Positions 1 through 64,000 of a DNA stretch of 64,000 bases are shown here, piece after piece; position 1 is the first letter of the stretch; each line of letters starts with the position of its first letter. The stretch is taken from positions 1 through 64,000 of the forward strand of contig PNKL01000008.1 in assembly GCA_013822425.1 (NCBI GenBank), written 5' to 3'. The notes under the pieces were generated by a model, which worked only from the letters and a program-made list of their open reading frames with translations, had not been told where the DNA came from and ran no database searches. The translations under genes and the position numbers were made by a program. Origin of the DNA: Gemmatimonas sp. (GTDB lineage: Bacteria > Gemmatimonadota > Gemmatimonadetes > Gemmatimonadales > Gemmatimonadaceae).

Positions 1-1
1 C

Positions 2-475
2 GTGATCGCGCCGAGTCTGATTCCCACCAAGCGCGAGCAGCAACTGGCGGCGGGGTGGGCGCGGGAGCTGGCGAGGGTCGCAGCGCGGATCGGGACGTTC
101 GTCACGCATCCGCAGCCCCGCGCCCGGGTGGGGCGTTTTCTCGACGGGACGTTGGCGGGAACCGGCCGGCGCAATGGGTGGCAGTTGGCCGAAGCCGCGC
201 ACGAAGCCACGCCGTACGGGATGCAACGCCTCGTCGCGAGCGCAGCGTGGGATGTCGAGGGCGTGCGCGACGATCTGCGCACCTACGTGCGAGAGACGTT
301 GGGGGACCGCGCCGGCGTGCTGATCGTCGATGAGACGGGATTCCTGAAGAAGGGAACCAAGTCGGCCGGGGTGCAACGCCAGTACAGTGGCACCGCCGGC
401 CGCATCGAGAACGTCAGCTCGGGGTCTTCCTGGTCGCTTAGGCTCGCTCCCACGGGTCCCTGCGCGGGGCCATAG
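2..475 (+). pseudogene. IS701-family transposase remnant (frameshifted)
   Basis: The frame reads like the N-terminal third of an IS701/DDE transposase: a WQLAE block, a D-D-L-R segment, then the hallmark VDETGFLKKG stretch and QRQYSGTAGRIEN. Directly after the RIEN codons (410-412) the frame changes. Inserting one base restores the expected CQLGVFLVA, but that frame then hits a TAG at 439-441. A frameshift plus a stop means this is a dead copy. The downstream two thirds, with the other catalytic acids, are missing. It marks an old insertion at this edge of the replicon. The left boundary may lie outside the window. Confidence 0.8.
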
Positions 476-526
476 CATCGTCTATCCGCCGGCCTCGACG
501 GGCGTGCGGGGCATGGTCATGAGACA

Positions 527-670
527 TCAGCGTGCGGGACCCACGATCGACAGGTAGGTCAGCACGCAGACGCCCCCGACCATCGTGATGACCGCACTCC
601 ACTCGAACGCGGTCTGTCCCCAGTCGATTCCGGGGGTGCCATCGCGCTTGCGGGTCAGGAGAATCCCCAT
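527..670 (-). CDS. small single-pass membrane protein (47 aa)
   Basis: Short ORF starting ATG at 670, too short for most gene callers. The first 20 residues are charged (MGILLTRKRDG); the C-terminal half is a hydrophobic helix (WSAVITMVGGVCVLTYLSIV) ending in a few polar residues. It lies on the same strand as the pilus operon, 36 bp beyond the gene ending at 707, so it could be the last gene of that transcript. The layout resembles a small membrane accessory or pilin-like peptide, but no family is recognised and there is no prepilin cleavage motif. Function unknown. Confidence 0.45.
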   Translation of the reverse strand: MGILLTRKRDGTPGIDWGQTAFEWSAVITMVGGVCVLTYLSIVGPAR

Positions 671-706
671 CAAAGCTCCGGTACGAGGTGGGAGTGAACG
701 GCCGGG

Positions 707-994
707 TCAGGCATGCGGCGTGTCGTCATTGGTTCCGGGGAACTCCGGGAACATCGGCTCGTCGGCCGGCTCGTCGGGGACGCCGAGCCGGCGCGCGATG
801 CTGGGCGGCAGCGCGGCGCCGTGCGCTCGCGCGAGTTCCAGATGCATGGCCGGAAGCAGACGGCAGACTTCGGCGTAGCCCTCGCGCCCCACGAGCGCGG
901 GCGTGCCGCCGAGGAGCCAGACCGCGCGCTCAGGGCCCAGGATGCAAGTCGCATGGGCACGCGGCGGGAAACTGAATACACCTGCACCACCCAC
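707..994 (-). CDS. hypothetical protein, possibly frameshifted at its N-terminus
   Basis: A 95-aa frame with natural-looking composition (VCRLLPAMHLELARAHGAAL, then an acidic, proline-rich tail). The GTG start at 994 has an AAGGGG ribosome-binding site 8 nt upstream. In the overlapping frame an ATG at 1023, right behind the stop of the previous gene, opens with MKRPVKGPQMWVVQVYSVS, which also looks like a real N-terminus and would run into this frame if one base changed near 963-970. So either the GTG start is right or the gene carries a frameshift. Last or second-last gene of the pilus operon. Function unknown. Confidence 0.5.
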   Translation of the reverse strand: MGGAGVFSFPPRAHATCILGPERAVWLLGGTPALVGREGYAEVCRLLPAMHLELARAHGAALPPSIARRLGVPDEPADEPMFPEFPGTNDDTPHA

Positions 995-1024
995 ATCTGC
1001 GGCCCCTTGACAGGTCGCTTCATA

Positions 1025-2245
1025 TCAGAACACCTCGCGCTTGTTGAAGAGCCGCAGGTTCATCGTGTCCTCGAACAGCCGCGGATGCTCGGCCACGAAC
1101 TCCGTGCCCACCTGCGACACCCACGCCGATTTCGCGGCGCGTACCTGCTTCTCGCACTGGCGCTGCAACTCCGCGAGGTCCGCAGTTTCCGCGAGGCTCT
1201 CCCACGCGGGGTTCAGATCGAGGAGATCGTTCGCCATCGCGTCCGCGAGCAACTCGGCACGCATGCTCGGGTTCTCGGCGTGCTCCGCGAAACGATTGAC
1301 CCGCGCTCCCTTGTGCGCCACCGGCCTTACGGTCGGCGGACTCACGATGCCCTCACTGTCCGTACCCGTCCCTCGGGTCGCGCGCCGTCGCAGGATATCC
1401 CCAGGCAATCTCGGCATCACCATACGCTGACCGATGTCGATGCCGGGACGGACGGTCGGCGCCGAGCCAGCGTGGACCGAAGGCCGCGTCGACGAGCCGG
1501 CGGCCGGTGGCGGCGCCTCGGGTGCCGGGGACGGCGCCGCGAAGGAGCGTAGCGACCGCAGCGGCACGTCGCTACCCTCCAGCTCGACGCGCACCGGCAG
1601 CTCATCGTCGTCCTCGTCTTCATGGTCCCGGTCAACGCCCACCGGCTGTGGCGTACCTCCCGCCAAGGCCTCGGGATCCAGCGCCGGCATGCCGAGGAAC
1701 GCCTTCGGCGCCGCGACCTCCATCGAGACTTCGTGCACCCCCCGCTCGCTGACACTTCGCGCCGTGGACGCCGGGCTCGGGATCCCCGTGGTCAGCGCCG
1801 CCGGTGACGGCTCCAGTACCGGTGCGGGCGACGACACGGGCACGACCGGTGCCTCGGGAATCGCCCGCGCCGCCTCCGACCCCACGGATCGCGAGGCAGC
1901 GCGCAGGCCGTCCGGCTGTGGTTGTGCCGCGGCTTTCTTCGGCACGGACACCGCCGGTGCCGTCCCGACCGACGGCAGCGCGCGCGACACCCCACCCGTC
2001 TCGACCGCGATCGCCTGCTCGAAATCGGCAGCATCGTATTTGAGCGTGAGCACGAAGCCATCCTCTCGCCCCGTCCAGCTGGTGGAAGCCACCTGCAGCG
2101 GAATACCCTCCGCCAGGAGCAGTTCGTCCAGTCGGGCCGCTACCGCCTTCAACATGGCCGCGGCCGTGCGCTCAGCCCGCTGCTGGTGCTCCATCACCGT
2201 GACCAACCGCATCGACAGCTCGCTCATACGTGCGGCGTTACTCAT
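1025..2245 (-). CDS. hypothetical pilus-operon protein with Pro/Ala-rich linker (406 aa)
   Basis: Three parts are visible: an N-terminal alpha-helical segment of about 100 residues (RMSELSMRLVTVMEHQQRAE onward), a long low-complexity Pro/Ala/Ser/Glu linker (about residues 110-270), and a conserved-looking C-terminal helical region (about 275-406) ending RLFNKREVF. There is no signal peptide or membrane segment, so it is probably cytoplasmic. The ATG overlaps the end of the M23 peptidase gene by 8 bp, so the two are probably translationally coupled. The cytoplasmic location and linker would suit a scaffold or regulator of the pilus machine, but this is inference; no family recognised. Confidence 0.65.
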   Translation of the reverse strand: MSNAARMSELSMRLVTVMEHQQRAERTAAAMLKAVAARLDELLLAEGIPLQVASTSWTGREDGFVLTLKYDAADFEQAIAVETGGVSRALPSVGTAPAVSVPKKAAAQPQPDGLRAASRSVGSEAARAIPEAPVVPVSSPAPVLEPSPAALTTGIPSPASTARSVSERGVHEVSMEVAAPKAFLGMPALDPEALAGGTPQPVGVDRDHEDEDDDELPVRVELEGSDVPLRSLRSFAAPSPAPEAPPPAAGSSTRPSVHAGSAPTVRPGIDIGQRMVMPRLPGDILRRRATRGTGTDSEGIVSPPTVRPVAHKGARVNRFAEHAENPSMRAELLADAMANDLLDLNPAWESLAETADLAELQRQCEKQVRAAKSAWVSQVGTEFVAEHPRLFEDTMNLRLFNKREVF

Positions 2246-3164
2246 GCGTGGCTCCTTCCAGACTCACGGACGTGGTCGCGGTGTCGAGGCGTGTCCACCA
2301 GGCATCGGCCCGGCGCAATCCCTCTTGGTACGAGGGTAGCGCACGCGCCTCCGGGTTGGTGCGCCGCCGGCCGAACTGCACCCGCTCCGGATCCACCGGC
2401 TGTCCATGCAGCCGCAGTTCATAGTGGAGGTGCGGTCCGGTCGAGAGCCCCGTCGAGCCCACCCAGCCGATCAGCGTCCCGGCTCGCACGCGCATCCCCG
2501 GTAACAGACCCGGTGCGACCCGCGCCAGGTGGCCATACCGCGTCTCGAGATCACCCGCATGTCGCAACCGCACCACGATCCCGTAGCCTCCCCACCATCC
2601 GGCCGCCCGCACGGTGCCATCCATCGATGCCACAACCGGAGTCCCCGCCGCGGCGCGATAGTCCGCGCCCTCGTGTGCTTGGACGCGATGGAGGATCGGA
2701 TGGAGCCGCGCGGATGCGAATCCGGACGACACGCGCGCCCGAAGCGCGGCGCGCGAGACGGTGCCCTGACGTGTTCCGTGGTCAGCGACATCGGCGATCC
2801 GACGGCCCTGCGCGTTGAAATAGCCGGCGGCGCCACCGGTCACCCGACCCAGGACGGCCACGGCATGCGCTCCACGCCGAGTCTGCGCCCGGAGCGCAAG
2901 CACCGAACCGAGGCGATCCGGGCCTTCGCGGGATCGCTCAACGACGAACGACAGCCGCGTACCAAGCGCCGTGGCCGACACGCCCAGCTGCCGACCCAAG
3001 GTCTCCGCGACAGCACCCACCAGCGCACGACGATCCTGCGCGCTCGCCCAGGGCGCGGCATCGAGCAGCGCCACGGTGAGCGGTTGCTGCGCCGTCAGGA
3101 CGGCACTGAACAGCACCGTGTCGACCGCGCGCGCGAGGCCCTCCCACGCCAACCAGACCGTCAT
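2238..3164 (-). CDS. M23-family (LytM) metallopeptidase
   Basis: Peptidoglycan DD-endopeptidase fold in the C-terminal half. The zinc ligands are visible as HEGADYRA (HxxxD) at about residue 180 and HLHYELRLHG (HxH) near 270, with the usual glycine-rich core between them (GTPVVASMDGTV, GYGIVVRLRH, LIGWVGSTGLSTGPHLHYE). The N-terminal 170 residues are unfamiliar and there is no clear Sec signal, although the first 30 residues are moderately hydrophobic. The start overlaps the stop of the upstream gene (ATGA). Within a pilus/secretion operon it probably opens the wall to let the envelope-spanning complex assemble; as a plasmid gene it could also serve conjugation-like transport. Confidence 0.85.
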   Translation of the reverse strand: MTVWLAWEGLARAVDTVLFSAVLTAQQPLTVALLDAAPWASAQDRRALVGAVAETLGRQLGVSATALGTRLSFVVERSREGPDRLGSVLALRAQTRRGAHAVAVLGRVTGGAAGYFNAQGRRIADVADHGTRQGTVSRAALRARVSSGFASARLHPILHRVQAHEGADYRAAAGTPVVASMDGTVRAAGWWGGYGIVVRLRHAGDLETRYGHLARVAPGLLPGMRVRAGTLIGWVGSTGLSTGPHLHYELRLHGQPVDPERVQFGRRRTNPEARALPSYQEGLRRADAWWTRLDTATTSVSLEGATHE

Positions 3165-3946
3165 GCCACCGCCGTGAGTTGGTCGATAGGCCGCACCTCG
3201 CGCCCCGAGAGGCTGAGGTCCGCGATCACGGTACCGGGTCGGATGATCACCGTCTGCGCGCCATAGTTCACCAGCGGCACCCGCAGGTAGCGATCCGGCT
3301 GTGGTCGGAGCACGCGTCGTAGCAGATCGAAACGAAAGCCCATGTCATGGGGCAACGCCCGCACGCTGTCGAGCGGGGCGTGCAGCTCCAGCCGCACGTC
3401 GCGACTCCGCACCACGGCATCGGTCTCGACAATCGCGGTGCCACCTGCGCGAATCAGCACCGAATGCATCGCGCAGATGGCACGGCACTGGCGCACCGCA
3501 TCCCACGCACCCAGCGAGGCGCCATCCATCCGCACGTCCAGCGGCGCGCGCGTCTCAAAGCGCACCAGAAAGAGCGGGTCGTCATCACCAAGCCGCTCGG
3601 GCCACGGTCGGCAGGTACGCCTGAGGCGCGGGCGGACCTGCCAGAAACGCGTCCGCTGGCCGGGCTGTGCGAAACAGGCAGATCGGTCGTCCACCCGCTG
3701 CACGACGTTGCGAAACACCGGTCCGATCCGTACGCGTGGCACCAACGTCTCGGGAATCGCCTCGCTGGGCACGGTCAGCAACCACGGATTGCCGTATGAG
3801 ATGATCTCTCCGGCAAGCGCCACATCGAGCGCGCAGACATCGGGACGCCAGAAGAACGCGATTTCGTGCGTGTCCGTCCGCAACTGGGGCTTCACGCGGA
3901 GGGCGAGCCCCCATGACCCCGCGAATGGGCGCGCTAGAACTTGCAT
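3161..3946 (-). CDS. hypothetical protein in the pilus operon (261 aa)
   Basis: A beta-rich protein without signal peptide or membrane helix. It holds a Cys/Arg-rich middle (RRTCRPWPER, QCRAICAMHS) and ends in a segment resembling a beta-sandwich or minor capsid-like fold (YLRVPLVNYGAQTVIIRPGT). The start overlaps the AMIN-like gene by 13 bp and the stop overlaps the M23 peptidase start by 4 bp, so it is firmly inside the operon. No family recognised; its position suggests an accessory part of the pilus/secretion apparatus. Confidence 0.6.
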   Translation of the reverse strand: MQVLARPFAGSWGLALRVKPQLRTDTHEIAFFWRPDVCALDVALAGEIISYGNPWLLTVPSEAIPETLVPRVRIGPVFRNVVQRVDDRSACFAQPGQRTRFWQVRPRLRRTCRPWPERLGDDDPLFLVRFETRAPLDVRMDGASLGAWDAVRQCRAICAMHSVLIRAGGTAIVETDAVVRSRDVRLELHAPLDSVRALPHDMGFRFDLLRRVLRPQPDRYLRVPLVNYGAQTVIIRPGTVIADLSLSGREVRPIDQLTAVA

Positions 3947-4368
3947 CGGCTCTCCGGCCCACAGACGGCGGGCGTCGGCGGTAGCTCCTCCGCGCTGTCC
4001 TCACCGGGCAACGCGGGATCGAACGCGCCCAATGCCACAATCGTGGCGGCACCAAGCCGGAACACGCGGAAGGGCAGGGGCGCCGCCAGGAAGACCGTGA
4101 GCCGTGTCGTGGCACCGCTCGGCACGAAGACCAGCGAGTCCACACCATCGCGCGCGATCGGCATCGAGCGCAGCGGTGTGTCGAGTACCGCACCGATCGT
4201 CACCTCGAGCCGCTCCGGGCTCGAGGCGCGTGTCGCCCGGACGTGCGGCGTTCCCAGGGTGTGCAGCACCACGTACACCGGCATCGAGTCCGCAGGCGGC
4301 GCCGGTGTCTGCGCGCGCACATGCCCCACACCGCCCGCCAGCACGGCGGTCATCAGGAGCAGCCGCAT
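3934..4368 (-). CDS. exported stand-alone AMIN-like domain protein
   Basis: A 144-aa protein with a classical signal peptide (MRLLLMTAVLAGGVGHVRAQ). The ATG at 4368 overlaps the TAA of the upstream gene (TAATG), which favours this start over in-frame ATGs at 4389 and 4407. The mature part follows the same pattern as the N-terminal AMIN domain of the secretin two genes upstream: a strand, then a SLVFVPSGATTRLTVFL-type block answering the secretin's WLAFVPAGTSLLVRLNL. AMIN domains bind peptidoglycan and localise secretins, so this is probably a periplasmic anchor for the pore. Two cysteines close to the C-terminus (VCGPESRCKF) could form a disulfide. Confidence 0.65.
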   Translation of the reverse strand: MRLLLMTAVLAGGVGHVRAQTPAPPADSMPVYVVLHTLGTPHVRATRASSPERLEVTIGAVLDTPLRSMPIARDGVDSLVFVPSGATTRLTVFLAAPLPFRVFRLGAATIVALGAFDPALPGEDSAEELPPTPAVCGPESRCKF

Positions 4369-6059
4369 TAGCGCCCACCGCCAAGCCATGATCGCGAGAC
4401 CCGCCACCAGACGAGCTGTCCACCGGTCACGATCACACCGCGAATCGTTTCCGACAACGGATCGATCCAGGCGACCATTGGACCAGTCACGCCGGATGCA
4501 AGCGGCGTGCGATATCGCAGGCGCGGCGCATCGCCCGCCACGTCATAGAGGCGCAGCTCGGGGGACGCACTCGTGCCACCGATTACCGCCACCAGCGATT
4601 CACGCTCGCCAATACGCGGCGTGACCAGCACACCTCCGCCCGCTTCCGCGAACTGCAGACGCAGCCGGCCCGCATTGTCCGTCAGGGCGAATCCTTCGGT
4701 GCTCTGGATTCCGATGCGGCCGATGCCCGCGAGTGCCCCGCCGGTCACTCGGGACACGGTACCGCCGACGTTGCCCGCCACATCGTTCAGGTTGCGCACA
4801 TCGGTCAGCAACGCCAGACCGTTCGATGTCCACACACGTCCCACCGCGACATCCGACAGGCTCGCCCCTAACACGGTACCGTGATCGCCCGTGGCGGCCA
4901 CGTCGAAGGGGGCGGGGGGCTCGAAACGCGCCGGGTCCACCCGATAGCCTTCGTACAGCGTCGAGTCGCGTCCCGTGGTCACGTTGTGCACGGCCATCGT
5001 CACCAGCGAGAACGAGGTCCGCACGTTGTCGGCGGCATGCCGCATCAGCACCGTTTCGACGCCCGCCCGTGGTCCCGAGAGGACGACGTAGCGCACGAGG
5101 TAGAGTGGCGTAGGCACGGACGCGGCCGGCACCGTGGCAACCACCGCCATGAGTTCCCCGCAGGTCGTCGAGCCGAGTCGCGGCACGCAGAGCGCCGCCA
5201 CGGACCGCGGACGATCGCCGACATCCGCCGAGCGTACGGACACCGCCCCGGCCGTCACGCGCCCTGCGTCGTCCGCCGTGGCGTCTTGCATCAGCACCGA
5301 GATCGTCCCCAGGCGGACCTGCGTGGCCGTGCGCGCGGACAGCGAGACCACCGAGAGATGTGTCGCGCCGCTATTCGCGACGAGCACGGAATCGCCGGGC
5401 GTCCCCAGAGCGTCGCGGGGCACGAGCGAAAGCCCCGTTGGGAGTGCTCCGGTCGGCACGCTGTATTGTTCCTCGCCGCGCGTCGCGTCGTACACGGTCA
5501 GCCGGTTCTGCGCGCGATCGGCGAACAGGACCAGATCACGAAACGGATGATACTGAAGCGCCGCGTACGATGCGGTGCTGGGCAGGACCGTGCGGCGACC
5601 GATGGCGAGCACGAGGGTATCGCGGCGCGCCAACGCGGAGTCACGGACGGGCTTCGTGGGGGTCACGCCGACCGCTCCCCACGCGGCACGACGCGCATTC
5701 TCCGCGAACGCGAGGAGCTCCAGCGAATCGCCGACCTCAATCGCGGTGCCCGCGATCACCAGTGGCACGGTCACGGCCGTCGGCGCGCCACTCACGACCT
5801 GGGCCAGCCCCCCCACCGGTACGCCTCGGCGAAACAGGAGATAGCCCACCCGCACGACGCCTGTCGTATCCGTTGCCGTCACGCGCACGCTGTCGCCCAG
5901 CATGACCTGACGGGGCACGGCCGCCACGGTCACGAGTGGGGCGGCGGCGGTGTCGGCCGCACTTCCCGTCGGCGCAATGAACTCGTTCGTCCCGACGCAC
6001 GCCGTCGTTGCCCCGAGCACGCCGGCGAGAAGCATCAGGCCCAGGCGTTCGGGGTACAT
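4368..6059 (-). CDS. large lipoprotein, probable beta-propeller, in the secretin operon
   Basis: 563 aa. The ATG at 6059 sits in a TGATG overlap with the secretin stop and gives a lipoprotein signal (MYPERLGLMLLAGVLGATTAC) with Cys in a lipobox-like context; an in-frame extension to 6179 would overlap the secretin and lacks such a signal. The mature protein starts with an Ig-like segment (VTVAAVPRQVMLGDSVRVTA) and continues with repeated strands of propeller type (YHPFRDLVLFADRAQNRLTV, DSVLVANSGATHLSVVSL). Likely an outer-membrane-attached partner of the secretin, in the role of a pilotin or surface adhesin; exact role inferred. Confidence 0.65.
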   Translation of the reverse strand: MYPERLGLMLLAGVLGATTACVGTNEFIAPTGSAADTAAAPLVTVAAVPRQVMLGDSVRVTATDTTGVVRVGYLLFRRGVPVGGLAQVVSGAPTAVTVPLVIAGTAIEVGDSLELLAFAENARRAAWGAVGVTPTKPVRDSALARRDTLVLAIGRRTVLPSTASYAALQYHPFRDLVLFADRAQNRLTVYDATRGEEQYSVPTGALPTGLSLVPRDALGTPGDSVLVANSGATHLSVVSLSARTATQVRLGTISVLMQDATADDAGRVTAGAVSVRSADVGDRPRSVAALCVPRLGSTTCGELMAVVATVPAASVPTPLYLVRYVVLSGPRAGVETVLMRHAADNVRTSFSLVTMAVHNVTTGRDSTLYEGYRVDPARFEPPAPFDVAATGDHGTVLGASLSDVAVGRVWTSNGLALLTDVRNLNDVAGNVGGTVSRVTGGALAGIGRIGIQSTEGFALTDNAGRLRLQFAEAGGGVLVTPRIGERESLVAVIGGTSASPELRLYDVAGDAPRLRYRTPLASGVTGPMVAWIDPLSETIRGVIVTGGQLVWWRVSRSWLGGGR

Positions 6060-8509
6060 CACCGCACCTCCGCGGGCTTGCTGTCCGCCGCGATCGGCAC
6101 GATGCGTGGCGTCACCACGATCACCATGTCGCGCTGCAGGCTGCTGACGGTCTCGTTCGAGAAGAGCCGCCCGATCCACGGCAGGCGGCTCAGGATCGGA
6201 ATGCCCACCTTCGAGCGCGACTGTGATTGCTGCGTCAGGCCCCCGATCGCCACGCTCTCGCCATCGCGCACGGTGGTCTTGGTCGACACTTTCCGGGTGG
6301 AGAAGGACAGCCCGATGTCGGGACTCGAGGTGTTGGCCGACGACTCCTCCGCCTCGACCTCGAGGTAGATCTGGCCGTTGTCGGTCACGTGCGGCTTCGC
6401 CTTGAGCTTCACGCCCACCTGCTTGAACGTCACCGTCGCGAGAGGCTGCGCGAGATTGCCGCCGCCGGTGCGCGCCCTACCTCCGTTGCCGCTACCACCG
6501 CTGTTGTTCACGCCGCCGAGGCCGCCCGCGTCGAGCACCCGAATGGGCACTTCCTCGCCCACGAGCACGTCGCCGAGCTGGTTGTCCTGCACCAGCACGC
6601 TCGGCGATGCCTGCGTTCGCGCGAGATCGAGTTGCGTGAGGGCCTCGAAGAAGCTGGCGAGCACGAAGCGACTGTTGACGCTCGCCAGCGTCGCCAGCAT
6701 GCGAATGGACGGGCTCGCGACGCGATAGGAGGCATTGCCCGAGCCCGCCAGGGTCGTGTGCGTAAGCGAGACCGACGGCGCCTGGTTGGCCGTCGTCGTG
6801 GAGGCCGCGCTACCCGCGGATCCGTTCCCCGCGCCCGGCATGGGCACCAGGTCGCTGAACCCTGTCCCGCGCGTGTCCTTCAGGTCGTACGAGAAGCCCA
6901 ACGCGTTGAGATCCGTCTTCGCGACATAGAAGACGCGGGCCTGGATGATCACCTGCTTCGCCGGCTTGTCGACGGACGCAATCGCCTTTTCCATGCGTGC
7001 GATCGCGTCGGGCACATCGGTCAGCAGCACGGAATTGCTGGCAGGATCGGCCACCACCTTGCCGCGCGAGGTGGCCATCGTCTGCAGCATCGAGGACGCA
7101 ATCGAATCGCCCTTCACATACGAAAGCTTGACCGTCCGGGTCTCGAGCGGATCGGTCGTCTCACCTTTCGCGAGCGCCGTGGTTGCATCAATCTGGAGCA
7201 TGCCGCTCGGCAGACGCCGTGCGATGGCCCCATTGGCTCGCATGATGGTCTCAAGGGCCAGGGGCCACGGCTGGTCCACAATTTCCGCGGTAATCACCTT
7301 GTCCCCGAGTTCCTGCCCCGCGATGATCGAGCGTCCCGACGCGACCGCGAAGGATTCGATAACCTGAAGGATCGGCGTCGCCTTGAACGAGAACGACACG
7401 GGCCGCAGGTCGGGCGCCAAGGCCGACGCCTTCGCCGCGCTATCGGCAGACTGCGCCGCCCGCCGGATCGAGTCCGTGACAACGTGCCCGAGCGCCGTGG
7501 CCTGTTCACGCAGGACGGACAACGCCGAGTCCGCCTGCTGCTGGCGTCGCACGGCGGCGGCGCTGTCCCGCGAGGCGGCAGCACGCACCAGCGAGTCGCG
7601 GGTCGCGAGCAGCGCCGCCACCTCACGCTCGGCCGCGTGCCGCAGGCTGTCCGTCTGCGCCCTCGCGCGCCGCAGCGCCGCTTGTTCCAGCACCAGTTGC
7701 TTGCGTTCGACGGACGCCCCCCGCGCCGGCGTCTCCCGGATCTGGCCGCTGTCGTGCCCCACCGCGGCAGGATTCGAGGCACGCACGCGGTATCCGGAAT
7801 CGGCTCGCGCCGTTGCGTCGGCGGAAGGAGCGGAGGCGTGCGGATCCCTCGCTGGCGCTCGCGCCGCGGCCGCCGCCCGCGATGACTTCGACATCGCCGG
7901 CTTCGTCGCCGGCCCTGTCGTCGGCTGCAGCGCCGGTGGGACGCGCACCATCGGCAATGGCGGTGGCGGCACCGAGTCGGGACCCGGGTCCGGCGACACG
8001 ACCGTGCGTTGAGGCGCCGCGGCGACCACCATCGGAGTGGGCGCTGGCACCCGCTCGAAGTGCGGTGCCTCCGCCGCGGTCCACCCGTCGCCCGGAACGA
8101 CCGCTCCCGGCACGTGCAGAATCACCGAGGAGTCCGAGCGCGTGAACTCGTAGTCCTCACGCAGCGACACGCTGAGATTCAGCCGCACCAGCAGACTCGT
8201 TCCCGCAGGGACGAAGGCCAGCCAGTTCACGCTCCCCCGACGTACGACTTGCACGGGCGGTGCCAGTAGCGTCCGCGTCCGCTCGAAGGTGAGGAGCAAC
8301 CCATCGGCCACGACGCTATCGTGCGCCACCGGTGGCGTGCCATGCCAGAAGAACTCGACCGTCGTCCCTGTTGCGCCGCGCGGTGCGACCTCAACCTTCG
8401 TGATCCGCGCGCCGGGGCCGGACGTCGGTGCCTGGGCTCGCACCGGCAGCCCCTGCGCCAACATGCACAGCCCGACGAGCGTCGCCGTCCCCACCACCTG
8501 TCTCCGCAT
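6059..8509 (-). CDS. pilQ: type IV pilus / type II secretion secretin (PilQ-like)
   Basis: 816 aa from the ATG at 8509, which gives a clean signal peptide (MRRQVVGTATLVGLCMLAQG...VRAQA); the frame is open 24 codons further. Domains in order: an AMIN-like domain (about 30-140); a Pro/Ala and coiled-coil linker (about 150-370); a secretin/TonB short N domain (SFKATPILQVIESFAVASGR); an N1 domain (YVKGDSIASSMLQTM, VVADPASNSVLLTDVP); and the C-terminal secretin barrel with SPSVLVQDNQ, EVPIRV, the TTVRDGESVAIGGL signature and the closing VGIPILSRLPWIGRLF. It forms the outer-membrane gated ring through which the pilus or substrate passes. Sits directly after pilMNOP as in classical pil operons. Confidence 0.92.
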   Translation of the reverse strand: MRRQVVGTATLVGLCMLAQGLPVRAQAPTSGPGARITKVEVAPRGATGTTVEFFWHGTPPVAHDSVVADGLLLTFERTRTLLAPPVQVVRRGSVNWLAFVPAGTSLLVRLNLSVSLREDYEFTRSDSSVILHVPGAVVPGDGWTAAEAPHFERVPAPTPMVVAAAPQRTVVSPDPGPDSVPPPPLPMVRVPPALQPTTGPATKPAMSKSSRAAAAARAPARDPHASAPSADATARADSGYRVRASNPAAVGHDSGQIRETPARGASVERKQLVLEQAALRRARAQTDSLRHAAEREVAALLATRDSLVRAAASRDSAAAVRRQQQADSALSVLREQATALGHVVTDSIRRAAQSADSAAKASALAPDLRPVSFSFKATPILQVIESFAVASGRSIIAGQELGDKVITAEIVDQPWPLALETIMRANGAIARRLPSGMLQIDATTALAKGETTDPLETRTVKLSYVKGDSIASSMLQTMATSRGKVVADPASNSVLLTDVPDAIARMEKAIASVDKPAKQVIIQARVFYVAKTDLNALGFSYDLKDTRGTGFSDLVPMPGAGNGSAGSAASTTTANQAPSVSLTHTTLAGSGNASYRVASPSIRMLATLASVNSRFVLASFFEALTQLDLARTQASPSVLVQDNQLGDVLVGEEVPIRVLDAGGLGGVNNSGGSGNGGRARTGGGNLAQPLATVTFKQVGVKLKAKPHVTDNGQIYLEVEAEESSANTSSPDIGLSFSTRKVSTKTTVRDGESVAIGGLTQQSQSRSKVGIPILSRLPWIGRLFSNETVSSLQRDMVIVVTPRIVPIAADSKPAEVR

Positions 8510-8608
8510 ACATTCCTTGGCAAGAAGCCCGGACACCACACGAGGCACTTCCTCTGCAGGATAGCGCGCTGAACCAACCATCCGTCACGTTCCCCCCAGC
8601 ACGTGCAA

Positions 8609-8629
8609 ACGGGCGCCGTGGGCGCCCGT
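8609..8629. terminator. stem-loop between the pilP-like and secretin genes
   Basis: A perfect 9-bp stem (ACGGGCGCC / GGCGCCCGT) with a 3-nt loop. On the minus strand it is followed by only three T residues, so it is more likely a weak terminator or mRNA-processing/attenuation structure that sets the ratio between pilMNOP and the secretin genes than a full stop. Confidence 0.5.
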
Positions 8630-8654
8630 CGGGGACTGCACGGGGTCAGAGGGA

Positions 8655-9155
8655 TCAGCGTGCCGCGTTGTCGCTGCGCTCAATCCGGAACGGCAGGAAC
8701 TGCGAGGTCACCTTGCCGCTCACGCGAACGTTTGCCACGAGCCCTGCGCGCTGGATCGCCGTCACCGTGAAGTTGCCGATGGTCTGACCCACCCTCACGC
8801 GCTGTGGCGGCGTCGCCGGGGTATTCGCCGCGCCACGCTCGGCGATGAGCGCGAAGCTCTTCGTCGCATCGCGTTCGAGGACGATGCTGAAGATCTGCAT
8901 CTCTTCGAGGCGCGGACGCAAGGCGTCGTCCACCGCAACGATCGAGAGAAACGGACTGGTGCCGCGCGCAGGATAGCTGAACGCCTCGCGTTCGAACGTG
9001 AGCGTCGAGTCGAGCATTTCGGCTGTCGGCTGTCGCTCGGCAGCCGGCACCTGGAAGCGCGGCGCGATAGCGACGGCCACGGAGGCCGTCACGAGCACGA
9101 ACGCCACCGCACCGCTGCTCCAGCCCGCGGAGCGTCGCCAGAAGCTCAGGTCCAT
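8655..9155 (-). CDS. pilP: PilP/GspC-like inner-membrane protein linking to the secretin
   Basis: 166 aa from the ATG at 9155, with GGGAGGAG 5-12 nt upstream. An N-terminal membrane anchor (SSGAVAFVLVTASVAVAIA) is followed by a linker and a C-terminal domain ending VGQTIGNFTVTAIQRAGLVA, the short beta-domain pattern of GspC HR and PilP that contacts the secretin N domains. Unlike typical PilP it is not a lipoprotein, so it is closer to GspC in topology. It lies between pilO and the secretin, exactly where pilP is expected. The family call rests on position, topology and the C-terminal pattern. Confidence 0.65.
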   Translation of the reverse strand: MDLSFWRRSAGWSSGAVAFVLVTASVAVAIAPRFQVPAAERQPTAEMLDSTLTFEREAFSYPARGTSPFLSIVAVDDALRPRLEEMQIFSIVLERDATKSFALIAERGAANTPATPPQRVRVGQTIGNFTVTAIQRAGLVANVRVSGKVTSQFLPFRIERSDNAAR

Positions 9156-9157
9156 GG

Positions 9158-10129
9158 TTACTCCTCCCGCGGCCGAGAGGCCGCGACCGCTGAGTCGATT
9201 CGTGGATAGCCCGGCGGGCGTACGCCGGACGCACCCCGTGTCCCCGTCGGCGCTCCCGTCGGAGCCGGGGGCAAGGCCGGGAGCGCCCCCGGTACACCGG
9301 TCGGCGCACTCAGCGGATCCACCGCGCCCGAAAGCGGCCCCGAAGCGCCCACGTCGCCGGTTGCGTCTCCGACGGCGATCGACCACTCCGTCTCGAGGAC
9401 AAACCCGATCGTCACATCGCCGGCGCCCGCCACGCGCGAGCCCGCCGGCACTTGCATCGGCCGGATCACGACCTGGGTGGGCCGCATGATCTGACGACCG
9501 TTCGCGAGCTGGGTCAGAAACTGCCCCACTGCGTCGTACGTCCCGCCGGCGACTACGCGGTAGCGCCGCACGGCGTAGTCGCCCTCCGTCACCAGCGAAT
9601 CGGGATGGACACTGGTCAGCCGCGTGTCCGTCAGCGTCGCCGTCGTGTAGACGGTCCCCAGCACGCGCTGCGAGGAGTCCCTGGGTGGCACGAGCGCACC
9701 GAATGCGGCCTGCATCTGCGCATATCCCGCTATTCGCGCGCGCAAGCGCGGGAGCCCGAACGCGGCGATAGACTGCCGCACCGCTTCATTCCTGTCGCGC
9801 AACCGCGCGGAGCGCGCGCTGTCGACCTCGATCTGCGGCAGCATGGGTGCGTAGACGTAGCGATGATGCAGGAAGGCCCCGACCACGGAGAATGCCGCCA
9901 CCAGCACGGTCGAGATTGTACCCGGCGTGAGCATGGTGCGCCATACCGGGGCATGCCGCAGTCCCTGCGAACCCGTGACGCCGGCATCCGCCAGATCCTT
10001 GACGCTCTCCGCATCGACTTTCTGCCGCTCGATGACGCGCAGCCGTGTCATCACGATCGCGCCAACGATCCCCACGGCGCCAATCAGGAGAAACGTGTTC
10101 TCCTTGACGAAAGTCCCAAGTCCGCTCAT
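9158..10129 (-). CDS. pilO: PilO-like inner-membrane alignment protein
   Basis: 323 aa. The ATG at 10129 overlaps the pilN stop (ATGA). Two hydrophobic segments are visible: one near residues 10-28 (ENTFLLIGAVGIVGAIVMTR) and a second near 75-95 (TISTVLVAAFSVVGAFLH), then a coiled coil (RSARLRDRNEAVRQSIAAFG) and a ferredoxin-like periplasmic domain (YRVVAGGTYDAVGQFLTQLA, VVIRPMQVPAG) typical of PilO/GspM. The C-terminal 60 residues are a Pro/Gly/Ala-rich tail. The extra N-terminal helix is unusual for PilO, which normally has one. Forms the inner-membrane alignment complex with PilN and PilM. Confidence 0.75.
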   Translation of the reverse strand: MSGLGTFVKENTFLLIGAVGIVGAIVMTRLRVIERQKVDAESVKDLADAGVTGSQGLRHAPVWRTMLTPGTISTVLVAAFSVVGAFLHHRYVYAPMLPQIEVDSARSARLRDRNEAVRQSIAAFGLPRLRARIAGYAQMQAAFGALVPPRDSSQRVLGTVYTTATLTDTRLTSVHPDSLVTEGDYAVRRYRVVAGGTYDAVGQFLTQLANGRQIMRPTQVVIRPMQVPAGSRVAGAGDVTIGFVLETEWSIAVGDATGDVGASGPLSGAVDPLSAPTGVPGALPALPPAPTGAPTGTRGASGVRPPGYPRIDSAVAASRPREE

Positions 10130-10824
10130 TGGGGACGCTCCGTCGGTGCCGTCGCGTCGGGCACCGCTCGCGTCGGTAGCGTTCCCGCCTCGATCCGCAC
10201 CGTCTGCCGCAGCCGACGGTCCGTCGGTTCCCGGTACGGCAGATACACAGAGAAGTTTGCGATCGAACCGGAGACTGGATCCGGATCGGACCCCGCGAAC
10301 TGCGGGGGACCGAAGTAGGCGGACGCCTGGAGTCGCGTGAAGAACTCCGTGACTTTGCCCACATCGAGTGAGGAGCCACGGACCACGACGGTAACCGGTG
10401 TGGTATTCGGCGCCTCGCTGATCTCGGTCAGCCACACGCCCGGCGGGACCGCCTCATTGAGTTCGGTTAGGATGTGCGGCCAGACGAAACGGCCGGCGTC
10501 CCGTCGTCGAATCTCGGCGACCCGCTTGGTGTAGGCGCTGTCTTCGTGCGCCAGACGCCGCGCGGTCTGGAGCGACCCGGCGAGGGGTGCCGAGTCAGCG
10601 GCCTGCTGCGCGACGAGCGCGCGGTAGTGCCTCGCCTTGCGCGTGGCGCTCAGATGGAACCACGGCACCGTACCGACCGCCACCACCGCGATGGCCACCG
10701 CGCTCCAGATGAGAACATTCGTGCGGTGCGGCGCGGCGGTCATCGACACCGCCCCCGACGACGCGCCGGCACTGCCGAGCTCGTCGTCGTCGAAGAAGTT
10801 GATCGACAGCAGCCGCGTCGTCAT
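10126..10824 (-). CDS. pilN: PilN-like inner-membrane alignment protein
   Basis: 232 aa. It opens with LLSINFFDDDE, a cytoplasmic N-terminus like the conserved INLLP motif by which PilN binds the PilM groove. A transmembrane helix follows (VLIWSAVAIAVVAVGTVPWF), then a periplasmic coiled coil and the typical ferredoxin-like domain (WPHILTELNEAVPPGVWLTE, VVVRGSSLDVGKVTEFFTRL). Its ATG overlaps the pilM stop and its stop overlaps the pilO start, so the three proteins are probably made in fixed ratio. Confidence 0.85.
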   Translation of the reverse strand: MTTRLLSINFFDDDELGSAGASSGAVSMTAAPHRTNVLIWSAVAIAVVAVGTVPWFHLSATRKARHYRALVAQQAADSAPLAGSLQTARRLAHEDSAYTKRVAEIRRRDAGRFVWPHILTELNEAVPPGVWLTEISEAPNTTPVTVVVRGSSLDVGKVTEFFTRLQASAYFGPPQFAGSDPDPVSGSIANFSVYLPYREPTDRRLRQTVRIEAGTLPTRAVPDATAPTERPQ

Positions 10825-11948
10825 GCCACCCGTCCCGTCGCGCCCCGGCCCACCACGGCATCCACGCGCATCGAAAGTCCGACGGCGACCGGGCAGAGCA
10901 ACGGGGCCAGGCCCGGCGTGAGGGGCGTCGCGAGCTGGGCGCCGGTGAGCTGGAACGCGTCACAGAGGTCGAGGTACTGCAGTTGCGCGTCCTTGAAGAG
11001 CTGGCGACGACGCAAGCCGTCAATCACGTCGCTGAACAGGAAGGCGCCCCCGGAGACGAACACGCGCTGCCGTACGCGCGACCCCGGCATCAGGCCCGCC
11101 ACGGACCACGCCATGTCGAGCACGCTCGTCACGCCACGCAGCCACTCGTCCATCTTCTGCTTCGCCTGGCCCGTCTTTGTGGCGCCCTTCTTGTCGCGCA
11201 GGTGCTGCTCCCACGGCGTGGTGCCGTCGATCATCGTGAGCGAGTCAATGAGCACGCGGCTGCCCGTGATGTTCGGCCGAATCACGCTGGGGGCCCCGTG
11301 TTCGTCAACGACCACCACGACGCCATCGGTCGCCCCGATGTGCAGCAGGGTCGCTCCCGTCTGTGGCTCCGGCGCGATGAGCGAATACAGATTGAAGAGC
11401 GCGAAGGGCTGCAGGTCGAGCACGCTGGTACCGGGCAACCGTTCCATCGCCTCGCGAAGATCTCGAATCTCATGGGTCCGCGCGGCCACGAGCAGCGCCG
11501 GGGCGGACACGCCGTCCTCGACCTGCGCGAGGGTGACGTAGCGATATGCCCCTTCCTCCGGCTCGATCGGGAGCACCTGGACCGCCTTCTCGCGGGCGTG
11601 GGACGCCATGACGTCGGCCGGTCCCTGCACGAGGGTGTCGCGGGTCACGCCAGCGCCGTCGTGCGGCAACGCGGCCACGACGCCGGCTGGCATCGCCAGA
11701 CCGTATTCCGCGCAGTACCCGTCGATGAAGTCGGCGAGGTGGTCCCACTCCAGCGTGCCGTCCGGGCGGAACGGGGTGTCGACGAGCGCCAACAGGCGAA
11801 TGACCGGCGGGCGCTCGGGCTCGTGCTGGGTGAACGCCAGCTTCGTCGTCGTCGCCCCAACGTCGAGCCCCACCACGAGGGTGTCACGCACCGTCCGCAT
11901 CCCCAGCGCACGGCGCAGGACGGCAGGCAGAGGCAGTTTCAGACGCAT
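10821..11948 (-). CDS. pilM: PilM, actin-like ATPase of the pilus alignment complex
   Basis: 375 aa. The ATG at 11948 is chosen because the 89 further in-frame codons run back over the divergent prepilin gene. Actin/FtsA-like phosphate loop VVGLDVGATTTKLAF (about 28-42); second phosphate and adenosine motifs (TLLHIGATDGVVVVVD, VFVSGGAFLF) follow in order, and the SVLDLQPFALFNLYS stretch is characteristic of PilM. It binds ATP on the cytoplasmic face and docks to PilN. First gene of the minus-strand pil operon; the 97 bp before the divergent prepilin genes must hold promoters for both directions, but no convincing -35/-10 pair is visible. Confidence 0.88.
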   Translation of the reverse strand: MRLKLPLPAVLRRALGMRTVRDTLVVGLDVGATTTKLAFTQHEPERPPVIRLLALVDTPFRPDGTLEWDHLADFIDGYCAEYGLAMPAGVVAALPHDGAGVTRDTLVQGPADVMASHAREKAVQVLPIEPEEGAYRYVTLAQVEDGVSAPALLVAARTHEIRDLREAMERLPGTSVLDLQPFALFNLYSLIAPEPQTGATLLHIGATDGVVVVVDEHGAPSVIRPNITGSRVLIDSLTMIDGTTPWEQHLRDKKGATKTGQAKQKMDEWLRGVTSVLDMAWSVAGLMPGSRVRQRVFVSGGAFLFSDVIDGLRRRQLFKDAQLQYLDLCDAFQLTGAQLATPLTPGLAPLLCPVAVGLSMRVDAVVGRGATGRVA

Positions 11949-12045
11949 GCCAGCACCATAGCGCGTTGCCGGGGCGCGTGACGCACGCCGCCCCGTCGGC
12001 CCCGTCCGGCAACGACAGGCCCGTCGCCACCCTACCATACGGGGC

Positions 12046-12657
12046 ATGCCTGTCTCCACGCGGCGGCGTGCCGGATTCACGTTCACCGAACTCCTCGTGA
12101 CGCTGGCAATCGTCGGTCTGATCGGGGGGATTGCCGTGACCAATGCGCTCCTGCGCGACACGGAGCTGTCGACCATCCGCCGTGCCGAGGAGATGGCGCG
12201 CGCCATTGCCGGCATGCGCGATTACGCGCGCTACGCCGGCCTGCGTGTCCGCGTGCAGTTTGAGAGCGACGGTCTCACCGGAGCAACCTGGGGCTCCGGC
12301 AGCACCTCCTACGCGACCGCGAAGATCGATTCGCTGCAGGCGGAACTCACGGACAATCTCGCCAGCGGGCATCGCGGCATGGCGCTGGCATCCGCGGCGT
12401 GGGGTATCGGAGCCGGCGGTCCCTCGACCGGGCCGTACAACCTGAGCACGGGTGTGGCCGCCGGTGCGACGTATTCTAGCATCCCGGGCGACACCATCAT
12501 GTTCAACCCCGACGGCAGTTCGAGCGCCCCCGCGGGTCTCGGCGCGGCCGTCTATCTGCGCAATAGCGGCACGGCGGCATTGCGGTTTGCCATCTCCGTG
12601 AACCATGTGGGCCGCGTGCGACTCTGGCGCTGGGACCCGACGAATGGCTGGCGCTAG
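12046..12657 (+). CDS. FimT/GspH-type prepilin-like protein
   Basis: 203 aa with a type IV prepilin leader: basic MPVSTRRRAG, cleavage before F11, Glu at mature position 5 (GFTFTELLVTLAIVGLIGG) and a hydrophobic helix to about residue 30. The rest fits a FimT/GspH pseudopilin, with an N-terminal helix (RRAEEMARAIAGMRDYARYA) then a Gly/Ser-rich beta domain. It would be processed by a PilD peptidase not encoded in the window. First of three overlapping prepilin genes, divergent from pilM. Likely part of the priming tip complex. Confidence 0.88.
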   Translation: MPVSTRRRAGFTFTELLVTLAIVGLIGGIAVTNALLRDTELSTIRRAEEMARAIAGMRDYARYAGLRVRVQFESDGLTGATWGSGSTSYATAKIDSLQAELTDNLASGHRGMALASAAWGIGAGGPSTGPYNLSTGVAAGATYSSIPGDTIMFNPDGSSSAPAGLGAAVYLRNSGTAALRFAISVNHVGRVRLWRWDPTNGWR

Positions 12658-13516
12658 GCTTCGCCGCGGCTTCACCCTCACGGAGTTGATGGTGGCGCTC
12701 GCGCTCTCCACCATCGTCCTCGCGGGCGTCTCCCAACTCGTCGGCAGCCTGTTCCGGAGCGAACAAGTCACGCAGTGGCGTACGCGCGGCGACACCGAAC
12801 CGCAGGAGGCGATCGACATTCTCGACCCCCTCTTGCGACGCGCGGGGGAAGGGCTGCCCGTGGATTCCACCTTCGCCGGACTGTCCGTCGCGGGCACCGG
12901 TGACACGATCTACGTACTGACGGCCGTGCCGGGCGACTCCGTGCGCAACGGTCTGTCGTGCAACGGCCCCTTCGGGGCACCGAGTGCCGGCTGTGTCATC
13001 GTGTCGCAAACCGCCGCCAGCGAGTTCAGCGGGCAGGACTCGCTCTTCGTGCTGACGAGCCCGCTTGGCCGCAGCTACCTCACCCGGAAGCGTGCCGGCA
13101 GCAGCATCACCGCCGACTGTTGCCGCGTAACGATCCCCTTCGATACGCTGTCGGTCCTCGGCTTTCCGCGCGCGGGCGCCGCCACCGTCATGGGCGACAA
13201 CAACATCACGCTCCGCCGCGCGCGGCTGGTCCGTATCTACCGGAGCGGCAGCGAGGTGTACGTGGATGATCCCGCCACCCGCGCCGTCGGCCTTCCGCCA
13301 TGGCCGTTGCTCCTGCGCGTCACGGCCTTCAGCAACCAGTTGCTCTTCCTCACGCCCAACAACACGGGCACGCGTCCCACCATGAGTGGCGTGCAGCTCT
13401 ACCGGAACATCACCGGCGTCCGCATCGACTACACCATCGATGCGATCTTCGCCGACAACACCACACGCGTCCTCCAGCGGACGGTCTTCATCAGCCCCAG
13501 CGCCCTCGCCCAGTGA
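12644..13516 (+). CDS. PilW/GspJ-type prepilin-like protein
   Basis: 290 aa from the ATG at 12644, overlapping the previous gene by 14 bp. Leader MAGARLRRG with cleavage before FTLTELMVALALSTIVLAG (Glu5 present). The rest is a long beta-rich domain with several cysteines (NGLSCNGPF, SAGCVI, TADCCRV), consistent with a disulfide-stabilised PilW. An upstream in-frame ATG at 12605 would add a non-leader extension and is rejected. Minor pilin of the tip complex. Confidence 0.85.
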   Translation: MAGARLRRGFTLTELMVALALSTIVLAGVSQLVGSLFRSEQVTQWRTRGDTEPQEAIDILDPLLRRAGEGLPVDSTFAGLSVAGTGDTIYVLTAVPGDSVRNGLSCNGPFGAPSAGCVIVSQTAASEFSGQDSLFVLTSPLGRSYLTRKRAGSSITADCCRVTIPFDTLSVLGFPRAGAATVMGDNNITLRRARLVRIYRSGSEVYVDDPATRAVGLPPWPLLLRVTAFSNQLLFLTPNNTGTRPTMSGVQLYRNITGVRIDYTIDAIFADNTTRVLQRTVFISPSALAQ

Positions 13517-15048
13517 CCCGACCTCGCCGCGGCATCTCCCTGGTGTCTGTGCTCATCGCCCTGTCGATCGCGCTGACCATCATCGCCTCGCTCCACCGGC
13601 TGACCCTGCTGACCATCCGGGGAGCGAAGCGCGCGAGCCAGAGCGCCAATACGGTCTATGCCGCCGAGGCCGGTCTTCGCTCGCTCCTCAACCAGATCGC
13701 GTCGCCGCTCGAGCGCGGCTGGCTGACCACGACCGACATCGCGTCCGCCAACACCAACGTCCTGCGCCCGTCGATCGCCAACACGGCCTACGACTCGCTC
13801 GCGATCACCGATGGGGGCTTCACGACCACCACGATCGCCCCGGCGGCCGGCTACAACCCCTACCAGGGGATGCGTATCTGGCGCCGCACGCTCACGCTGC
13901 ACGCCCGCGCACGGAACACCCAAACGGGCGCGACCACCGCCCTCGAACGCCAACTCACGCTCGAACTCGTGCCCTTTGCCCAGGCGGCCGTGACGGTGCT
14001 CGGGCGCGGCGAGTTCTATGGCGGGATGAACGCGGCCACCACGATCGTCGGCGCGCCCGCGAACGGTGTCCCCGCGATCCGCTCGATCGGGGACCTGCAC
14101 CTCGCGCCGGATACGGGCAGCACCGCGCGGCTCCTGATCATCGGCAGCGTTTTCGCGGGCGGCGCGCTCTACCGGAATCGCTATGACCTCCCGGCCGCCA
14201 ACACGGGCGCCGTACGTATGCAGCGGTCCAGCCTGGTGTCGGACACGATCTCCGTCGCACCCAGCTGGGACGTCCGTACGCAGGGCACCACGGGCCTGCA
14301 GGCGTTCCTGGACGCACAGTTTCCGACGACGAACTATAAATGGCAGGTCACCGCGGGCACGTTGAACTTGAACGGACAGCCGACCACCCCGGAATATCCG
14401 GCCTGCCAAGGCTCGACCCCACCAGGCATCTTCGGCCTCCGCTGTCGCGCGAACTCCACCGCCACTCCGGACAACGCGAACGTCTTCGATGTCTCCTCAC
14501 TCACGACGGCGTCCCTCGGCTCGAAGCGCATTCTCTATCTGCGACAGACCAACGCGACGATCGGCTACATCACGCTGACGAACGCGACGACGCTCCCGGA
14601 CACCATGACGCTCGTGGCTGAAGTGCCGGTGATCCTGCGCGGGAACTTCAACACCACCAACTCGAAGCCTGCGGCGCTGATCGCCCCGCGCATCTACGCG
14701 GATACCCAAGCCACGCCGGCCAACAACGGCACGGTGGTGCAGTACAACGGCGTCATCGTGACCGGCTTCACCCCGAGTGTGAACAACAGCGCGTACTATG
14801 GGGGCGTGCTAGAGAGTGCACCGATCCTGATGGGCTCGCACTACTGGTGGCAGGGGCAGTCGCTCGTGATCACCGGCGCCGTCATCGCGCTGCCGATGGG
14901 TTCGGCCGCGTGGCCGGGGACGGTGTGGCGCCAGCCGACGCGCACGATCACGTTCGATGCGAGTCTCTTGAACCCGGCCGCCTGGCCGCCAGGTTTGCCC
15001 GGACGCTACCGTCTGGTGACTGGCACCCCGTACACGCTATCGCGCTAG
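13513..15048 (+). CDS. PilX/GspK-type minor pilin-like protein (511 aa)
   Basis: The start is the GTG at 13513, whose last bases form the TGA of the previous gene (GTGA), giving leader VTRPRRG and a helix ISLVSVLIALSIALTIIAS. Mature position 5 is Ser instead of Glu, which is tolerated in GspK/PilX-type subunits that sit first in the tip. After the helix a SASQSANTVYAAEAGLRS-like stretch is typical of PilX. The C-terminal 350 residues are a Thr/Asn-rich beta region, much larger than ordinary PilX, suggesting an adhesive or capping surface domain. Confidence 0.75.
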   Translation: MTRPRRGISLVSVLIALSIALTIIASLHRLTLLTIRGAKRASQSANTVYAAEAGLRSLLNQIASPLERGWLTTTDIASANTNVLRPSIANTAYDSLAITDGGFTTTTIAPAAGYNPYQGMRIWRRTLTLHARARNTQTGATTALERQLTLELVPFAQAAVTVLGRGEFYGGMNAATTIVGAPANGVPAIRSIGDLHLAPDTGSTARLLIIGSVFAGGALYRNRYDLPAANTGAVRMQRSSLVSDTISVAPSWDVRTQGTTGLQAFLDAQFPTTNYKWQVTAGTLNLNGQPTTPEYPACQGSTPPGIFGLRCRANSTATPDNANVFDVSSLTTASLGSKRILYLRQTNATIGYITLTNATTLPDTMTLVAEVPVILRGNFNTTNSKPAALIAPRIYADTQATPANNGTVVQYNGVIVTGFTPSVNNSAYYGGVLESAPILMGSHYWWQGQSLVITGAVIALPMGSAAWPGTVWRQPTRTITFDASLLNPAAWPPGLPGRYRLVTGTPYTLSR

Positions 15049-15237
15049 CGCTGCGGCCGGCGGCATTGTCGCGATGGATCGGCCCAGCGTGTCCAGCCGC
15101 GTCCGCCGTTTCCAGCAATGAACGCCCCTGATGTCCGACGACACCGTGGAATGCGCAGTTGCCGGTGCTACGGTTGGACACACTTCTGCACATGCGTCGT
15201 CAACGTCACGCGTCGGTGTGTGATGGCCGGTGAGGTC
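15049..15237. other. gap between convergent prepilin and OmpA-like genes
   Basis: 189 bp lying between the 3' ends of two convergent genes. No further ORF and no strong terminator hairpin is visible. Confidence 0.4.
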
Positions 15238-15777
15238 CTACGGCGCGCGCACCTGCACCTCGAGGGTGGTCCGTCCGACCTGTTGCGTCGAGTCCGTGGC
15301 CACGGCGAGCGGCGCAACCTCAATGCCGATAGCGGCGCGCGCGCGTTTCGTCAGACCGCGACGGATCGCCGCTGCGACAGCGTCCCCCCGGGCGATGCTC
15401 AATCGCACGGCCACCGTGGGATCGGCGATGTAATCGGTGCCCGCCAACACCGTGACGCTCGTGCCCTTGGGATAGGCCTTCGACAAACTGGCCCCGAAGT
15501 CCCGCCACATCGTCACGGCACCGCTCGCCAAGGCACTCGCATCCGGCGCGAAGGCGGTCGTGAGCCGAAACCGGATGGTCCCCTCGACCTGACGGACGGT
15601 CACCCCCGTTGCCTCCAGACGTCGTTGGACCGCCGCCAGTTCCAGATACGCACCCAGGTCAGGACGGGGCGGGGACGGCGCAACGGCCGAGCGTGGGGAC
15701 GGCTTTCCCGCATGGGCACACGCCGTCGTGGCGAGGACCAGCACGGAAATGGCGGATTGCAGTCTGGAGAGGCACAT
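15238..15777 (-). CDS. OmpA-C-like lipoprotein
   Basis: 179 aa. Lipoprotein signal with lipobox LATTAC (Cys at about residue 20), a short Pro-rich linker, then an OmpA-type peptidoglycan-binding domain: IRFRLTTAFAPDASAL, then SVTVLAGTDYIADPTVAVRL, SIARGDAVAAAI, matching the strand-GHTD-LSxxRAxAV pattern. The GHTD motif is degenerate (AGTDYIAD), so diaminopimelate binding may be altered. It would tether the outer membrane to the wall. Convergent with the prepilin genes; may help anchor the machine. Confidence 0.7.
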   Translation of the reverse strand: MCLSRLQSAISVLVLATTACAHAGKPSPRSAVAPSPPRPDLGAYLELAAVQRRLEATGVTVRQVEGTIRFRLTTAFAPDASALASGAVTMWRDFGASLSKAYPKGTSVTVLAGTDYIADPTVAVRLSIARGDAVAAAIRRGLTKRARAAIGIEVAPLAVATDSTQQVGRTTLEVQVRAP

Positions 15778-15833
15778 GTCAGCAGGCTAGCGCGCGGACC
15801 CGTCCTCTGGTCATGCGAACCGGCTGGTCCCTG

Positions 15834-16211
15834 TCAGCGTGTCCCGTCCGCCGTCGGCGGTCGCATGTTCCCCGTGGGGTCGGCGCAAAGAACACGGTGG
15901 TCTCCGCCGGCGCCCCCGTGGTACCGACACATCACCCGCTGGTCGGCAGATCGCGCGACCACGACGAATGACAGCGCGTTCTCTCCCAGCACGACGAACG
16001 CGACCACACCGTCACTCGCCCGGAGGGTGTTGGGAATCTCGTCGCTGTACTGACCCGCACGCTGCCTCGCCTCCACATAGCTTCGCACCGCCGACAGGCG
16101 CCCGAGCACCGCGGGCTCCGCCTGGACATGACGCCCGCCGCGCGGCAGATGCGCACACCCAGCCAGAAGAGCGACCAGCAGGCAGAGGGAACGCCAGTTC
16201 CGGATGATCAT
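15834..16211 (-). CDS. small lipoprotein (125 aa)
   Basis: Start ATG at 16211 gives MIIRNWRSLCLLVALLAGC, a clear lipoprotein signal with LAGC lipobox. The mature part is about 105 residues with a hydrophobic strand pair (DGVVAFVVLGENALSFVVVA) and one further cysteine pair (MCRYHGGAGGDHRVLC). A longer frame upstream overlaps the opposite-strand gene at 16309 and is rejected. Same orientation as and 56 bp upstream of the OmpA-like lipoprotein, so probably co-transcribed. Family unknown. Confidence 0.65.
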   Translation of the reverse strand: MIIRNWRSLCLLVALLAGCAHLPRGGRHVQAEPAVLGRLSAVRSYVEARQRAGQYSDEIPNTLRASDGVVAFVVLGENALSFVVVARSADQRVMCRYHGGAGGDHRVLCADPTGNMRPPTADGTR

Positions 16212-16308
16212 GTCACACGGCTCCGAGGAAGGACCACACCGATAGCATAGGGCGGCGACGCCCGGCGCGTTCATGCCGTATTCTCTCGGCATCTTCTTGC
16301 CTCCATCC

Positions 16309-16758
16309 ATGAACGCCCTCGCACACCCGAACACGCTTCTCCTGCTGCCCGTCTCGGAACACCAGGCCCTGCGCAGCGGCGGGCCGGTCGCCTTCCACAT
16401 CACGCATCCGGGGGCACCGAACTTCTCGGCACGCCTCGCCACGGATGCTCGCCAGCTCTCGCGATGGATGATCTGCGCCCCAGCGGACGCCCAACGCGCC
16501 TCGTCCGTCATGGTGTTCGACCCGCCCACCCAAGACGACCCGGCACGCCTCGGCTGGATCGGCCGAGCCGCTGAACTCGACGTGACCCCATTGGATGAGG
16601 TGGCAACCACGGCCGACTTCGAGTTGGCTCCCGAGGCGTTACACCTGACGCTCGCAACGCGCCTTGAGTCGCTGCGACTGATGCGCGAGTCGCCGGGGCC
16701 GGTCGCGCAGCACGACGAGCCGAGCGTCTCTGGGCCGGCTAGCTCGCGTACCCGATGA
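16309..16758 (+). CDS. hypothetical protein (149 aa)
   Basis: Start taken as the ATG at 16309 (MNALAHPNTLLLLP); an ATG at 16273 is also possible and neither has a clear ribosome-binding site. Soluble, mixed alpha/beta composition (PVAFHITHPGAPNFSARLAT, SSVMVFDPPTQ). It ends in ATGA overlap with the membrane-protein gene that follows, which supports both as a two-gene unit. No family recognised. Confidence 0.5.
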   Translation: MNALAHPNTLLLLPVSEHQALRSGGPVAFHITHPGAPNFSARLATDARQLSRWMICAPADAQRASSVMVFDPPTQDDPARLGWIGRAAELDVTPLDEVATTADFELAPEALHLTLATRLESLRLMRESPGPVAQHDEPSVSGPASSRTR

Positions 16759-17174
16759 CGGCGCGCGCCATGATCACCGCGATCCGCGTGACATGGCGGC
16801 CGCACGTCGCGGCCGTGTGGGTCGCCGTCCCGCCCCTCGTGCTCGTCGCCAATGCACTCGTACGAGCCCTTCCACCGCTGCATCTCGTCCCGGTCCATGG
16901 CCTGTTGTTCGGCATCTTGGTGGTGGCCACGACCCCGCGCGACCTCCGCGCCCGGCTCGTTGCCGCCGGGTGGACCGCGGCGGGCATCCTCGGGTGGGCC
17001 GGCCTCGCATGGCTCGGGCTACTGCTGGCCGACAGCACGTGGGTCCCCTGGGCGGACGTGGCCCTGAACGGTGCGGTCCCGGCGTGCCTAGTGCTCGCCG
17101 GGACCGCCGGGACCATCACCTTGCTGCAACTCGCGGCGGCTAGCGACCCCGCCCACCCAACGTCGGCGCCGTAA
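16755..17174 (+). CDS. small multi-pass membrane protein (139 aa)
   Basis: Four hydrophobic stretches: AAVWVAVPPLVLVANALV, VHGLLFGILVVATT, GILGWAGLAWLGLLLA and ACLVLAGTAGTITLLQL, with Arg-rich loops (TTPRDLRARL), so probably 4 TM helices in the inner membrane. Coupled to the preceding gene by ATGA. Its 3' end overlaps the opposite-strand gene by 35 bp. It resembles no transporter family I can name. Confidence 0.6.
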   Translation: MTARAMITAIRVTWRPHVAAVWVAVPPLVLVANALVRALPPLHLVPVHGLLFGILVVATTPRDLRARLVAAGWTAAGILGWAGLAWLGLLLADSTWVPWADVALNGAVPACLVLAGTAGTITLLQLAAASDPAHPTSAP

Positions 17175-17904
17175 CCGCTGGCCACGCCCCGTCGCGACCA
17201 GGGGCCTCCACCATCTCCTCGGCCACGCGATTTCGCAAGGCGACTTCGAAGACTTGATGCTCCTGCACGCGCCGCTGCATGAGTGCACGGATCCGCGGAT
17301 TCAGCAGCGCCAGCCCCGCCTGATTCTCGATCCGCAGCGCCGTGCGCGCGGCCGCCTCGGAGACCGCGGCATCATAGTGCTGATCGAGGCACGCCTCAGG
17401 CGTCATGATCTCCATGCCCCGGGCGCGAAAGTGCACACGCCGCGCCGTGTCGGCGTTCCTCGCCGTGAAGAACGCATCCGAGAGTTCGCTGACCTGCGCC
17501 GTCGCAATCAGGTCGCCGAGTCCGGCCTCCACCGTCTCGCCGGCCCGCGCCCCACGGTCGTACTCACCGCCTTCCTGCGCGTACCGCCCGTTACCAGCCA
17601 CATCGGCCTGCGCGATGCCGCGAACAATGCCGACCGCGACCCAGTAGTCGTCACGATCCACCCACTCGAGGCCCGCCACGACGCGTGCGGCACGTGGCAG
17701 GTCCGGGACGTCGTACGCCGCCTCGCCGAGATCGCGTAACTCCTGCGCACCAACGGCGTCATCCGGCTCCAGCGCCACCGCCTGCCGCAGCAGCTGCTGT
17801 CCAAAGTAGCGCAGCGGCGTCGGGGTGTACCCGCCGGCGGGATGCTGGACCTGCTCGAGGACGCCGGGCGTCCCCGGTGCGAGCAGTGCATGGGTGTGCA
17901 ACAT
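17140..17904 (-). CDS. hypothetical protein (254 aa)
   Basis: Acidic, helical, soluble protein. The ATG at 17904 has a GGAG 7 nt upstream. Segments such as YFGQQLLRQAVALEPDDAVG and RVVAGLEWVDRDDYWVAVGI look globular; the last 15 residues (PAVTAPTLGGRGR) are disordered. No catalytic motif, signal or membrane segment. Lies 31 bp downstream of the gene at 17935, same strand, so probably the same transcript. Confidence 0.6.
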   Translation of the reverse strand: MLHTHALLAPGTPGVLEQVQHPAGGYTPTPLRYFGQQLLRQAVALEPDDAVGAQELRDLGEAAYDVPDLPRAARVVAGLEWVDRDDYWVAVGIVRGIAQADVAGNGRYAQEGGEYDRGARAGETVEAGLGDLIATAQVSELSDAFFTARNADTARRVHFRARGMEIMTPEACLDQHYDAAVSEAAARTALRIENQAGLALLNPRIRALMQRRVQEHQVFEVALRNRVAEEMVEAPGRDGAWPAVTAPTLGGRGR

Positions 17905-17934
17905 GACGAAACTCCACCGACCAGTAGGAGGTGA

Positions 17935-18324
17935 TCAGCCGAACCGGGCACTTCGAGTGTACTCGATCTGACGTGCCGACTGCGTGGTCAGTCCGCACGC
18001 TTCCTCCAGCACTGCCGGAACGTGGCCGGGATCCACCGCCCACCATCGCAGTTCCCCGGGGCGCATCTGGATGATCAGGGACCGCGTGCCGCCGCACGCC
18101 CGCAGATCCAATGGCTCCCGTCCCACGGTCGGTGTCCCGACAAACCAGTCCGCCGACCGCACCACGCGGTGCCCCGTGGCCGGGTCCGCCAGGGCACTCA
18201 CGAGCTCGGGGCACGATCCGGACCGGACCTGCGCAAACGGCCCACGTGCACGGATCGCCGCAACACTGGCCGGATCGAAGACCGCCACCTGAGCAACCGT
18301 CGGCTCCAGAACTACCACAGGCAT
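17935..18324 (-). CDS. hypothetical protein (129 aa)
   Basis: Start ATG at 18324 is set by a perfect GGAGG six nt upstream; an in-frame start at 18348 would bury that site. The protein (MPVVVLEPTVAQVAVFDPAS onward) is soluble, with a Cys-containing core (GSCPELVSAL, DLRACGGTRS) and a strand IIQMRPGELRWWAVDPG. No family recognised. Probably co-transcribed with the gene at 17140. Confidence 0.65.
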   Translation of the reverse strand: MPVVVLEPTVAQVAVFDPASVAAIRARGPFAQVRSGSCPELVSALADPATGHRVVRSADWFVGTPTVGREPLDLRACGGTRSLIIQMRPGELRWWAVDPGHVPAVLEEACGLTTQSARQIEYTRSARFG

Positions 18325-18408
18325 AGTTGACCTCCGCTGGGGCACCACGCGGTGCCCACTAACGCGAGGGCTACGTCCACCCGCACGCGCATGGGCGATC
18401 CGGCCCGG

Positions 18409-20340
18409 TCACGGCGTGACCGTGACGGGGATCGCTTTCGAGACGGTATTCGCGCAGGTGACCTGCACGGTCGTGTTCCCTGCGCTGCGCCCGAGGACCA
18501 GGCCGCTCCCGTCCACCGTGGCCACCGCCTGGCTCAGGGAGATCCACGCGATGGACTGTCCGAGCATGATGTTGTTGCCCGCATCACGACAGACGGCGGT
18601 TATCCACTTGCTCTGCCCAACCGCGAGGGTGAGGCTGGCGACATCCGTCGTCACCTGCGTGACCGTCGGCGCGGCGGTCACGGTGACGGGCACCAGCTTG
18701 GTGTCATTGCCACACGTGACCTGGAGCGTGGTCGACCCGGCCCCGCGCGCGAGCACCAGACCCCCGCCATCAACCGTCGCCACAGCAACGCTGAGCGAGA
18801 GCCACACCGGCGTCGCCCCCGGCACGACCGCGCCGGCTTGGTCCCGACAGGTCGCCGTGACGTAGCGGTTCTGGCCGACTACCAGCGAGAGGTTCGCCAC
18901 GTCGGTCGTTACCTGCGTGACCGGAGCGCGCAGTACGAGCACCGGCGCCGTGCCGCGCACGCTGTCCACGGTGGCGTACACCGATGTGGCTCCTTCCAGA
19001 AGACCGGTGAGGCGACCCTCCGCGGTAATGGTGGCAACGGTGGAATCCGCCAGCCCCCACTTCACAGTGCGTCCCGCGATCAGGCGGTTACGCGTGTCCC
19101 GGACGGACGCACTGAGCGCGACGGTACCGTATCGCGTCACGGATACGCTCAGCGGCGAAACGATGACCGTGGACACTTTGATCGGATCCACCGTCGTCGC
19201 AATTGTCGCGGACACCTCACCCGAACGAATGGTCAGCACCGCGGCGCCGGCGCCTATCAGCGAGATCGTTCCGAGCGGCGAGATCGTCGCCACCGCACTA
19301 TCCGACGTCAGCCAGGCGATCGGCTTGCCCGTCAGGACCGTGCCAGCCGCATTCACGAGGGCCACCGTCACGCTCGTCGTGTCCCCCGGATAGCCCCGAT
19401 ACGACGTGCGGGAGAGCTGGATCGCCGCCACCGTCGTGTCGGGCGCAGGATCACCCTGTACGCTCACCACGGCAAACCCGCTCGCCACGCCCGACGTCGC
19501 GCGCACGACCGCCTCTCCGCCGCCCACCGGTACGAGGGTCCCGGAGGACGTGACGCCCACCACCATGGGTTGCGAACTCGTCCACGTCACGGGGGCACCG
19601 ACGAGTTCGACGCCGCTCTGCGTGCGTACGACCGCACGCAATGACACGACGCTCGCCTTCGTGATCGACAGGGTGCCTGGTTCCACAATGACCGATGCCG
19701 GCTGCGCGCCACCCACGCCACCTGAGGCGCGCACAATCACCGGACGTGATCCATGCACCCCATCAATCGTCACGCCGACGGTGCCAACACCGCTCGACAG
19801 CGCGACAAGCGTGCCGCTCGGCGTCGTAGCGACCACCGCCGGGCTCAGCGATTGCCAGGTACCACTCAGATCCGAGTAGAAGCTGCCGTCCGCGTCATAC
19901 GCCAGGACGGAGAACCGCGCCGACGTGCCCACGGCAAGCTCGAGCGTATCGGGGGAAAGCACCACGGACTGAATCGCGGCGCGTGGCACGACAGCGGGGA
20001 TGCTCCGCGTGACCGCCGCTTTGCCTACGGTGGCCGTGACCGTGAGCGTCGTCGCGCCCTTGCCCGCGGCGACCAACTCCTGTGACCCGCTGTCCACGCG
20101 AATCACCGTCGGATTTCGCGAGGTCCAGCGAACATCCCGGGGCGTCAGCGTTGCGCCGCTGCCATCAACGACCGTCATCACCGGCCAACTCGACCGCGCG
20201 CCCTTGATGAGCACGAGTGAATCGGTGGCGAGTTGCACCTGCGCCGGAATCGTCACCTTCGGCGCCGTCAAGTCGTCCGAACACGCGACGATCACGCCGA
20301 TCAGCGTGAACGCCGTCAATCCAACGCGTGCCTGCCGCAT
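18409..20340 (-). CDS. surface lipoprotein with tandem bacterial Ig-like (BIG) domains
   Basis: 643 aa. Lipoprotein signal ending VIVACSDD. The rest is about seven Ig-like repeats of about 85 residues, each with a strand such as VVLSPDTLELAVGTSARFSV, a central VxW(T/S)S motif (VTWTSSQPMVVGV, IAWLTSDSAVATI, PVWLSLSVAVATV) and a closing GxxxLTV-like strand. The last two repeats (VTQVTTDVANLSLVVGQNRY and VTQVTTDVASLTLAVGQSKW) are close copies with CRD motifs, pointing to recent internal duplication. BIG domains serve adhesion or surface scaffolding. Probably exposed on the outer membrane. Confidence 0.85.
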   Translation of the reverse strand: MRQARVGLTAFTLIGVIVACSDDLTAPKVTIPAQVQLATDSLVLIKGARSSWPVMTVVDGSGATLTPRDVRWTSRNPTVIRVDSGSQELVAAGKGATTLTVTATVGKAAVTRSIPAVVPRAAIQSVVLSPDTLELAVGTSARFSVLAYDADGSFYSDLSGTWQSLSPAVVATTPSGTLVALSSGVGTVGVTIDGVHGSRPVIVRASGGVGGAQPASVIVEPGTLSITKASVVSLRAVVRTQSGVELVGAPVTWTSSQPMVVGVTSSGTLVPVGGGEAVVRATSGVASGFAVVSVQGDPAPDTTVAAIQLSRTSYRGYPGDTTSVTVALVNAAGTVLTGKPIAWLTSDSAVATISPLGTISLIGAGAAVLTIRSGEVSATIATTVDPIKVSTVIVSPLSVSVTRYGTVALSASVRDTRNRLIAGRTVKWGLADSTVATITAEGRLTGLLEGATSVYATVDSVRGTAPVLVLRAPVTQVTTDVANLSLVVGQNRYVTATCRDQAGAVVPGATPVWLSLSVAVATVDGGGLVLARGAGSTTLQVTCGNDTKLVPVTVTAAPTVTQVTTDVASLTLAVGQSKWITAVCRDAGNNIMLGQSIAWISLSQAVATVDGSGLVLGRSAGNTTVQVTCANTVSKAIPVTVTP

Positions 20341-20412
20341 GCCGCCTCCAGAGAGCCGTTCTCTATAGGGGCAGGGTAGGGTGCCGCCGTGCCGACCGTT
20401 GTCCGGACGCGA

Positions 20413-20446
20413 CGAGCCGCGCGGAAGAAGGGCGCCGCGCGGCTCG
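20413..20446. terminator. strong stem-loop between the CsgG-like and BIG lipoprotein genes
   Basis: A perfect 12-bp stem (CGAGCCGCGCGG / CCGCGCGGCTCG) around a 10-nt loop, 26 bp past the CsgG-like stop on the minus strand. No T tract follows, so it may act as a Rho-assisted terminator or 3' mRNA stabiliser. Confidence 0.55.
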
Positions 20447-20471
20447 GTGTCCTTCGCTCTTCGGCGCGCGG

Positions 20472-21278
20472 CTAGGGCGCGACGTCGCCGCGCTCTCGCG
20501 CCGCCAGGACCTGCACGACGAGCTTGTCGACCGCCGCCTGGATCGCCTCCGCAATCTTGGCTTCGCGTTCGCCCGATGCCGCCGATCCGCCGGCGCCCCC
20601 AAGACCAAGCCCGCCGCCGCCACCGAGGCCGGCCAGCATCCTGGTCTTATTGCCCACGGCCACCCCATCGGTCGTCATCGAGTGGATGACCTCGCCCGTC
20701 GACGCATCCACGATGCGTGCCGTCAGCCCGATGACGTAACTCGTCTGGGATCGTTCGAGCGCCACGCCGACTGCGGCGCGGCTGACCGCGCCGAGCAGGC
20801 CACCCTTCCTCTCCGCCGACTTCCCGAACTTCGTCACCTGTCCGGTAATCACGTATTTTGCGCCGAGCAGCTGCGCCTGCTGCGCGACCGTCTGCCCGGC
20901 AGCGGCAGCGCCCGAGGCGACGAGGTTCTGCTCCCCTCGTATCTGGTCGAGCGCGGCCCGCTCCACGACGCGAAACTGCTGCGTGGCGAGCAGGCGCTCC
21001 ATCAGCATGCCGGCGGCCGCCTTCCCGAGATTGTCCTGCGTCTGACGCAGTCGAGCGGTCGGATCGCCGCCCTTCATCGCCAGGAGCGCGCCGCCGAGCG
21101 AATTGAGTTCGTTCAGCTCGTCCCGTGACGGCGTTGCGGTGAACTCGAACGGCGCCACCATCATCACCGGCCGTTGGGCGCGCGGGATCGTCGTGTCGAC
21201 AGTGGCCTGTGCCTCGACCGAGAGCGCGACGCTCATCAGGAGCGCGATGAGCAGGGAACTGCGGGACAGCGTACGCAT
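20472..21278 (-). CDS. CsgG-like curli/secretion-type exported protein
   Basis: 268 aa. The ATG at 21278 has GGAGG seven nt upstream, and it starts a Sec signal peptide (MRTLSRSSLLIALLMSVALS...EAQA). The mature protein follows the CsgG pattern: VMMVAPFEFTATPSRDELNE, LMERLLATQQFRVVERAALD, then LGAKYVITGQVTKFG and TARIVDASTGEVIHSM, with a Gly-rich insert before the C-terminal helix (EAIQAAVDKLVVQVL). CsgG forms an outer-membrane export pore and is normally a lipoprotein; no lipobox cysteine is visible here, so it may be a periplasmic or non-lipidated relative. Confidence 0.8.
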   Translation of the reverse strand: MRTLSRSSLLIALLMSVALSVEAQATVDTTIPRAQRPVMMVAPFEFTATPSRDELNELNSLGGALLAMKGGDPTARLRQTQDNLGKAAAGMLMERLLATQQFRVVERAALDQIRGEQNLVASGAAAAGQTVAQQAQLLGAKYVITGQVTKFGKSAERKGGLLGAVSRAAVGVALERSQTSYVIGLTARIVDASTGEVIHSMTTDGVAVGNKTRMLAGLGGGGGLGLGGAGGSAASGEREAKIAEAIQAAVDKLVVQVLAARERGDVAP

Positions 21279-21300
21279 GGGACAGCCTCCGGAAGATGAC

Positions 21301-21320
21301 GCTCGACCCCGTGGTCGAGC
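21301..21320. terminator. stem-loop downstream of ssb
   Basis: Perfect 8-bp inverted repeat (GCTCGACC / GGTCGAGC) with a 4-nt loop, about 90 bp past the ssb stop on the minus strand and 23 bp before the CsgG-like start. Plausible terminator or 3' end structure separating the two genes; no T tract. Confidence 0.45.
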
Positions 21321-21410
21321 TGGGTGGATGCAGGTGATGCGGTCGCGCGCGCGGCGCGAGTTCTTCAAGCGCTGCGGCGGACAGTACGGGACGCGCCGTC
21401 CGCCGCGGTA

Positions 21411-21905
21411 TCAGAACGGCAAGTCATCAGGTTGGCCGAGCGTGCCCGGGAACTCCTCGAAGTCACCAGAGGCTCCGCCGCCGCCCTTCGCCGCCGTCGC
21501 GGGCTGACGAGCGCTCGACGCCGAACGGCTCGTCTCGCCGACCGACTCACCCTTGCCGCCAAGCAGCGTGACCTCGCGCACGTTGATCTCGGTGACGTAC
21601 TTCGTCTGGTTGTCCTTGTCCTGATACTGGCGATACTCGAGGCGCCCCTCGACGTAGAGCTTGTCGCCCTTCTTCGCGTACCGTTCCATGATGTCCGCGA
21701 GGCCCGTCTGCGCGCCTTTCGCGTTCCAGGCGACGCACTTGTGCCACTCGGTCTTCTCCTGCTTCTCCCCGCCACCCTGACCGCCCCACATGCGACTGGT
21801 TGCGAGCGAGAATTGCGCCACCTTGCTGCCGTTCGACGTCGTGCGGATCTCCGGGTCGGCCCCGAGGTTTCCGATCAACATCACCTTGTTCAGACTCCTG
21901 GACAT
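21411..21905 (-). CDS. ssb: single-stranded DNA-binding protein
   Basis: 164 aa. The start is the ATG at 21905 (MSRSLNKVMLIGNLG), 7 nt after GAGGAG; an in-frame GTG two codons earlier is less well placed. OB fold with LGADPEIRTTSNG, VAQFSLATSRMW, KTEWHKCVAW, RYAKKGDKLYVEGRLEYRQY and VTEINVREVTLLG, then a Gly/Ser linker and the acidic tip PDDLPF that recruits replication partners. Bacterial SSB of normal length. As a replicon-encoded SSB it fits with the clamp, ligase and initiator found here. Confidence 0.95.
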   Translation of the reverse strand: MSRSLNKVMLIGNLGADPEIRTTSNGSKVAQFSLATSRMWGGQGGGEKQEKTEWHKCVAWNAKGAQTGLADIMERYAKKGDKLYVEGRLEYRQYQDKDNQTKYVTEINVREVTLLGGKGESVGETSRSASSARQPATAAKGGGGASGDFEEFPGTLGQPDDLPF

Positions 21906-22082
21906 CAGCACTCTCCTCGAAAGCGGGCTGCTCGCGGAACATCAATCGATGCGACACCATCCGCCCTCGATGGGGCCCCGTGCGGTCACGGTCCTGTGGA
22001 CAGGATGGAGCATCCGACCCGCCGGAGGCGCACGGGCGGTTCCGGACGCACCCGCGGCCCGTCGGGCGCGGTATGCTGTGGT

Positions 22083-22844
22083 ATGGCCCAGACACACCCA
22101 CGCCTCGCCGCCCTCCTGCGCGCCAGCGTCATTGCCGCGACCTCGGCCGGCCTGACCGCCGCGGCCATCGTCGGCCCTCGCACCTACGCCGCGTACGCCC
22201 CGCAATCCGTTGCGCCGATCGCTCGGCCGACCGTGGTCGCGCCACGCCAGAACACGCGGCCCCTTCGCGCCATCGTGCCGATCGCCGTGGCGGAAGAAGA
22301 ACACGACGCCGTAGTGATGGACTCGACGACGAATCCCGAGGTCGCACCCGAGGTCGCACCCGAGGTCGCACCCGAGGTCGCGCCCGAGGTCGCGCCTGAG
22401 GTCGCGCCTGAGGCGGTCGCCGCGTCGTCCATGATCCCAGACACTCTCAGCCGCGTGTCGACCGACGCCGTCAAACCCCAGCCGAACCCCTCCATCGAAT
22501 CAGCACGCACTACGCCCCAGGTCGCGCGCGTACCCGTACGGCACCTCGACGGTGCGGCGACTGATCCGGTTCGCACGACGGAGCAGGGCATCCAGAACGC
22601 CCACGACATCGTGAGCGGCATGGCAAACACCGCCGATCGCATCGCCTGGGAGAAGCAGAAGCTCGAGTCGGACCGCCGGCGCCTCAAGGAACTCAAGAAA
22701 CACCCAGCCACCGCGTTGATCTACTTCGCCGAGCGGTGGTCCGCCTCGCGCGCCGCCGGGAAACGCCGCGCGCAACTCAACACAGCGGCCCAGCTGGATC
22801 AGGGCGCGGGCGTGCCCAGCATCTCCCCGGGGGTCTCGCGATGA
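22083..22844 (+). CDS. membrane-anchored protein with VAPE tandem repeat
   Basis: 253 aa. An N-terminal anchor or uncleaved signal (LLRASVIAATSAGLTAAAIV) is followed by a disordered region carrying six copies of the tetrapeptide EVAP, then a C-terminal helical region rich in charge (RIAWEKQKLESDRRRLKELK, YFAERWSASRAAGKRR). The frame remains open upstream over the ssb promoter, but ATG 22083 is the first start past it. Divergent from ssb. The repeat and topology suggest a periplasm-spanning spacer in the manner of TonB-like linkers; function unknown. Confidence 0.6.
   Translation: MAQTHPRLAALLRASVIAATSAGLTAAAIVGPRTYAAYAPQSVAPIARPTVVAPRQNTRPLRAIVPIAVAEEEHDAVVMDSTTNPEVAPEVAPEVAPEVAPEVAPEVAPEAVAASSMIPDTLSRVSTDAVKPQPNPSIESARTTPQVARVPVRHLDGAATDPVRTTEQGIQNAHDIVSGMANTADRIAWEKQKLESDRRRLKELKKHPATALIYFAERWSASRAAGKRRAQLNTAAQLDQGAGVPSISPGVSR
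22338..22409 (+). repeat. 12-bp coding tandem repeat, six copies (EVAP)
   Basis: Six units of GAGGTCGCACCC, with the last three drifting to GAGGTCGCGCCC and GAGGTCGCGCCT. In-frame units mean that copy-number change would alter linker length without breaking the protein. Confidence 0.95.
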
Positions 22845-23164
22845 CCGCGCCCGAATTGTTGGCAATCCCGCCAGACATCGCGCGCGTCCACGAGTCGCTC
22901 GATGCACACCTCGCCACGCGCAGGGCGCTCAGCGAGACCCATCGGGTCGAGCTCTTGCGCCACGATCTGCTGGGTGAATTCACGGCCCTGGGGATCCTTG
23001 ACGACGCCCTGGCGGCGGAAACCGAGAACGCCACCAACGAGGCTGAGCTGGAGCTGCTGCTCCGCTCCCTCCGGGTTGCGCGTGCCGCTGGTGCCGTGGC
23101 CGTGGCCGAGATGCTCACGGAGTACTTCGCCTCCCTCTCCGAGCGCACGTCCCAACCGACGTAG
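22841..23164 (+). CDS. hypothetical helical protein (107 aa)
   Basis: The ATG overlaps the stop of the EVAP-repeat gene (ATGA). All-helical, acidic and Leu-rich (LDAHLATRRALSETHRVELL, NEAELELLLRSLRVARAAGA), without membrane segment. Tight coupling suggests it works with the preceding membrane protein. No family recognised. Confidence 0.6.
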   Translation: MTAPELLAIPPDIARVHESLDAHLATRRALSETHRVELLRHDLLGEFTALGILDDALAAETENATNEAELELLLRSLRVARAAGAVAVAEMLTEYFASLSERTSQPT

Positions 23165-23215
23165 GTGCCGTCGCGGCGCATGCGGCATCATCGCGTACGC
23201 CTCGTGTCGCGGCCG

Positions 23216-24052
23216 CTACGCGAGGCCCAGCACGCGATTCTTGGCTTCCTCGAACTGCACGTCCGTCAGGCCGCCGCGGTGGTAGAGATCGTAGAGGCGC
23301 TCGAGTGCGGACACCGTATCCTCGCCTCCGGGCGTCGCGCCAATTGCTGACACCGACTGACGGGAGACCCGCGCACCCGTGGTGACCACATAGCAGGTCG
23401 GATGCCCGTGTGCACGCCGCATTTCAAGCACCTCGGCACGCCGGAGTCGGTCGACCGCGCCGGAGAGGGTGTCGGCGCCGAGTCCGCCGAGGTTGCTTCC
23501 GAGCTCAGCAAGCGGCAACGGGATGAGCTCCGGAGTCATCCCTGGAGCGAGCTGCTCGGCGATGACCTGATAGACCGCAACGCAGAGTGCAACAGACTCT
23601 CGGTGCCGACTGCAGGGCGTGTTGCGCACCCGGTCGATTACGTCCGCCAACACGGAACCCGTGACCACCGGGTGGTGCGACCACAAGCGACCGTGGAGCC
23701 GCAAGAGCCGCCCGTTGGACTGCACGGGCGCGACGAGGTCCGCAACGCGCAGTACACGTTCGACCAGGCGCACGGCATCCGCGTGCTTCGCGTGGGCGCG
23801 GAAGTACGCCAGGACGTTCGGCGCCTCGAGCGCGACGCCGTCCGGTGCGTCGTGCACCACGAGATACGCGACCACCGCCTGCAGCCAGACCTGCAACTCC
23901 GGATCGCGAACGACCGGTCCTCCTCCCTGCCGGGCCGCTCGCGTGACGCGCTGCGTGATCCCGTCGAGGACGCGAGCGGGAGCAACCCACTGGGTCAGCG
24001 ACGGAAAGCGCGTCGGTTCGACGAGCGTCAGATTCTGGCGAGACGGGGCCAT
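23216..24052 (-). CDS. hypothetical protein with C-terminal SHOCT-like motif (278 aa)
   Basis: Start ATG 24052 (MAPSRQNLTLVEPTRFPSLT); the 48 extra in-frame codons upstream run into the repeat-rich non-coding block. The centre is helical, and residues of the type DRLRRAEVLEMRRAHGHPT, CYVVTTGARV look like a winged-helix segment. The last 30 residues (ALERLYDLYHRGGLTDVQF, then EEAKNRVLG) match the SHOCT pattern (short C-terminal domain, LxxLxGxIxxxEF) used for oligomerisation. It sits on the far side of the candidate origin from the initiator gene, a position often taken by replication or partition accessories; that role is inference. Confidence 0.6.
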   Translation of the reverse strand: MAPSRQNLTLVEPTRFPSLTQWVAPARVLDGITQRVTRAARQGGGPVVRDPELQVWLQAVVAYLVVHDAPDGVALEAPNVLAYFRAHAKHADAVRLVERVLRVADLVAPVQSNGRLLRLHGRLWSHHPVVTGSVLADVIDRVRNTPCSRHRESVALCVAVYQVIAEQLAPGMTPELIPLPLAELGSNLGGLGADTLSGAVDRLRRAEVLEMRRAHGHPTCYVVTTGARVSRQSVSAIGATPGGEDTVSALERLYDLYHRGGLTDVQFEEAKNRVLGLA

Positions 24053-24198
24053 GCGTGGTCGGACGATAGGCGAACTATCTGGGCAACGCAATGCCAAGGC
24101 ACAAGAGCAAGGGGCACGTGAGCCAGCTATCCCACTGTACAGTAGAGTGTTATCCGGTCCTGTTGAATCATGCCTCTTCACTTGCCCATGTACCAAGG

Positions 24199-24351
24199 CA
24201 ACTCGTCACTTTCCGGACAAATCGGGCGCGCACATACAGTCACCTCCTGCGGGTGCCTCTCGTAAGCGCTGTCACGGCAATGACTTGCAAAGAAGAACCG
24301 GCACCACGCGTCGAGGCGGGATGCCGGATTTGTCCAAGAAGTGACGAGTTG
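24199..24351. repeat. 25-bp inverted repeat pair in the candidate origin
   Basis: Left arm 24199-24223 and right arm 24327-24351. The arms share CAACTCGTCACTT and GGACAAATC in inverted orientation; only the 3 central bases (TCC versus CTT) differ. The spacer is 103 bp. Likely initiator binding sites. Confidence 0.9.
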
Positions 24352-24534
24352 CGATGGCGACCGAACGCCACTGGTCGTATGTAACCCATGGACAGACAAT
24401 CGGTTACGCAGACACCACGGCGTCGCGCGCGCGCGGCCCAAGCGTTCGCTGTAGTTGGTCTGTGTGTTTCCTAATTGAAAGAGTGGTAAGTCAGAACACT
24501 ACAGGACCAGACATCGGGCAGGACCGTAACATAT

Positions 24535-24562
24535 GGTCACGACAGGACTTACCGTCGTGACC
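24535..24562. repeat. 9-bp hairpin in the candidate origin
   Basis: GGTCACGAC and GTCGTGACC, perfect, separated by a 10-nt loop. Could be an operator or a single-strand structure. Confidence 0.8.
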
Positions 24563-24570
24563 GACCATGG

Positions 24571-24595
24571 AACTCGTCAGATGTCGGACGAATCG
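24571..24595 (+). repeat. third, degenerate copy of the origin repeat
   Basis: AACTCGTCA-5 nt-CGGAC-(A/G)AATCGG has the same spacing as the left arm starting at 24200, in direct orientation, 371 bp away. Iteron-like. Confidence 0.75.
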
Positions 24596-24632
24596 GGGGA
24601 GGGCACCGGACAAGGCACGCACCAGGTCGGAC

Positions 24633-26276
24633 CTAGCCGGGTCGGTTCAGGATAGACAGACGCTTCCCATCAACGGCCACGATGCACTCCCGGGTCTCCG
24701 GGAAGCAGCGGTCAATGACGCTCCACAGCTTGGCCTGCTCGTCCGGCAACGCGGTGAGTGTGCGCAGATGCTCCACGGCGTAGCTCAGGTGCGAGAGCGT
24801 AAGCGTCGTGCCATCGACGTCGGCAGTCGTCATGGAGTGCGCGAGGAGCTTGGTGCGCGCCGCCGTTGCCGCGTTCTCTGCCCGTAGCAGATCGGCAAAC
24901 GCCGCAAGTTCGCGTGGCGGCGCGCCGGTTTCCTCCACGACGCTGGCACGCGGAGCACCTCGAGGCCGGCTGCTCTCCAGGAGCAGTCCCTGCGCCCATG
25001 CCAGCGCGGCCGCATCGCTGTTCCATGTGCGCGCGTTCCGAACCGCATCCACCAGGAAGGCGGCCCACGACGACTTGGGTGGAAGCTTCCGCTCGTCACG
25101 CCGGTGGTAGACCTGCAGGAGCGCACGCGTCACGACGTCTGCGCCGGCCGCGAGCAATTCCCGCGCCGTCGGGGCATTGACCCCAAGGCGCAACAGGTGG
25201 AGCAACAGATGTCGGTTGCGCGTACTGTCGGCGACGAGGGTCGAGCGCATCAGCGGAAGCAACTCGAGCGCCGGGCCTGGCTGCACCGCGATCATCGTGC
25301 GCAGCGGAGCCTTCTGTCCGCCGATGACGCGCCGCACGGCGCTCGCGGAGCCCACGACCCGAAACGTGGCAAGTTCGTCGAGGGCCATCTCGAACGCCGT
25401 GTAGAAACGCGCGGCGTTGGTCGACGAGGCATCGAGGTCGTAGCCAAAGAGCCGACGATGCCAGGTGAATGCCGAGTCGGTCAGCGCGGACGCCCCCACG
25501 GTGCTGGAGAGTCGGGTCACACGGCCCGCTGAACATTCCGCAGCCAGGAAGAGATAGAGCCGCATCGCCAGCGGGTGCCGCAAGCGTTGCAGCAGCGCGA
25601 CGTCCAGGAACGTGCGCAGACCGGCATCCATGGCGGCGCGCCAAAAGGGATCGACCATCAACCCTGCGATCCGACTGCCGAACGTGGCGAGCGAGAACAC
25701 CCCGTAGTTGACGTCAACCGGTTCGGCCAAGGCCCCCGCAGGGCGGACGCGTCCCGTGATGTGGAGCGAGGCGGCCGCGTGCAGGAAATCCGGGATCAGC
25801 CGCCGGTTCTCGCCCGTCAACGCGGCGAGGTCCTGCACCGTGACGGGAAGTTGCTCGGGACATCCTTCAGCCGCCCACCGCGCGATCACTTGCAGGAGGA
25901 GCCGTACCGCCGGTGGTCGCAGGAGTCCGTAGCGCAAATCACCGGAGACGGTGATCGTCGTCTCCGTGCCGCTCTCGTACTGGTAGCGAATCGTCCGTTC
26001 CCACCGATGCTCGCCCTTCGTCAGTTGCCGTTCATCGTTTCGCGTGGCCACCATCACCGACGCCACGGCATCGAGGAGGACCGACGGCGTGATGGACGGC
26101 AGACTCGGAGGCGGCTCAAGGAGCAGCGACTCCGGCGCCAGGGGGGAGGCGATTCGGTCGCTCGGAGCCGGAATCGCGCGGAGACGCACAAGCGCCCGGT
26201 TATCCATCCCCGCGTGGTCCGCCGACAGAGCCGAGGACGTGCGAGTCGAACGGGAACGGACGGGTTTCTTGGCCAT
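24633..26276 (-). CDS. plasmid replication initiator (RepA/RPA-like)
   Basis: 547 aa from the ATG at 26276 (MAKKPVRSRS); longer in-frame extensions cross an unrelated gene. After a basic, disordered N-terminus, residues of about 95-340 resemble initiators of the RepA/RPA type: TITVSGDLRYGLLRPPAVRL, LPVTVQDLAALTGENRRLIP (winged-helix pattern), then ALLQRLRHPLAMRLYLFLAA, and a second winged helix. The C-terminal 200 residues are helical. It would bind the repeats at 24199-24595 and open the origin. No close family is recognisable by eye, so the call rests on the two winged-helix-like blocks and the adjoining repeats. Confidence 0.6.
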   Translation of the reverse strand: MAKKPVRSRSTRTSSALSADHAGMDNRALVRLRAIPAPSDRIASPLAPESLLLEPPPSLPSITPSVLLDAVASVMVATRNDERQLTKGEHRWERTIRYQYESGTETTITVSGDLRYGLLRPPAVRLLLQVIARWAAEGCPEQLPVTVQDLAALTGENRRLIPDFLHAAASLHITGRVRPAGALAEPVDVNYGVFSLATFGSRIAGLMVDPFWRAAMDAGLRTFLDVALLQRLRHPLAMRLYLFLAAECSAGRVTRLSSTVGASALTDSAFTWHRRLFGYDLDASSTNAARFYTAFEMALDELATFRVVGSASAVRRVIGGQKAPLRTMIAVQPGPALELLPLMRSTLVADSTRNRHLLLHLLRLGVNAPTARELLAAGADVVTRALLQVYHRRDERKLPPKSSWAAFLVDAVRNARTWNSDAAALAWAQGLLLESSRPRGAPRASVVEETGAPPRELAAFADLLRAENAATAARTKLLAHSMTTADVDGTTLTLSHLSYAVEHLRTLTALPDEQAKLWSVIDRCFPETRECIVAVDGKRLSILNRPG

Positions 26277-26367
26277 GATCGGCAATTTGAGCCATTCGTG
26301 GTTGGAAGCAAGAGGTGAACGGCACAGTGCCCGGTCAACACGTATTCGCGTGAACGGATGGGGCGCG

Positions 26368-26703
26368 CTACGCCGCCACCTCCGCTCGGGCGAGGGGCAC
26401 CCACCGCAGCACACCTGCAGCCGCCCGTTCGTACCAACCACAGAGGCGTAGGGACGACCGAGGACGTGCCCGCCCCGCGGCGTGCACCACGCAACGCCCC
26501 GACCATCCGTCGTAGACCCACGCACGGACATCACGTCCGTGCAGCGCAAGCAACCGGCCTCGGCATGGACCATCGGCGCACTCCAACAGCGTGTGGCGTG
26601 CCAAGGCCTCGGCCGGGGCGCCCATCGAACGCTCATGATGATACGGACGCTGCCCACGTGCTCCCGGTCCCCGCCGACGTCCTCTCCGTCTGTGCTGGCG
26701 CAT
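26368..26703 (-). CDS. hypothetical basic protein (111 aa)
   Basis: The ATG at 26703 follows AAGGG seven nt upstream; an in-frame start at 26778 is less likely. The N-terminus is Arg-rich (MRQHRRRGRRRGPGARGQR) and the C-terminal half looks globular (GRLLALHGRDVRAWVYDGWS, SSLRLCGWYERAAAGVLRWV). Two conserved-looking Cys (LLECADGPC) may bind metal. It lies just upstream of the initiator gene on the same strand and could be a basic DNA-binding accessory. Family unknown. Confidence 0.45.
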   Translation of the reverse strand: MRQHRRRGRRRGPGARGQRPYHHERSMGAPAEALARHTLLECADGPCRGRLLALHGRDVRAWVYDGWSGRCVVHAAGRARPRSSLRLCGWYERAAAGVLRWVPLARAEVAA

Positions 26704-26791
26704 GACGATCCCTTCCCTCGCGTCGAATTGACGGTATCTTCGTTCCCACTGTGAGCATACCAGAACCGCCCTGCACACCAGCGACCATCGT

Positions 26792-27556
26792 GTGACCGAC
26801 GCGATGTACCAGCATCACCGGCTCGGGGACGCCCCCGTCGGCTACTGCACGCCTGGCGCGTGGGAGCCGCGGTACCGCCCGCTCGTCGCGCCCGAGATCA
26901 GCGGGCCGTCGACGCATGCACGCGCACTGGACATCATGCGCGCCCTCGATGACACCGAGGCACTCGTCAAGCAGGTTCTTGCGGTCGCCGCGACGGATCA
27001 GCTCCTCGCACTCCGGACGGTTCGCGAGGGATGCCGCATCACTCTCGACGCCCTTTCTTCAGCCGACCCGAGCAACGCGACACGGAGCATGCTCATGTTC
27101 GAGGCGTTGGTCTTCTTGCTCGCGGAGGCCGGCGTGTGGCCGGACGATGCCCGCGACGTGGCGACATGGCCGCCAGAGACCGACCTTCCCCTGGCGCCCG
27201 CACTCGAGGAACAGCTGCTCGCGCGTCGTCGCACCTTGGCCGATGAGATGCTCGCAGTCACGACACTCTCGGAGGGGCTTCTTTCACGCTGGGTCGAAGC
27301 AACCCTCGACGTCGCCATCCTGGATCGCCGCCTCGGCGCGCTCGCCATGTACCCGCTGGACGCCAGGCACGCGGCCGCTGAGCGCGCCGGCACGATGTCC
27401 GCCGCCGTCACTCAGGCGTATCGCGACGACACCCGTCGGCTCGCCGCCCAGGCGCCGACGTTGGCCGACCGCCTTTTCGCCTCGCGACAGATCGCCTTCT
27501 ACGACCACACGGACCATCTCGCCCCGATCTCGCCCTCAGACGCTGGTGCCTCGTAG
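26792..27556 (+). CDS. hypothetical helical protein (254 aa)
   Basis: GTG start at 26792 (MTDAMYQHHRLGD). Largely alpha-helical with repeated Leu/Ala-rich helices (ALVKQVLAVAATDQLLALRT, LLSRWVEATLDVAILDRRLG). No signal, membrane segment or catalytic motif. The last 21 bp overlap the 3' end of the convergent helicase gene. Function unknown. Confidence 0.6.
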   Translation: MTDAMYQHHRLGDAPVGYCTPGAWEPRYRPLVAPEISGPSTHARALDIMRALDDTEALVKQVLAVAATDQLLALRTVREGCRITLDALSSADPSNATRSMLMFEALVFLLAEAGVWPDDARDVATWPPETDLPLAPALEEQLLARRRTLADEMLAVTTLSEGLLSRWVEATLDVAILDRRLGALAMYPLDARHAAAERAGTMSAAVTQAYRDDTRRLAAQAPTLADRLFASRQIAFYDHTDHLAPISPSDAGAS

Positions 27557-29356
27557 CAGCGCCAGCACATCAAGCGCTTCCACCGCCCCACGAGGGCGGA
27601 TGACTCGACCGACGTCCGCCAGCGCGTCAAGGACGCGTGGGATCAGCGCGCCCGGGAAGGTGTAAGCGGCGCGCAGCGCCGATTGGTGGGCCACCACGAT
27701 GAGGCGGGAGCGCGCGCGACTGCTCGCCACGCACAGCAGCTGTAGCAGGGCGACGTTGCGCCGCTCGTCGAGAAACGCGCTCGGCCGAGGCGGCGCGTCA
27801 GCCAGGTCGAGGATGATGACCCGCTGCTCGCCACCCTGGGCGCGGTGGATGGAGCGAACGAACCCCCCGGCGGCAAAGAAGGCGGCGGCGTGGTCCCGCA
27901 GCTCCTCGCGCACCACGTGCGCTTGCGCGGCATACGGCGTAATCACGCCGACCGGCCCGTGTCCATGCTCGTGCAGGGCACGCGCAATCGACACGTCGAG
28001 CATCGCGTGCACCAGGTTCATGCGGCTGCCGCCGACCGTCTCCATCGTGGCGCCGAGCGCGGAGGTATCCACGAGGAGCACCGAGGGTGTGCCGTCGGTC
28101 GGGGCCAAACTCGCGGTCGCCGGTGCGTCATCAAGCTGGTCGGCGTAAAACAGTCGAGAGACGACTCGCCGGATCGGCGGTGCCATGCGGAACTGCGTCT
28201 GCAACATCGGTCGGCGTTCATCCGGCGTCTCCGGTGACGCGAGACCGAGGTGGGCAAACAAGTCCGTCGCGAGCCACCGCTGGGCCTCGGCGTGCCGCGC
28301 CTGCACCACCGGCGGCAACTGGATCGGATCGCCCAACCCGATGACCTGGTCGCGAACGCACGCCGCCGCCAGCATGACTTGGGGAATCTGCGCCATCGAC
28401 AACTCGTCAATCACCGCCGTGTCCAACGTCAGCCCATCGGGCAGCCCCCACGCGAGGCGCGACAGCGTCACCGCCACGACCGACGCGCCCTCCAGGCGTG
28501 CCCGGAGAGCGGCCGGCGAGCGCGGCTGGAAGGACGCGAAGCGCCCAGCGAATGCGGCACTCGGCCATCCGACCCGCACGACAGCCTCTGGCGTCGCCAC
28601 CCGGGGCGAGAGCGATTCCATGACGGAGGCCAGCGCGGTGTCCACGGCAACATTCGTATGCGCGCAGAGCAGCACGCGCCGTCCGCGCCCTTCCACCAGT
28701 TCCGCGACGAGACACCCCAACGTCTTCGTCTTCCCGGTCCCCGGGGGGCCGAGGACAAGGGCAAGCGAACTACCGACCGCCCGACTGATCGCAGCAACCT
28801 GCCCTCGGTTCAGACCGCGGGCGGCGATCGACGGATGGGTTGGCCACGCCTCGCCCACCCGTGACGGCGCCAGCCCCAGCACGGTATGAAGGAGCGGCAT
28901 CGCGTGGTGGTTGCGGTCGGGCGCGATCAGCCCCAGCCTTGATCGCATCGCTCGCAGCACGGAGGTCGCATCCCCGTAGAGGATGGCCCCCTGCATATCG
29001 TCCACATCGAAGGGCTGGTCCGTGAAGATCGCGAGCTTCTGGAGGCTCGGCACGGCGTGATCAACCAGGCAGCGCGTCTCGACCTGGTCCACCGAGAGGC
29101 CGAGCGACGTAAACCGCGGTGGGTCCACCGCGCGGTCGACATCCAGGACATATCGATAGCGATCGTGCTCCGCCAGCTCGAGTCGCGCGTGCCTTACCAA
29201 GATGGGATCGGAGCCACCCCACGAAGCCACCGCGCGTGTGGCCGCACGGATTTCGGCGTCAATGCCGGCGAGGCAGCCTTCGTGAATCTCCGCATACGAC
29301 GTCGCGGCCGACGAGGGCGGCACGCGACGGCGCCGCGAGCGCGTGGCGGTTCTCAC
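27536..29356 (-). CDS. SF1 superfamily DNA/RNA helicase (AAA_11/AAA_12 type)
   Basis: 606 aa. The GTG at 29356 overlaps the stop of the macrodomain fragment upstream (GTGA), which suggests that it was translationally coupled to that gene before the TnpB insertion. Upf1/Dna2-like SF1B motifs in order: Walker A VLGPPGTGKTKTLG (about 203), Ia LLCAHTNVAVD, Walker B AVIDELSMAQ (Ser in place of the usual Ala), III GLGDPIQLPPVV, IV QTQFRMAPPI, V RSIHRAQGGEQRVIILDL and VI NVALLQLLCVASSRAR. The N-terminal 170 residues are a family-specific domain. Probably acts in replication, repair or defence; no nuclease domain. Confidence 0.85.
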   Translation of the reverse strand: MRTATRSRRRRVPPSSAATSYAEIHEGCLAGIDAEIRAATRAVASWGGSDPILVRHARLELAEHDRYRYVLDVDRAVDPPRFTSLGLSVDQVETRCLVDHAVPSLQKLAIFTDQPFDVDDMQGAILYGDATSVLRAMRSRLGLIAPDRNHHAMPLLHTVLGLAPSRVGEAWPTHPSIAARGLNRGQVAAISRAVGSSLALVLGPPGTGKTKTLGCLVAELVEGRGRRVLLCAHTNVAVDTALASVMESLSPRVATPEAVVRVGWPSAAFAGRFASFQPRSPAALRARLEGASVVAVTLSRLAWGLPDGLTLDTAVIDELSMAQIPQVMLAAACVRDQVIGLGDPIQLPPVVQARHAEAQRWLATDLFAHLGLASPETPDERRPMLQTQFRMAPPIRRVVSRLFYADQLDDAPATASLAPTDGTPSVLLVDTSALGATMETVGGSRMNLVHAMLDVSIARALHEHGHGPVGVITPYAAQAHVVREELRDHAAAFFAAGGFVRSIHRAQGGEQRVIILDLADAPPRPSAFLDERRNVALLQLLCVASSRARSRLIVVAHQSALRAAYTFPGALIPRVLDALADVGRVIRPRGAVEALDVLALLRGTSV

Positions 29357-29475
29357 TCGCTCGTCGGCAGATCGTAGATCGTGACCGCAACCCCGCGCGC
29401 GAGGCATTGGCCGAGGGCAGGGAGCGCAAGCTTCGATGCGTTGCCTATTAGCGGCCGGCACGTCGTCTGCGCGAG
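29353..29475 (-). pseudogene. C-terminal fragment of a macrodomain gene, separated by the TnpB element
   Basis: The frame ends LARGVAVTIYDLPTSE, the typical closing strand of Poa1p-like macrodomains (ARGVxVTVYDxP). It joins in frame to the N-terminal fragment at 30782-31069 if the element between the two CATATTCG copies and one copy are removed (VVANM + LAQTT). The joined protein would be about 132 aa, roughly 20-30 residues shorter than usual between the ANM and closing motifs, and the second glycine loop is not recognisable, so some sequence was probably lost. It might still be translated from the ATG at 29478 as a 41-aa peptide. Confidence 0.6.
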
Positions 29476-29600
29476 CATATTCGAGCTCAACGTCAAGGAC
29501 TGTGGAAAGTGATGTCCACGTCTTACGCCTTTCGGATCAGCCGTTGCCGGCTGTTTCGAGGGCCAGTACGGCCCCGGGTTGCGGCATCGAACCGATGCCG
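29476..29600 (-). ncRNA. possible guide (omega) RNA region at the tnpB 3' end
   Basis: TnpB guide RNAs normally derive from the last part of tnpB plus the right end of the element, with the guide read from the flank. On the minus strand that is this interval, with the guide running into 29475 and below, i.e. into the macrodomain fragment. Inferred from family knowledge; the RNA fold has not been computed. Confidence 0.35.
29500..29517. repeat. TnpB element inner inverted repeat, right end
   Basis: CTGTGGAAAGTGATGTCC; its reverse complement matches 30757-30777 apart from a CG and an A insertion there. May be a terminal recognition structure or part of the guide-RNA end. Confidence 0.7.
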
Positions 29601-30721
29601 GTGAGGAGGGCGTTGCACGCCGCGTTGACGTCGCGATCATGACGGGCTCCACAGGCCACGCACTCCCACACCCTCACCGACAGGCCGGCGACACCGTGCG
29701 GACCGGACAAGGCTCCGCAGCAATGGCACCGCCTGGTGGACTGCTTGCTACTGACCTCCACGTAGACGCGTCCCGCCTGACGGCTCTTGGACGCGAGCAT
29801 GCCGCGAAGTTCGCCGTGCCCAGCGGAGAGCACGGACTTGCCAAACGTGCGCTGCAATCCTTTCAGGTTGTCCTTGCTCAGATAGATCGTCGCGTGCCGC
29901 GCGACCAGATCCCGACTGATCTCGTGATTGCGATGGCGCCGCGCGTTGGCGAGCCGCTGCTGGAGCGCGCCGAGGAGCGCTAGGTTCAGGCCCCGCGCCG
30001 CCTGCCCGATGCGCCGTTCCGCACGCTGGTATTCGCGGGGGTGCGGGATCTTCTCGCCCGACGACAGCATGGCAAGGGTGGAGTAGCCGAGGTCGACACC
30101 GACCACCGCATGATCGACGACCGTCACGGTCCGCGGGGGCGCGTCGATGAACAGCGTGAGATACCAGCCACGCCGCACGCGCATGAGTCGCGCGCACTTG
30201 ATGCGGTTGACACCGACCTCGAGCCCGCAGAGCGCAGGGAGGTCTTTCTGATCGTGGAGGCGCACGACCCCAAACGACGGAATCCGCAGGTGCTTGGCAT
30301 CGAGCAGCTTGACGCCGCTCTTGAACGGCAACGAGAACAAGCGGTTGCGCTGGCCTTTCCGTTTCGGACGTCCCTTCTCGCCGGCGCGGTAGTCGGCCCA
30401 CGCGCCAGCGACGTCATCCACCAACCCCCGCAGAAAGTGCTGGTTCACCCCGAGGCGTGCGCCGACGCCGTTGAGTTGGGCGTGCAAGGCAAATGCCGAG
30501 GGGCCGACCCCGCCAGGCATCGCCTGCACCCATTGGGGCGACTTGGCACCCGGCGCCCACGCGGGCGGTGGGGTCAGGCGGCAACCGCGCACCCAGTCCC
30601 TGTCGGCCCGCAGATAGTGCCCGAACGCCCAGTTCCACACGCCGGTCCCGACCGCAAACCACGCCTCCAGCCGGGCCTCTTCGGCCTGGTTCAAGCGGAG
30701 CTTCACGCGGCGGGCGATCAT
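29537..30721 (-). CDS. tnpB: TnpB-like RNA-guided nuclease homologue with altered RuvC site
   Basis: 394 aa, usual TnpB length. N-terminal wedge/helical part with MIARRVKLRLN and WNWAFGHYLRADR; RuvC-I VVGVDLGYSTLAML with catalytic D210; zinc finger CxxC at C332/C335 and C354/C357; RuvC-III HDRDVNAACNALL with D364. At the RuvC-II site, where TnpB normally has xEDLxVKGM, this one reads YLSKDNLKGL: the glutamate position is S282 and the nearest acid is D284. The DNA reads cleanly through this stretch, so it is not a frameshift. The protein may be nuclease-dead, like TnpB-derived repressors, or use a rearranged site. Start ATG 30721. Confidence 0.9.
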   Translation of the reverse strand: MIARRVKLRLNQAEEARLEAWFAVGTGVWNWAFGHYLRADRDWVRGCRLTPPPAWAPGAKSPQWVQAMPGGVGPSAFALHAQLNGVGARLGVNQHFLRGLVDDVAGAWADYRAGEKGRPKRKGQRNRLFSLPFKSGVKLLDAKHLRIPSFGVVRLHDQKDLPALCGLEVGVNRIKCARLMRVRRGWYLTLFIDAPPRTVTVVDHAVVGVDLGYSTLAMLSSGEKIPHPREYQRAERRIGQAARGLNLALLGALQQRLANARRHRNHEISRDLVARHATIYLSKDNLKGLQRTFGKSVLSAGHGELRGMLASKSRQAGRVYVEVSSKQSTRRCHCCGALSGPHGVAGLSVRVWECVACGARHDRDVNAACNALLTGIGSMPQPGAVLALETAGNG

Positions 30722-30756
30722 ACGCAGATTCTAGAGGCGAAGAAAGACTGAAGCAA

Positions 30757-30777
30757 GGACATTCACCGTTTCCACAG
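30757..30777. repeat. TnpB element inner inverted repeat, left end
   Basis: GGACATTCACCGTTTCCACAG, the partner of 29500-29517, lying about 20 bp inside the left direct repeat and 36 bp upstream of tnpB. It may also overlap the tnpB promoter. Confidence 0.7.
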
Positions 30778-30781
30778 ATCT

Positions 30782-31069
30782 TTACGAAGAGCCCATATTC
30801 GCCACGACGAGGTGTGGCCTGACCCGCACGAACTGCGTCTGCCCCAGCGCAAACTCGACGGCGTCGAGTTCGTGGCCATGAAACCAGGCGCGGTACGCCC
30901 GCTCCGGCTCCGGAAACCGCTGCGAGAGTGCCCCCGTGAATCCGCGGCCCCAGCCCCCCGCCGCGTTACAGATGTGCATCAGCAGCGCGGGGGCGTCGAT
31001 GGTCGGCGGGTCGGAGGCATCGCCGATCACGTACCGGATCGCTGCCACAGTCGGTGCGGGTTCGTTCAT
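30782..31069 (-). pseudogene. N-terminal fragment of a Poa1p-like macrodomain gene, interrupted by the TnpB element
   Basis: From ATG 31069 the frame reads as a macrodomain: IRYVIGDASDPP, the first binding loop LLMHICNAAGGWGRGFTGAL, PEPERAYRAWF, and ALGQTQFVRVRPHLVVANM. Family members continue with IGQ(H)G and about 60 more residues; here the frame runs into the element after VANM and stops within GSS. Macrodomains bind or hydrolyse ADP-ribose derivatives; the split protein lacks its C-terminal strands and is probably inactive. The missing end lies at 29353-29475. The interrupted gene would have headed a transcript with the helicase. Confidence 0.8.
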
Positions 31070-31288
31070 GGGTAGAGAGTACGGTGGTGACCAGCCGCCT
31101 TGGCGGGCTACCGCATGCCATGCGCGCAACGCACGGCACACGTCCTCCGTGCGGACACGGAGGATGCCAAAGTCATACCGGGTAGCGGCTGGCCCGCATC
31201 GGCCAGCAAGGCGTCGAGCGCCTGGCGCACCCGCAGCATTGCCACGGCGCGACGCGAAACCGCGCGCCGCACCGTGGTGAAGCGAGCA
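31070..31288. other. gap between ligase and macrodomain genes
   Basis: About 220 bp. No coding frame with convincing composition on either strand; it should carry the promoter of the macrodomain-helicase unit on the minus strand. Confidence 0.4.
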
Positions 31289-32398
31289 TCACGCCGCCTC
31301 GGCCTTGTATTCGAGCTGATCCGCTACGCAATCGGCGTCCGACAGCTCCGACGTGCGCACCGCGAGGAGCTCCGGCTGGAACAAGCTCCCACCCCGAAAT
31401 GCGTAGAGGTACGAGACTTCGACGATGTCCCCCGGCACCACCGTCTGCCGTGGCTTCACCGTGACGTTCCCCACCTCGCGGAACGACCCGTGGTCCAGCA
31501 CGCCCACGGTCACGGAACGCTTGGTCGGGTGTGCCTTGAGCACCTTGACGCTCGCGGTCTTGTAGAACTTGAACTTCACCTGCGGTCCGCCCGAGTTCGG
31601 ATGACCCGGTTCGTACGGCGCGTCGAGTTGCTTGAACACGATGCCCTCGGCGGTGTTCGCGCGCAGGGTCGCAAGCAGCGCGCGCTTCTCGGGCTCCGTG
31701 TACGCCGTCTCGACGAACCGTACGCTGGGGCTGCTCAACTCGGCGGCAATGGCGGCAAGCTGCGCCAAGCGCACGGCGTACGGGGCATCGCGCAAGTCGC
31801 CTCCCGCGTTGTCATCGACCAGCACATCGAACAGGACGATGTGCGTGTCGAATGCCTCGCCGTCGAGCGTGACGGCGCGCCCCAGCGACCGGACGGCATC
31901 GCGCACCGCGACGGGAATCGGCACGACGATACCGCGACGGTTGCTTCCGATCACCGTCCGGCCATCCGACACGAGCAGGCGACGTTCGCAGTCGTGTTTC
32001 TGCTGCGCGACGTGGTTGTCGCTGCGGAGGTAGGCATCCACCTCGGCTTCCGTAATTGCGTTCAGCAATTGCGGACGTGGCACGTCCGTCGCGGGTACAG
32101 CGACCGTCTCTGCGACCGATGCCACGGCGGGGTCCGTGTCGCCGATCACGCGATATCCCTTGCCCAGCTGCTCCCGCAACTTCCGGTCGAACGCCTTCTG
32201 CGCGGCCTCACGCCGCAGACCACGTCCCTTGTCACCGTGGTTGAGCGGCTTGCCACGTCCCGCGTAGCCTGTGAGGACATCGAAGGCGCCGGGCGCGGAC
32301 TGAACAATTGCGAGGTGGTAGACCTTGTCGGAACCACCTTCGGTGCAATGCAGGGACACGGCGGCAACCGCATCCATCGCGAGGGGTGAAGTCTTCAT
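31289..32398 (-). CDS. ATP-dependent DNA ligase with N-terminal WGR-like domain
   Basis: 369 aa. ATG 32398 has GGAGAG 5 nt upstream. Residues 14-85 match a WGR domain (LHCTEGGSDKVYHLAIV, GYAGRGKP), which binds nicked or broken DNA in PARPs and some ligases. Then nucleotidyltransferase motifs: I QQKHDCERRLL with K134 as the adenylated lysine (KxDC instead of the usual KxDG), III VTLDGEAF...IVLFDVL, IV AEGIVFKQ, V VKFKFYK, and a C-terminal OB fold (KPRQTVVPGDIVEVSY). A minimal nick-sealing ligase, with the WGR possibly targeting it to breaks. Follows nrdJ after a terminator. Confidence 0.85.
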   Translation of the reverse strand: MKTSPLAMDAVAAVSLHCTEGGSDKVYHLAIVQSAPGAFDVLTGYAGRGKPLNHGDKGRGLRREAAQKAFDRKLREQLGKGYRVIGDTDPAVASVAETVAVPATDVPRPQLLNAITEAEVDAYLRSDNHVAQQKHDCERRLLVSDGRTVIGSNRRGIVVPIPVAVRDAVRSLGRAVTLDGEAFDTHIVLFDVLVDDNAGGDLRDAPYAVRLAQLAAIAAELSSPSVRFVETAYTEPEKRALLATLRANTAEGIVFKQLDAPYEPGHPNSGGPQVKFKFYKTASVKVLKAHPTKRSVTVGVLDHGSFREVGNVTVKPRQTVVPGDIVEVSYLYAFRGGSLFQPELLAVRTSELSDADCVADQLEYKAEAA

Positions 32399-32468
32399 CT
32401 CGTCTCTCCGTCTGGTTGGATCGAGAGTGTGCGGCGCGCCCCCTGCGCAACGGCGACCCCGCCCGCAT

Positions 32469-32503
32469 CAAAAGGCGGGACACCCGGAGGCGCCCCGCCC
32501 TTC
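32469..32503 (-). terminator. Rho-independent terminator downstream of nrdJ
   Basis: On the minus strand, a GC-rich stem AAGGGCGGG / CCCGCCTT (one bulge) with a 14-15-nt loop is followed by TTTT. It lies about 45 bp past the nrdJ stop and 70 bp before the ligase start, so it should separate the two transcripts. Confidence 0.7.
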
Positions 32504-32547
32504 GCACATGCACAAGCCGTAGCGCGGCGTCCCCCGGACGGCCGCTA

Positions 32548-35500
32548 TCACGAACACTCCGAATAGCCGCAGGCCAGACAGTGCGCACATCCACTGGCCT
32601 CCACCATCAGTCCGGCACCGCAGTCCAGGCAGGCGCCGTGGAAGCTGTCGAACGGTGCGTGTCGGTCCCCGGGCTGCATCACCACCAGCGCCGCGTGACC
32701 ATGTGGCGTCTCGATCGATACCGGCGTCTCGACGCGCGATGGCTCCGGCGCCGTCCCACCGATCGGCAGTGCCTGCTGGATCCCGCGCTGGTCCGCCTCC
32801 CATTCGGCGAGGGCCTGACCCACCGCGTCCGGCATCGACAGCACCTTGTGTGGTCCCAGGCCGACGGCACGATCCGATGAGATGCCACGAATCTGCTTGA
32901 CGACCTCCGCGAGGGGCACGTCCGAGCGGAGCGCGAGCGAGATCATGCGGCCCAGCGCTTCCGCATCCGCCATCGCGCTGCCGCCCGCCTTGCCCAGATT
33001 GATGAACACCTCGAACGGACGACGCTCCTCGTCTTCCGTAATGTTGATGAACATGACGCCCAGCGGGGTGTCCTTGCGCACCGTGGTGCCTCGCAGCTTG
33101 TCGGGACGGACGCGCTTCCGACGTGGGCGGACCTGTTCGCCTTCGAGCTGATATAGCTGCTGCTCGAGCTTGCGGCGCTCCGCTTCGAGGTCCGTGATGC
33201 GCTCGGCCAGGTTCGCGAGGTCTTCCGTCGTGATCACCGGCCCACTCACGCGCGCCACGCTGGCCTGGTGGGTGGCGCCAGTCGAGAGCACCTGGCCGTC
33301 GCGCGAGCCGTCGCGATAGACCGTGACGCCCTTGCACCGGAGCGCGTACGCCATCTCGTAGATCGTCCGGACGTCCTCCACCGTGGCGGCGTGCGCGAAG
33401 TTCGTGGTCTTGCTGATGGCCGCGTCGCAGTGCTGCTGAAACGCCGCCTGCATGCGCACGTGCCACGCCGCCGGGATCTCGTTCGCCGTGCGGAAGATGT
33501 GCTGGACCGGCTCCGGCACCTCGGGATGGTTGATCGTACCACTCGTCGCAATGCGCTCCATCAGCGCGTCCGTGTACCAGCCCCCGGCCTTCGCCAGCGC
33601 AACGAAGTCTGCGTTGACCTCCGGCATCATCACGCCCGCCTGGTTCCGCATGAACGCGACGGCAAACAGCGGCTCAAGACCCGACGAACAGCCCGCGAAG
33701 ATCGAGATGGTACCGGTCGGTGCCACGGTCGTGATGTTGCAGTTTCGCAGGCGCTGCATCGGGCGAATGCGCTGGCCGGAGTCGTCGCGCGCGCACGTCG
33801 CGTCCGGGCCCCAGATGGACTGCTCCCACTCCGGAAATGCGCCGCGCTCGGTGGCCAATCGCTCGCTCGCCGCCTTGGCCTCGCGGTCCAGGAAGGCCAT
33901 CACCCGGCGCCCGAACTCCACGCCCTCCTCGGAGTCATAGCACAGGCCGAGGCGGATCAGTGCGTCCGCAAAGCCCATCACGCCGAGCCCGATCCGCCGG
34001 ATGCGCTTCGCGAGGGCGTCGATCTCGGGCAACGGGTACCGGTTGGCATCAATCACGTTGTCGAGGAACCGCACGGCCGTGTGGATGTCCGCGGCCATCT
34101 CGTCCCACTGGAACGCGCCGCTCTGCACGTAGAAGCCGAGGTTCACGGACCCGAGGTTACACACGTCGTAGGGCAGGAGATTCTGCTCTCCACAGTTGTG
34201 GACCACGAAACCGTTGGCGACGAACGAGTGAGTTACAGGCTCGGTGAGATCGAACACCTCTTCCAGGCCGTCCGGCACCAGTTCCTGGAAGCGAGCGACG
34301 AAGCGCTCGCGATAGGGGCCACGGCCTTTGTATCCGGCGAGGTGCTCGAGCAGTTGGTTCTGCTTGTGCTGGTGCAGAAAGCCGACCGCCTCCGCAAACC
34401 GCGCCAGGTTGTCCTTGCTAACCACGAGATCGTGATCGGACTGGCAGTCGTACGGTCTACCACCGAACTCGACCGTGCGCGCAGGATGGCGCTCCGGATA
34501 GAGACGAGACACGATCCCGAAATTCAGGAGGAGTCGCTGTACGTCTTCCAAGAGGCAAAGCGATACTGACGTGAGACGCACCGACACTCCACGGGCGGCG
34601 CTGCCGGCGACATGGCCGTCGGCCGTAAACAGCGATTGAAGGAATCCTCGCTGGAAGTCCTCCGTGCCCGCGAAGACCGCAGGTGGAACCCGCGCAACCT
34701 TGTTCTTCGCCGTCACGCCATAGCGTTCGGCGAGCACCGTGCGAAGGCGCTTTGACTGAATGGAGACCATCTCCCGGCTGCGCACCTGCGAGACCCCGAC
34801 CGGTCGAACACCACCGGCGGCGCTGGACGGAATCAGCGAGTTCACATCCGCGCACAAGGCGGGCGCGAGATCCCTATCGTCACCCCAGAATTGCAGTACC
34901 GCGCCCAGATGGTCGGGATTCGTGGTGATATGCCCATCCCCGATGAGCCACCCGAGCACTCGCCCCTCGCTGGCGGTGCCTCGGGTACCGAACCCGCCCT
35001 TGGCGTGCAGGAGGTGGATGTGATCACCTGGTCGGAGGTCCTGAGCTTCGACCCACCCCCGCGTGGTCATGACGCGATGGTCGGCTGTCAGGCGGACGTT
35101 GTACCCCTCCACTGTCTTCAGTCGGTACACCGGCTTGACCCCGCTGGAAAACGGCACTCCAGCAGGACCATACGAACCAGCGCGAAGGCGCCGATCGAGA
35201 GAAACGGAGACCGCCCGACCCTCGGCGGCCAACTCGCCAATCGGTCGCAGCCCCTCGGACGAATAGACCAGCGTCTCCCCGGTTACGCACGGGTTCGTCG
35301 CCTCGTACGCACCCAGGTGCGGCACAGGATTGTACTTGTTCGCCTCGTCGATGAAGAACACTCCGGGCTCCCCTGTCCTCCAGGCGCCCGCGATCATCTG
35401 CTCCCAGACGTCGCGCGCCTGCAGCTGCCCCACGACGTGCGCCGTGTGCGGATCCACGAGGTTGTACGCCGCATCCGCCGCGACGGCCTCCATGAAGGCC

Positions 35501-36147
35501 GTGGTCACCGCCACGGAGATGTTGAAGTTGGTATTCGCGCTCAGGTCATCCTTGCAATGGATGAACTCGAGGATGTCCGGGTGATCCACCCGCAGAATGC
35601 CCATGTTCGCGCCACGCCGCGAGCCGCCCTGCTTGACGACCTCCGTGCTCGCATCGAACATGCCCATGAACGAGATCGGACCGCTGGCGACGCCCTGCGA
35701 GGACTTCACCATCGAGCCCTTCGGTCGCAACCGGGAGAACGAAAAGCCCGTGCCCCCGCCGCTCTGGTGGATCACCGCCATGTTGGCTAGCGTGTCGTAA
35801 ATGCCGCTCTGTCCGTTCTTTAGCGTGTCGTCGATCGGCAGGACAAAGCAGGCCGAGAGCTGTCCGTGCCCGCGGCCGGCGCCGGTAAACGTCGGCGAGT
35901 TCGGCTCGAAGCGCCGCTCCGCCATCAGGGTGTAGAAGCGCAAGGTCAGCGCCTCCACGGCCGCCGCGTCGGCACCGTAACGCGTCTCGACGCTGGCCAG
36001 CACGCGGGCCACGCGGAAGAACAGCTGTTCGGGCGTCTCGATCACCTGACCAGCGCCATCGCGCATGAGATACCGTTTCTCGAGTACCGTGCGGGCATTC
36101 GCGCTGAGATCGGCCGGCGGGAGGCTGGGGGCAGACGAAGACGACAT
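32548..36147 (-). CDS. nrdJ: B12-dependent (class II) ribonucleotide reductase with intein
   Basis: 1199 codons including a 365-aa intein. ATG 36147 follows AGGAGAG by 4 nt. It makes dNTPs from NDPs/NTPs using adenosylcobalamin and is oxygen-indifferent. Class II landmarks: redox Cys in GQLSACFVLPID (C100), SGGGTGFSFSRLRPKGS, STEVVKQGGSRRGANMG, the active-site NPCGEQ (split by the intein), TGTISIFAGCSSGLEPLF and the C-terminal redox/zinc tail CLDCGAG...CAHCLACGYSECS. Near the C-terminus a TSCPD-like domain (TPLGVMFINITEDEERRPFE) is present. The mature enzyme would be about 834 aa. Supplies nucleotides independent of the host. Confidence 0.95.
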   Translation of the reverse strand: MSSSSAPSLPPADLSANARTVLEKRYLMRDGAGQVIETPEQLFFRVARVLASVETRYGADAAAVEALTLRFYTLMAERRFEPNSPTFTGAGRGHGQLSACFVLPIDDTLKNGQSGIYDTLANMAVIHQSGGGTGFSFSRLRPKGSMVKSSQGVASGPISFMGMFDASTEVVKQGGSRRGANMGILRVDHPDILEFIHCKDDLSANTNFNISVAVTTAFMEAVAADAAYNLVDPHTAHVVGQLQARDVWEQMIAGAWRTGEPGVFFIDEANKYNPVPHLGAYEATNPCVTGETLVYSSEGLRPIGELAAEGRAVSVSLDRRLRAGSYGPAGVPFSSGVKPVYRLKTVEGYNVRLTADHRVMTTRGWVEAQDLRPGDHIHLLHAKGGFGTRGTASEGRVLGWLIGDGHITTNPDHLGAVLQFWGDDRDLAPALCADVNSLIPSSAAGGVRPVGVSQVRSREMVSIQSKRLRTVLAERYGVTAKNKVARVPPAVFAGTEDFQRGFLQSLFTADGHVAGSAARGVSVRLTSVSLCLLEDVQRLLLNFGIVSRLYPERHPARTVEFGGRPYDCQSDHDLVVSKDNLARFAEAVGFLHQHKQNQLLEHLAGYKGRGPYRERFVARFQELVPDGLEEVFDLTEPVTHSFVANGFVVHNCGEQNLLPYDVCNLGSVNLGFYVQSGAFQWDEMAADIHTAVRFLDNVIDANRYPLPEIDALAKRIRRIGLGVMGFADALIRLGLCYDSEEGVEFGRRVMAFLDREAKAASERLATERGAFPEWEQSIWGPDATCARDDSGQRIRPMQRLRNCNITTVAPTGTISIFAGCSSGLEPLFAVAFMRNQAGVMMPEVNADFVALAKAGGWYTDALMERIATSGTINHPEVPEPVQHIFRTANEIPAAWHVRMQAAFQQHCDAAISKTTNFAHAATVEDVRTIYEMAYALRCKGVTVYRDGSRDGQVLSTGATHQASVARVSGPVITTEDLANLAERITDLEAERRKLEQQLYQLEGEQVRPRRKRVRPDKLRGTTVRKDTPLGVMFINITEDEERRPFEVFINLGKAGGSAMADAEALGRMISLALRSDVPLAEVVKQIRGISSDRAVGLGPHKVLSMPDAVGQALAEWEADQRGIQQALPIGGTAPEPSRVETPVSIETPHGHAALVVMQPGDRHAPFDSFHGACLDCGAGLMVEASGCAHCLACGYSECS
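34195..35289 (-). other. intein with DOD homing endonuclease in NrdJ (residues 287-651)
   Basis: Splits the extein between ATNP and CGEQ. Block A begins Cys1 (CVTGETLVYSSEGLRPIGEL), block B is VRLTADHRVMTT (TxxH), and the end is VTHSFVANGFVVHN with the His-Asn pair followed by Cys+1 of the extein, so all splicing residues are present. In the middle are two LAGLIDADG-like helices, GRVLGWLIGDGHI and GFLQSLFTADGHVA, each with the catalytic Asp. It appears to be a full-length, splicing-competent and possibly endonuclease-active intein in the same RNR site used by many other inteins. Confidence 0.93.
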
Positions 36148-36330
36148 GAATCTCTCCTGGTGACGGCAATACGGCCCTCGACACGAGGACCCGTACCTAA
36201 AAGCATACGGGTCCGCCACGCCGCACCGGCCGTCCGCGTGGTCCATCCGGGCGCGCGCGCGCCGACTAGGCGACCTCGCCCGCAACCGCCGGCGCCTGGT
36301 GCCGCCGATTGACTCCGGGCAGCAGGCCGC

Positions 36331-36744
36331 TCAGGCGTCCCGCGTCACGGAAGTCTCGGCGGGCACACCAACCAATGACTCGAACCAGTGGCGTGTCTCC
36401 GCCGCGAAGGACCACGAGGCGGTCCGCGCCGTGCGCAGCAGGCGGTGGGTCCCGAGCGTGAGAGGCATGGGCGCGCGCGCCTGCGCCGAGAGCTCCAGCA
36501 ACGCCAACAGCGTCCCATCCAGATGACCGTGCGCATCCTCTCGGCAGACCAGCGCGAGTCGCACGGGCCGTGCGAAGACCCCGGCCGCCACGAGCTGCCG
36601 CAGGGGTGTCGCGTCCGTCTCGCTGGCCGCGATGCACGACTCGCCGACGTAGTAACACACGGCGTCGCCGCGCTCACCCTCGCCGTCGGTGATGTCCACA
36701 CGCACCAGATGCGTGTCCTGAGAGTGGACCTGTCCCGTCTCCAC
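36331..36744 (-). CDS. hypothetical protein (137 aa)
   Basis: GTG start at 36744 with AGGGAGG five nt upstream. Soluble, mixed fold: HLVRVDITDGEGERGDAVCY, LVAAGVFARPVRLALVCRED, LLALLELSAQARAPMPLTLG. No known motif. It stands about 180 bp upstream of nrdJ on the same strand. Function unknown. Confidence 0.6.
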   Translation of the reverse strand: METGQVHSQDTHLVRVDITDGEGERGDAVCYYVGESCIAASETDATPLRQLVAAGVFARPVRLALVCREDAHGHLDGTLLALLELSAQARAPMPLTLGTHRLLRTARTASWSFAAETRHWFESLVGVPAETSVTRDA

Positions 36745-37020
36745 GAAACCCTCCCTGAGCGAACCGAAGACCGGATGACCTTCTGTCCAGTAGGATAGGG
36801 CAGGTCTTCCGAATCCGCTGCGTAGCCGTCGGTGATGTCGTGTGACATCATTGCATTTCGTTTCCGGCTGCGGGCGCGCTCTGATTCATGCGAATCCCTA
36901 CCCCACGCACTGCCCCACGACGGAGGACGCACCTCGATGAACTGGCCGACCTTCGGCTGGTCGAACAAGCGCAGCACCCGCGGCAGGCACTGCCCCTGCG
37001 AGAGCTGACAGACCTACTGG

Positions 37021-37236
37021 ATGAACATCTCCAAGCAGCCGTGGCCCGCGACTTGCTCGGTCGCCCACTGCGCGCTCCGGGCTTCCTTGGGCGGCCACCT
37101 CGCGCATGCCGCAGACGGCACGGAGTTTATCGTGCCACTCTGCGACGTCTGCCACCAGCTTGAGCGGCTGTTTTCGCTGAAGGAAGAGATCACGCTCGTG
37201 CCGGCGACCCCATCGGCAATGTGCCGAGGGCTGTGA
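37021..37236 (+). CDS. small HNH-like/zinc-binding protein, probably interrupted by an in-frame TGA upstream
   Basis: 71 aa from ATG 37021. Contains two paired cysteine sites, ATCSVAHCALRASLGGHL and FIVPLCDVCHQ, then LKEEITLVPA. This matches a common small family with the pattern WxNISK...C..xGC..xA.lGAH...YIVPLC..CH...LVPA. In the family the sequence extends further N-terminally. Here the same frame continues upstream to ATG 36937 (MNWPTFGWSNKRSTRGRHCP, with GGAGG in front) and is broken only by a TGA at 37006-37008, just before QTYWMNISK. So this is either a pseudogene, a sequencing error, or a translated shorter form. Function unknown; treclef-like DNA binding is possible. Confidence 0.6.
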   Translation: MNISKQPWPATCSVAHCALRASLGGHLAHAADGTEFIVPLCDVCHQLERLFSLKEEITLVPATPSAMCRGL

Positions 37237-37343
37237 GCGAGGATACTCGCGCGCAAACCTGTCAGGGATCATCCTCGAGGTGTAGCGCGCTCATCGATGT
37301 CCCCTTGGGCACCTTGGCGGCCGTGAATCGGCCCAGTATCCGA

Positions 37344-38459
37344 TCAGGCGGCACGCGTCGCCGCGAGCACACCGCGCCACCCACCGGGCGCCTCCTCGCC
37401 CTGGCCCTCGAAGTAGATCGGACCGCAGGCATCCGAGAGGCGGAGCCGGACCTGCGATCCCGGCACCGCCGCGAGGATGGCGCGCAAGTAGTTCGCGTTC
37501 ACGTGGATTTCCAACGGCTCGCCCCGGACCGTAGCGCTCAGTTCGCTATCCACGCCGCCACACTCGCGGTCCAGCGTGTGCAAGGCCACGCATCCGTCGC
37601 CGATGCGCATGGCCAGCACCGGCCGCATCTCGGCAGAACGCGGATCGAAGATCGAGGCGACCGTCCGTACGTGCTCCCGAACCGCCTCGAGCGCAAGGTC
37701 CACGCAGCGATCCTGCGGGACGCGCCGCAAGACGTCCCGGAGGGGAGGGAAGGTCCCCTCGAGTCGCGCGAGACGCAGGGCGCCGTTCGCACTATGGAAC
37801 TCCAACGATTCGCTGAGCGGCCGAAGCGCGATGGTTTCATCGTTGAGAAACACGTCGCCCAGCAATCCCAGCGCCTTCGCCGTCACGACTAAATCGCATT
37901 CGGGCGTCATGGCATCGACCGCGACCCGGGTGGCCGACATGACGTGACGGTCCGTCGCTTCAAGCCGCAGCGTCCCTTTGTGAACGACAACGTGGATCCC
38001 GGCGAGAACGGGCGCCGAATCCACCTCACGCGCCGCGAACGCGACGCGTCCGACGGCCCCCGCCAGCGCGCGCAGGGGCACACGCCCGTCGACCACGGGG
38101 GGTGCGTCAGCCGCAAGGAAGGTCGCCGACGGAGGCTCCTGCGCGGTGAGCATCGCTTCGACCATGTCGCCGACCACACGCAGTCCCTGACGCGTCGCCG
38201 AGAGCGCCACGTCGTCGCCGGGAAGTGCGCGCACGAGATCCGCGAGGCGATCGCCCCGCACGAAACATGTGCCTCCGGGCTTGCTGTTCGCCCCGGAAAC
38301 CAGCACGCGCGCACTGGCGCTGGCGCCAACAGCCGACAACCACGCGCCCCGCGCCGTGAACTCGATGCCGATCAGCTGGCCGAGTTGACGGGAACGGAGC
38401 AAGCCACCGAGCGCGACCGCCGCGCGCCGCAGCGCCGATGTCGAAACGGAAAGTGCCAC
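37344..38459 (-). CDS. dnaN: DNA polymerase III beta sliding clamp homologue
   Basis: 371 aa, normal length for a three-domain beta clamp. The N-terminus starts MALSVSTSALRRAAVALGGL; domain 2 has the signature PVLAGIHVVVHKGTLRLEAT, DRHVMSATRV; domain 3 has RPVLAMRIGDGC, and the C-terminal ANYLRAILAAVPGSQVRLRL, SDACGPIYFEG, ending VLAATRAA in place of the usual M(P)xR. It encircles DNA and tethers polymerase. Sequence is divergent from chromosomal clamps, consistent with a replicon-specific copy that could recruit host Pol III or an unseen polymerase. Confidence 0.85.
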   Translation of the reverse strand: MALSVSTSALRRAAVALGGLLRSRQLGQLIGIEFTARGAWLSAVGASASARVLVSGANSKPGGTCFVRGDRLADLVRALPGDDVALSATRQGLRVVGDMVEAMLTAQEPPSATFLAADAPPVVDGRVPLRALAGAVGRVAFAAREVDSAPVLAGIHVVVHKGTLRLEATDRHVMSATRVAVDAMTPECDLVVTAKALGLLGDVFLNDETIALRPLSESLEFHSANGALRLARLEGTFPPLRDVLRRVPQDRCVDLALEAVREHVRTVASIFDPRSAEMRPVLAMRIGDGCVALHTLDRECGGVDSELSATVRGEPLEIHVNANYLRAILAAVPGSQVRLRLSDACGPIYFEGQGEEAPGGWRGVLAATRAA

Positions 38460-38796
38460 AACGACTCCAAGCGGAAGATCGGCGGAGTCTACGGCCGCGC
38501 GTCAGCGCACCGGCACGCCCGGCGACGGACTGGCGCGCGCGGACGACATCCATCGCGACACCGAGCTGATCGCGGAACTGGAGCAATGCGGCAGCGGCCT
38601 CGCGTGCCGCCAGGGCCGTCGACCCGCGCGCAAACGCCGGTTGCGTCATGCCGCGGAGCAGTTGCGGCCAGTCAGGATGATCGACTCGACGAAGGGCACC
38701 GTCAGGCGGCCTGGCGACGCGGGCTGGACGCGAGGTAGCCGCGCAGCACGCCGCTGCTGGCGGGCGCCGACATGAAGTACGACAGCCCGCTTGCGA
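38460..38796. other. unresolved region upstream of the clamp gene
   Basis: 337 bp. Several short minus-strand frames follow each other with overlapping stop/start signals (one ending SSPRRQAA at 38702, one ending TGRNCSAA, one starting MTQPAFARGSTALAAREAAA at 38649), but none forms a complete gene without running into dnaN. This may be a decayed gene or a string of tiny ORFs. The dnaN promoter must lie here. Confidence 0.35.
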
Positions 38797-38949
38797 TCAG
38801 TCCGCGCCAGCAGAGAGCCGTTGGTTCACGCGGCTCTGATCGAGGGCGACCAGCGCGAACCGTGGCTGCGCGGGCTGCTCGCACGTCATGGTGCGCAGCA
38901 CAAGGAAGTCCGTCCCGACAGCGGGCAGCAGGCTCGTCGCGATCGTCAT
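38797..38949 (-). CDS. small hypothetical protein (50 aa)
   Basis: ATG 38949 overlaps the stop of the preceding gene (TGATG). Sequence begins MTIATSLLPAVGTDFLVLRT and ends in a charged tail (ALDQSRVNQRLSAGAD). Coupling and composition support translation; no family recognised. Confidence 0.4.
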   Translation of the reverse strand: MTIATSLLPAVGTDFLVLRTMTCEQPAQPRFALVALDQSRVNQRLSAGAD

Positions 38950-39419
38950 CAGGCAACTCCGAGGGCCGGACGACTCGATGGCACACCGAGTGCGACCCAG
39001 TTCGAGTAGGTCATGGCAGCCACCACATCTTCCGGGACCGAGACGAAGCTGCCGGAGGCCTCGCCGGTCGGCGTGAAGAGCACCCCGCCCTCCCACACCG
39101 TGAGGTCAACTGGGACCTCCCGCGCCGACGCTACGAGCGGCGCGACAACCGCCGGATCGACCACGAGCGTACGCTCCTCCCACAGGGCGCGCACGATACC
39201 GGCATAGCCACGGAACGCATGCGGCGACATCCAGTGCCAGGCGCCGCGCGCCCGGACCGTGATGCCCGTTGCCAGCGGCTGCGCGCGCTGCACGCCACGC
39301 AGCGTGCGCAACAGCGCATGCCATGCGACCGCATCGGCACGCTGTACCCGGATACCCAGTACACCGATCGGTCGGGCCGCCGCACCAGGAACCAGCAGGA
39401 CAAACGACGGGGCGCTCAT
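38949..39419 (-). CDS. hypothetical protein (156 aa)
   Basis: Start taken at ATG 39419 (MSAPSFVLLVPGAAARPIGV); an in-frame start at 39443 is possible. Beta-rich soluble protein (VLGIRVQRADAVAWHALLRT, VDLTVWEGGVLFTPTGEAS). The TGATG overlap with the next small gene indicates an operon. No family recognised. Confidence 0.55.
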   Translation of the reverse strand: MSAPSFVLLVPGAAARPIGVLGIRVQRADAVAWHALLRTLRGVQRAQPLATGITVRARGAWHWMSPHAFRGYAGIVRALWEERTLVVDPAVVAPLVASAREVPVDLTVWEGGVLFTPTGEASGSFVSVPEDVVAAMTYSNWVALGVPSSRPALGVA

Positions 39420-39558
39420 GCGCCGCTCCACGGGACGTGCCACATCACGGCGAGGCTCCTTTGGCTGAATGCACCCGCGCTATCACGATCCGCGGTGACA
39501 CAGCAAGCCTACGGGCCGTTCGGAGCGCACCGGCGATCGCTGCACGTGCCGCGCGCCT

Positions 39559-39966
39559 TCAGCGCGCCATACTCTGGATGCGCCGCACGACGGCGGCGAA
39601 CTGCTCGACCCACGCCGTTTCGAGCTCGGCCAATCGGCAACCACGCCCCCGATGCGGGGCAGACTGCAAGAGGCCCTGGGCGGAGGGGTGGGGCAGCGGG
39701 TACACGGTCCAGGTCGCCGGGACCGCGTGGGCCACCAGCGCAGCCACCCGGCCCAAGGCCATGAGGTGGCGCGCGCCCCGCCCAGCGGCCGTCGCCCACT
39801 CGCGGCGCAATCGCCGCGCATTCGCGATTGAGCGCAACTCCGCGAAGCGCGGTGCCCGGAAGCGCACGCGGTCATCCGTCGGGCACCGGTGCCACGCGTT
39901 CGTGAGCCACACGTCACGCACGACGGGATACACGCCGGCGGTGACGAGCGCATGTCCGGGCTGCAT
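39559..39966 (-). CDS. uracil-DNA glycosylase-superfamily-like protein, N-terminus missing
   Basis: From ATG 39966: VTAGVYPVVRDVWLTNAWHR, a central helix, then HLMALGRVAALVAHAV (the GxxAxxAL-type motif) and VYPLPHPSAQGLL (the HPS active-site motif). These fit the last two thirds of a UDG-superfamily fold. Coding-looking residues continue upstream (LWGDRAGRFVYRVLASGG) to about 40060, close to the HD-GYP stop, but no start codon or the first active-site motif (GExPG) is present. Either a truncated gene or one with a non-standard start. Catalytic competence doubtful. Confidence 0.5.
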   Translation of the reverse strand: MQPGHALVTAGVYPVVRDVWLTNAWHRCPTDDRVRFRAPRFAELRSIANARRLRREWATAAGRGARHLMALGRVAALVAHAVPATWTVYPLPHPSAQGLLQSAPHRGRGCRLAELETAWVEQFAAVVRRIQSMAR

Positions 39967-40075
39967 CGGTACGCTCGCGTCACTCGGCCACGACGCGCAT
40001 CCGCCGCTCGCCAGTACCCGATAGACGAAGCGCCCGGCGCGATCTCCCCAGAGCCCATTTTCGCGTAACTTCGGA

Positions 40076-41404
40076 CTAGGAGACTTGGCTGAGCCTCGGG
40101 ATGCGGGGACCGGTCGAGGGCGGGAGCGCTTCCGCGCCCATGCGTTCCTCTTGAATCGCCGTGACGATGCGGGACCAGTTCTGCGGCAGCAGCACGACCG
40201 CCGCCAACTCCGGGTCGAATTGCGAGGCACTGCCGCGCTCGATTTCCGCCGCGACCTCGTTGGCGTCCATGCTATCCCGATACGGACGGTTCGTGGTCAT
40301 CGCGTCAATCGTGTCCGCCAAGGCAATCACGCGCGCGCCGAACGGAATCGCCGCTCCCACGAAGCCGTCCGGGTAGCCGTGTCCATCCCAGCGCTCGTGG
40401 TGACCGCGCACCGCAGGAACAATCGGTCGCAGCGTCGACGCGTTGCGCACCAGCGCGGCGCCCTTCTCGCTGTGCGTCTGCATCACCAGGCGCTCCTCCT
40501 CGGTCAGTCGGCCAACCTTGCGCAGGATCGGTGCGAACTCCTCGTGAATCTTGCCGACATCGTGGAGCAGCGCCGCCCGCTCGACCCGCAGCACCTCGCG
40601 GTCCTCGCGTCCCGCGAAGCTGGCGATGAGCGCCGAGTAGCGCGCCACCCGGCGTGAGTGACCCGAGGTGTACGGGTCGCGGGCTTCGATGGCGGCCACC
40701 ATGAGTTGCAGCATCTCCTGATGGATGAGCACCAAGGTCGCGTTGTTCTTGAACTGCTGCCGCACCGTGAGCAGGGGCACGAGCAGGAGCAAGGACCACA
40801 GCGGACCGAAGCGTACGTACGAGAGGCAGAACAGGTACCCCAACGGGATATAGATCAGATCCTGGGACAAGGTACTCGTGAAATTTCGGACGAACGTCTG
40901 ACGGAACGGGATCCGTTCGGCGAACCACATGACGCCGGCAAAGCATGCGATGTTGTTCAGCTTCGTGACCTGCGTCAGCACGATGAATGGCACGATCGCG
41001 GGCAGCGCGTGCGTCGACATCTGACCGCCAGCCGCTTGGTACGCGAGCAGGCCGAGGATGAAGCCAACGAGTTGGTTCGAGAAGTTGAACAGCCGCTTGA
41101 TGCTATCGCGCGCCGAGAAAACCTCACCGAAACCGGACACGAACGCATAGCCGGCGACCGACGCCGCTGGCGGGACGAGCGCCCCCATGCTGTGGAACGC
41201 GAGCATCGCCGTGCTGCCCACGGTCCGCGAGTCGAGATCGTAGGCGAAGACGTACGAGAGGGCGGCGAGAAAGGAGAACACCGCGACCGCCTGCACGACG
41301 TCCCGCGTGGGCAGCGGCATCGTGGCGACCACCAGCCCGCACAGCAGCACGCCGAGGACGGTCAGCCCGCCTACATACCAGAGCAGTCGACGCGGGATCG
41401 GCAT
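40076..41404 (-). CDS. membrane HD-GYP domain phosphodiesterase
   Basis: 442 aa from ATG 41404. The N-terminal 215 residues hold about six transmembrane helices (LLWYVGGLTVLGVLLCGLVV, VVQAVAVFSFLAALSYVFAY, LVGFILGLLAYQAAGG and others), a sensor or MASE-like module. The C-terminal HD-GYP domain has HSRRVARYS, LLHDVGKIHEEF (HD), MQTHSEKG, VRGHHERWDGHGYPDG (HH and GYP) and ALADTIDAMTTNRPYR. HD-GYP enzymes hydrolyse cyclic di-GMP, a regulator of pili and biofilm, so it may govern the pilus system on the same replicon. A GTG at 41413 is an alternative start. Confidence 0.88.
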   Translation of the reverse strand: MPIPRRLLWYVGGLTVLGVLLCGLVVATMPLPTRDVVQAVAVFSFLAALSYVFAYDLDSRTVGSTAMLAFHSMGALVPPAASVAGYAFVSGFGEVFSARDSIKRLFNFSNQLVGFILGLLAYQAAGGQMSTHALPAIVPFIVLTQVTKLNNIACFAGVMWFAERIPFRQTFVRNFTSTLSQDLIYIPLGYLFCLSYVRFGPLWSLLLLVPLLTVRQQFKNNATLVLIHQEMLQLMVAAIEARDPYTSGHSRRVARYSALIASFAGREDREVLRVERAALLHDVGKIHEEFAPILRKVGRLTEEERLVMQTHSEKGAALVRNASTLRPIVPAVRGHHERWDGHGYPDGFVGAAIPFGARVIALADTIDAMTTNRPYRDSMDANEVAAEIERGSASQFDPELAAVVLLPQNWSRIVTAIQEERMGAEALPPSTGPRIPRLSQVS

Positions 41405-41479
41405 CGCGTGCACGCGCCGCGAAGCGCGACCTCTCGCCCAACGTGGTCACATCCCTGCCTGATCAGATCACCTATACCA

Positions 41480-41545
41480 TCACTTCCAGATGATGAGATC
41501 GCCTGCCGTGGCGAACCAATTCACGAAGGCAGTAAAGAGCTCCAT
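41480..41545 (-). CDS. 21-aa hydrophobic peptide with strong ribosome-binding site
   Basis: ATG 41545 preceded by GGGGAGGTGAG with good spacing encodes MELFTAFVNWFATAGDLIIW plus a final Lys, then TGA. An amphipathic/hydrophobic helix with one charged residue at each end. It could be a membrane micropeptide or a leader peptide upstream of the HD-GYP gene. Small size makes chance possible; the ribosome-binding site is the main support. Confidence 0.4.
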   Translation of the reverse strand: MELFTAFVNWFATAGDLIIWK

Positions 41546-41686
41546 GTGCACTCACCTCCCCTGGAATAGAGTCGTGCATACGAGGCACGCGACTCCGCTC
41601 CGCTTCGCTCGGGGGTGCTGCGCAGGGTGGACCGATGATTGGTGCCGCTCCGCTAGTCGGAGCGAGAGGCCGTGAGCTTCTCGGTG

Positions 41687-42439
41687 CTATCCTCCCTGAT
41701 GAAGGCTGGGTAAGCGATCGGCGAGCCAGCGATTCGTGCCATCCAACACGGCGGTGGCGGCAGCGATCTCCCGCGGTCGATCTTTCGCGATGAGGGCCGA
41801 CCCGGTCACGAGGACCCGCCCCAGCCCCTCGGGCAGCGAGAGGCAGACCAGGACAACCTCGTGATCGAATGCTGGCAGAGTTTTCGCCCCGACGAGGCGA
41901 ATCTCGGACACCCGCGGATCCATGCGTTGCAACGCCGCGAGCGTCGCATGGGCGGCCATGACTTCCACCGCGGGTTCGACCACGCGCCCGTCGGCTTCTC
42001 CGACAAAGACGTTGCTGGCCCCATGTCGCAACGTGACACGGCACGAGGTAGCGCGCACCCGATCGTACCCCATCTCCACCGTATCGAGGAAATACCCGCG
42101 CTGCCCGCGCAAGTCCACCACGGACCGCGCCAGCGCGCGGCTGGCTGGTGCGCTCGCCGGCACGGGGACCGCGCTCGCTGCCGGGGTGTCGGTCGGTTTC
42201 GTCACGGCCACAGAGATCACGCGGTGATCGACCGTCAGCCCGAACCTCGCGTTGATCGCCGACTGGACGTTCCGCACCAACATCTTTGCGCCCATGTTCT
42301 TGTTCGCGAGCACGTGGACTTCGCGTACCACGCCCGTGCCGTCGAGCACGGTCCGTGCGTGCGCGACGCCCTCCAGGGAGCAGAGCACGGCATCAATCGC
42401 ATCGGCTGTCGGGGGGGCCGGCTGAGAAGCGGAGGTCAT
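41687..42439 (-). CDS. hypothetical protein with duplicated domain (250 aa)
   Basis: Start ATG 42439 (MTSASQPAPPTADAID). N-terminal part of about 85 residues (VLCSLEGVAHARTVLDGTGV, REVHVLANKNMGAKMLVRNV, QSAINARFGLTVDHRVISVA) resembles a small alpha/beta domain seen in Gram-positive and other proteins linked to asymptotic-sporulation-type 'ClpXP/asp23-like' alkaline-shock or carboxylase sequences only superficially; after a Pro/Ala linker a second part repeats the fold (YDRVRATSCRVTLRHGASNV, VVLVCLSLPEGLGRVLVTGS). No catalytic motif. It is 273 bp upstream of the HD-GYP gene and on the same strand. Family unknown. Confidence 0.6.
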   Translation of the reverse strand: MTSASQPAPPTADAIDAVLCSLEGVAHARTVLDGTGVVREVHVLANKNMGAKMLVRNVQSAINARFGLTVDHRVISVAVTKPTDTPAASAVPVPASAPASRALARSVVDLRGQRGYFLDTVEMGYDRVRATSCRVTLRHGASNVFVGEADGRVVEPAVEVMAAHATLAALQRMDPRVSEIRLVGAKTLPAFDHEVVLVCLSLPEGLGRVLVTGSALIAKDRPREIAAATAVLDGTNRWLADRLPSLHQGG

Positions 42440-42850
42440 GCGAGCGACACGAGTGAACCCACCTTCCGAGAGAGAGGCTGGAATCCGACGTCGGATCCCC
42501 GCCATCATAGAGACGAAAATGCCACCGAACCGTCACGTTTGGCGACGCCGGCGAAACCGCACCCGGGAACCGTACTGAAATTGGCCTCTTGCGGCAACCG
42601 CACGGTGATGGACGACGCGTGCGTCCGCGACCGGCATGGGCTATTCACGACATCCGGTCCGGTGTGGACCGGGGCGCCTTCGCTCTACGAGCGTACGGGC
42701 CTTGGGCGAACGCATGGGTGACGGCATCGTAGCGGTGTGCACAGCAAGGGTTTCGCCCCTGCGAATAGCTTGCACGGCCAGCGAAGCAGGGAGCGCTTTC
42801 TTTTCCTGGTCGACGAATTAGGTTCGCAGGTATCTCCAGCCCGAGGCGGC
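42440..42850. other. divergent intergenic region with hairpin
   Basis: 411 bp between divergent genes, expected to hold both promoters. A perfect 7-bp stem CCGGTCC / GGACCGG with a 5-nt loop lies at 42654-42672 and could be an operator or part of a leader. The part near 42780-42830 has lower GC. A GTG at 42737 extends the downstream ORF through this area but the composition looks non-coding. Confidence 0.4.
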
Positions 42851-43297
42851 GTGAAGGCCATTCGCAAGCACCCCGCGACCACCGGCGACGCACCCGCCAG
42901 GCGACCACGCGACGGCCGCGCCCTCCTGGAGCGCATGGCGCTGCAGGCGTTCGAACGCAAGCTGGCCTCGCTGCCCGCGTCTCAGCTGATCGAGATCCTG
43001 GTCTTCCCGAAGTCGTTGAAGGCGTTCGCGAGTGAGGATCTCGGGCGCTCCCCGGTGCAGTTCTACGCCGTCGTGCGCGCCCTGCGACGCTACCAACGGT
43101 GTCGCGATCAGCTCGCGGCGCGACTCGGCGTTGACGCGGACGACGTGGCGGATCTCCTGGACCGCCCGCCGGCGATCTGGGGCACGGAGGTGTCAATGGT
43201 GCGGCCGTGCAACGAGCAGGTGTCCCGAGCTGGGTCCGGCGCAGCACCGGTCGCCAAGCCATCGCTCGACGAACAAATGGGTCTGTCGCTCGAGTAA
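42851..43297 (+). CDS. hypothetical protein (148 aa)
   Basis: GTG start at 42851 (VKAIRKHPATTGDAPARRPR); the frame is open to 42737. A basic disordered N-terminus precedes a helical core (LLERMALQAFERKLASLPAS, QLIEILVFPKSLKAFASEDL, VVRALRRYQRCRDQLAARLG). The helical core with spaced Arg residues could bind DNA. Convergent with the HNH gene. Family unknown. Confidence 0.5.
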   Translation: MKAIRKHPATTGDAPARRPRDGRALLERMALQAFERKLASLPASQLIEILVFPKSLKAFASEDLGRSPVQFYAVVRALRRYQRCRDQLAARLGVDADDVADLLDRPPAIWGTEVSMVRPCNEQVSRAGSGAAPVAKPSLDEQMGLSLE

Positions 43298-43311
43298 CAC
43301 TCTCCGCGTCG

Positions 43312-43686
43312 TCAGGCCGCCTGCGCGAAGGCAAGACTGACCGCCCGGCGCGCCACCCGCTTCTGCGCCCTCGCGACTTGGCGGGCGAAGCGGAGGAACC
43401 ACTGTCCGACCTCGGGTGCCTGGAGGATGAAGTCGTGTAACGGACGGTTCGCTTTCAACTGGTTGCATTTCCGGCAGGCGGCCACGCAGTTCATGAGGCT
43501 CGTCGCCCCGCCGGCCGAGGCGGGGATGACGTGGTCGATGGTGAAGTCATCGAGCTCGAGACCGCTCCCGCAGTAGACGCAGTGGCCACTGCAGGCGCGC
43601 CACACGTTGCGCCTGAGGGTCCGCTTCCAGAAGAATCGTACCGGATGGGATACCCCGATGGTGCAGGCGATACGGGTGGCGCCCAC
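43312..43686 (-). CDS. HNH endonuclease
   Basis: The HNH core is complete: HCVYCGSGL (zinc pair), DDFTIDHVIPASAGGATSLM (the DH of the first His) then NCVAACRKCNQLKANRPLHD (N and second zinc pair CxxC). The start is uncertain: the frame is open to 43941, but the conserved part begins near SHPVRFFWKRTLRRNVW; the GTG at 43686 is chosen. This is a McrA-like/5-methylcytosine-type or homing-type small HNH protein; nicking or cleaving double-stranded DNA is the likely activity. Confidence 0.8.
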   Translation of the reverse strand: MGATRIACTIGVSHPVRFFWKRTLRRNVWRACSGHCVYCGSGLELDDFTIDHVIPASAGGATSLMNCVAACRKCNQLKANRPLHDFILQAPEVGQWFLRFARQVARAQKRVARRAVSLAFAQAA

Positions 43687-43968
43687 GGTACCCGGGTCAT
43701 GCCTCGCTCCCCGTGAGAGCGGGACCACGTCCTCCGGTGCCCCGCGGACGCCGTCGCCACGCCGGCTGCACTCGCCCACGACTGCCTTCTTCAACCCTCG
43801 CCGCAAACGAACATCCTCACGCCGCCGATGCCACGCGCAGTGTGAGGACCGAACGCCGACCACATGCCGGAGATTCCGACGGCCCATGCGCCCCTCCACG
43901 ATGAACGATCCACGAACCGCGCACCGCACTGCAGGGAGCATACGCGCGCGACGCGCCGCAGCGGCGAT

Positions 43969-44340
43969 CTACGGCTGCCGATGCGGGTGCTCCGTCACCC
44001 GCAGCACGAGCCGGTTGTCCTTGAACGCCTGGTGGACAAGCACCCAGAAGCGTGCCACGACCCGGCGCACGCCCATGTAGAGCATCGCCGCGTGCGCGTG
44101 CTGGCATAGTTGTTCCGTCGCGCAGAACTGCTCGCAATCGCAGAGCTGACCATCCCCGGGATCCCCCAGGTTGACGTAGTGCCACTTGCCGCCGCCCATC
44201 ACGCGAAAGACCACGCGGGATCCGTCAACCGGGTCCACGCGGTACTGCGCCGCCCGCAGCAAGTGCCCGTCGTTCAACGGGGCGTGCTCCCAGTGGGGGT
44301 ATGCGGGAGGGGTCGGGTGCACCGGCTTCGGATTGTTCAC
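43969..44340 (-). CDS. SWIM zinc-finger protein (123 aa)
   Basis: GTG start at 44340 (VNNPKPVHPTPPAYPHWEH). Core: LRAAQYRVDPVDGSRVVFRV, WHYVNLGDPGDGQLCDCEQF, then CATEQLCQHAHAAMLY; the CxC...CxH set (CDC, C..., CQH) is the SWIM finger signature. SWIM domains bind DNA or proteins and are often found with transposases and helicases. Here it stands alone, just downstream of an MFS transporter on the same strand. Confidence 0.7.
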   Translation of the reverse strand: MNNPKPVHPTPPAYPHWEHAPLNDGHLLRAAQYRVDPVDGSRVVFRVMGGGKWHYVNLGDPGDGQLCDCEQFCATEQLCQHAHAAMLYMGVRRVVARFWVLVHQAFKDNRLVLRVTEHPHRQP

Positions 44341-44389
44341 GGCGTCAGCGTGCCGACCGAATCCGGCGCACCGGCGATCGGCGTCGTGT

Positions 44390-45733
44390 CTATGCGGCCG
44401 ACACCGACGTGTGGTCCTCGGTCGATGGCGCCTCGAGACGAAGCGGACCATGCCGAATGCGGCGCGACGCCCGGGCGAGCACCAGGCTGCCATACGCCGC
44501 TCCGAGGACGCGGACCCCGATGACAAACGCGAACAACCACTCGAAGGCCGTCAGATCCGCCGTCAGACGCAACTGGACCGTGAGCCAGCCACCGAGCAAA
44601 GAGCCGACGACCGCCGCACTGCCGTACGCGGCGTTATAGGCCGCATAGAGCGAGACGCCAATCGCACCGGCGCTCGTGCGCAGGAGCCACGCCGACACCC
44701 CGACGCCCCAGGCAAAGGCCGCCGCGCCCCAGAACAGCGCGGCCAGGAAGATCCACCAACGGCCGTACCAGATCGCCAACAGGTAGCATCCGAGATTCAG
44801 CGCCACCGCCCATCCGGCGAGCGCAAGCGCGAGCGCGCCCCGTTGCGACTCGAACCAGCGTCCCCAATAGGGCGACAGCAAGGCGCTGGCGCCGACCGCC
44901 AATCCGGAGAACGCCACCAGATCGGCGGGCACGAAGTGCAACGTCAGGACGGCGAACAGGTCCTGCTGTCGCGCGATCAAGCCGAGTCCCAGGCCCTGAA
45001 GGATCGCCAGCACGTACAGTTCCGAGCGGTGCGGCATCCCGAGGCTCTCGAGACTGCGACGCGGCGGCCGGGTGCGCGCCGTGTGCTCGGCCGCGTCCTG
45101 CGCGCGACTCGCGATGAGGACACCGCCGAGCGTGGCGAAGACGATGAGCAGGGCGCCGGCAAGGATGATCACGCTCCAGGTCCCCATCGTCCCGAACCGC
45201 CCGAGCATGGTGGGCGTCGCACCCGCGCCGCCAGCGAGTCCCGCGAGCAAGCCCGCCACGCCGTTCCACCGCTGTCGCAACGCGAGGCTGCGAGCCGCGA
45301 ACGCGGACGGCACCGACACGGTGGCACTCTTCGTGATGGCGACATCGTAGATGGCCTGCGCCATCGCCACCATGGTGCAGGCCGAGAGCAGGTACGCGAT
45401 CGCCGTGGCGCGCGGGCCATCCAGTACGGCGGCCAGAACGCCGAGCGCGAGGACCTGCACCAATCCCGCCAGCAGGATCGTGAGGCGCAGGCCAATCCGC
45501 TCGATGAGCCCCGGGGCGATGGGCTGCGCGAACCGAGACCCAAACGGAAGGGCCGCGAGGAACCCCAGCACCATCGGGTTCACGCCGATCGTCAGGCCGA
45601 TCGCGACGAACGCGGCAACGCCCGCCAAGATGCGAGCGGCCCCCGTCAGGGCCGCTTCCAAGGACAACAGCACCGGATGCGAAGGGGCCGGCACGGCGAC
45701 GCGCTGCCGGGCCAGTGCAAGGAGCCGTGTCAT
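44390..45733 (-). CDS. MFS-type transporter
   Basis: 447 aa, 12 predicted transmembrane helices in two groups of six split by a cytoplasmic loop (ASRAQDAAEHTARTRPPRRS). Helix examples: GVAAFVAIGLTIGVNPMVLG, LTILLAGLVQVLALGVLAAV, WSVIILAGALLIVFATLGGV, YVLAILQGLGLGLIA. A loop 2-3 motif resembling the MFS signature is present in degenerate form (AQPIAPGLIERIGLR). Substrate cannot be told. Its ATG lies 76 bp from the preceding gene. A transporter on a replicon otherwise rich in DNA genes stands out as accessory cargo. Confidence 0.8.
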   Translation of the reverse strand: MTRLLALARQRVAVPAPSHPVLLSLEAALTGAARILAGVAAFVAIGLTIGVNPMVLGFLAALPFGSRFAQPIAPGLIERIGLRLTILLAGLVQVLALGVLAAVLDGPRATAIAYLLSACTMVAMAQAIYDVAITKSATVSVPSAFAARSLALRQRWNGVAGLLAGLAGGAGATPTMLGRFGTMGTWSVIILAGALLIVFATLGGVLIASRAQDAAEHTARTRPPRRSLESLGMPHRSELYVLAILQGLGLGLIARQQDLFAVLTLHFVPADLVAFSGLAVGASALLSPYWGRWFESQRGALALALAGWAVALNLGCYLLAIWYGRWWIFLAALFWGAAAFAWGVGVSAWLLRTSAGAIGVSLYAAYNAAYGSAAVVGSLLGGWLTVQLRLTADLTAFEWLFAFVIGVRVLGAAYGSLVLARASRRIRHGPLRLEAPSTEDHTSVSAA

Positions 45734-45809
45734 GCCGATAGGGTGGAGCGCGTGGCGGGCTGTACGTTACGCCGCACCCGCAGGCGGTGGTTCGTCGGCG
45801 AACGTCGCA

Positions 45810-46565
45810 CTATCGCCCGCGACGAGGGATGGGCGCGTGGAACGGGAGCACCCGGGCGCCGTCGCGAGCGGCCGAGTCCTCGAGTTGGCCGCGCCGGTCC
45901 TGCGGTATGGCCTGCGCACGCCGCCGCAACGCCGCCGCGTGCATCTCCAAGGCGACGGCGAGGGCCGGATCAATGTCGTCGCCGTATGCCCCCTCGCGCA
46001 TCGGGTCGCGTCCGGGGTTGAGATCCTTCAGCGTCACCGCCAACGCGGCATGGGTCGCCCACAGTTCGGGGCTCCACCGCAGGTCGTCCGACGCCAGCAG
46101 TGGAAACATCGCCTCAATGTCGACGACGTCGAGGTCGAACACGATACCATCACGCCCCACGAGACAGCACCGGAGCGGCTGGGCCGGCTCGAACCCGCCC
46201 TGCCCGAATGCCAGCAGGGTGCCTCGGTCCGCATAGAGGTCGCGCGCGCACCACGACTCGTACGGCGCGGGGAGTGTCCCCTTCGACACGCCGAGCGTCC
46301 ATTCGGTCGTTCCGGCGAACGCGGCGCCGCTCACCACGTGGACGGCGCCTTCCTCGTAGCGGGCACCACGCTCCCATACACGGTCAACCCACACGCGCTT
46401 CCGCTTCGTCCGCGCGGGACGCGGCGCGACGGCCTTCACCACCTCCTCCGGAGGCACCAGGCGGATGGCCTCGAGCGCCTCCGACGAATCCGAAAGCTGC
46501 TCGTAGCACATGGCCCACGGGCGCGGCACACAGCAGACGGACGGATCAAGCGGTGGGAGCGACAT
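45810..46565 (-). CDS. hypothetical protein (251 aa)
   Basis: ATG 46565 (MSLPPLDPSVCCVPRPWAMC). A Cys-containing N-terminus, then mixed fold segments: AVHVVSGAAFAGTTEWTLGV, LLAFGQGGFEPAQPLRCCLV, DGIVFDLDVVDIEAMFPLLA. No known motif, signal or membrane segment. It follows the putative ADP-ribosyltransferase by 57 bp on the same strand and may be a partner or immunity protein to it; this is speculation from position. Confidence 0.6.
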   Translation of the reverse strand: MSLPPLDPSVCCVPRPWAMCYEQLSDSSEALEAIRLVPPEEVVKAVAPRPARTKRKRVWVDRVWERGARYEEGAVHVVSGAAFAGTTEWTLGVSKGTLPAPYESWCARDLYADRGTLLAFGQGGFEPAQPLRCCLVGRDGIVFDLDVVDIEAMFPLLASDDLRWSPELWATHAALAVTLKDLNPGRDPMREGAYGDDIDPALAVALEMHAAALRRRAQAIPQDRRGQLEDSAARDGARVLPFHAPIPRRGR

Positions 46566-46622
46566 GACCGAAAGGATCGGGACGCGACAGGCCGAGGGCG
46601 GTCCGGGAGGCAGGGTCCACCC

Positions 46623-47600
46623 TCATCGATGCACCGCGGACGGTGCCACGTCGGCGATCAACTCCGGATAGAAATCCCGCACTTCGGGCCGCACCGTGTC
46701 GCCACGCGCCATGGCGGCCGCGACCAGCGCGCCGTGACCGGCGATGAAGTCCGGGGTCTCGCCGGTGTGCCCGCGCGGCAGCGTCCCATAGTCGAAATGC
46801 GTGCACGGCATGGGCGTCGCGGTGACCTTCGCGATCCCCGCCGGCAGCAGGCCGAGACTCACATGGCCGTAGTTGCCCTGCGACGGCGACTGCATGAAGT
46901 CGTTGATGCGCACCCCATCGAATCCCGCCGCGGCCGCCTTCCCGAATACCTCGTGCTTGTGGTACTCGAGGTCCGTCAAGTCGCCTTCGCGTCCCGCCGC
47001 GAGATCGTAGAGGCGCAGCGGATTCTGTGGGAGCAGGACGTAGAGCATGCCCGACATCCGGTAGCTCGCCGGCATGAACTCGAAGCCGCCGTCCTCACCA
47101 CGAGACCGCTCCTTGAGTTCGAACAGCGCCTTCGTCCCCGCCCGCGGCGTGTAGCCCAGCACGTCCCGGACGTACCGCAGCACATCCCGGTGCCGCGGGC
47201 TCGCCACCGGGGTACCCGGCACCCCCCGTTCCTCCGGCCCCTGCGTGTACCGCCACGAGCGTACGCGGCCATGCGGACGGTCTCCCTCGCGCTGCAACAC
47301 CTCCGCAACGTATCCCATCTGGCACGCAAGCCGTCCGGTGGTGCCCTCCGGCACGACCACGTCATCGGCGAGCCACTCGTCGCCGGACCAGAACGCGGTG
47401 ATGCCGGCTTCGGGGACGTACGTTTGGGCGATGGCGGGACAATCGACGGTCCAGAGGACGCCGTCATATCCACCCCCGTGGAGCGGCTCCTCGATGGGTT
47501 CCGCCGTCCCGTGAAATAGCGCACGCGCGAGGAGTTCGTCGCGGGTCAGCTCGTGCGGTGCCACCGCGCCTGCGGCGGGCACCAGAAACGGTCTGGCCAT
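46623..47600 (-). CDS. putative ADP-ribosyltransferase-like (ART-PolyVal type) protein
   Basis: 325 aa; ATG 47600 overlaps the tmk stop (TAATG). The N-terminal part has the layout of ART domains found in phage polyvalent proteins: ALFHGTAEPIEEP (FHGT, the R/H strand), GVLWTVDCPAIAQTYVP, and later GFDGVRINDFMQS and YGHVSLGLLP. The usual catalytic glutamate pair is not clearly visible. If active it would transfer ADP-ribose from NAD to a target. Its position with thymidylate kinase recalls phage and plasmid takeover genes; assignment moderate. Confidence 0.5.
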   Translation of the reverse strand: MARPFLVPAAGAVAPHELTRDELLARALFHGTAEPIEEPLHGGGYDGVLWTVDCPAIAQTYVPEAGITAFWSGDEWLADDVVVPEGTTGRLACQMGYVAEVLQREGDRPHGRVRSWRYTQGPEERGVPGTPVASPRHRDVLRYVRDVLGYTPRAGTKALFELKERSRGEDGGFEFMPASYRMSGMLYVLLPQNPLRLYDLAAGREGDLTDLEYHKHEVFGKAAAAGFDGVRINDFMQSPSQGNYGHVSLGLLPAGIAKVTATPMPCTHFDYGTLPRGHTGETPDFIAGHGALVAAAMARGDTVRPEVRDFYPELIADVAPSAVHR

Positions 47601-48316
47601 TAGCGACTCCGCGGCCTGACGGCGACGGGGGATGACTGGTGCGCGGGCATTCCCCGCGGAACGCCCAATCGTTCGGTCATGCCCTCGACGCGCATCACGT
47701 GGTCCCACACGCGCCGCGCGACCACCTCGGGCGCCGCGTCAGCCGGGATCACCAACACCGGGCCCACCTCGGGATGCGCGTGTTGCCACGCCCGCGTCGC
47801 GTATTCGCGAAACGCCTGGTCCACGAGCGTATGGAACGCGCGGCCCTCGGCTTCGATGCGGTCGCTGGTCCCGCGCTCCACGCGACGCGCGCGCGAGTGG
47901 TCCTCGCCGAGCGTCAGCAGGACCGTGAGGTCGGGAACAACGCGGTGCGTGGCGAACAGGTTGGCGCTCGCGAGGTCCTGCAGCGGCAACCCACGTCCCC
48001 CGGCCTGGTACGCGTACGTCGAGAGGAAGAAGCGATCCATGACGACGTGCTCGCCGCGTGCGAGGGCGGGGAGCACGACCGCATCCATCAGGGCGGCACG
48101 CGAGGCCATGAAGAGCAGCGCCTCCGCGCGCGGGGCAATGGACGCTCCGGGCCGCAACAGCAGTGCGCGAATGTCGCTCCCGATGGGCGTACCACCGGGC
48201 TCGGCACAGGTCCGGACGGGCAGCCCGAGCGCGCGCAATCGCGCGACGAACGCGGCAAGCTGGGTCGTCTTGCCCGCACCGTCCACCCCTTCGAAGGCGA
48301 TCAGCGCGCCAGGCAT
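47600..48316 (-). CDS. tmk: thymidylate kinase
   Basis: 238 aa, start ATG 48316 (MPGALIAFEGVDGAGKTTQL). Walker A EGVDGAGKTTQ, then CAEPGGTPIGSDIRALLL (the DR-type EPGGT loop), HVVMDRFFLSTYAYQ (the DRY/F motif and substrate binding), VLLTLGEDHSRARRVERG (lid Arg). It phosphorylates dTMP to dTDP. The last 25 residues (after VMRVEGMTERLG) are an extension. With nrdJ it gives the replicon its own supply of dTTP precursors. Overlaps its neighbours on both sides. Confidence 0.93.
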   Translation of the reverse strand: MPGALIAFEGVDGAGKTTQLAAFVARLRALGLPVRTCAEPGGTPIGSDIRALLLRPGASIAPRAEALLFMASRAALMDAVVLPALARGEHVVMDRFFLSTYAYQAGGRGLPLQDLASANLFATHRVVPDLTVLLTLGEDHSRARRVERGTSDRIEAEGRAFHTLVDQAFREYATRAWQHAHPEVGPVLVIPADAAPEVVARRVWDHVMRVEGMTERLGVPRGMPAHQSSPVAVRPRSR

Positions 48317-48633
48317 ACGCTCGGCGTGAGATCCACGCCTTCCTCGAGATCGAATGCCGCGACAAAGCGCGCGTTGGGGCGGCGACCGATCATGTCCCGC
48401 ACGGCGTCGAGCGTATCGAACGTCATCAGGTCGCCAGATGGGATGTCCCGTGTCGAGCCAATCAGCAGCGCGAAACGCTTCGGCGCCTGTTGGGCCGCCC
48501 ACGCATCGGCCAGGGAGAGCAGCGCCGGGCTGTAGTCGTACCAATGGGCCAGGTGCGAGATGGTGACGAGATCGAGCAGGTCGGCGCGCGGCCGCGTGCT
48601 GGAATGTGCGGCGGTCAGCGAGGCGGTAGTCAT
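48301..48633 (-). CDS. hypothetical protein (110 aa)
   Basis: Start taken at ATG 48633 (MTTASLTAAHSSTRPRADLL); another ATG four codons earlier is possible. Compact alpha/beta protein (LVTISHLAHWYDYSPALLSL, RFALLIGSTRDIPSGDLMTF). Its end overlaps the tmk start by 16 bp, indicating translational coupling. No family recognised. Confidence 0.6.
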   Translation of the reverse strand: MTTASLTAAHSSTRPRADLLDLVTISHLAHWYDYSPALLSLADAWAAQQAPKRFALLIGSTRDIPSGDLMTFDTLDAVRDMIGRRPNARFVAAFDLEEGVDLTPSVCLAR

Positions 48634-48674
48634 GCCAGGGAGCATGCGATCCGACCACCGCGCAACAGCGACGC

Positions 48675-49241
48675 TTACGAGGCCCGCGACCACGCCCCGT
48701 CGAATGGTCGCTCCACCGCACGGGCGAACGCTGGCGCGAGGGCGGGATACCGCGGACTGAGCGCCCTCGCGAGCCGTGCGCGCCACGCGCGGAGCGCCCC
48801 CTCGCGTCGCAACACCGTAATCCGTGAGAGCAAGGCATCGTCCGCCGTCACGGCGTGCCTCACGACGTACGCCGCCAGCACATCCGCCTCGGCGTCGGTC
48901 AGGGTGTCGAGCGTAAGGGCGTGAAAATGCTCCACCGCGCGCCGGCAGATCGGCAGCAGCGATTCCAGCGCGACATCGGCGACGAGAATCGGCATGCGGC
49001 GGACGGCGCTTACCCATCGGTGGTCGTCCGAGCTCGCGTCCAGCGCCGCGGTCCGTCGATCCAGCTCGGCCACCACGACCCGAGCGCGCCGGTACCAGCG
49101 GATCGGCGCGGCGTCCGCGTGGTGCGGGTTCGGCGACGTGTGGTCCGGTTCACCGAAGACCCGATCGATGTCCTCACGGGACCATCCCCGACGCAGGAGG
49201 TCGCGCTGGCACAGGTGGCCGGAGGGGTAGCGGCGGGACAT
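48675..49241 (-). CDS. hypothetical protein with N-terminal helix-turn-helix-like motif (188 aa)
   Basis: The first 60 residues follow a pattern common in small proteins of many bacteria: CQRDLLRRGWSREDIDRVFG, EPDHTSPNPHHADAAPIRWY, then R(A)RVVVAE; this DLxxRGW..xxIxxxLGEPD motif is usually read as a DNA-binding or nucleic-acid-related module. The rest is helical (PILVADVALESLLPICRRAV). Start ATG 49241. Neighbours: tmk cluster. Molecular function unknown. Confidence 0.6.
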   Translation of the reverse strand: MSRRYPSGHLCQRDLLRRGWSREDIDRVFGEPDHTSPNPHHADAAPIRWYRRARVVVAELDRRTAALDASSDDHRWVSAVRRMPILVADVALESLLPICRRAVEHFHALTLDTLTDAEADVLAAYVVRHAVTADDALLSRITVLRREGALRAWRARLARALSPRYPALAPAFARAVERPFDGAWSRAS

Positions 49242-49271
49242 GCCGCCAGCATACCGCCGCGGCGTATCGCA

Positions 49272-49847
49272 TCAGCGCCCGATGCTGAAGTGTTCCATGC
49301 GTTCCGACGGGAACGCCAGATAGCGGCGACCACCGATCACGATCGGCGACGGCAGCTCCTCGTGTCCGCGCTGACGCCCGACGCCGCGCGCGTCGGCTTG
49401 CACGAACTGCGACAGCAGGTCACGAGGCACATCGACGGTCATCGCGTCGCGGCCGCCGCCTTCCGGATCCCGGCCGCCGAACACCACCCCCTCGTTCGTC
49501 GCGAACACATACGCCTGATCGAGATGGCACAGCGCCAGGACGGGAGGCTCCAAGTCGCCGAGGAAGTACAGGTCGGTGTCGCTCGCATCAAAGTCGGCCA
49601 GGGCGCGCCGGAAGCGAATGGCCGGTTGCGCTGGCTCGGTGAACCATACGGGCGCGGGCGCCTCGACGCGGGTCGCCCAGTGCGCGAACGGCAGGAATTC
49701 GCGCGAGTGCACCGTGCGCAGGAAACTCACGACGCGGCTCGCTTGCATCGGTGACAGCGTCCAGACCGCGCGCGGGGGCGTCGGATGACCGGGCGCTTCG
49801 ACGCGCACCAGCATCGAGGTGGTGGCGAGTTGATTGAGATCAGTCAT
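49272..49847 (-). CDS. hypothetical protein (191 aa)
   Basis: ATG 49847 (MTDLNQLATTSMLVRVEAPG); 38 further in-frame codons overlap the upstream gene. Beta-rich soluble fold: RVVSFLRTVHSREFLPFAHW, DTDLYFLGDLEPPVLALCHL, VFATNEGVVFGGRDPEGGG. No catalytic motif. It lies within a minus-strand operon with 8-bp overlap to the preceding gene. Family unknown. Confidence 0.6.
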   Translation of the reverse strand: MTDLNQLATTSMLVRVEAPGHPTPPRAVWTLSPMQASRVVSFLRTVHSREFLPFAHWATRVEAPAPVWFTEPAQPAIRFRRALADFDASDTDLYFLGDLEPPVLALCHLDQAYVFATNEGVVFGGRDPEGGGRDAMTVDVPRDLLSQFVQADARGVGRQRGHEELPSPIVIGGRRYLAFPSERMEHFSIGR

Positions 49848-50151
49848 GCGGACACTCAAGGGGAGGGGAAGTCGACGGCTCCGACACGAGGTGCACGCCG
49901 CGTTCGGCCAGGTCCCGCCAGAGCGCTGTCGTGGCGGAGGCAAGTGACTCGCGGCCCACAAAGAGCGTGGTCAGGAACCTCGCTCCAGGCGCATGCTGCG
50001 GAAGCGCCTTAATGGCTGCCGCGCGCGCGTCATCGGGGAACGCGGCGTAAATGGCGGGAAAGCGCACCAAGCAGGCCCGGTCGCCCACGGGCCGGTCGCC
50101 GCAGCGATCCGCCAGCAGGACGACATCGTAGGCATGCACCGTGGCGACCAT
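49840..50151 (-). CDS. hypothetical protein (103 aa)
   Basis: Start uncertain: ATG 50151 (MVATVHAYDVVLLADRCGDR) or GTG 50217, which would overlap the GHKL gene. Alpha/beta protein with DVVLLADRCGDRPVGDRACL and FLTTLFVGRESLASATTALW. Coupled at both ends to its neighbours. No family recognised. Confidence 0.55.
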   Translation of the reverse strand: MVATVHAYDVVLLADRCGDRPVGDRACLVRFPAIYAAFPDDARAAAIKALPQHAPGARFLTTLFVGRESLASATTALWRDLAERGVHLVSEPSTSPPLECPHD

Positions 50152-50186
50152 ATTCTCAGCATAGCCGGCCGTCACGCCGACCGCTG

Positions 50187-52781
50187 TCACCGGCGCGACG
50201 CGCGCGGTGCCTGCCACGGCTTTGGTGGGATCGTCACGAGCTTCGCCACGCGCCGTTCGGGGAAATGACCCTTTGCCCAGTAGTCGGTGAGGGCCGGCAC
50301 CAGCTCGTCGACGAGCGGGCCGCCCCGTTCGGTCAGCCAGAGCGCGCGGGCGGCGACGCGCTCCCCGACCTCGCGCGACAGCGGCGCCCAGCCGTTCCGT
50401 GGCAAAAGGGAGCGGAATGCATCCTGCCCCGCCTCCACGCGCTCGATCTGATCCTGCTCCGGATCGTCCCCGCGATCCAGGAGCGCTAGGTGCGCGCCAA
50501 GGCGCACCAGATGCATCGGGCTGAGTCCCGACGCCCGCTCCTCACGCAGCGCCGCGCTGGCGTCCCGCTGCATCTCGGACAGTGCGGGATCCGCAAACAC
50601 ATGCGATGCGAAGACAGCCTGTGCTCGCTCCGCATGCGCCCGCAGGCCTTCGCCATCGACGGCCTGCACCTGAAGTGTCCGCGCCGCTCCGTGCGGCGCG
50701 GCACGCGGCACCGGAGCGGCTGGGATACCGAAGTCGGCAGCGAAGCGAATCACTCGCTTGGCTGTTTCGCGATCGAGGGTTCCGCTGGCCTCCAACGTCT
50801 GCAACGTTTCCGCGAAACTGCCCGCGAGGCGCGTCGCCTTCGGACCCGCCTCGAGCATCGCCGCTTCGAGGATCTCGGTCAGCCGACGTCCCGGACCCAA
50901 TGCCCCCAAGTCGTGATTCCACCGGGCCTCTTCGCACACCACCGCCGTCGGTGCCTCGAAGCTGGGCACCGGCGCCTGAGGCGGCAGGGCATGAATCCTA
51001 CGGAGCGCTTCGAACGCACCTGACGCGTTGAAGATCGCCTGCATTTCGTCGCGTCGGTTGACCATCGCCAGTCCCAACGTTTCTCGCACCACCGAGAACG
51101 ACTCCGAGTGGTTCGGCTCGATCAGGTGCGCCACCTCATGGGCCAGGACGGAGCACACCGCATCTGCCATGGCCTCACGACTTCGCGCCGCGCGCCAGGC
51201 ATCCGATGTCGGGTTGAAGAGAATAGCCGCGCGATGGCCGTCGGCGGGCAACCCGGGCACGGACAGGCCGGTGCGGCACTGGGCATGCGTCTCATGGTCG
51301 AAGAGGAGACCGAAGAGCACGCGTTTCTCGCCGAGCGGCGCCAACGGCTTCGCATGCTGCGCCTCATCCGCCATGATTCCCGCCACGTGCCGAACGGCCG
51401 TCACCAACGGCTCGAACTGCTCCACCTGGGACGGATCTTCCACGTCGACTTCAGCCGGCAGCCAGACGGGCCGCCGGAAGGAGGCACGGTGCACTACCAG
51501 CCCAGCGCCGCCGCCGAACCCGGCGCGCACCACATCCGAGCGCATCCGCTTCGCTGCGTCCCGCTCCGACACCACGACCTCTGGCGTCGCGGCGGACTCG
51601 GCGCGCGCCAGCAGCTGCCGCACCAGGTCCGCCTCGGTGGCCAGCGTCGTGACGATTGGCGCTACCGCCGCGCGCCGTTCCTCCGTGCTCGGCGTGCGCT
51701 CCACCGCGTCTCCCGCACGCTTCTCGGTCTCCGCCGGCGGCGGCTCAACACGGGCGTCCTCGTCGAGCAACTCCGGAAACTCGTCCGTGGGCAGATAGTA
51801 CCGCGCGTGCCACTCCTGTTCTGCCTCAAACCCGATGCGCTCCGTCCGCAGCCGCAGGAGCACCATGGAGATGTCTCGCTCCAGCGCGCTGTTCGTGAGA
51901 CCCATCCGATCAAACGTGAACGGATAGTGCACGTCACCGGGACGCACGGTGGGAAACAACCGCACGATATACGCCACGCCACATCCGCCCGGCGCATGGC
52001 GCTCAAACTGGCTCATCCCGCAATCGCCGACGTCCGGGTCGCCCAATTGCACGACGGCGACCTCCTGACCTTTCTGCGCCGGCACCATGTAGTGCTCCAC
52101 GCGCACGCCCGGGTAGGATTCACGAAACATCGGACCGCGACGTCGATCGGTCTCCTCCAACGCCCATTTTGTCTCGACCGGCTGCCCGTCGAGCGTCATC
52201 GTCACCCCGGCCGGGAACTGCGACGACGCGAGCACGCGATCCATCATCCGAGGCAACTGGTACTGACTCACCTGTCGCTCGTTCCACCCGTTGCACGTCG
52301 CGTTGCTGAAGCACACTTCCGTGCCGGTTCCGAAGGCCTCGGCCTCCGCCTCCGGCATTGCGATCGGCGCCCGCTCGCCCACCCACGCCCGCTCGAACCG
52401 CACGCCAGGGTGTCCGCTGGCGCGGCTGCGGATGATCACGTTCTCGCTGCCCATCAGCATCGACAGCGACCCTGCGCCGAATCCGCCCAACCCCTCCGCT
52501 TTCCCGCTGGCGAAGAGGTTGAGGATCAGCGAATGAATCTCGTCCGCCGTCATACCGGGTCCGTGGTCGCGTACCACCACATCGCGACCAGCGGTCGAGA
52601 TCTCGATCGGTCGTGTGACACCCGCGAGACGGTGCGCATCCGTCGCATTCTGGATTGCTTCGCGAAAGCCGAGGGTCAGCTGCTCCAGTGGCGTGCCGCG
52701 CGTAAGAGCGGCCGCGAGCACTTTCACGCCCCGCGGGTCAATCGTGAGCTCGCCAATGCGTTCGGTCGCTGGCGCCGTCAT
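50187..52781 (-). CDS. GHKL ATPase with C-terminal zincin motif (864 aa)
   Basis: N-terminal HSP90/MutL/histidine-kinase-type ATPase: N box FREAIQNATDAH (E41, N45), G1 VVVRDHGPGMT (D72), G2 GGFGAGSLSMLMG (about 99-111) and a transducer-like region to about 320. A charged linker follows (about 335-420). A second conserved part contains VLAHEVAHLIEPNHSESF: H548, E549, H552, H558, an HExxHxxxxxH zinc-protease pattern with metzincin-like spacing. Large GHKL proteins of the rIIA-like type occur in phages and plasmids; the combination with a HExxH site suggests an ATP-gated protease. Coupled to the upstream gene by ATGA. Confidence 0.75.
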   Translation of the reverse strand: MTAPATERIGELTIDPRGVKVLAAALTRGTPLEQLTLGFREAIQNATDAHRLAGVTRPIEISTAGRDVVVRDHGPGMTADEIHSLILNLFASGKAEGLGGFGAGSLSMLMGSENVIIRSRASGHPGVRFERAWVGERAPIAMPEAEAEAFGTGTEVCFSNATCNGWNERQVSQYQLPRMMDRVLASSQFPAGVTMTLDGQPVETKWALEETDRRRGPMFRESYPGVRVEHYMVPAQKGQEVAVVQLGDPDVGDCGMSQFERHAPGGCGVAYIVRLFPTVRPGDVHYPFTFDRMGLTNSALERDISMVLLRLRTERIGFEAEQEWHARYYLPTDEFPELLDEDARVEPPPAETEKRAGDAVERTPSTEERRAAVAPIVTTLATEADLVRQLLARAESAATPEVVVSERDAAKRMRSDVVRAGFGGGAGLVVHRASFRRPVWLPAEVDVEDPSQVEQFEPLVTAVRHVAGIMADEAQHAKPLAPLGEKRVLFGLLFDHETHAQCRTGLSVPGLPADGHRAAILFNPTSDAWRAARSREAMADAVCSVLAHEVAHLIEPNHSESFSVVRETLGLAMVNRRDEMQAIFNASGAFEALRRIHALPPQAPVPSFEAPTAVVCEEARWNHDLGALGPGRRLTEILEAAMLEAGPKATRLAGSFAETLQTLEASGTLDRETAKRVIRFAADFGIPAAPVPRAAPHGAARTLQVQAVDGEGLRAHAERAQAVFASHVFADPALSEMQRDASAALREERASGLSPMHLVRLGAHLALLDRGDDPEQDQIERVEAGQDAFRSLLPRNGWAPLSREVGERVAARALWLTERGGPLVDELVPALTDYWAKGHFPERRVAKLVTIPPKPWQAPRASRR

Positions 52782-53146
52782 GCGGCACTTACGGTTCCGG
52801 CCTGACCGAGGTCGAGCCGCACCAGACCAAAGGCGGCCGCCACGCGGACGCGCTCCTGATCGGTGGGCGCCAAGTCCGCCGGCAGCCAGCCATGCCAGAC
52901 CCCAGTCGGTGTGTCATACGTAATCGCGAAGGCATCCGCGATTTGCGCCCGCCGCTGGAGCGTCGGGGCCACGACCTCGAACACCCGACGCGCCACCACG
53001 TCGGGCGACGTCCCGAGTTCGAGCTGCTGGAGTCGCACGCCGTTCAGATAGAACTGCCCGAGCCCGAGTTCCATGGGCACGAAGGCACGGCGCAGCAGCC
53101 GGCGCCCGATCTGGGCGGAGCGAACCCCGAGGACGGCGACCGTCAT
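52778..53146 (-). CDS. hypothetical protein coupled to the GHKL ATPase (122 aa)
   Basis: ATG 53146 (MTVAVLGVRSAQIGRRLLRR); the 28 upstream in-frame codons lack a start context. Small soluble protein: FYLNGVRLQQLELGTSPDVV, IADAFAITYDTPTGVWHGWL, AAAFGLVRLDLGQAGTVSAA. Its stop overlaps the GHKL start (ATGA), so the two are probably made together and may form a complex. First gene of the minus-strand run down to about 45.8 kb. Family unknown. Confidence 0.6.
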   Translation of the reverse strand: MTVAVLGVRSAQIGRRLLRRAFVPMELGLGQFYLNGVRLQQLELGTSPDVVARRVFEVVAPTLQRRAQIADAFAITYDTPTGVWHGWLPADLAPTDQERVRVAAAFGLVRLDLGQAGTVSAA

Positions 53147-53277
53147 GCACGCACCCGCAACGCGGCGATCATGGTCCCGAGAATACGGTGCTGGCAGGCT
53201 CGCTGGCGCATCCGACTGCGAGCGCGTCATCGGCCTACACTGTGACGTAGATCCTCTCGCCCTCGCCCCAGACCCCC

Positions 53278-54015
53278 ATGGACTTTCAGGTCCTCGATCT
53301 CAACACCCCGCTACGGACGCCCACCGGCGAAGCCGTGCCCGCGTCGGCCCTGCAAATCCACACGATGACGACCGCCTTGCTACCGCTTCCGGATCGTCAT
53401 CTGTCCCGGATGATCACGACGACCACGGCGACGCTGTTCCAGGCCAGTGCGACGGACGACCAGCCGGCCAGCACGGCCGCCGTGCTCACGCTGCAGCGCG
53501 TGCCCTTTGTCGCGGTTCCGGACTCCGCAGCGTGGGAGGAGTTGCTCGCGACCGCGTCACCGGGCTTCTCGCCCTCGATTCACGCGCTGATCCAGACCAT
53601 CCTCGGGGAGAACCGCGGGGCGTCCATGCCCGAGCTGGTCGACGGACTCCCGCTGGCCCCCGGTGACCTGTTCGTCATCCGGCAGCTCAGCGTGCTGCCG
53701 CCGTGGCGGAATCAAGGGCTCGGCCCGAAGTTTCTCGCGATGGTGCTACGCGCCCTCACCAGCGGCGGTCGTGATGTCGTGGTGGTCTGTACGCACGACC
53801 CGCACGGCATGGAGCGCGCCCCACAGATCGCGCGGATGTTCCGCTACCTCGGGTTTCTGGAAGGCGAGGAACGCGTGCGCAACGAGGGAGCAGACGCCGC
53901 AGACCATCCGATGTTCCTCCGTCTCGGTATCGATCCGCTCAGCGTACGCGGACTGGGCCAGTTCGGCCTCGACGACCAGAACGAAGGCGTGCGCCATCTG
54001 GAACTGGTGAGCTAG
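53278..54015 (+). CDS. GNAT-family acetyltransferase
   Basis: 245 aa. GNAT motif A is visible: DLFVIRQLSVLPPWRNQGLG, followed by PKFLAMVLRAL (Q/RxxGxG/A acetyl-CoA loop), then VVVVCTHDPHGMERAP and YLGFLEGEERV (motif B). An N-terminal 95 residues give the usual strands. Substrate unknown. Its TAG shares the CTAG palindrome with the stop of the convergent gene at 54012. Confidence 0.8.
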   Translation: MDFQVLDLNTPLRTPTGEAVPASALQIHTMTTALLPLPDRHLSRMITTTTATLFQASATDDQPASTAAVLTLQRVPFVAVPDSAAWEELLATASPGFSPSIHALIQTILGENRGASMPELVDGLPLAPGDLFVIRQLSVLPPWRNQGLGPKFLAMVLRALTSGGRDVVVVCTHDPHGMERAPQIARMFRYLGFLEGEERVRNEGADAADHPMFLRLGIDPLSVRGLGQFGLDDQNEGVRHLELVS

Positions 54016-54314
54016 CGGGTCACCGCCTCGGCGCCGAGCGCGAAGCACGAGTTGCGCGCCGGCACGTACGCAAGGCCAGAGGCGGTGACTGCCCAGTAGG
54101 CGACGGTCTCGAAATCAACGAGAGCTGCCACGTGGCCATACGCCTGGCGGTAGCCGTCGACGTCAAAGCGCAGAATCCCGGCCCGAAGATACGAACGACC
54201 CGTCGACGTTGGCAGGTACGCGCAGGGGGTTCCCGTCGCGCGGTCGATGACGATCCCGCCATCCGTTCCGGTGACGATTGCACCACCGGGTGCTGCGACT
54301 GGGGCCGCCGGCAC
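54012..54314 (-). CDS. hypothetical protein (100 aa)
   Basis: GTG 54314 overlaps the TAG of the cytosine methyltransferase (TAGTG), which supports this start. Beta-rich with repeated short strands (GGIVIDRATGTPCAYLPTST, GRSYLRAGILRFDVDGYRQA, YWAVTASGLAYVPA). Two cysteines. No family recognised; probably co-expressed with the methyltransferase. Confidence 0.6.
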   Translation of the reverse strand: MPAAPVAAPGGAIVTGTDGGIVIDRATGTPCAYLPTSTGRSYLRAGILRFDVDGYRQAYGHVAALVDFETVAYWAVTASGLAYVPARNSCFALGAEAVTR

Positions 54315-55915
54315 TAGACGGCCTCCGCGAGTACCGGTGCGAACCGGAGATTCGCCGCGATCACGGCGGCCTCAACGTGCGGACAGACTGAGTTGCCGCA
54401 CATCCGGATCTGCGCCTTCTGCGAAAGCCGCTTCACTCGGCGCACACCGCGGCGGTTCGTGCACTCGACCGTCACGTCTTCCACGCGGTAGGAATCCGGG
54501 AAGCCCTGCGCGCGATAGAGCTCGCGCGGCCCCAGCATCCGCATGCCGATGTCCACGATGACGTACGACTCCCCGTTGATCCGCACAACGCCCGGCTCAC
54601 GCGCCGTCGACGCGAACAAGTCACCCGGACGCGCCCCAGACTCGAAATATCGCAGCAGAAGGGTGCGGACTTCAGCGTGATGGAGACCACCGGCCGAGAT
54701 CGTGTGAAGCGGCGTCTCGACGGGTTGCCCGTCCCGGCACGTCCCGCGCAACTTCACACAGAACGCGGCCACGAGCGCGTGATGGTCCGCCGTCGTGATC
54801 GTCCCCATCGGCGCGGTCATCGCACTCGCTTGCACTTCGCTCGGATGGCGTGCGGAGTAGTGCTTCGCGAGGAACGCCATCACCAGCGCATGCTTCGCGC
54901 CGCCAGCGACGACGGTTCCGAGTGGCTTCTGCAGATCAAGCGCGCGCGGTGCCTGGCCCTCGCGCTCACCGTAGCCTGTCTGGACCAAGGTCGGGGCGCC
55001 GACGACGCGGTCGCCCACCGAGGTCGTTGTCTGCACGATGTACGGTTTCGGCGCCTCGAGAATGTACCGCCAGATGCCGCGCGCAATGCGGCGCTGCGTC
55101 TTCTCGGCCAACGGCTTCCGACGCTGGAAAATGGACGGGCAGGGAATGGTCCAATCGATGCACTCGGCCGTCGTGCCGTATGGCCGTGCGCGTCCCTTGC
55201 CGTGCGTCGGCACCGGCCAGCGAATCTCTTCGCCGTCACACCGCGCGATCAGGAAGAACCGCGTGCGCGTCGTCTTCGCACCAAAGTCACAGCCGCGCAG
55301 AGTCCGCCACTCCACCTCGTACCCGAGGTTGCGCAGGCGCGTGACGAATGCGCGGAAGTTGCGGCCAGCGCGCGCGGGATCCGGCTTACCGTTCGGGAGA
55401 AGCGGTGATGCCTGCACGAACTCAGGAACGTTCTCCATCGTGATGATGCGAGGTCTCACCGCGACCGCCCAGCGCACGCAAACCCACGCGAGGCTCCGGA
55501 TCTTCTTGTTCCGCGGCTTGCCGCCCTTTGCGCGGCTGTAATGCCGGCAATCGGGGCTCGCGTGAAGCAATCCCACCCTGCCGACAGACATTTGCGACGC
55601 GGCGGACGGTGTTGCGCAGCCTCGCGACGCCTTCTGCGCCACCCGTCGCGTCTGCTCGATCTCTGCGCAGACCTTGTACGGCGACACGTTCCAGATGTTC
55701 TCACGATAGTGCCGCGTGGATGGGTGATTCGCCTCATGCATCGCGAGGGCCTCCCGGTCGTGATTGATCGCGATATCCGGGTGGCGGCCCGTCGCCCAGA
55801 AGATACCGAGCGACGCGCCCCCGCCCCCTGCGAAGCAATCGACGATCAGCTCGTCCGGCCGGATCCCGAGCAGCGGCGCCGCGAGCCGCGTCCGCACGGC
55901 GGGAGTGTACATCAC
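54314..55915 (-). CDS. C5-cytosine DNA methyltransferase
   Basis: 533 aa. SAM motif I LIVDCFAGGGGASLGIF; motif IV LLHASPDCRHYSRAKGGKP, with PDC in place of the usual PPC but keeping the catalytic Cys; motif VI TMENVPEF; motif VIII RTRFFLIAR; motif IX/X RELYRAQGFPDSY and RMCGNSVCPHVEAAVIAANL. A large target-recognition region (about 230-430) lies between VIII and IX. PDC-type enzymes of this length are common in phages and plasmids, where they act as orphan methyltransferases. No cognate endonuclease beside it. ATGA-coupled to the upstream zinc-ribbon gene. Confidence 0.9.
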   Translation of the reverse strand: MMYTPAVRTRLAAPLLGIRPDELIVDCFAGGGGASLGIFWATGRHPDIAINHDREALAMHEANHPSTRHYRENIWNVSPYKVCAEIEQTRRVAQKASRGCATPSAASQMSVGRVGLLHASPDCRHYSRAKGGKPRNKKIRSLAWVCVRWAVAVRPRIITMENVPEFVQASPLLPNGKPDPARAGRNFRAFVTRLRNLGYEVEWRTLRGCDFGAKTTRTRFFLIARCDGEEIRWPVPTHGKGRARPYGTTAECIDWTIPCPSIFQRRKPLAEKTQRRIARGIWRYILEAPKPYIVQTTTSVGDRVVGAPTLVQTGYGEREGQAPRALDLQKPLGTVVAGGAKHALVMAFLAKHYSARHPSEVQASAMTAPMGTITTADHHALVAAFCVKLRGTCRDGQPVETPLHTISAGGLHHAEVRTLLLRYFESGARPGDLFASTAREPGVVRINGESYVIVDIGMRMLGPRELYRAQGFPDSYRVEDVTVECTNRRGVRRVKRLSQKAQIRMCGNSVCPHVEAAVIAANLRFAPVLAEAV

Positions 55916-56178
55916 TGCGACTCCCGCGCGGAGTACTCGCCACGGACCACCGCGTCTAGCAAGGGGCCCAGAACCGTCCAGAGGTAATCCGCGTCCACCG
56001 TCGTCATGAGCTTGCGCGCCTGGCGCGGCGTGATGTCACCGGATTCAATGCGAACGTCCAGCAGTGCCTGGAGTACGCACGGAGCCTTCCCAGGAAACCG
56101 ATGTGCCCTCAGGCAATTGCTGCATCTCACGCGCTTCCCGTTGGCATGCTGCGGCGACGATGACTTCGGACTCGACAT
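55912..56178 (-). CDS. small zinc-knuckle protein upstream of the cytosine methyltransferase (88 aa)
   Basis: ATG 56178 (MSSPKSSSPQHANGKRVRC). Contains CSNCLRAHRFPGKAPCVLQA with three or four candidate zinc ligands, then a helical region (ITPRQARKLMTTVDADYLWT). ATGA overlap with the methyltransferase implies co-translation. Possibly a DNA-binding or regulatory subunit; function unknown. Confidence 0.6.
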   Translation of the reverse strand: MSSPKSSSPQHANGKRVRCSNCLRAHRFPGKAPCVLQALLDVRIESGDITPRQARKLMTTVDADYLWTVLGPLLDAVVRGEYSARESQ

Positions 56179-56198
56179 ACGTGTAGCCTCGGTGCGGG

Positions 56199-56816
56199 TT
56201 ATGCAGCGAGAGTGCTTGGCGCACGCCGCGCACCAGCAGTCGGTCGGCCAATGGTTGCACGCGGGGCGAGCGACAGGCGCTCCAGCGTTACGCGGTACGG
56301 GACCACCAGCTCGTCACGAAACCGTTGGGCGAACTGCGCACCGGTGTACCTCGCCCGGAACGCAGGAATCCCCAGGCCGAGCTGCTCCCGCAGATGGCGC
56401 ACCAGATGCTGCCCGGAAGAGAAGCGAAGCTGCATCGCCACGCCGCACCCGCTTCGGGCGGGATTCTCGAGCGCCACTGCCACGCGGATCAGTCGGGCCC
56501 AGGCGATGTATCGCTTGGCCGACGGCAACTTGGCACGGAAGAACCGCGAGTTCAGTGTGGACGGGTGCACCCCAAGCGCGCGCGCCATCGCGCGCGCACT
56601 GACGGGCGCGTCCGGTGCGAAGAGCAGTTCGAAGAACCGCTTCACCGTCGGCGACGCAGCCACGAGGTCCTCGAGCTCGATGCGTGCACGCGTGGAAGTC
56701 AAAAGGTCGGGTGGGACGCGCGACGGAAGGGGCTGCAACGGGCGCGCGGGACGGGGACAGACGATGGACACGGGACGCTCCGGTCGTGAGATGCCAGAGG
56801 GATACGGCCCATTCAC
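56199..56816 (-). CDS. AraC-type helix-turn-helix protein
   Basis: 205 aa, GTG start at 56816 (possibly later). The two AraC-type HTH motifs are visible: APVSARAMARALGVHPSTLN, SRFFRAKLPSAKRYIAWARL, then IRVAVALENPARSGCGVAMQ, LRFSSGQHLVRHLREQLGLG and IPAFRARYTG. There is no ligand-binding domain beyond the first 50 disordered residues. A transcription factor with 20-bp spacing to the methyltransferase operon, so it may regulate it. Confidence 0.75.
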   Translation of the reverse strand: MNGPYPSGISRPERPVSIVCPRPARPLQPLPSRVPPDLLTSTRARIELEDLVAASPTVKRFFELLFAPDAPVSARAMARALGVHPSTLNSRFFRAKLPSAKRYIAWARLIRVAVALENPARSGCGVAMQLRFSSGQHLVRHLREQLGLGIPAFRARYTGAQFAQRFRDELVVPYRVTLERLSLAPRATIGRPTAGARRAPSTLAA

Positions 56817-56834
56817 CGCGCACCGGCACCGACG

Positions 56835-57059
56835 CTATGGCTGGCGCGACGTCGCGATGCAGTCCCGCAGGGTGGCGACACCGGAACGCGGCAAGCTCCA
56901 AACCACGCACCCGACCGCGTAGATCTCGGCATCTTCACGCGAGTTGCCGCCCTCGAACTCCAGAATGGCGGCTCGCTCCTCAAACCAGGCACGCGTGCCA
57001 TCACCCCATTCGGGTGGCAGCGTGAGTTGACCGTCGGCCGCGCGATCAATCGTGAGCAT
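56835..57059 (-). CDS. small hypothetical protein (74 aa)
   Basis: ATG 57059 (MLTIDRAADGQLTLPPEWGD). Compact, acidic, with FEERAAILEFEGGNSREDAE and IYAVGCVVWSLPRSG. The frame is open further upstream but without a good start. 19 bp upstream of the AraC-type gene. Function unknown. Confidence 0.5.
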   Translation of the reverse strand: MLTIDRAADGQLTLPPEWGDGTRAWFEERAAILEFEGGNSREDAEIYAVGCVVWSLPRSGVATLRDCIATSRQP

Positions 57060-57376
57060 TCCATGGTCCTGCCGTTGTGCCCCGCTGCACACGCGGCTCT
57101 CACTCGGTGAGAAGGGGAGATGCTCAGAGCATATCGAGCCGGCACGCCGACGACGCAGTACAGTGGGCCACCCACCTCGTGGCCGCGCGGCGCTCCCACC
57201 GCCCAGCAGCCCCGCCATGCGACGCGGCAACTGTCGTCCTGCACCTCCCTTCGCTAGTTTCGGCCTAGGCCCACACGGGGCCAGCGACCGCACGGCGCCT
57301 ATCTCCGGCGCGTCTCGCTCTGCAGGCCGTTCCCCGGCACGATGGACACCGATCCACACGCTCGTGAGGAGTTCGC
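57060..57376. other. intergenic region upstream of the amino-methyltransferase
   Basis: 317 bp between divergent genes, presumably with both promoters. No convincing ORF, hairpin or repeat is visible apart from the AGGAG ribosome-binding site at 57367-57371. Confidence 0.4.
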
Positions 57377-59008
57377 TTGCGACATAAGCCGCTGCCCAAC
57401 CGTCTGTTCTACGGCGACAACCTCCACGTCCTGCGCCGACACGTGGCGGACGAGTCAGTAGACCTGATCTATCTCGACCCGCCGTTCAACTCCAACGCCA
57501 ACTACAACGTCCTGTTCGCAGCCAAAGACGGGCACCAGGCCGCTGCGCAGATACAGGCGTTCGAGGACACCTGGCGGTGGGACGAATCGGCTGCGCGCCA
57601 ATTCGACGAGACCGTGAAAGAGGGAGGGAAAGTCGCAGACGTCCTGCTGGCGTTCGAACGGTTCCTGGGCACGAACGACATGCTGGCGTACCTCGTGATG
57701 ATGGCACCTCGCCTCGTCGAGCTCCGGCGGGTCCTCAAGCCAACCGGATCGCTGTACCTGCATTGTGACCCCACTGCCAGTCACTACCTGAAGTTGCTGC
57801 TCGACGCGGTATTTGGTCCGGAGCAGTTCCGGAGCGAGATCATCTGGAAGCGCACCGTCTCGCACAACAATGTGCGAAACCGCTTCGGCGACGAAACGGA
57901 CACTATCCTCTCGTATGGCAAGGGACCGCAGCCGACCTTCAATCTTCAGTACCGGCCATACTCGGCGGAGTACATCAAATCGCACTACTCCCAGGTGGAT
58001 GCGGACGGTCGGCGGTTTACGACGAGAGACCTTCGGAACCCCGGGGTACGGCCGAACCTCCGCTACGACTACAAAGGTTACAAGCCGCATCCGAACGGCT
58101 GGGCGTTCACGCTGGAGAAGATGAAGGAGTACGACGCGAAGGGACTGCTCTACTTTCCGCCGGACAAGGAAGGGCGGATCCGCCTCAAGCGGTATCTCGA
58201 CGAGATGCCCGGAACGCCGCTTGGGACCGTCTGGGACGACATTCTCCCCCTGAACTCACAGGCCCAGGAGCGCCTCGGCTATCCGACCCAGAAGCCGGAG
58301 GCGTTACTAGAGCGCATCATCGCCGCGAGTAGCAACCCGGGGGACGTGGTGTTGGACCCGTTCTGCGGATGCGGCACTGCCATCACGGCCGCGCAGAAGC
58401 TCGGGCGTCACTGGATCGGCATCGACATCACGCACCTCGCGATCGGCCTCATCAAGCTCCGATTTCGCGACACGTTCCGCGATGACGCCCAGTTCGAGGT
58501 GCTTGGCGAACCGACAACCGCTGAGGATGCCGCCGAGCTGGCGGCCACCGACAAGTATCAGTTTCAGTGGTGGGCGCTAGGTCTCGTCGGGGCACGACCC
58601 GCAGACCACAAGAAAGGAGCTGACAAGGGCGTTGATGGGCGTCTCTACTTCCGTGACGGCACGGGAGAGATGCAGCTGGCGGTGATCTCCGTGAAGGGCG
58701 GTCACCTGAAGGCAACGGACGTCCGTGACCTCCGCGGGGTAGTCGAAAGGGACAAGGCCGCCTTGGGCGCCCTCCTCAGCTTCGAAACTCCCACTAGGGC
58801 CATGCGCACCGAAGCCGCGGCGGCTGGCTTCTACACCTCCCCCTGGGGCAAACATCCGCGACTGCAGCTCCTCACCGTCGCCCAATTGTTGGACGGTGCA
58901 CGTATCGACATGCCTCAGACAGCGGGGGTGAATCAAACGGTAAAGGCGGCACCGCGGCATAGGAAGCAAGACGCCGAGGCGAGGGACCTCTTTGGAAGCA
59001 CCGAGTGA
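57377..59008 (+). CDS. beta-class DNA amino-methyltransferase with C-terminal nuclease-like domain
   Basis: 543 aa. TTG start at 57377, 5 nt after AGGAG. Catalytic motif [17 protein letters not shown] comes before SAM motif [21 protein letters not shown], the beta-class order of N6A or N4C enzymes such as type III Mod. Target-recognition region between about 150 and 270. After about residue 385 a separate domain contains [14 protein letters not shown]...[11 protein letters not shown], the D...xVK pattern of a PD-(D/E)xK nuclease with Q/S in place of the middle acid partner. Thus it may be a one-gene restriction-modification or nuclease-linked methyltransferase. No separate Res subunit is seen. 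Confidence 0.88.
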
Positions 59009-59222
59009 CGCCTGTCAGAACGATGCCTGAGCCACAAACCTAAGACGCCAGGTGGGCACTCGCGGACCACTCTTGGGCAAAGCACGAGGTGCTCCAGTCG
59101 TATCTCAGGGGCGCGGCTCCCGCGAGCCAGAGTGAAGGTTCGCGAACAATGAGGACCGGCACGACGCGCCGCAACGAGGTCACTGCCTTGAGGGAACGAT
59201 CCACGATGCACCGACCGCCACG

Positions 59223-59799
59223 TCAACGTCTCGCAACCGAGCCCAATCGCTGCTGCAACGCAGCCCGCGCTGCCGCCAGCACCTCAGCGTCGCGCAGGTC
59301 AAACGTCGGCACCCCGGCGGCCCGTGCAAGCCGGAATCCGTGTCCGGTATCCCCACCGTTCGGCGTGCTCCCGAGCATCCCCAAGGCGAGATCCACCGGC
59401 CGGCCTTCCTCCGGAAAGATGATTCTCGCGTTCCGAATCATCAGCTGCTGGATGTACGCGCCCACGGCGCGATTTCGCAGGGTGTGCCACCCGCGACGGG
59501 CTTCGAACTCTGCCAGTACGGGCGGGTCCGTGTACGGCGGGAGTCCCACCTCGCGGAGCCGTTCGCCGAACGTCCACTCGGCCACGGCCAGCGCTTCGCA
59601 CCAGACCGGGTACGGCGGTCCCTCCAGCTGGATGCCCGTCCGTAAGCGTTGCCGAGCCACCGTCGACAAGGACGCCGCCGGAGCGCAACGCCCCGTTATG
59701 CGACAGCACCCAGGCGCCGGTCGCGGCGAGCAACTGACTCTCCGCCACCGAGATGTGCCGCGAACCGATGCCCGCAACGACGGCCTTCGGACCAGGCAA
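59223..59799 (-). pseudogene. SLOG/DprA-like Rossmann protein, frameshifted
   Basis: The frame from ATG 59799 (KAVVAGIGSRHISVAESQLL, then LSHNGALRSGG) is the first half of a SLOG fold (GSR...LRSGG nucleotide loop). The second half continues in another frame down to 59223: WTFGERLREV, RRGWHTLRNRAVGAYIQQLM, DTGHGFRLARAAGVPTFDL. The switch lies near 59655-59690, so one or two bases were lost or gained. SLOG proteins bind nucleotide second messengers or NAD-like ligands in defence systems or DNA in DprA. In this form it is probably inactive unless a programmed shift occurs. Confidence 0.7.
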
Positions 59800-59807
59800 C
59801 CAAAAGT

Positions 59808-60523
59808 TTATCCCGCCGCCCTCAGCGTCACGGGTGCTCTCGCCTGCACGCGTGCGTAATGTTCTGCGTGCACGACAAGTCGTCGGTGTTCCATGGTGAG
59901 TGAGTTTCCCTGCCAGATCACGAGTTCGCCCACCGGCGCCTCCTGAATGTCACACTGCATGACAATCTGTGCTGCGGCCATCCGCGCGCACAGCAGGTCG
60001 AGATCCGTTCCGTGGAATCCCCACGCAGCCAGCGCTGCGGTCCCGCGCGACGACGCAATGTGGCCCATCGCCGCAAGCAGCATGCCGCCGGCGCCGAGCG
60101 CCGGCTCCCCGACGGTCCGGAGCGACCCATCCGCCTTTGGCGCGCGCGGTACGTCGCGAGCGTCATGGCGATCATGAGGCGCGCGACCGACATTGGCGTG
60201 AAGAACTGGCCCATGCCCTGTGCGTGCGCCTGCGAGGCGACGGCCATGTAGATGGGTCCAAGAACATCTTCGAACGGGGCAGCGTCGCGTGCGATGGCAC
60301 GCACCTCGTCCGCAAATTCACTGGCGAGTTCCGCCAGGCGCGCGGACTTCCAGGACGTCTCGGGAGGCAACACGCCGTACCGCATCAACAGCATCTGTAC
60401 TAGCGACTCGAACTTGTCGTACGCGGAGTACTCGTACTGTGCCGCGCGTAGCAGGCGCGCGCCGAGGCGGCGGCTTTGCGCGCAGGCATCCCGGCCGCGC
60501 CGGTCGGTCGGGTGAGCTCCCAT
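59808..60523 (-). pseudogene. N6-adenine DNA methylase (HsdM-like), frameshifted in a GC repeat
   Basis: From ATG 60523 the frame reads YDKFESLVQMLLMRYGVLPP and GMGQFFTPMSVARLMIAMTL (QFFTP, HsdM-type). After LATYRAR the sense passes to another frame: APKADGSLRTVGEPALGAGG, MLLAAMGHIASSRG, GTDLDLLCARMAAAQIVMQC, ELVIWQGNSLTMEHRR, ending at 59808. The motif I is GEPALGAGGMLL. The junction falls in GCGCGCGCG at 60140-60148; two fewer or one extra base restores one protein of about 238 aa. It might be phase-variable or dead. Confidence 0.75.
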
Positions 60524-60891
60524 GTTCGGAGCATCCCGACCGTCCGCGACGCACCAGCATCACGGATGCATCGCCGACCAAGTCCCAACTTCGGGTGACA
60601 TCGGCGTAGCGACGCCAGTCTAGGCACGCACGGTGCGGGTGAATCCAGGCACGGCGGACCGTGCGCGCCGTCTGTGCCGTCTCATCGAGATGGACGGATG
60701 GGTTTCGCTCGCGTCTCGGCCAACTCCCCTGCACCCTAAGTGTCTGCCCTGACACGCGGTGCTGTAATCGGCGCCGGCGCGACGTACACCCGCACCCGCG
60801 CACCCGCGACCGCCAACAGGCGCAACTGGGTGATTGACCATCGAGCGCGAGAAGTGCGACCGTTATGAAAGGGTCGAGGGTACAATAGCCA
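60524..60891. other. non-coding stretch with a relic of the downstream lipoprotein gene
   Basis: 368 bp. The only recognisable piece is a 45-bp segment similar to the 3' end of the gene at 61568 (see repeats). The rest shows no ORF with natural composition. Confidence 0.45.
60561..60605. repeat. diverged direct repeat, copy A
   Basis: 39 of 45 bases match 61569-61613. On the minus strand it encodes TPMSPEVGTWSAMHP and a stop, the counterpart of FPMSPEVRTWLAMHP at the end of the gene at 61568. A TAG just upstream in frame shows that only a stub remains. Confidence 0.8.
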
Positions 60892-61443
60892 TCAACGGAC
60901 GCGCGCGACAGGAAACACCGCGCCGGCACGGATGATCTGGCGCTCCGGCGTGAGGTAGGCTTCTGCGAGGATCCAGAACGCGAAGACAGCGACAGCCCGG
61001 ACGTCGTGCGTGAGGACGGCCGTCTCGCCATCGAGAGCGAGATACGCACCCGTCGAAACGTCGCGCACGACGAAGCCGGGCATTTCGCGCCGGGTCATTG
61101 GCGTCCGTGCGCAGTCGACCCAAATCGTGACCGGACCCTCCCTCGAGGCGCCCTCGGCCAGGAGAGCGTCACGCTGTGCCAGGCTCTCCTGGCACGCCAT
61201 CCGCAGGTCCAGTGCTGGAATGGACTCGGTGTAGTGGCCCTGCTCGGCGAGTAACCGGGCCTCCGACGCAGCGAGTGGGACGTCCACGAGGCTGATGCGC
61301 ACGGTAGCGCCGTCACGGTCGCACGGAATGACAAGGCCGACGCCACCAGCATCATGAACAACATCCACCACAAGCGGTATCGGCTCGGCACGCGTGAGTG
61401 CGTCATGGACCGCCTTCGCATCGAAGCGGAGTTCGATGCTCAT
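60892..61443 (-). CDS. hypothetical protein (183 aa)
   Basis: ATG 61443 (MSIELRFDAKAVHDALTRAE). Alpha/beta protein: VGLVIPCDRDGATVRISLVD, ARLLAEQGHYTESIPALDLR, TIWVDCARTPMTRREMPGF. No signal or membrane segment. No family recognised. Confidence 0.55.
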   Translation of the reverse strand: MSIELRFDAKAVHDALTRAEPIPLVVDVVHDAGGVGLVIPCDRDGATVRISLVDVPLAASEARLLAEQGHYTESIPALDLRMACQESLAQRDALLAEGASREGPVTIWVDCARTPMTRREMPGFVVRDVSTGAYLALDGETAVLTHDVRAVAVFAFWILAEAYLTPERQIIRAGAVFPVARVR

Positions 61444-61567
61444 GGGCGAGAAAGCGCGTTCACCGGAGGTGGCGAGCAGCGCGCGGCGGATTTGCACTCG
61501 CCGCGAGGTGTTCCCAGCTCGATTCGAATGTCACACATGCGTTTGGTCGGTTGGAGGCGCGGCAAAC

Positions 61568-62302
61568 TCACGGATGCATCGCCAACCAGGTGCGGACTTC
61601 GGGTGACATCGGGAACTTGTTCGGCGGGAGCGGGGCATCGAACTCGCTGCGTGTCACGTTCATCTTCATCTCGACCGGCCCGGACCGCTGGCGGAACCGA
61701 ATCGGGAGCTGCACACCATCCGTCGGCGCGTACGCGTCGATGATGTAGGCGCGGTCCCGCTTCAGGAAGAGCAGACTCACGGTATCCGCCGTCCCGCGAA
61801 AGAGTCCGCTCTGGACATCATAGAAATCACTGCGCGTCTTGCCAGCGGACGTCTTCGCCGCGAGGCGCCAGCAGTCATAGCCTTCCCATCGCACGCGCTC
61901 GACGGTCCCCGTGTACTCCGCCAGGGCGTAGCGCCGGAGCAGTCCCACGAGCCCGCCATCCCGCTGAATGTTGTCGCGTTCCTCGCCGTCAGGTCGCGAG
62001 ATCACGGTGCCCTTCTGCGACCAAACGACGTGGCCATCCGTCCCGAAAGCCACGTACTGGCTGGTTGTCTCACGATAGTTCGCGATCTGGTTGGGGGCGT
62101 TGCGGATGATACTGTAGGTTCCTCGCTCGTCGCCCGGCGAGACGGTGATGGTCCCCTCGCGCACCAGGTTCGAGTGCTTCAGCAGCGCGCTCTCATTCAT
62201 CGCCTTCGCGAAGTTCGTCAGGACCTGCGCCGGCGTGGGCGTCTGCGCGTCCACCGTCGGCACCAGCAACAGCGCCACCGCAAGGCAAAGGAAGCGACAC
62301 AT
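61568..62302 (-). CDS. exported hypothetical protein, LolA-like (244 aa)
   Basis: ATG 62302 gives a Sec signal peptide (MCRFLCLAVALLLVPTVDAQ). The mature part is beta-rich in the manner of outer-membrane lipoprotein-sorting/LolA-like folds: LVREGTITVSPGDERGTYSI, YVAFGTDGHVVWSQKGTVIS, YDCWRLAAKTSAGKTRSDFY, LFRGTADTVSLLFLKRDRAY. Ends PMSPEVRTWLAMHP, the segment duplicated at 60561. Periplasmic; role unknown. Confidence 0.65.
   Translation of the reverse strand: MCRFLCLAVALLLVPTVDAQTPTPAQVLTNFAKAMNESALLKHSNLVREGTITVSPGDERGTYSIIRNAPNQIANYRETTSQYVAFGTDGHVVWSQKGTVISRPDGEERDNIQRDGGLVGLLRRYALAEYTGTVERVRWEGYDCWRLAAKTSAGKTRSDFYDVQSGLFRGTADTVSLLFLKRDRAYIIDAYAPTDGVQLPIRFRQRSGPVEMKMNVTRSEFDAPLPPNKFPMSPEVRTWLAMHP
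61569..61613. repeat. diverged direct repeat, copy B (3' end of the LolA-like gene)
   Basis: Partner of 60561-60605, spaced by about 1 kb. The gene at 60892 lies between the copies, so a duplication followed by decay, or insertion of 60892-61443, is likely. Confidence 0.8.
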
Positions 62303-62327
62303 GAGCGGAGAGGGTTGAGGGAAGGGC

Positions 62328-62780
62328 CTACAAGCCGTCATCGTCTACCGAGAGAGTATCGTGGCCAGCGCCACGTGGTTGTAGTGCCTCGCCCGTGTCG
62401 GCGTCGTAGAAGTCTCCATGGAGCAGGAATTCCACCTCGGGATCGCCGCCGATGTCACTGACGAGCCGATGGTACGCGCCGGGGTTGAGCCGCGTCTGGA
62501 GCAAACCGATCGCATGCACGCGACAGAGCGTGACCACCATCCGGCCCAGATCCACGGTGACGACCTCGGGCACCGCACGACCGCACCCAGCGCAGTCGCC
62601 GTCGTGCGCCGGCAGGGCTGCCACGACCGCCGGCGCGTGGACCACCGCGCAGTTCGGGCACAGGACAACCGTCTGTCCGCCGCACCCGCTGATGGCCGTC
62701 ATGCCACCCGGCAGGTGCGTCGAACATCGATCGCACCGGTGATCGCCAAACGGGTGCGCGGCTCCCATCGACCTCAGCAT
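62328..62780 (-). CDS. zinc-ribbon protein (150 aa)
   Basis: Start ATG 62780 (MLRSMGAAHPFGDHRC) next to GGGAGGGG; ATG 62768 is an alternative. Three CxxC pairs: HRCDRCSTHLPGG, VVLCPNCAVVHAP and GDCAGCGRAVPE, enough for one or two zinc ribbons, then a helical tail with VVTLCRVHAIGLLQTR. Possibly nucleic-acid binding. Family unknown. Confidence 0.6.
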   Translation of the reverse strand: MLRSMGAAHPFGDHRCDRCSTHLPGGMTAISGCGGQTVVLCPNCAVVHAPAVVAALPAHDGDCAGCGRAVPEVVTVDLGRMVVTLCRVHAIGLLQTRLNPGAYHRLVSDIGGDPEVEFLLHGDFYDADTGEALQPRGAGHDTLSVDDDGL

Positions 62781-62982
62781 GCCCCTCCCAGTGCCTGTCC
62801 GCCGGATGGTACCCGACCGCCGTGAATCTAACCGTGCCCGAGGCTCGGACGCTGCGCTGGCGAACCGCCAGCGCCCGCCTCGCCGGACGGCACGTTCCGC
62901 ACACCGATCGCATGGATGCTGCAACGTCGGCCCATGCGTTCGCCGCCTCGCGGCCTAGCGGCGACGTCCGACGGTCGCCGAA

Positions 62983-63171
62983 TCAGCGCGCCAACTGCGC
63001 CAGCGGAGCCTCGCGAAACTGCCGCGCGACGACGCGATGATGGGCCAGCGCCGTCGCGTCGCCCGCGCGTTCCACGAGCTCGTCGAAATCACTTCCGGAG
63101 TCCCCGGCGCGTTGCGAAACAGCCGCCGCGAACCGGCGATCGGGGTCGGAAAAGTCCAGCTCACGCGGCAT
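62983..63171 (-). CDS. small hypothetical protein (62 aa)
   Basis: ATG 63171, seven nt after GGAG. MPRELDFSDPDRRFAAAVSQ, then an acidic and helical stretch ending REAPLAQLAR. Soluble, no motif. Same strand as the ATPase at 63244. Confidence 0.5.
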   Translation of the reverse strand: MPRELDFSDPDRRFAAAVSQRAGDSGSDFDELVERAGDATALAHHRVVARQFREAPLAQLAR

Positions 63172-63243
63172 GGCACGGCTCCCATTCGAGGTCCACGGGA
63201 GCGTCCGACCACCTCGTCGCGCACCAGGCTACGGCGACCGCTC

Positions 63244-63987
63244 CTATGCCACGGGCACACCCGCCAACGGCGTACGGTCCGCGGCCGCTGGCGCAAACTG
63301 CTCGCACAGCAGGCTGAGCACCTCCGTCGGCAGGTGGAGGAACCGCCGAGCCTGCCGTGCATCCTCGCTCGCGAGCCCCTCCACGCCGTGCAGCACCGTC
63401 TGCACGCACGCCACATCACCGAGCCGCGCCTGCTCCAGCACCGACGCCGGAAAAGCGGTGAGTCGAGGCGTGGCCTGCTCGATCAGCGTGAACAGCGCCC
63501 GCGCGGCAGCGGCCGAGAGGACGTACTGCGCGCTCTCGCCCACCAGCTCGGGATGGCCGACCTGGCCGTACCACACGCGCCGCCACTCATGCTGCAACTG
63601 GCCGTGTTCGCCGAGATTTGTCCACAAGCGTCCCCCGGAGAGATCGACCATCGCTGACCCGCCGGCAGGACTGATGCCGGCGAACGGATCAGAATCGGAC
63701 TCGCGGCGCACCGTCACCAGCGAACATCCGACGCTCTCGCATCGCGTCCAGATCGCCGTGGCGAGGCTTTCGGTTGGGACGTATTCACCGACATCGTCGA
63801 GGATCAGCACCCGAACGCCTTCGAGCGGGAGTTGGGCGGCCGCCCGCACCGGATCGGATCGCGCATCGTCCGGAAGGTACGGACCGTCGAGATACAGTAC
63901 GTCCGGCAACGTGGCGGCGAGGCCCTGGGCCAGCGCGCTTTTCCCGCTGGCTTCCGCGCCCTGAATGCTGAGGTACGCCGGCACCAC
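63244..63987 (-). CDS. P-loop ATPase (247 aa)
   Basis: GTG 63987 start. Walker A SIQGAEASGKSALAQGLAAT at residues 8-16, Walker B VRVLILDDVGEYVPTES (LDD), then a helical lid (AAARALFTLIEQATPRLTAF). Resembles AAA-type or kinase-like NTPases such as phage or plasmid ATPases of the DnaC/ParA-neighbour kind, but no family signature beyond the P-loop is visible. Upstream sequence lies outside the window. Confidence 0.65.
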   Translation of the reverse strand: MVPAYLSIQGAEASGKSALAQGLAATLPDVLYLDGPYLPDDARSDPVRAAAQLPLEGVRVLILDDVGEYVPTESLATAIWTRCESVGCSLVTVRRESDSDPFAGISPAGGSAMVDLSGGRLWTNLGEHGQLQHEWRRVWYGQVGHPELVGESAQYVLSAAAARALFTLIEQATPRLTAFPASVLEQARLGDVACVQTVLHGVEGLASEDARQARRFLHLPTEVLSLLCEQFAPAAADRTPLAGVPVA

Positions 63988-64000
63988 GGCGTGCGCCGCG

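Follow-up and report, generated by a model that had tools for sequence, protein, structure and literature searches.

A tnpB gene in the window (the whole 64,000-nucleotide stretch of Gemmatimonas sp. DNA analysed here) was found to encode a member of a distinct TnpB clade, called SxD below, whose members all lack the RuvC-II glutamate and all carry an aspartate two residues later; the RuvC site has therefore probably been rebuilt, not lost. On balance, sequence comparison makes it probable that the catalytic acid of this clade has been relocated to Asp284 and that its members are working nucleases. In the mechanism proposed, the window gene would be a transposon-borne, omega-RNA-guided TnpB of a virus-associated clade, in which the RuvC-II Glu was lost and D284, which directly follows the strand that bore this Glu and sits at the base of the lid loop, would supply the third acid, joining D210 and D364 at the metal site; the protein would cleave DNA and serve retention of its element, as is thought for other TnpBs. 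The window copy would now be a passenger in an ISL3-like inverted-repeat element inserted into an open reading frame (ORF), with mobility dependent on a DDE transposase supplied in trans. The chances seem evenly poised for the fuller statement, that this is a third working TnpB RuvC layout (Asp at Glu+2) and that an ISL3-type DDE element has captured one basal member of the clade. The features concerned are listed in the table.

Table. Features of the window tnpB gene and of the element around it (window positions; residues numbered as in the window TnpB).
Feature	Position	Strand	Basis
tnpB, SxD-type TnpB (P0001), 394 aa	29537-30721	-	ORF, Pfam, model
RuvC-I Asp210 (VGVDLGY)	30092-30094	-	Asp in 51/51 family members
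Ser282 at canonical RuvC-II Glu position	29876-29878	-	alignment; counterpart of ISDra2 E278
Asp284, proposed relocated catalytic acid, Glu position +2	29870-29872	-	Asp in 51/51 family members
Ser325 at alternative-Glu (Ealt) position, 7 before first zinc Cys	29747-29749	-	alignment
RuvC-III Asp364 (HDRDVNAA)	29630-29632	-	Asp in 51/51 family members
omega-RNA stem 1 CCGGCATCGGTTCGATGCCG, inside tnpB 3' end	29582-29601	-	covariance model R1
1310-bp inverted-repeat element carrying tnpB	29484-30793	-	inverted repeats and 8-bp direct repeats
left terminal inverted repeat GGCTCTTCGTAAAGATCTGTGGAAACGGTGAATGTCC	30757-30793	-	alignment with right end
right terminal inverted repeat AGCTCAACGTCAAGGACTGTGGAAAGTGATGTCC	29484-29517	+	alignment with left end
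target-site duplication, left copy CGAATATG	30794-30801	-	8-bp direct repeat
target-site duplication, right copy CGAATATG	29476-29483	-	8-bp direct repeat

The gene starts with ATG and contains no internal stops, and its product matched Pfam Cas12f1-like_TNB (PF07282) at 63.5 bits, with OrfB_IS605 marginally below cut-off. The first-pass annotation of this DNA had reported that D210, D364 and both CxxC pairs are retained, which was confirmed (zinc-ribbon Cys 332, 335, 354 and 357), and that Ser occupies the RuvC-II Glu position in YLSKDNLKGL (residues 280-289). The latter reading held in each of three comparisons. Ser282, within the motif TIYLSKDNLKGL, fell at the Glu position in a MAFFT alignment of 158 sequences (51 SxD family members, 44 canonical and 63 alternative-Glu TnpBs); profile-profile alignment of the family against canonical TnpBs with hhalign (E 1e-61) paired S with E, K with D and D with L; and the family profile set against ISDra2 TnpB placed S282 on E278 and D284 on L280. 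The RuvC-II register is fixed because family members such as L125, SKDNLRGLSRAGFGKSV, match canonical TnpBs (EDLNVRGLSRGRLSRSV) gap-free.

At the canonical Glu column the SxD family has S in 41 members, T in 6, L in 4 and Glu in 0 of 51; outside the family the column is E in 44/44 canonical and G in 63/63 alternative-Glu TnpBs. An assembly error, which homologues with the Glu had been expected to imply, was rejected as the source of Ser282, since relatives carry the same residues. The alternative-Glu column is E throughout the Ealt clade (63/63) and S, N, P, C or G in 51/51 SxD members; with Ser325 at this position the window TnpB lies outside the alternative-Glu clade, and an Ealt rearrangement in it was likewise rejected. 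Only three acids, D210, D284 and D364, are invariant in all 51 SxD members, column 362 being D or E. At column 284, 43 of the 44 canonical TnpBs have Leu and the remaining one has Ser, the 63 alternative-Glu TnpBs all have V, I or L, and an acid occurs in 0 of the 107 members of these two sister groups. D284, which the earlier annotation had singled out as the acid to check, was the right one, being invariant and clade-specific. Its codons are split evenly in the family (GAC 26, GAT 25), while at Ser282 both Ser codon families are used and T and L replace Ser in some members, a pattern showing that residue 284 is far more tightly held by selection than 282. In eight close, unsaturated SxD pairs dN/dS was 0.08-0.13. 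The RuvC-I motif is DPG in 44/51 members, DTG in 6 and DLG in the window TnpB.

A model of the window TnpB built from 81 sequences (mean pLDDT 89.4, pTM 0.83) has the complete TnpB fold; its best matches among solved structures were 8iaz (ISFba1 TnpB; Z 25.9, rmsd 2.9, 338 aligned residues) and 8exa (ISDra2 TnpB; Z 25.9, rmsd 2.7, 304 aligned residues). In the model, strand 276-283 stops one residue before D284 and is followed by helix 286-293. The lid that covers the RuvC site of ISDra2 is described as bounded by P282, four residues past E278 (PMC11844463), so L280, the equivalent of D284, lies between the Glu and the lid.

In the tree of the comparison set the three active-site types correspond exactly to three clades, with support of 100 for the SxD family and of 99 for the SxD clade when only residues 1-270 were used. 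The 51 SxD sequences found form 48 clusters at 90% identity and 31 at 70%; the window TnpB is the deepest branch, a long one (1.14), and the other 50 lie in viral or phage-like contigs. When collections of viral and bacterial genomes were scanned with the window TnpB as a single protein, no relatives were found; alignment queries were needed because its closest relatives are <46% identical. An alignment scan of bacterial genomes yielded one closer relative, on near-identical contigs in two Izimaplasma metagenome-assembled genomes, where tnpB adjoins a phage tail-sheath gene; apart from this phage-like contig, no SxD member ranked among the 80 best loci from 84,980 bacterial genomes. Viral-contig scans seeded with the Izimaplasma relative returned dozens more members, whose neighbours include DNA primase, DnaB-like helicase and tail proteins. 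In cultured-phage and plasmid records, no SxD member was among the best matches listed (identities up to about 34%), and the best plasmid matches of the window TnpB (about 29-34% identity) belong to the alternative-Glu clade, with Gly at the canonical Glu. Several viral contigs (G413, G414, G420 and others) carry two to five different TnpBs each, SxD plus more distant types. In L181 (186-2703) a canonical IS605 element, with tnpA and a TnpB bearing CVEDLS, is inserted in an SxD tnpB at the RuvC-II codons, and in L139 (8001-8111) the SxD tnpB frame is broken after 36 codons with DNA similarity spanning the whole gene, which makes it a pseudogene or a sequencing error.

A partial literature search found no text on Asp at Glu+2 or on TnpB within ISL3 ends. 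As far as we could search, and within the literature searched, the SxD clade was previously unremarked, although it may already be drawn, unlabelled, in some published tree. Rearranged TnpB sites reportedly feature in the 2023 PNAS census of Altae-Tran and colleagues. Such sites are in any case known already (PMC10711439), and the SxD layout adds another variant.

A Y1 tnpA gene (PF01797) stands directly upstream of tnpB in four SxD lineages (L124; L130-132; L115/116/150/151; L114/146), the L124 TnpA matching at 154 bits. Two copies 99.4% identical (L127 and L131) share only the region from -15 to +42 around the gene, with different flanks. The tnpB 3' end in 24 SxD relatives forms an omega-RNA hairpin with strong covariation: 44 both-side changes were counted against 12.3 in shuffles (0/500 as high), no slid control came near, and 93.6% of the cells of two stems were paired. 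In many members a second hairpin follows, then a terminal TCAA and unrelated sequence, the presumed guide. For 12 pairs at 70-86% protein identity, the next 20 nt had 3-10 matching positions, averaging about 6, which is near chance; to judge from these sequences, such varying guides are the pattern of a mobile element, unlike a fixed-target repressor. Together with purifying selection, the covarying omega-RNA stem, the tnpA of four lineages and the lack of guide conservation speak for a transposon nuclease that works with a relocated acid, and against a dead repressor. Covariance model R1 matched the window at 29551-29635 (-) with 28.8 bits and stem pairs intact; in this copy the parts past stem 1 were not recognised by the model, nor was the usual IS605-type right end, which sets the guide start, recognisable. 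Rfam gave no credible match. Matches of the omega-RNA model away from the main tnpB were seen in L168 (2984-3110) and L136 (103-218, -), perhaps second copies or RNA-only remnants.

The window gene lies within an element whose inverted repeats of 34-37 bp, of the GGCTCTT type, aligned with a score of 29, reached in 0/2000 shuffles and 0/3000 window controls. Deletion of the element and one duplication copy restores a 156-aa ORF, and the DNA past the element's right end is the remainder of this interrupted ORF. The first-pass annotation had proposed that the guide would be read from a macrodomain flank; this is half right, in that the flank is indeed the rest of the interrupted ORF but the IS605-type right end that would set the guide start is not recognisable in this copy, and the name macrodomain found no Pfam support. 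A 17-mer of the target duplication and flank had 12 exact matches in viral contigs, taken as about chance level. No transposase was found within the 1310 bp. The genome holds one further instance of the terminal repeat, at 93739 of the contig, next to an intact ISL3 transposase gene (PF01610, DDE_Tnp_ISL3; contig 93961-94662, 181 bits, open frame), the nearest one; this ISL3 element with a matching end (C8 93739-94662) is on the same contig, 63 kb from the window element. Duplication of 8 bp of target is the habit of the ISL3 family. Because of the repeat shared with the transposase-bearing element, it appears, on these sequence features, that a non-autonomous element of the ISL3 type carries the window tnpB as cargo.

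The earlier annotation had left two choices, a guide-RNA-programmed binder or a rearranged nuclease. We regard it as unlikely that the whole SxD clade has lost nuclease activity and consists of RNA-guided DNA binders comparable to TldR or Cas12m, in which D284 would be retained to support folding or to hold one metal plus the displaced strand. In favour of this reading, all 51 members lack the RuvC-II Glu and have no Glu at the alternative position either, dead TnpBs occur in phages (TldR, PMC13418256), and Cas12m2 retains a metal site that does not cut (PMC10442227). The Asp that occupies the very Glu position in Cas12m2 lies too far away to bind the second metal (PMC10442227), so it does not follow that a shorter acid works from a shifted place. 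Against a dead binder stand the invariance of D210 and D364 with a new invariant acid beside the lost Glu, the adjacent tnpA, and guides that differ between copies 70-86% identical; an unsystematic look also noticed no clade-wide partner gene. Since D210 and D364 are kept, D284 is invariant only in this clade and the elements are tnpA-linked, the relocated acid is favoured over the dead binder, and of the annotation's two choices the rearranged nuclease, with the omega-RNA and varying guides on its side, is the better supported.

The invariance of D284 could, going by the model, reflect a structural role instead, and it may act as an N-cap because helix 286-293 starts right after it. Such a cap is the chief alternative reading of D284, although helix caps usually interchange D, N, S and T. 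It is very improbable that D284 is merely structural and another residue completes the site: candidate acids are common (E322 in 35/51, E230 in 47/51, a column-255 Glu in 49/51), but none of the three is invariant, the window TnpB has Gln at 255, and column 322 is also Glu in 44 of the 63 alternative-Glu TnpBs, whose column 325 holds the proposed catalytic Glu. Somewhat doubtful, and compatible with the other explanations, is that the window copy is a decaying passenger of a family that is perhaps active. Its branch is long, its right end is unrecognised past stem 1, it is single-copy in its own genome and absent from ten congeners, and its element has no transposase; yet its frame is open and full-length, the three invariant acids are kept, the fold is confident, and the still perfect target duplication suggests a fairly recent insertion. 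A lone decaying copy as the whole explanation was rejected by the clade and the selection values. The long divergent branch and diverged right end do mean that the window copy may differ from the rest of the SxD family, for which a relocated catalytic acid is the preferred reading.

Viral- or plasmid-style replication and nucleotide genes occupy 27536-48838 of the window, among them ribonucleotide reductase, a piece of an ATP-dependent DNA ligase, thymidylate kinase and a DNA sliding clamp that is a second, divergent one (22% to the other clamp of the host). A large phage or plasmid that was binned with the genome may be the source of this contig. The ribonucleotide reductase ORF (32548-36285) has an intein-like insertion (CVTGETLVYS ... 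VVHNCGEQN).

The RuvC sites of TnpB and Cas12 underlie many editing tools. If the relocated acid is real, a natural site has been rebuilt two residues away and conserved in dozens of diverse viral elements, and evolution would have found one more way to restore catalysis after loss of the Glu. Capture by the ISL3-type element would mean that a bacterial transposon outside IS605 and IS607 carries a guide-RNA nuclease. A dead clade would be no less unexpected, as a large class of RNA-guided binders that has kept its link to transposons.

Among known systems, canonical TnpBs (ISDra2, ISFba1; OrfB of IS200/IS605 and IS607) share with SxD the fold, the RuvC-I and RuvC-III Asp, the CxxC...CxxC ribbon and an RNA stem at the gene 3' end, with IS605-type tnpA and ends in many SxD members; they differ in having Glu (ISDra2 E278) where SxD has Ser and L280 where SxD has Asp, and form a separate clade. 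In Fanzor-like TnpBs the canonical Glu is lost and an alternative Glu stands six residues before the zinc finger, and a DPG RuvC-I motif is a Fanzor mark (Yoon et al. 2023, PMC10711439). Alternative-Glu TnpBs and Fanzors thus resemble SxD in the lost Glu, in a long zinc-ribbon loop (PxG...L) and in the DPG common to most SxD members, though not the DLG of the window TnpB, whereas SxD lacks Ealt in 51/51, has its acid at Glu+2 and is not nested among them in the tree. TldR (PMC13418256) is likewise phage-carried with a catalytic residue lost, but SxD has two acids and a new invariant third, adjoining tnpA in four lineages and variable guides. Cas12m2 (HDD site; PMC10442227) also has a non-canonical RuvC triad with Asp instead of Glu among its acids; it differs in that His replaces the first Asp, the Glu position itself holds Asp and the protein is CRISPR-associated, and no array-like direct repeats were found in 27000-33500 of the window. 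The window element resembles ISL3 elements in its 8-bp target duplication and in a terminal repeat that matches the ISL3 end on the same contig, and departs from them in lacking a DDE transposase (PF01610) of its own and in carrying TnpB as cargo. Fanzors carried in eukaryotic transposons offer a parallel to this capture of a TnpB by an inverted-repeat element.
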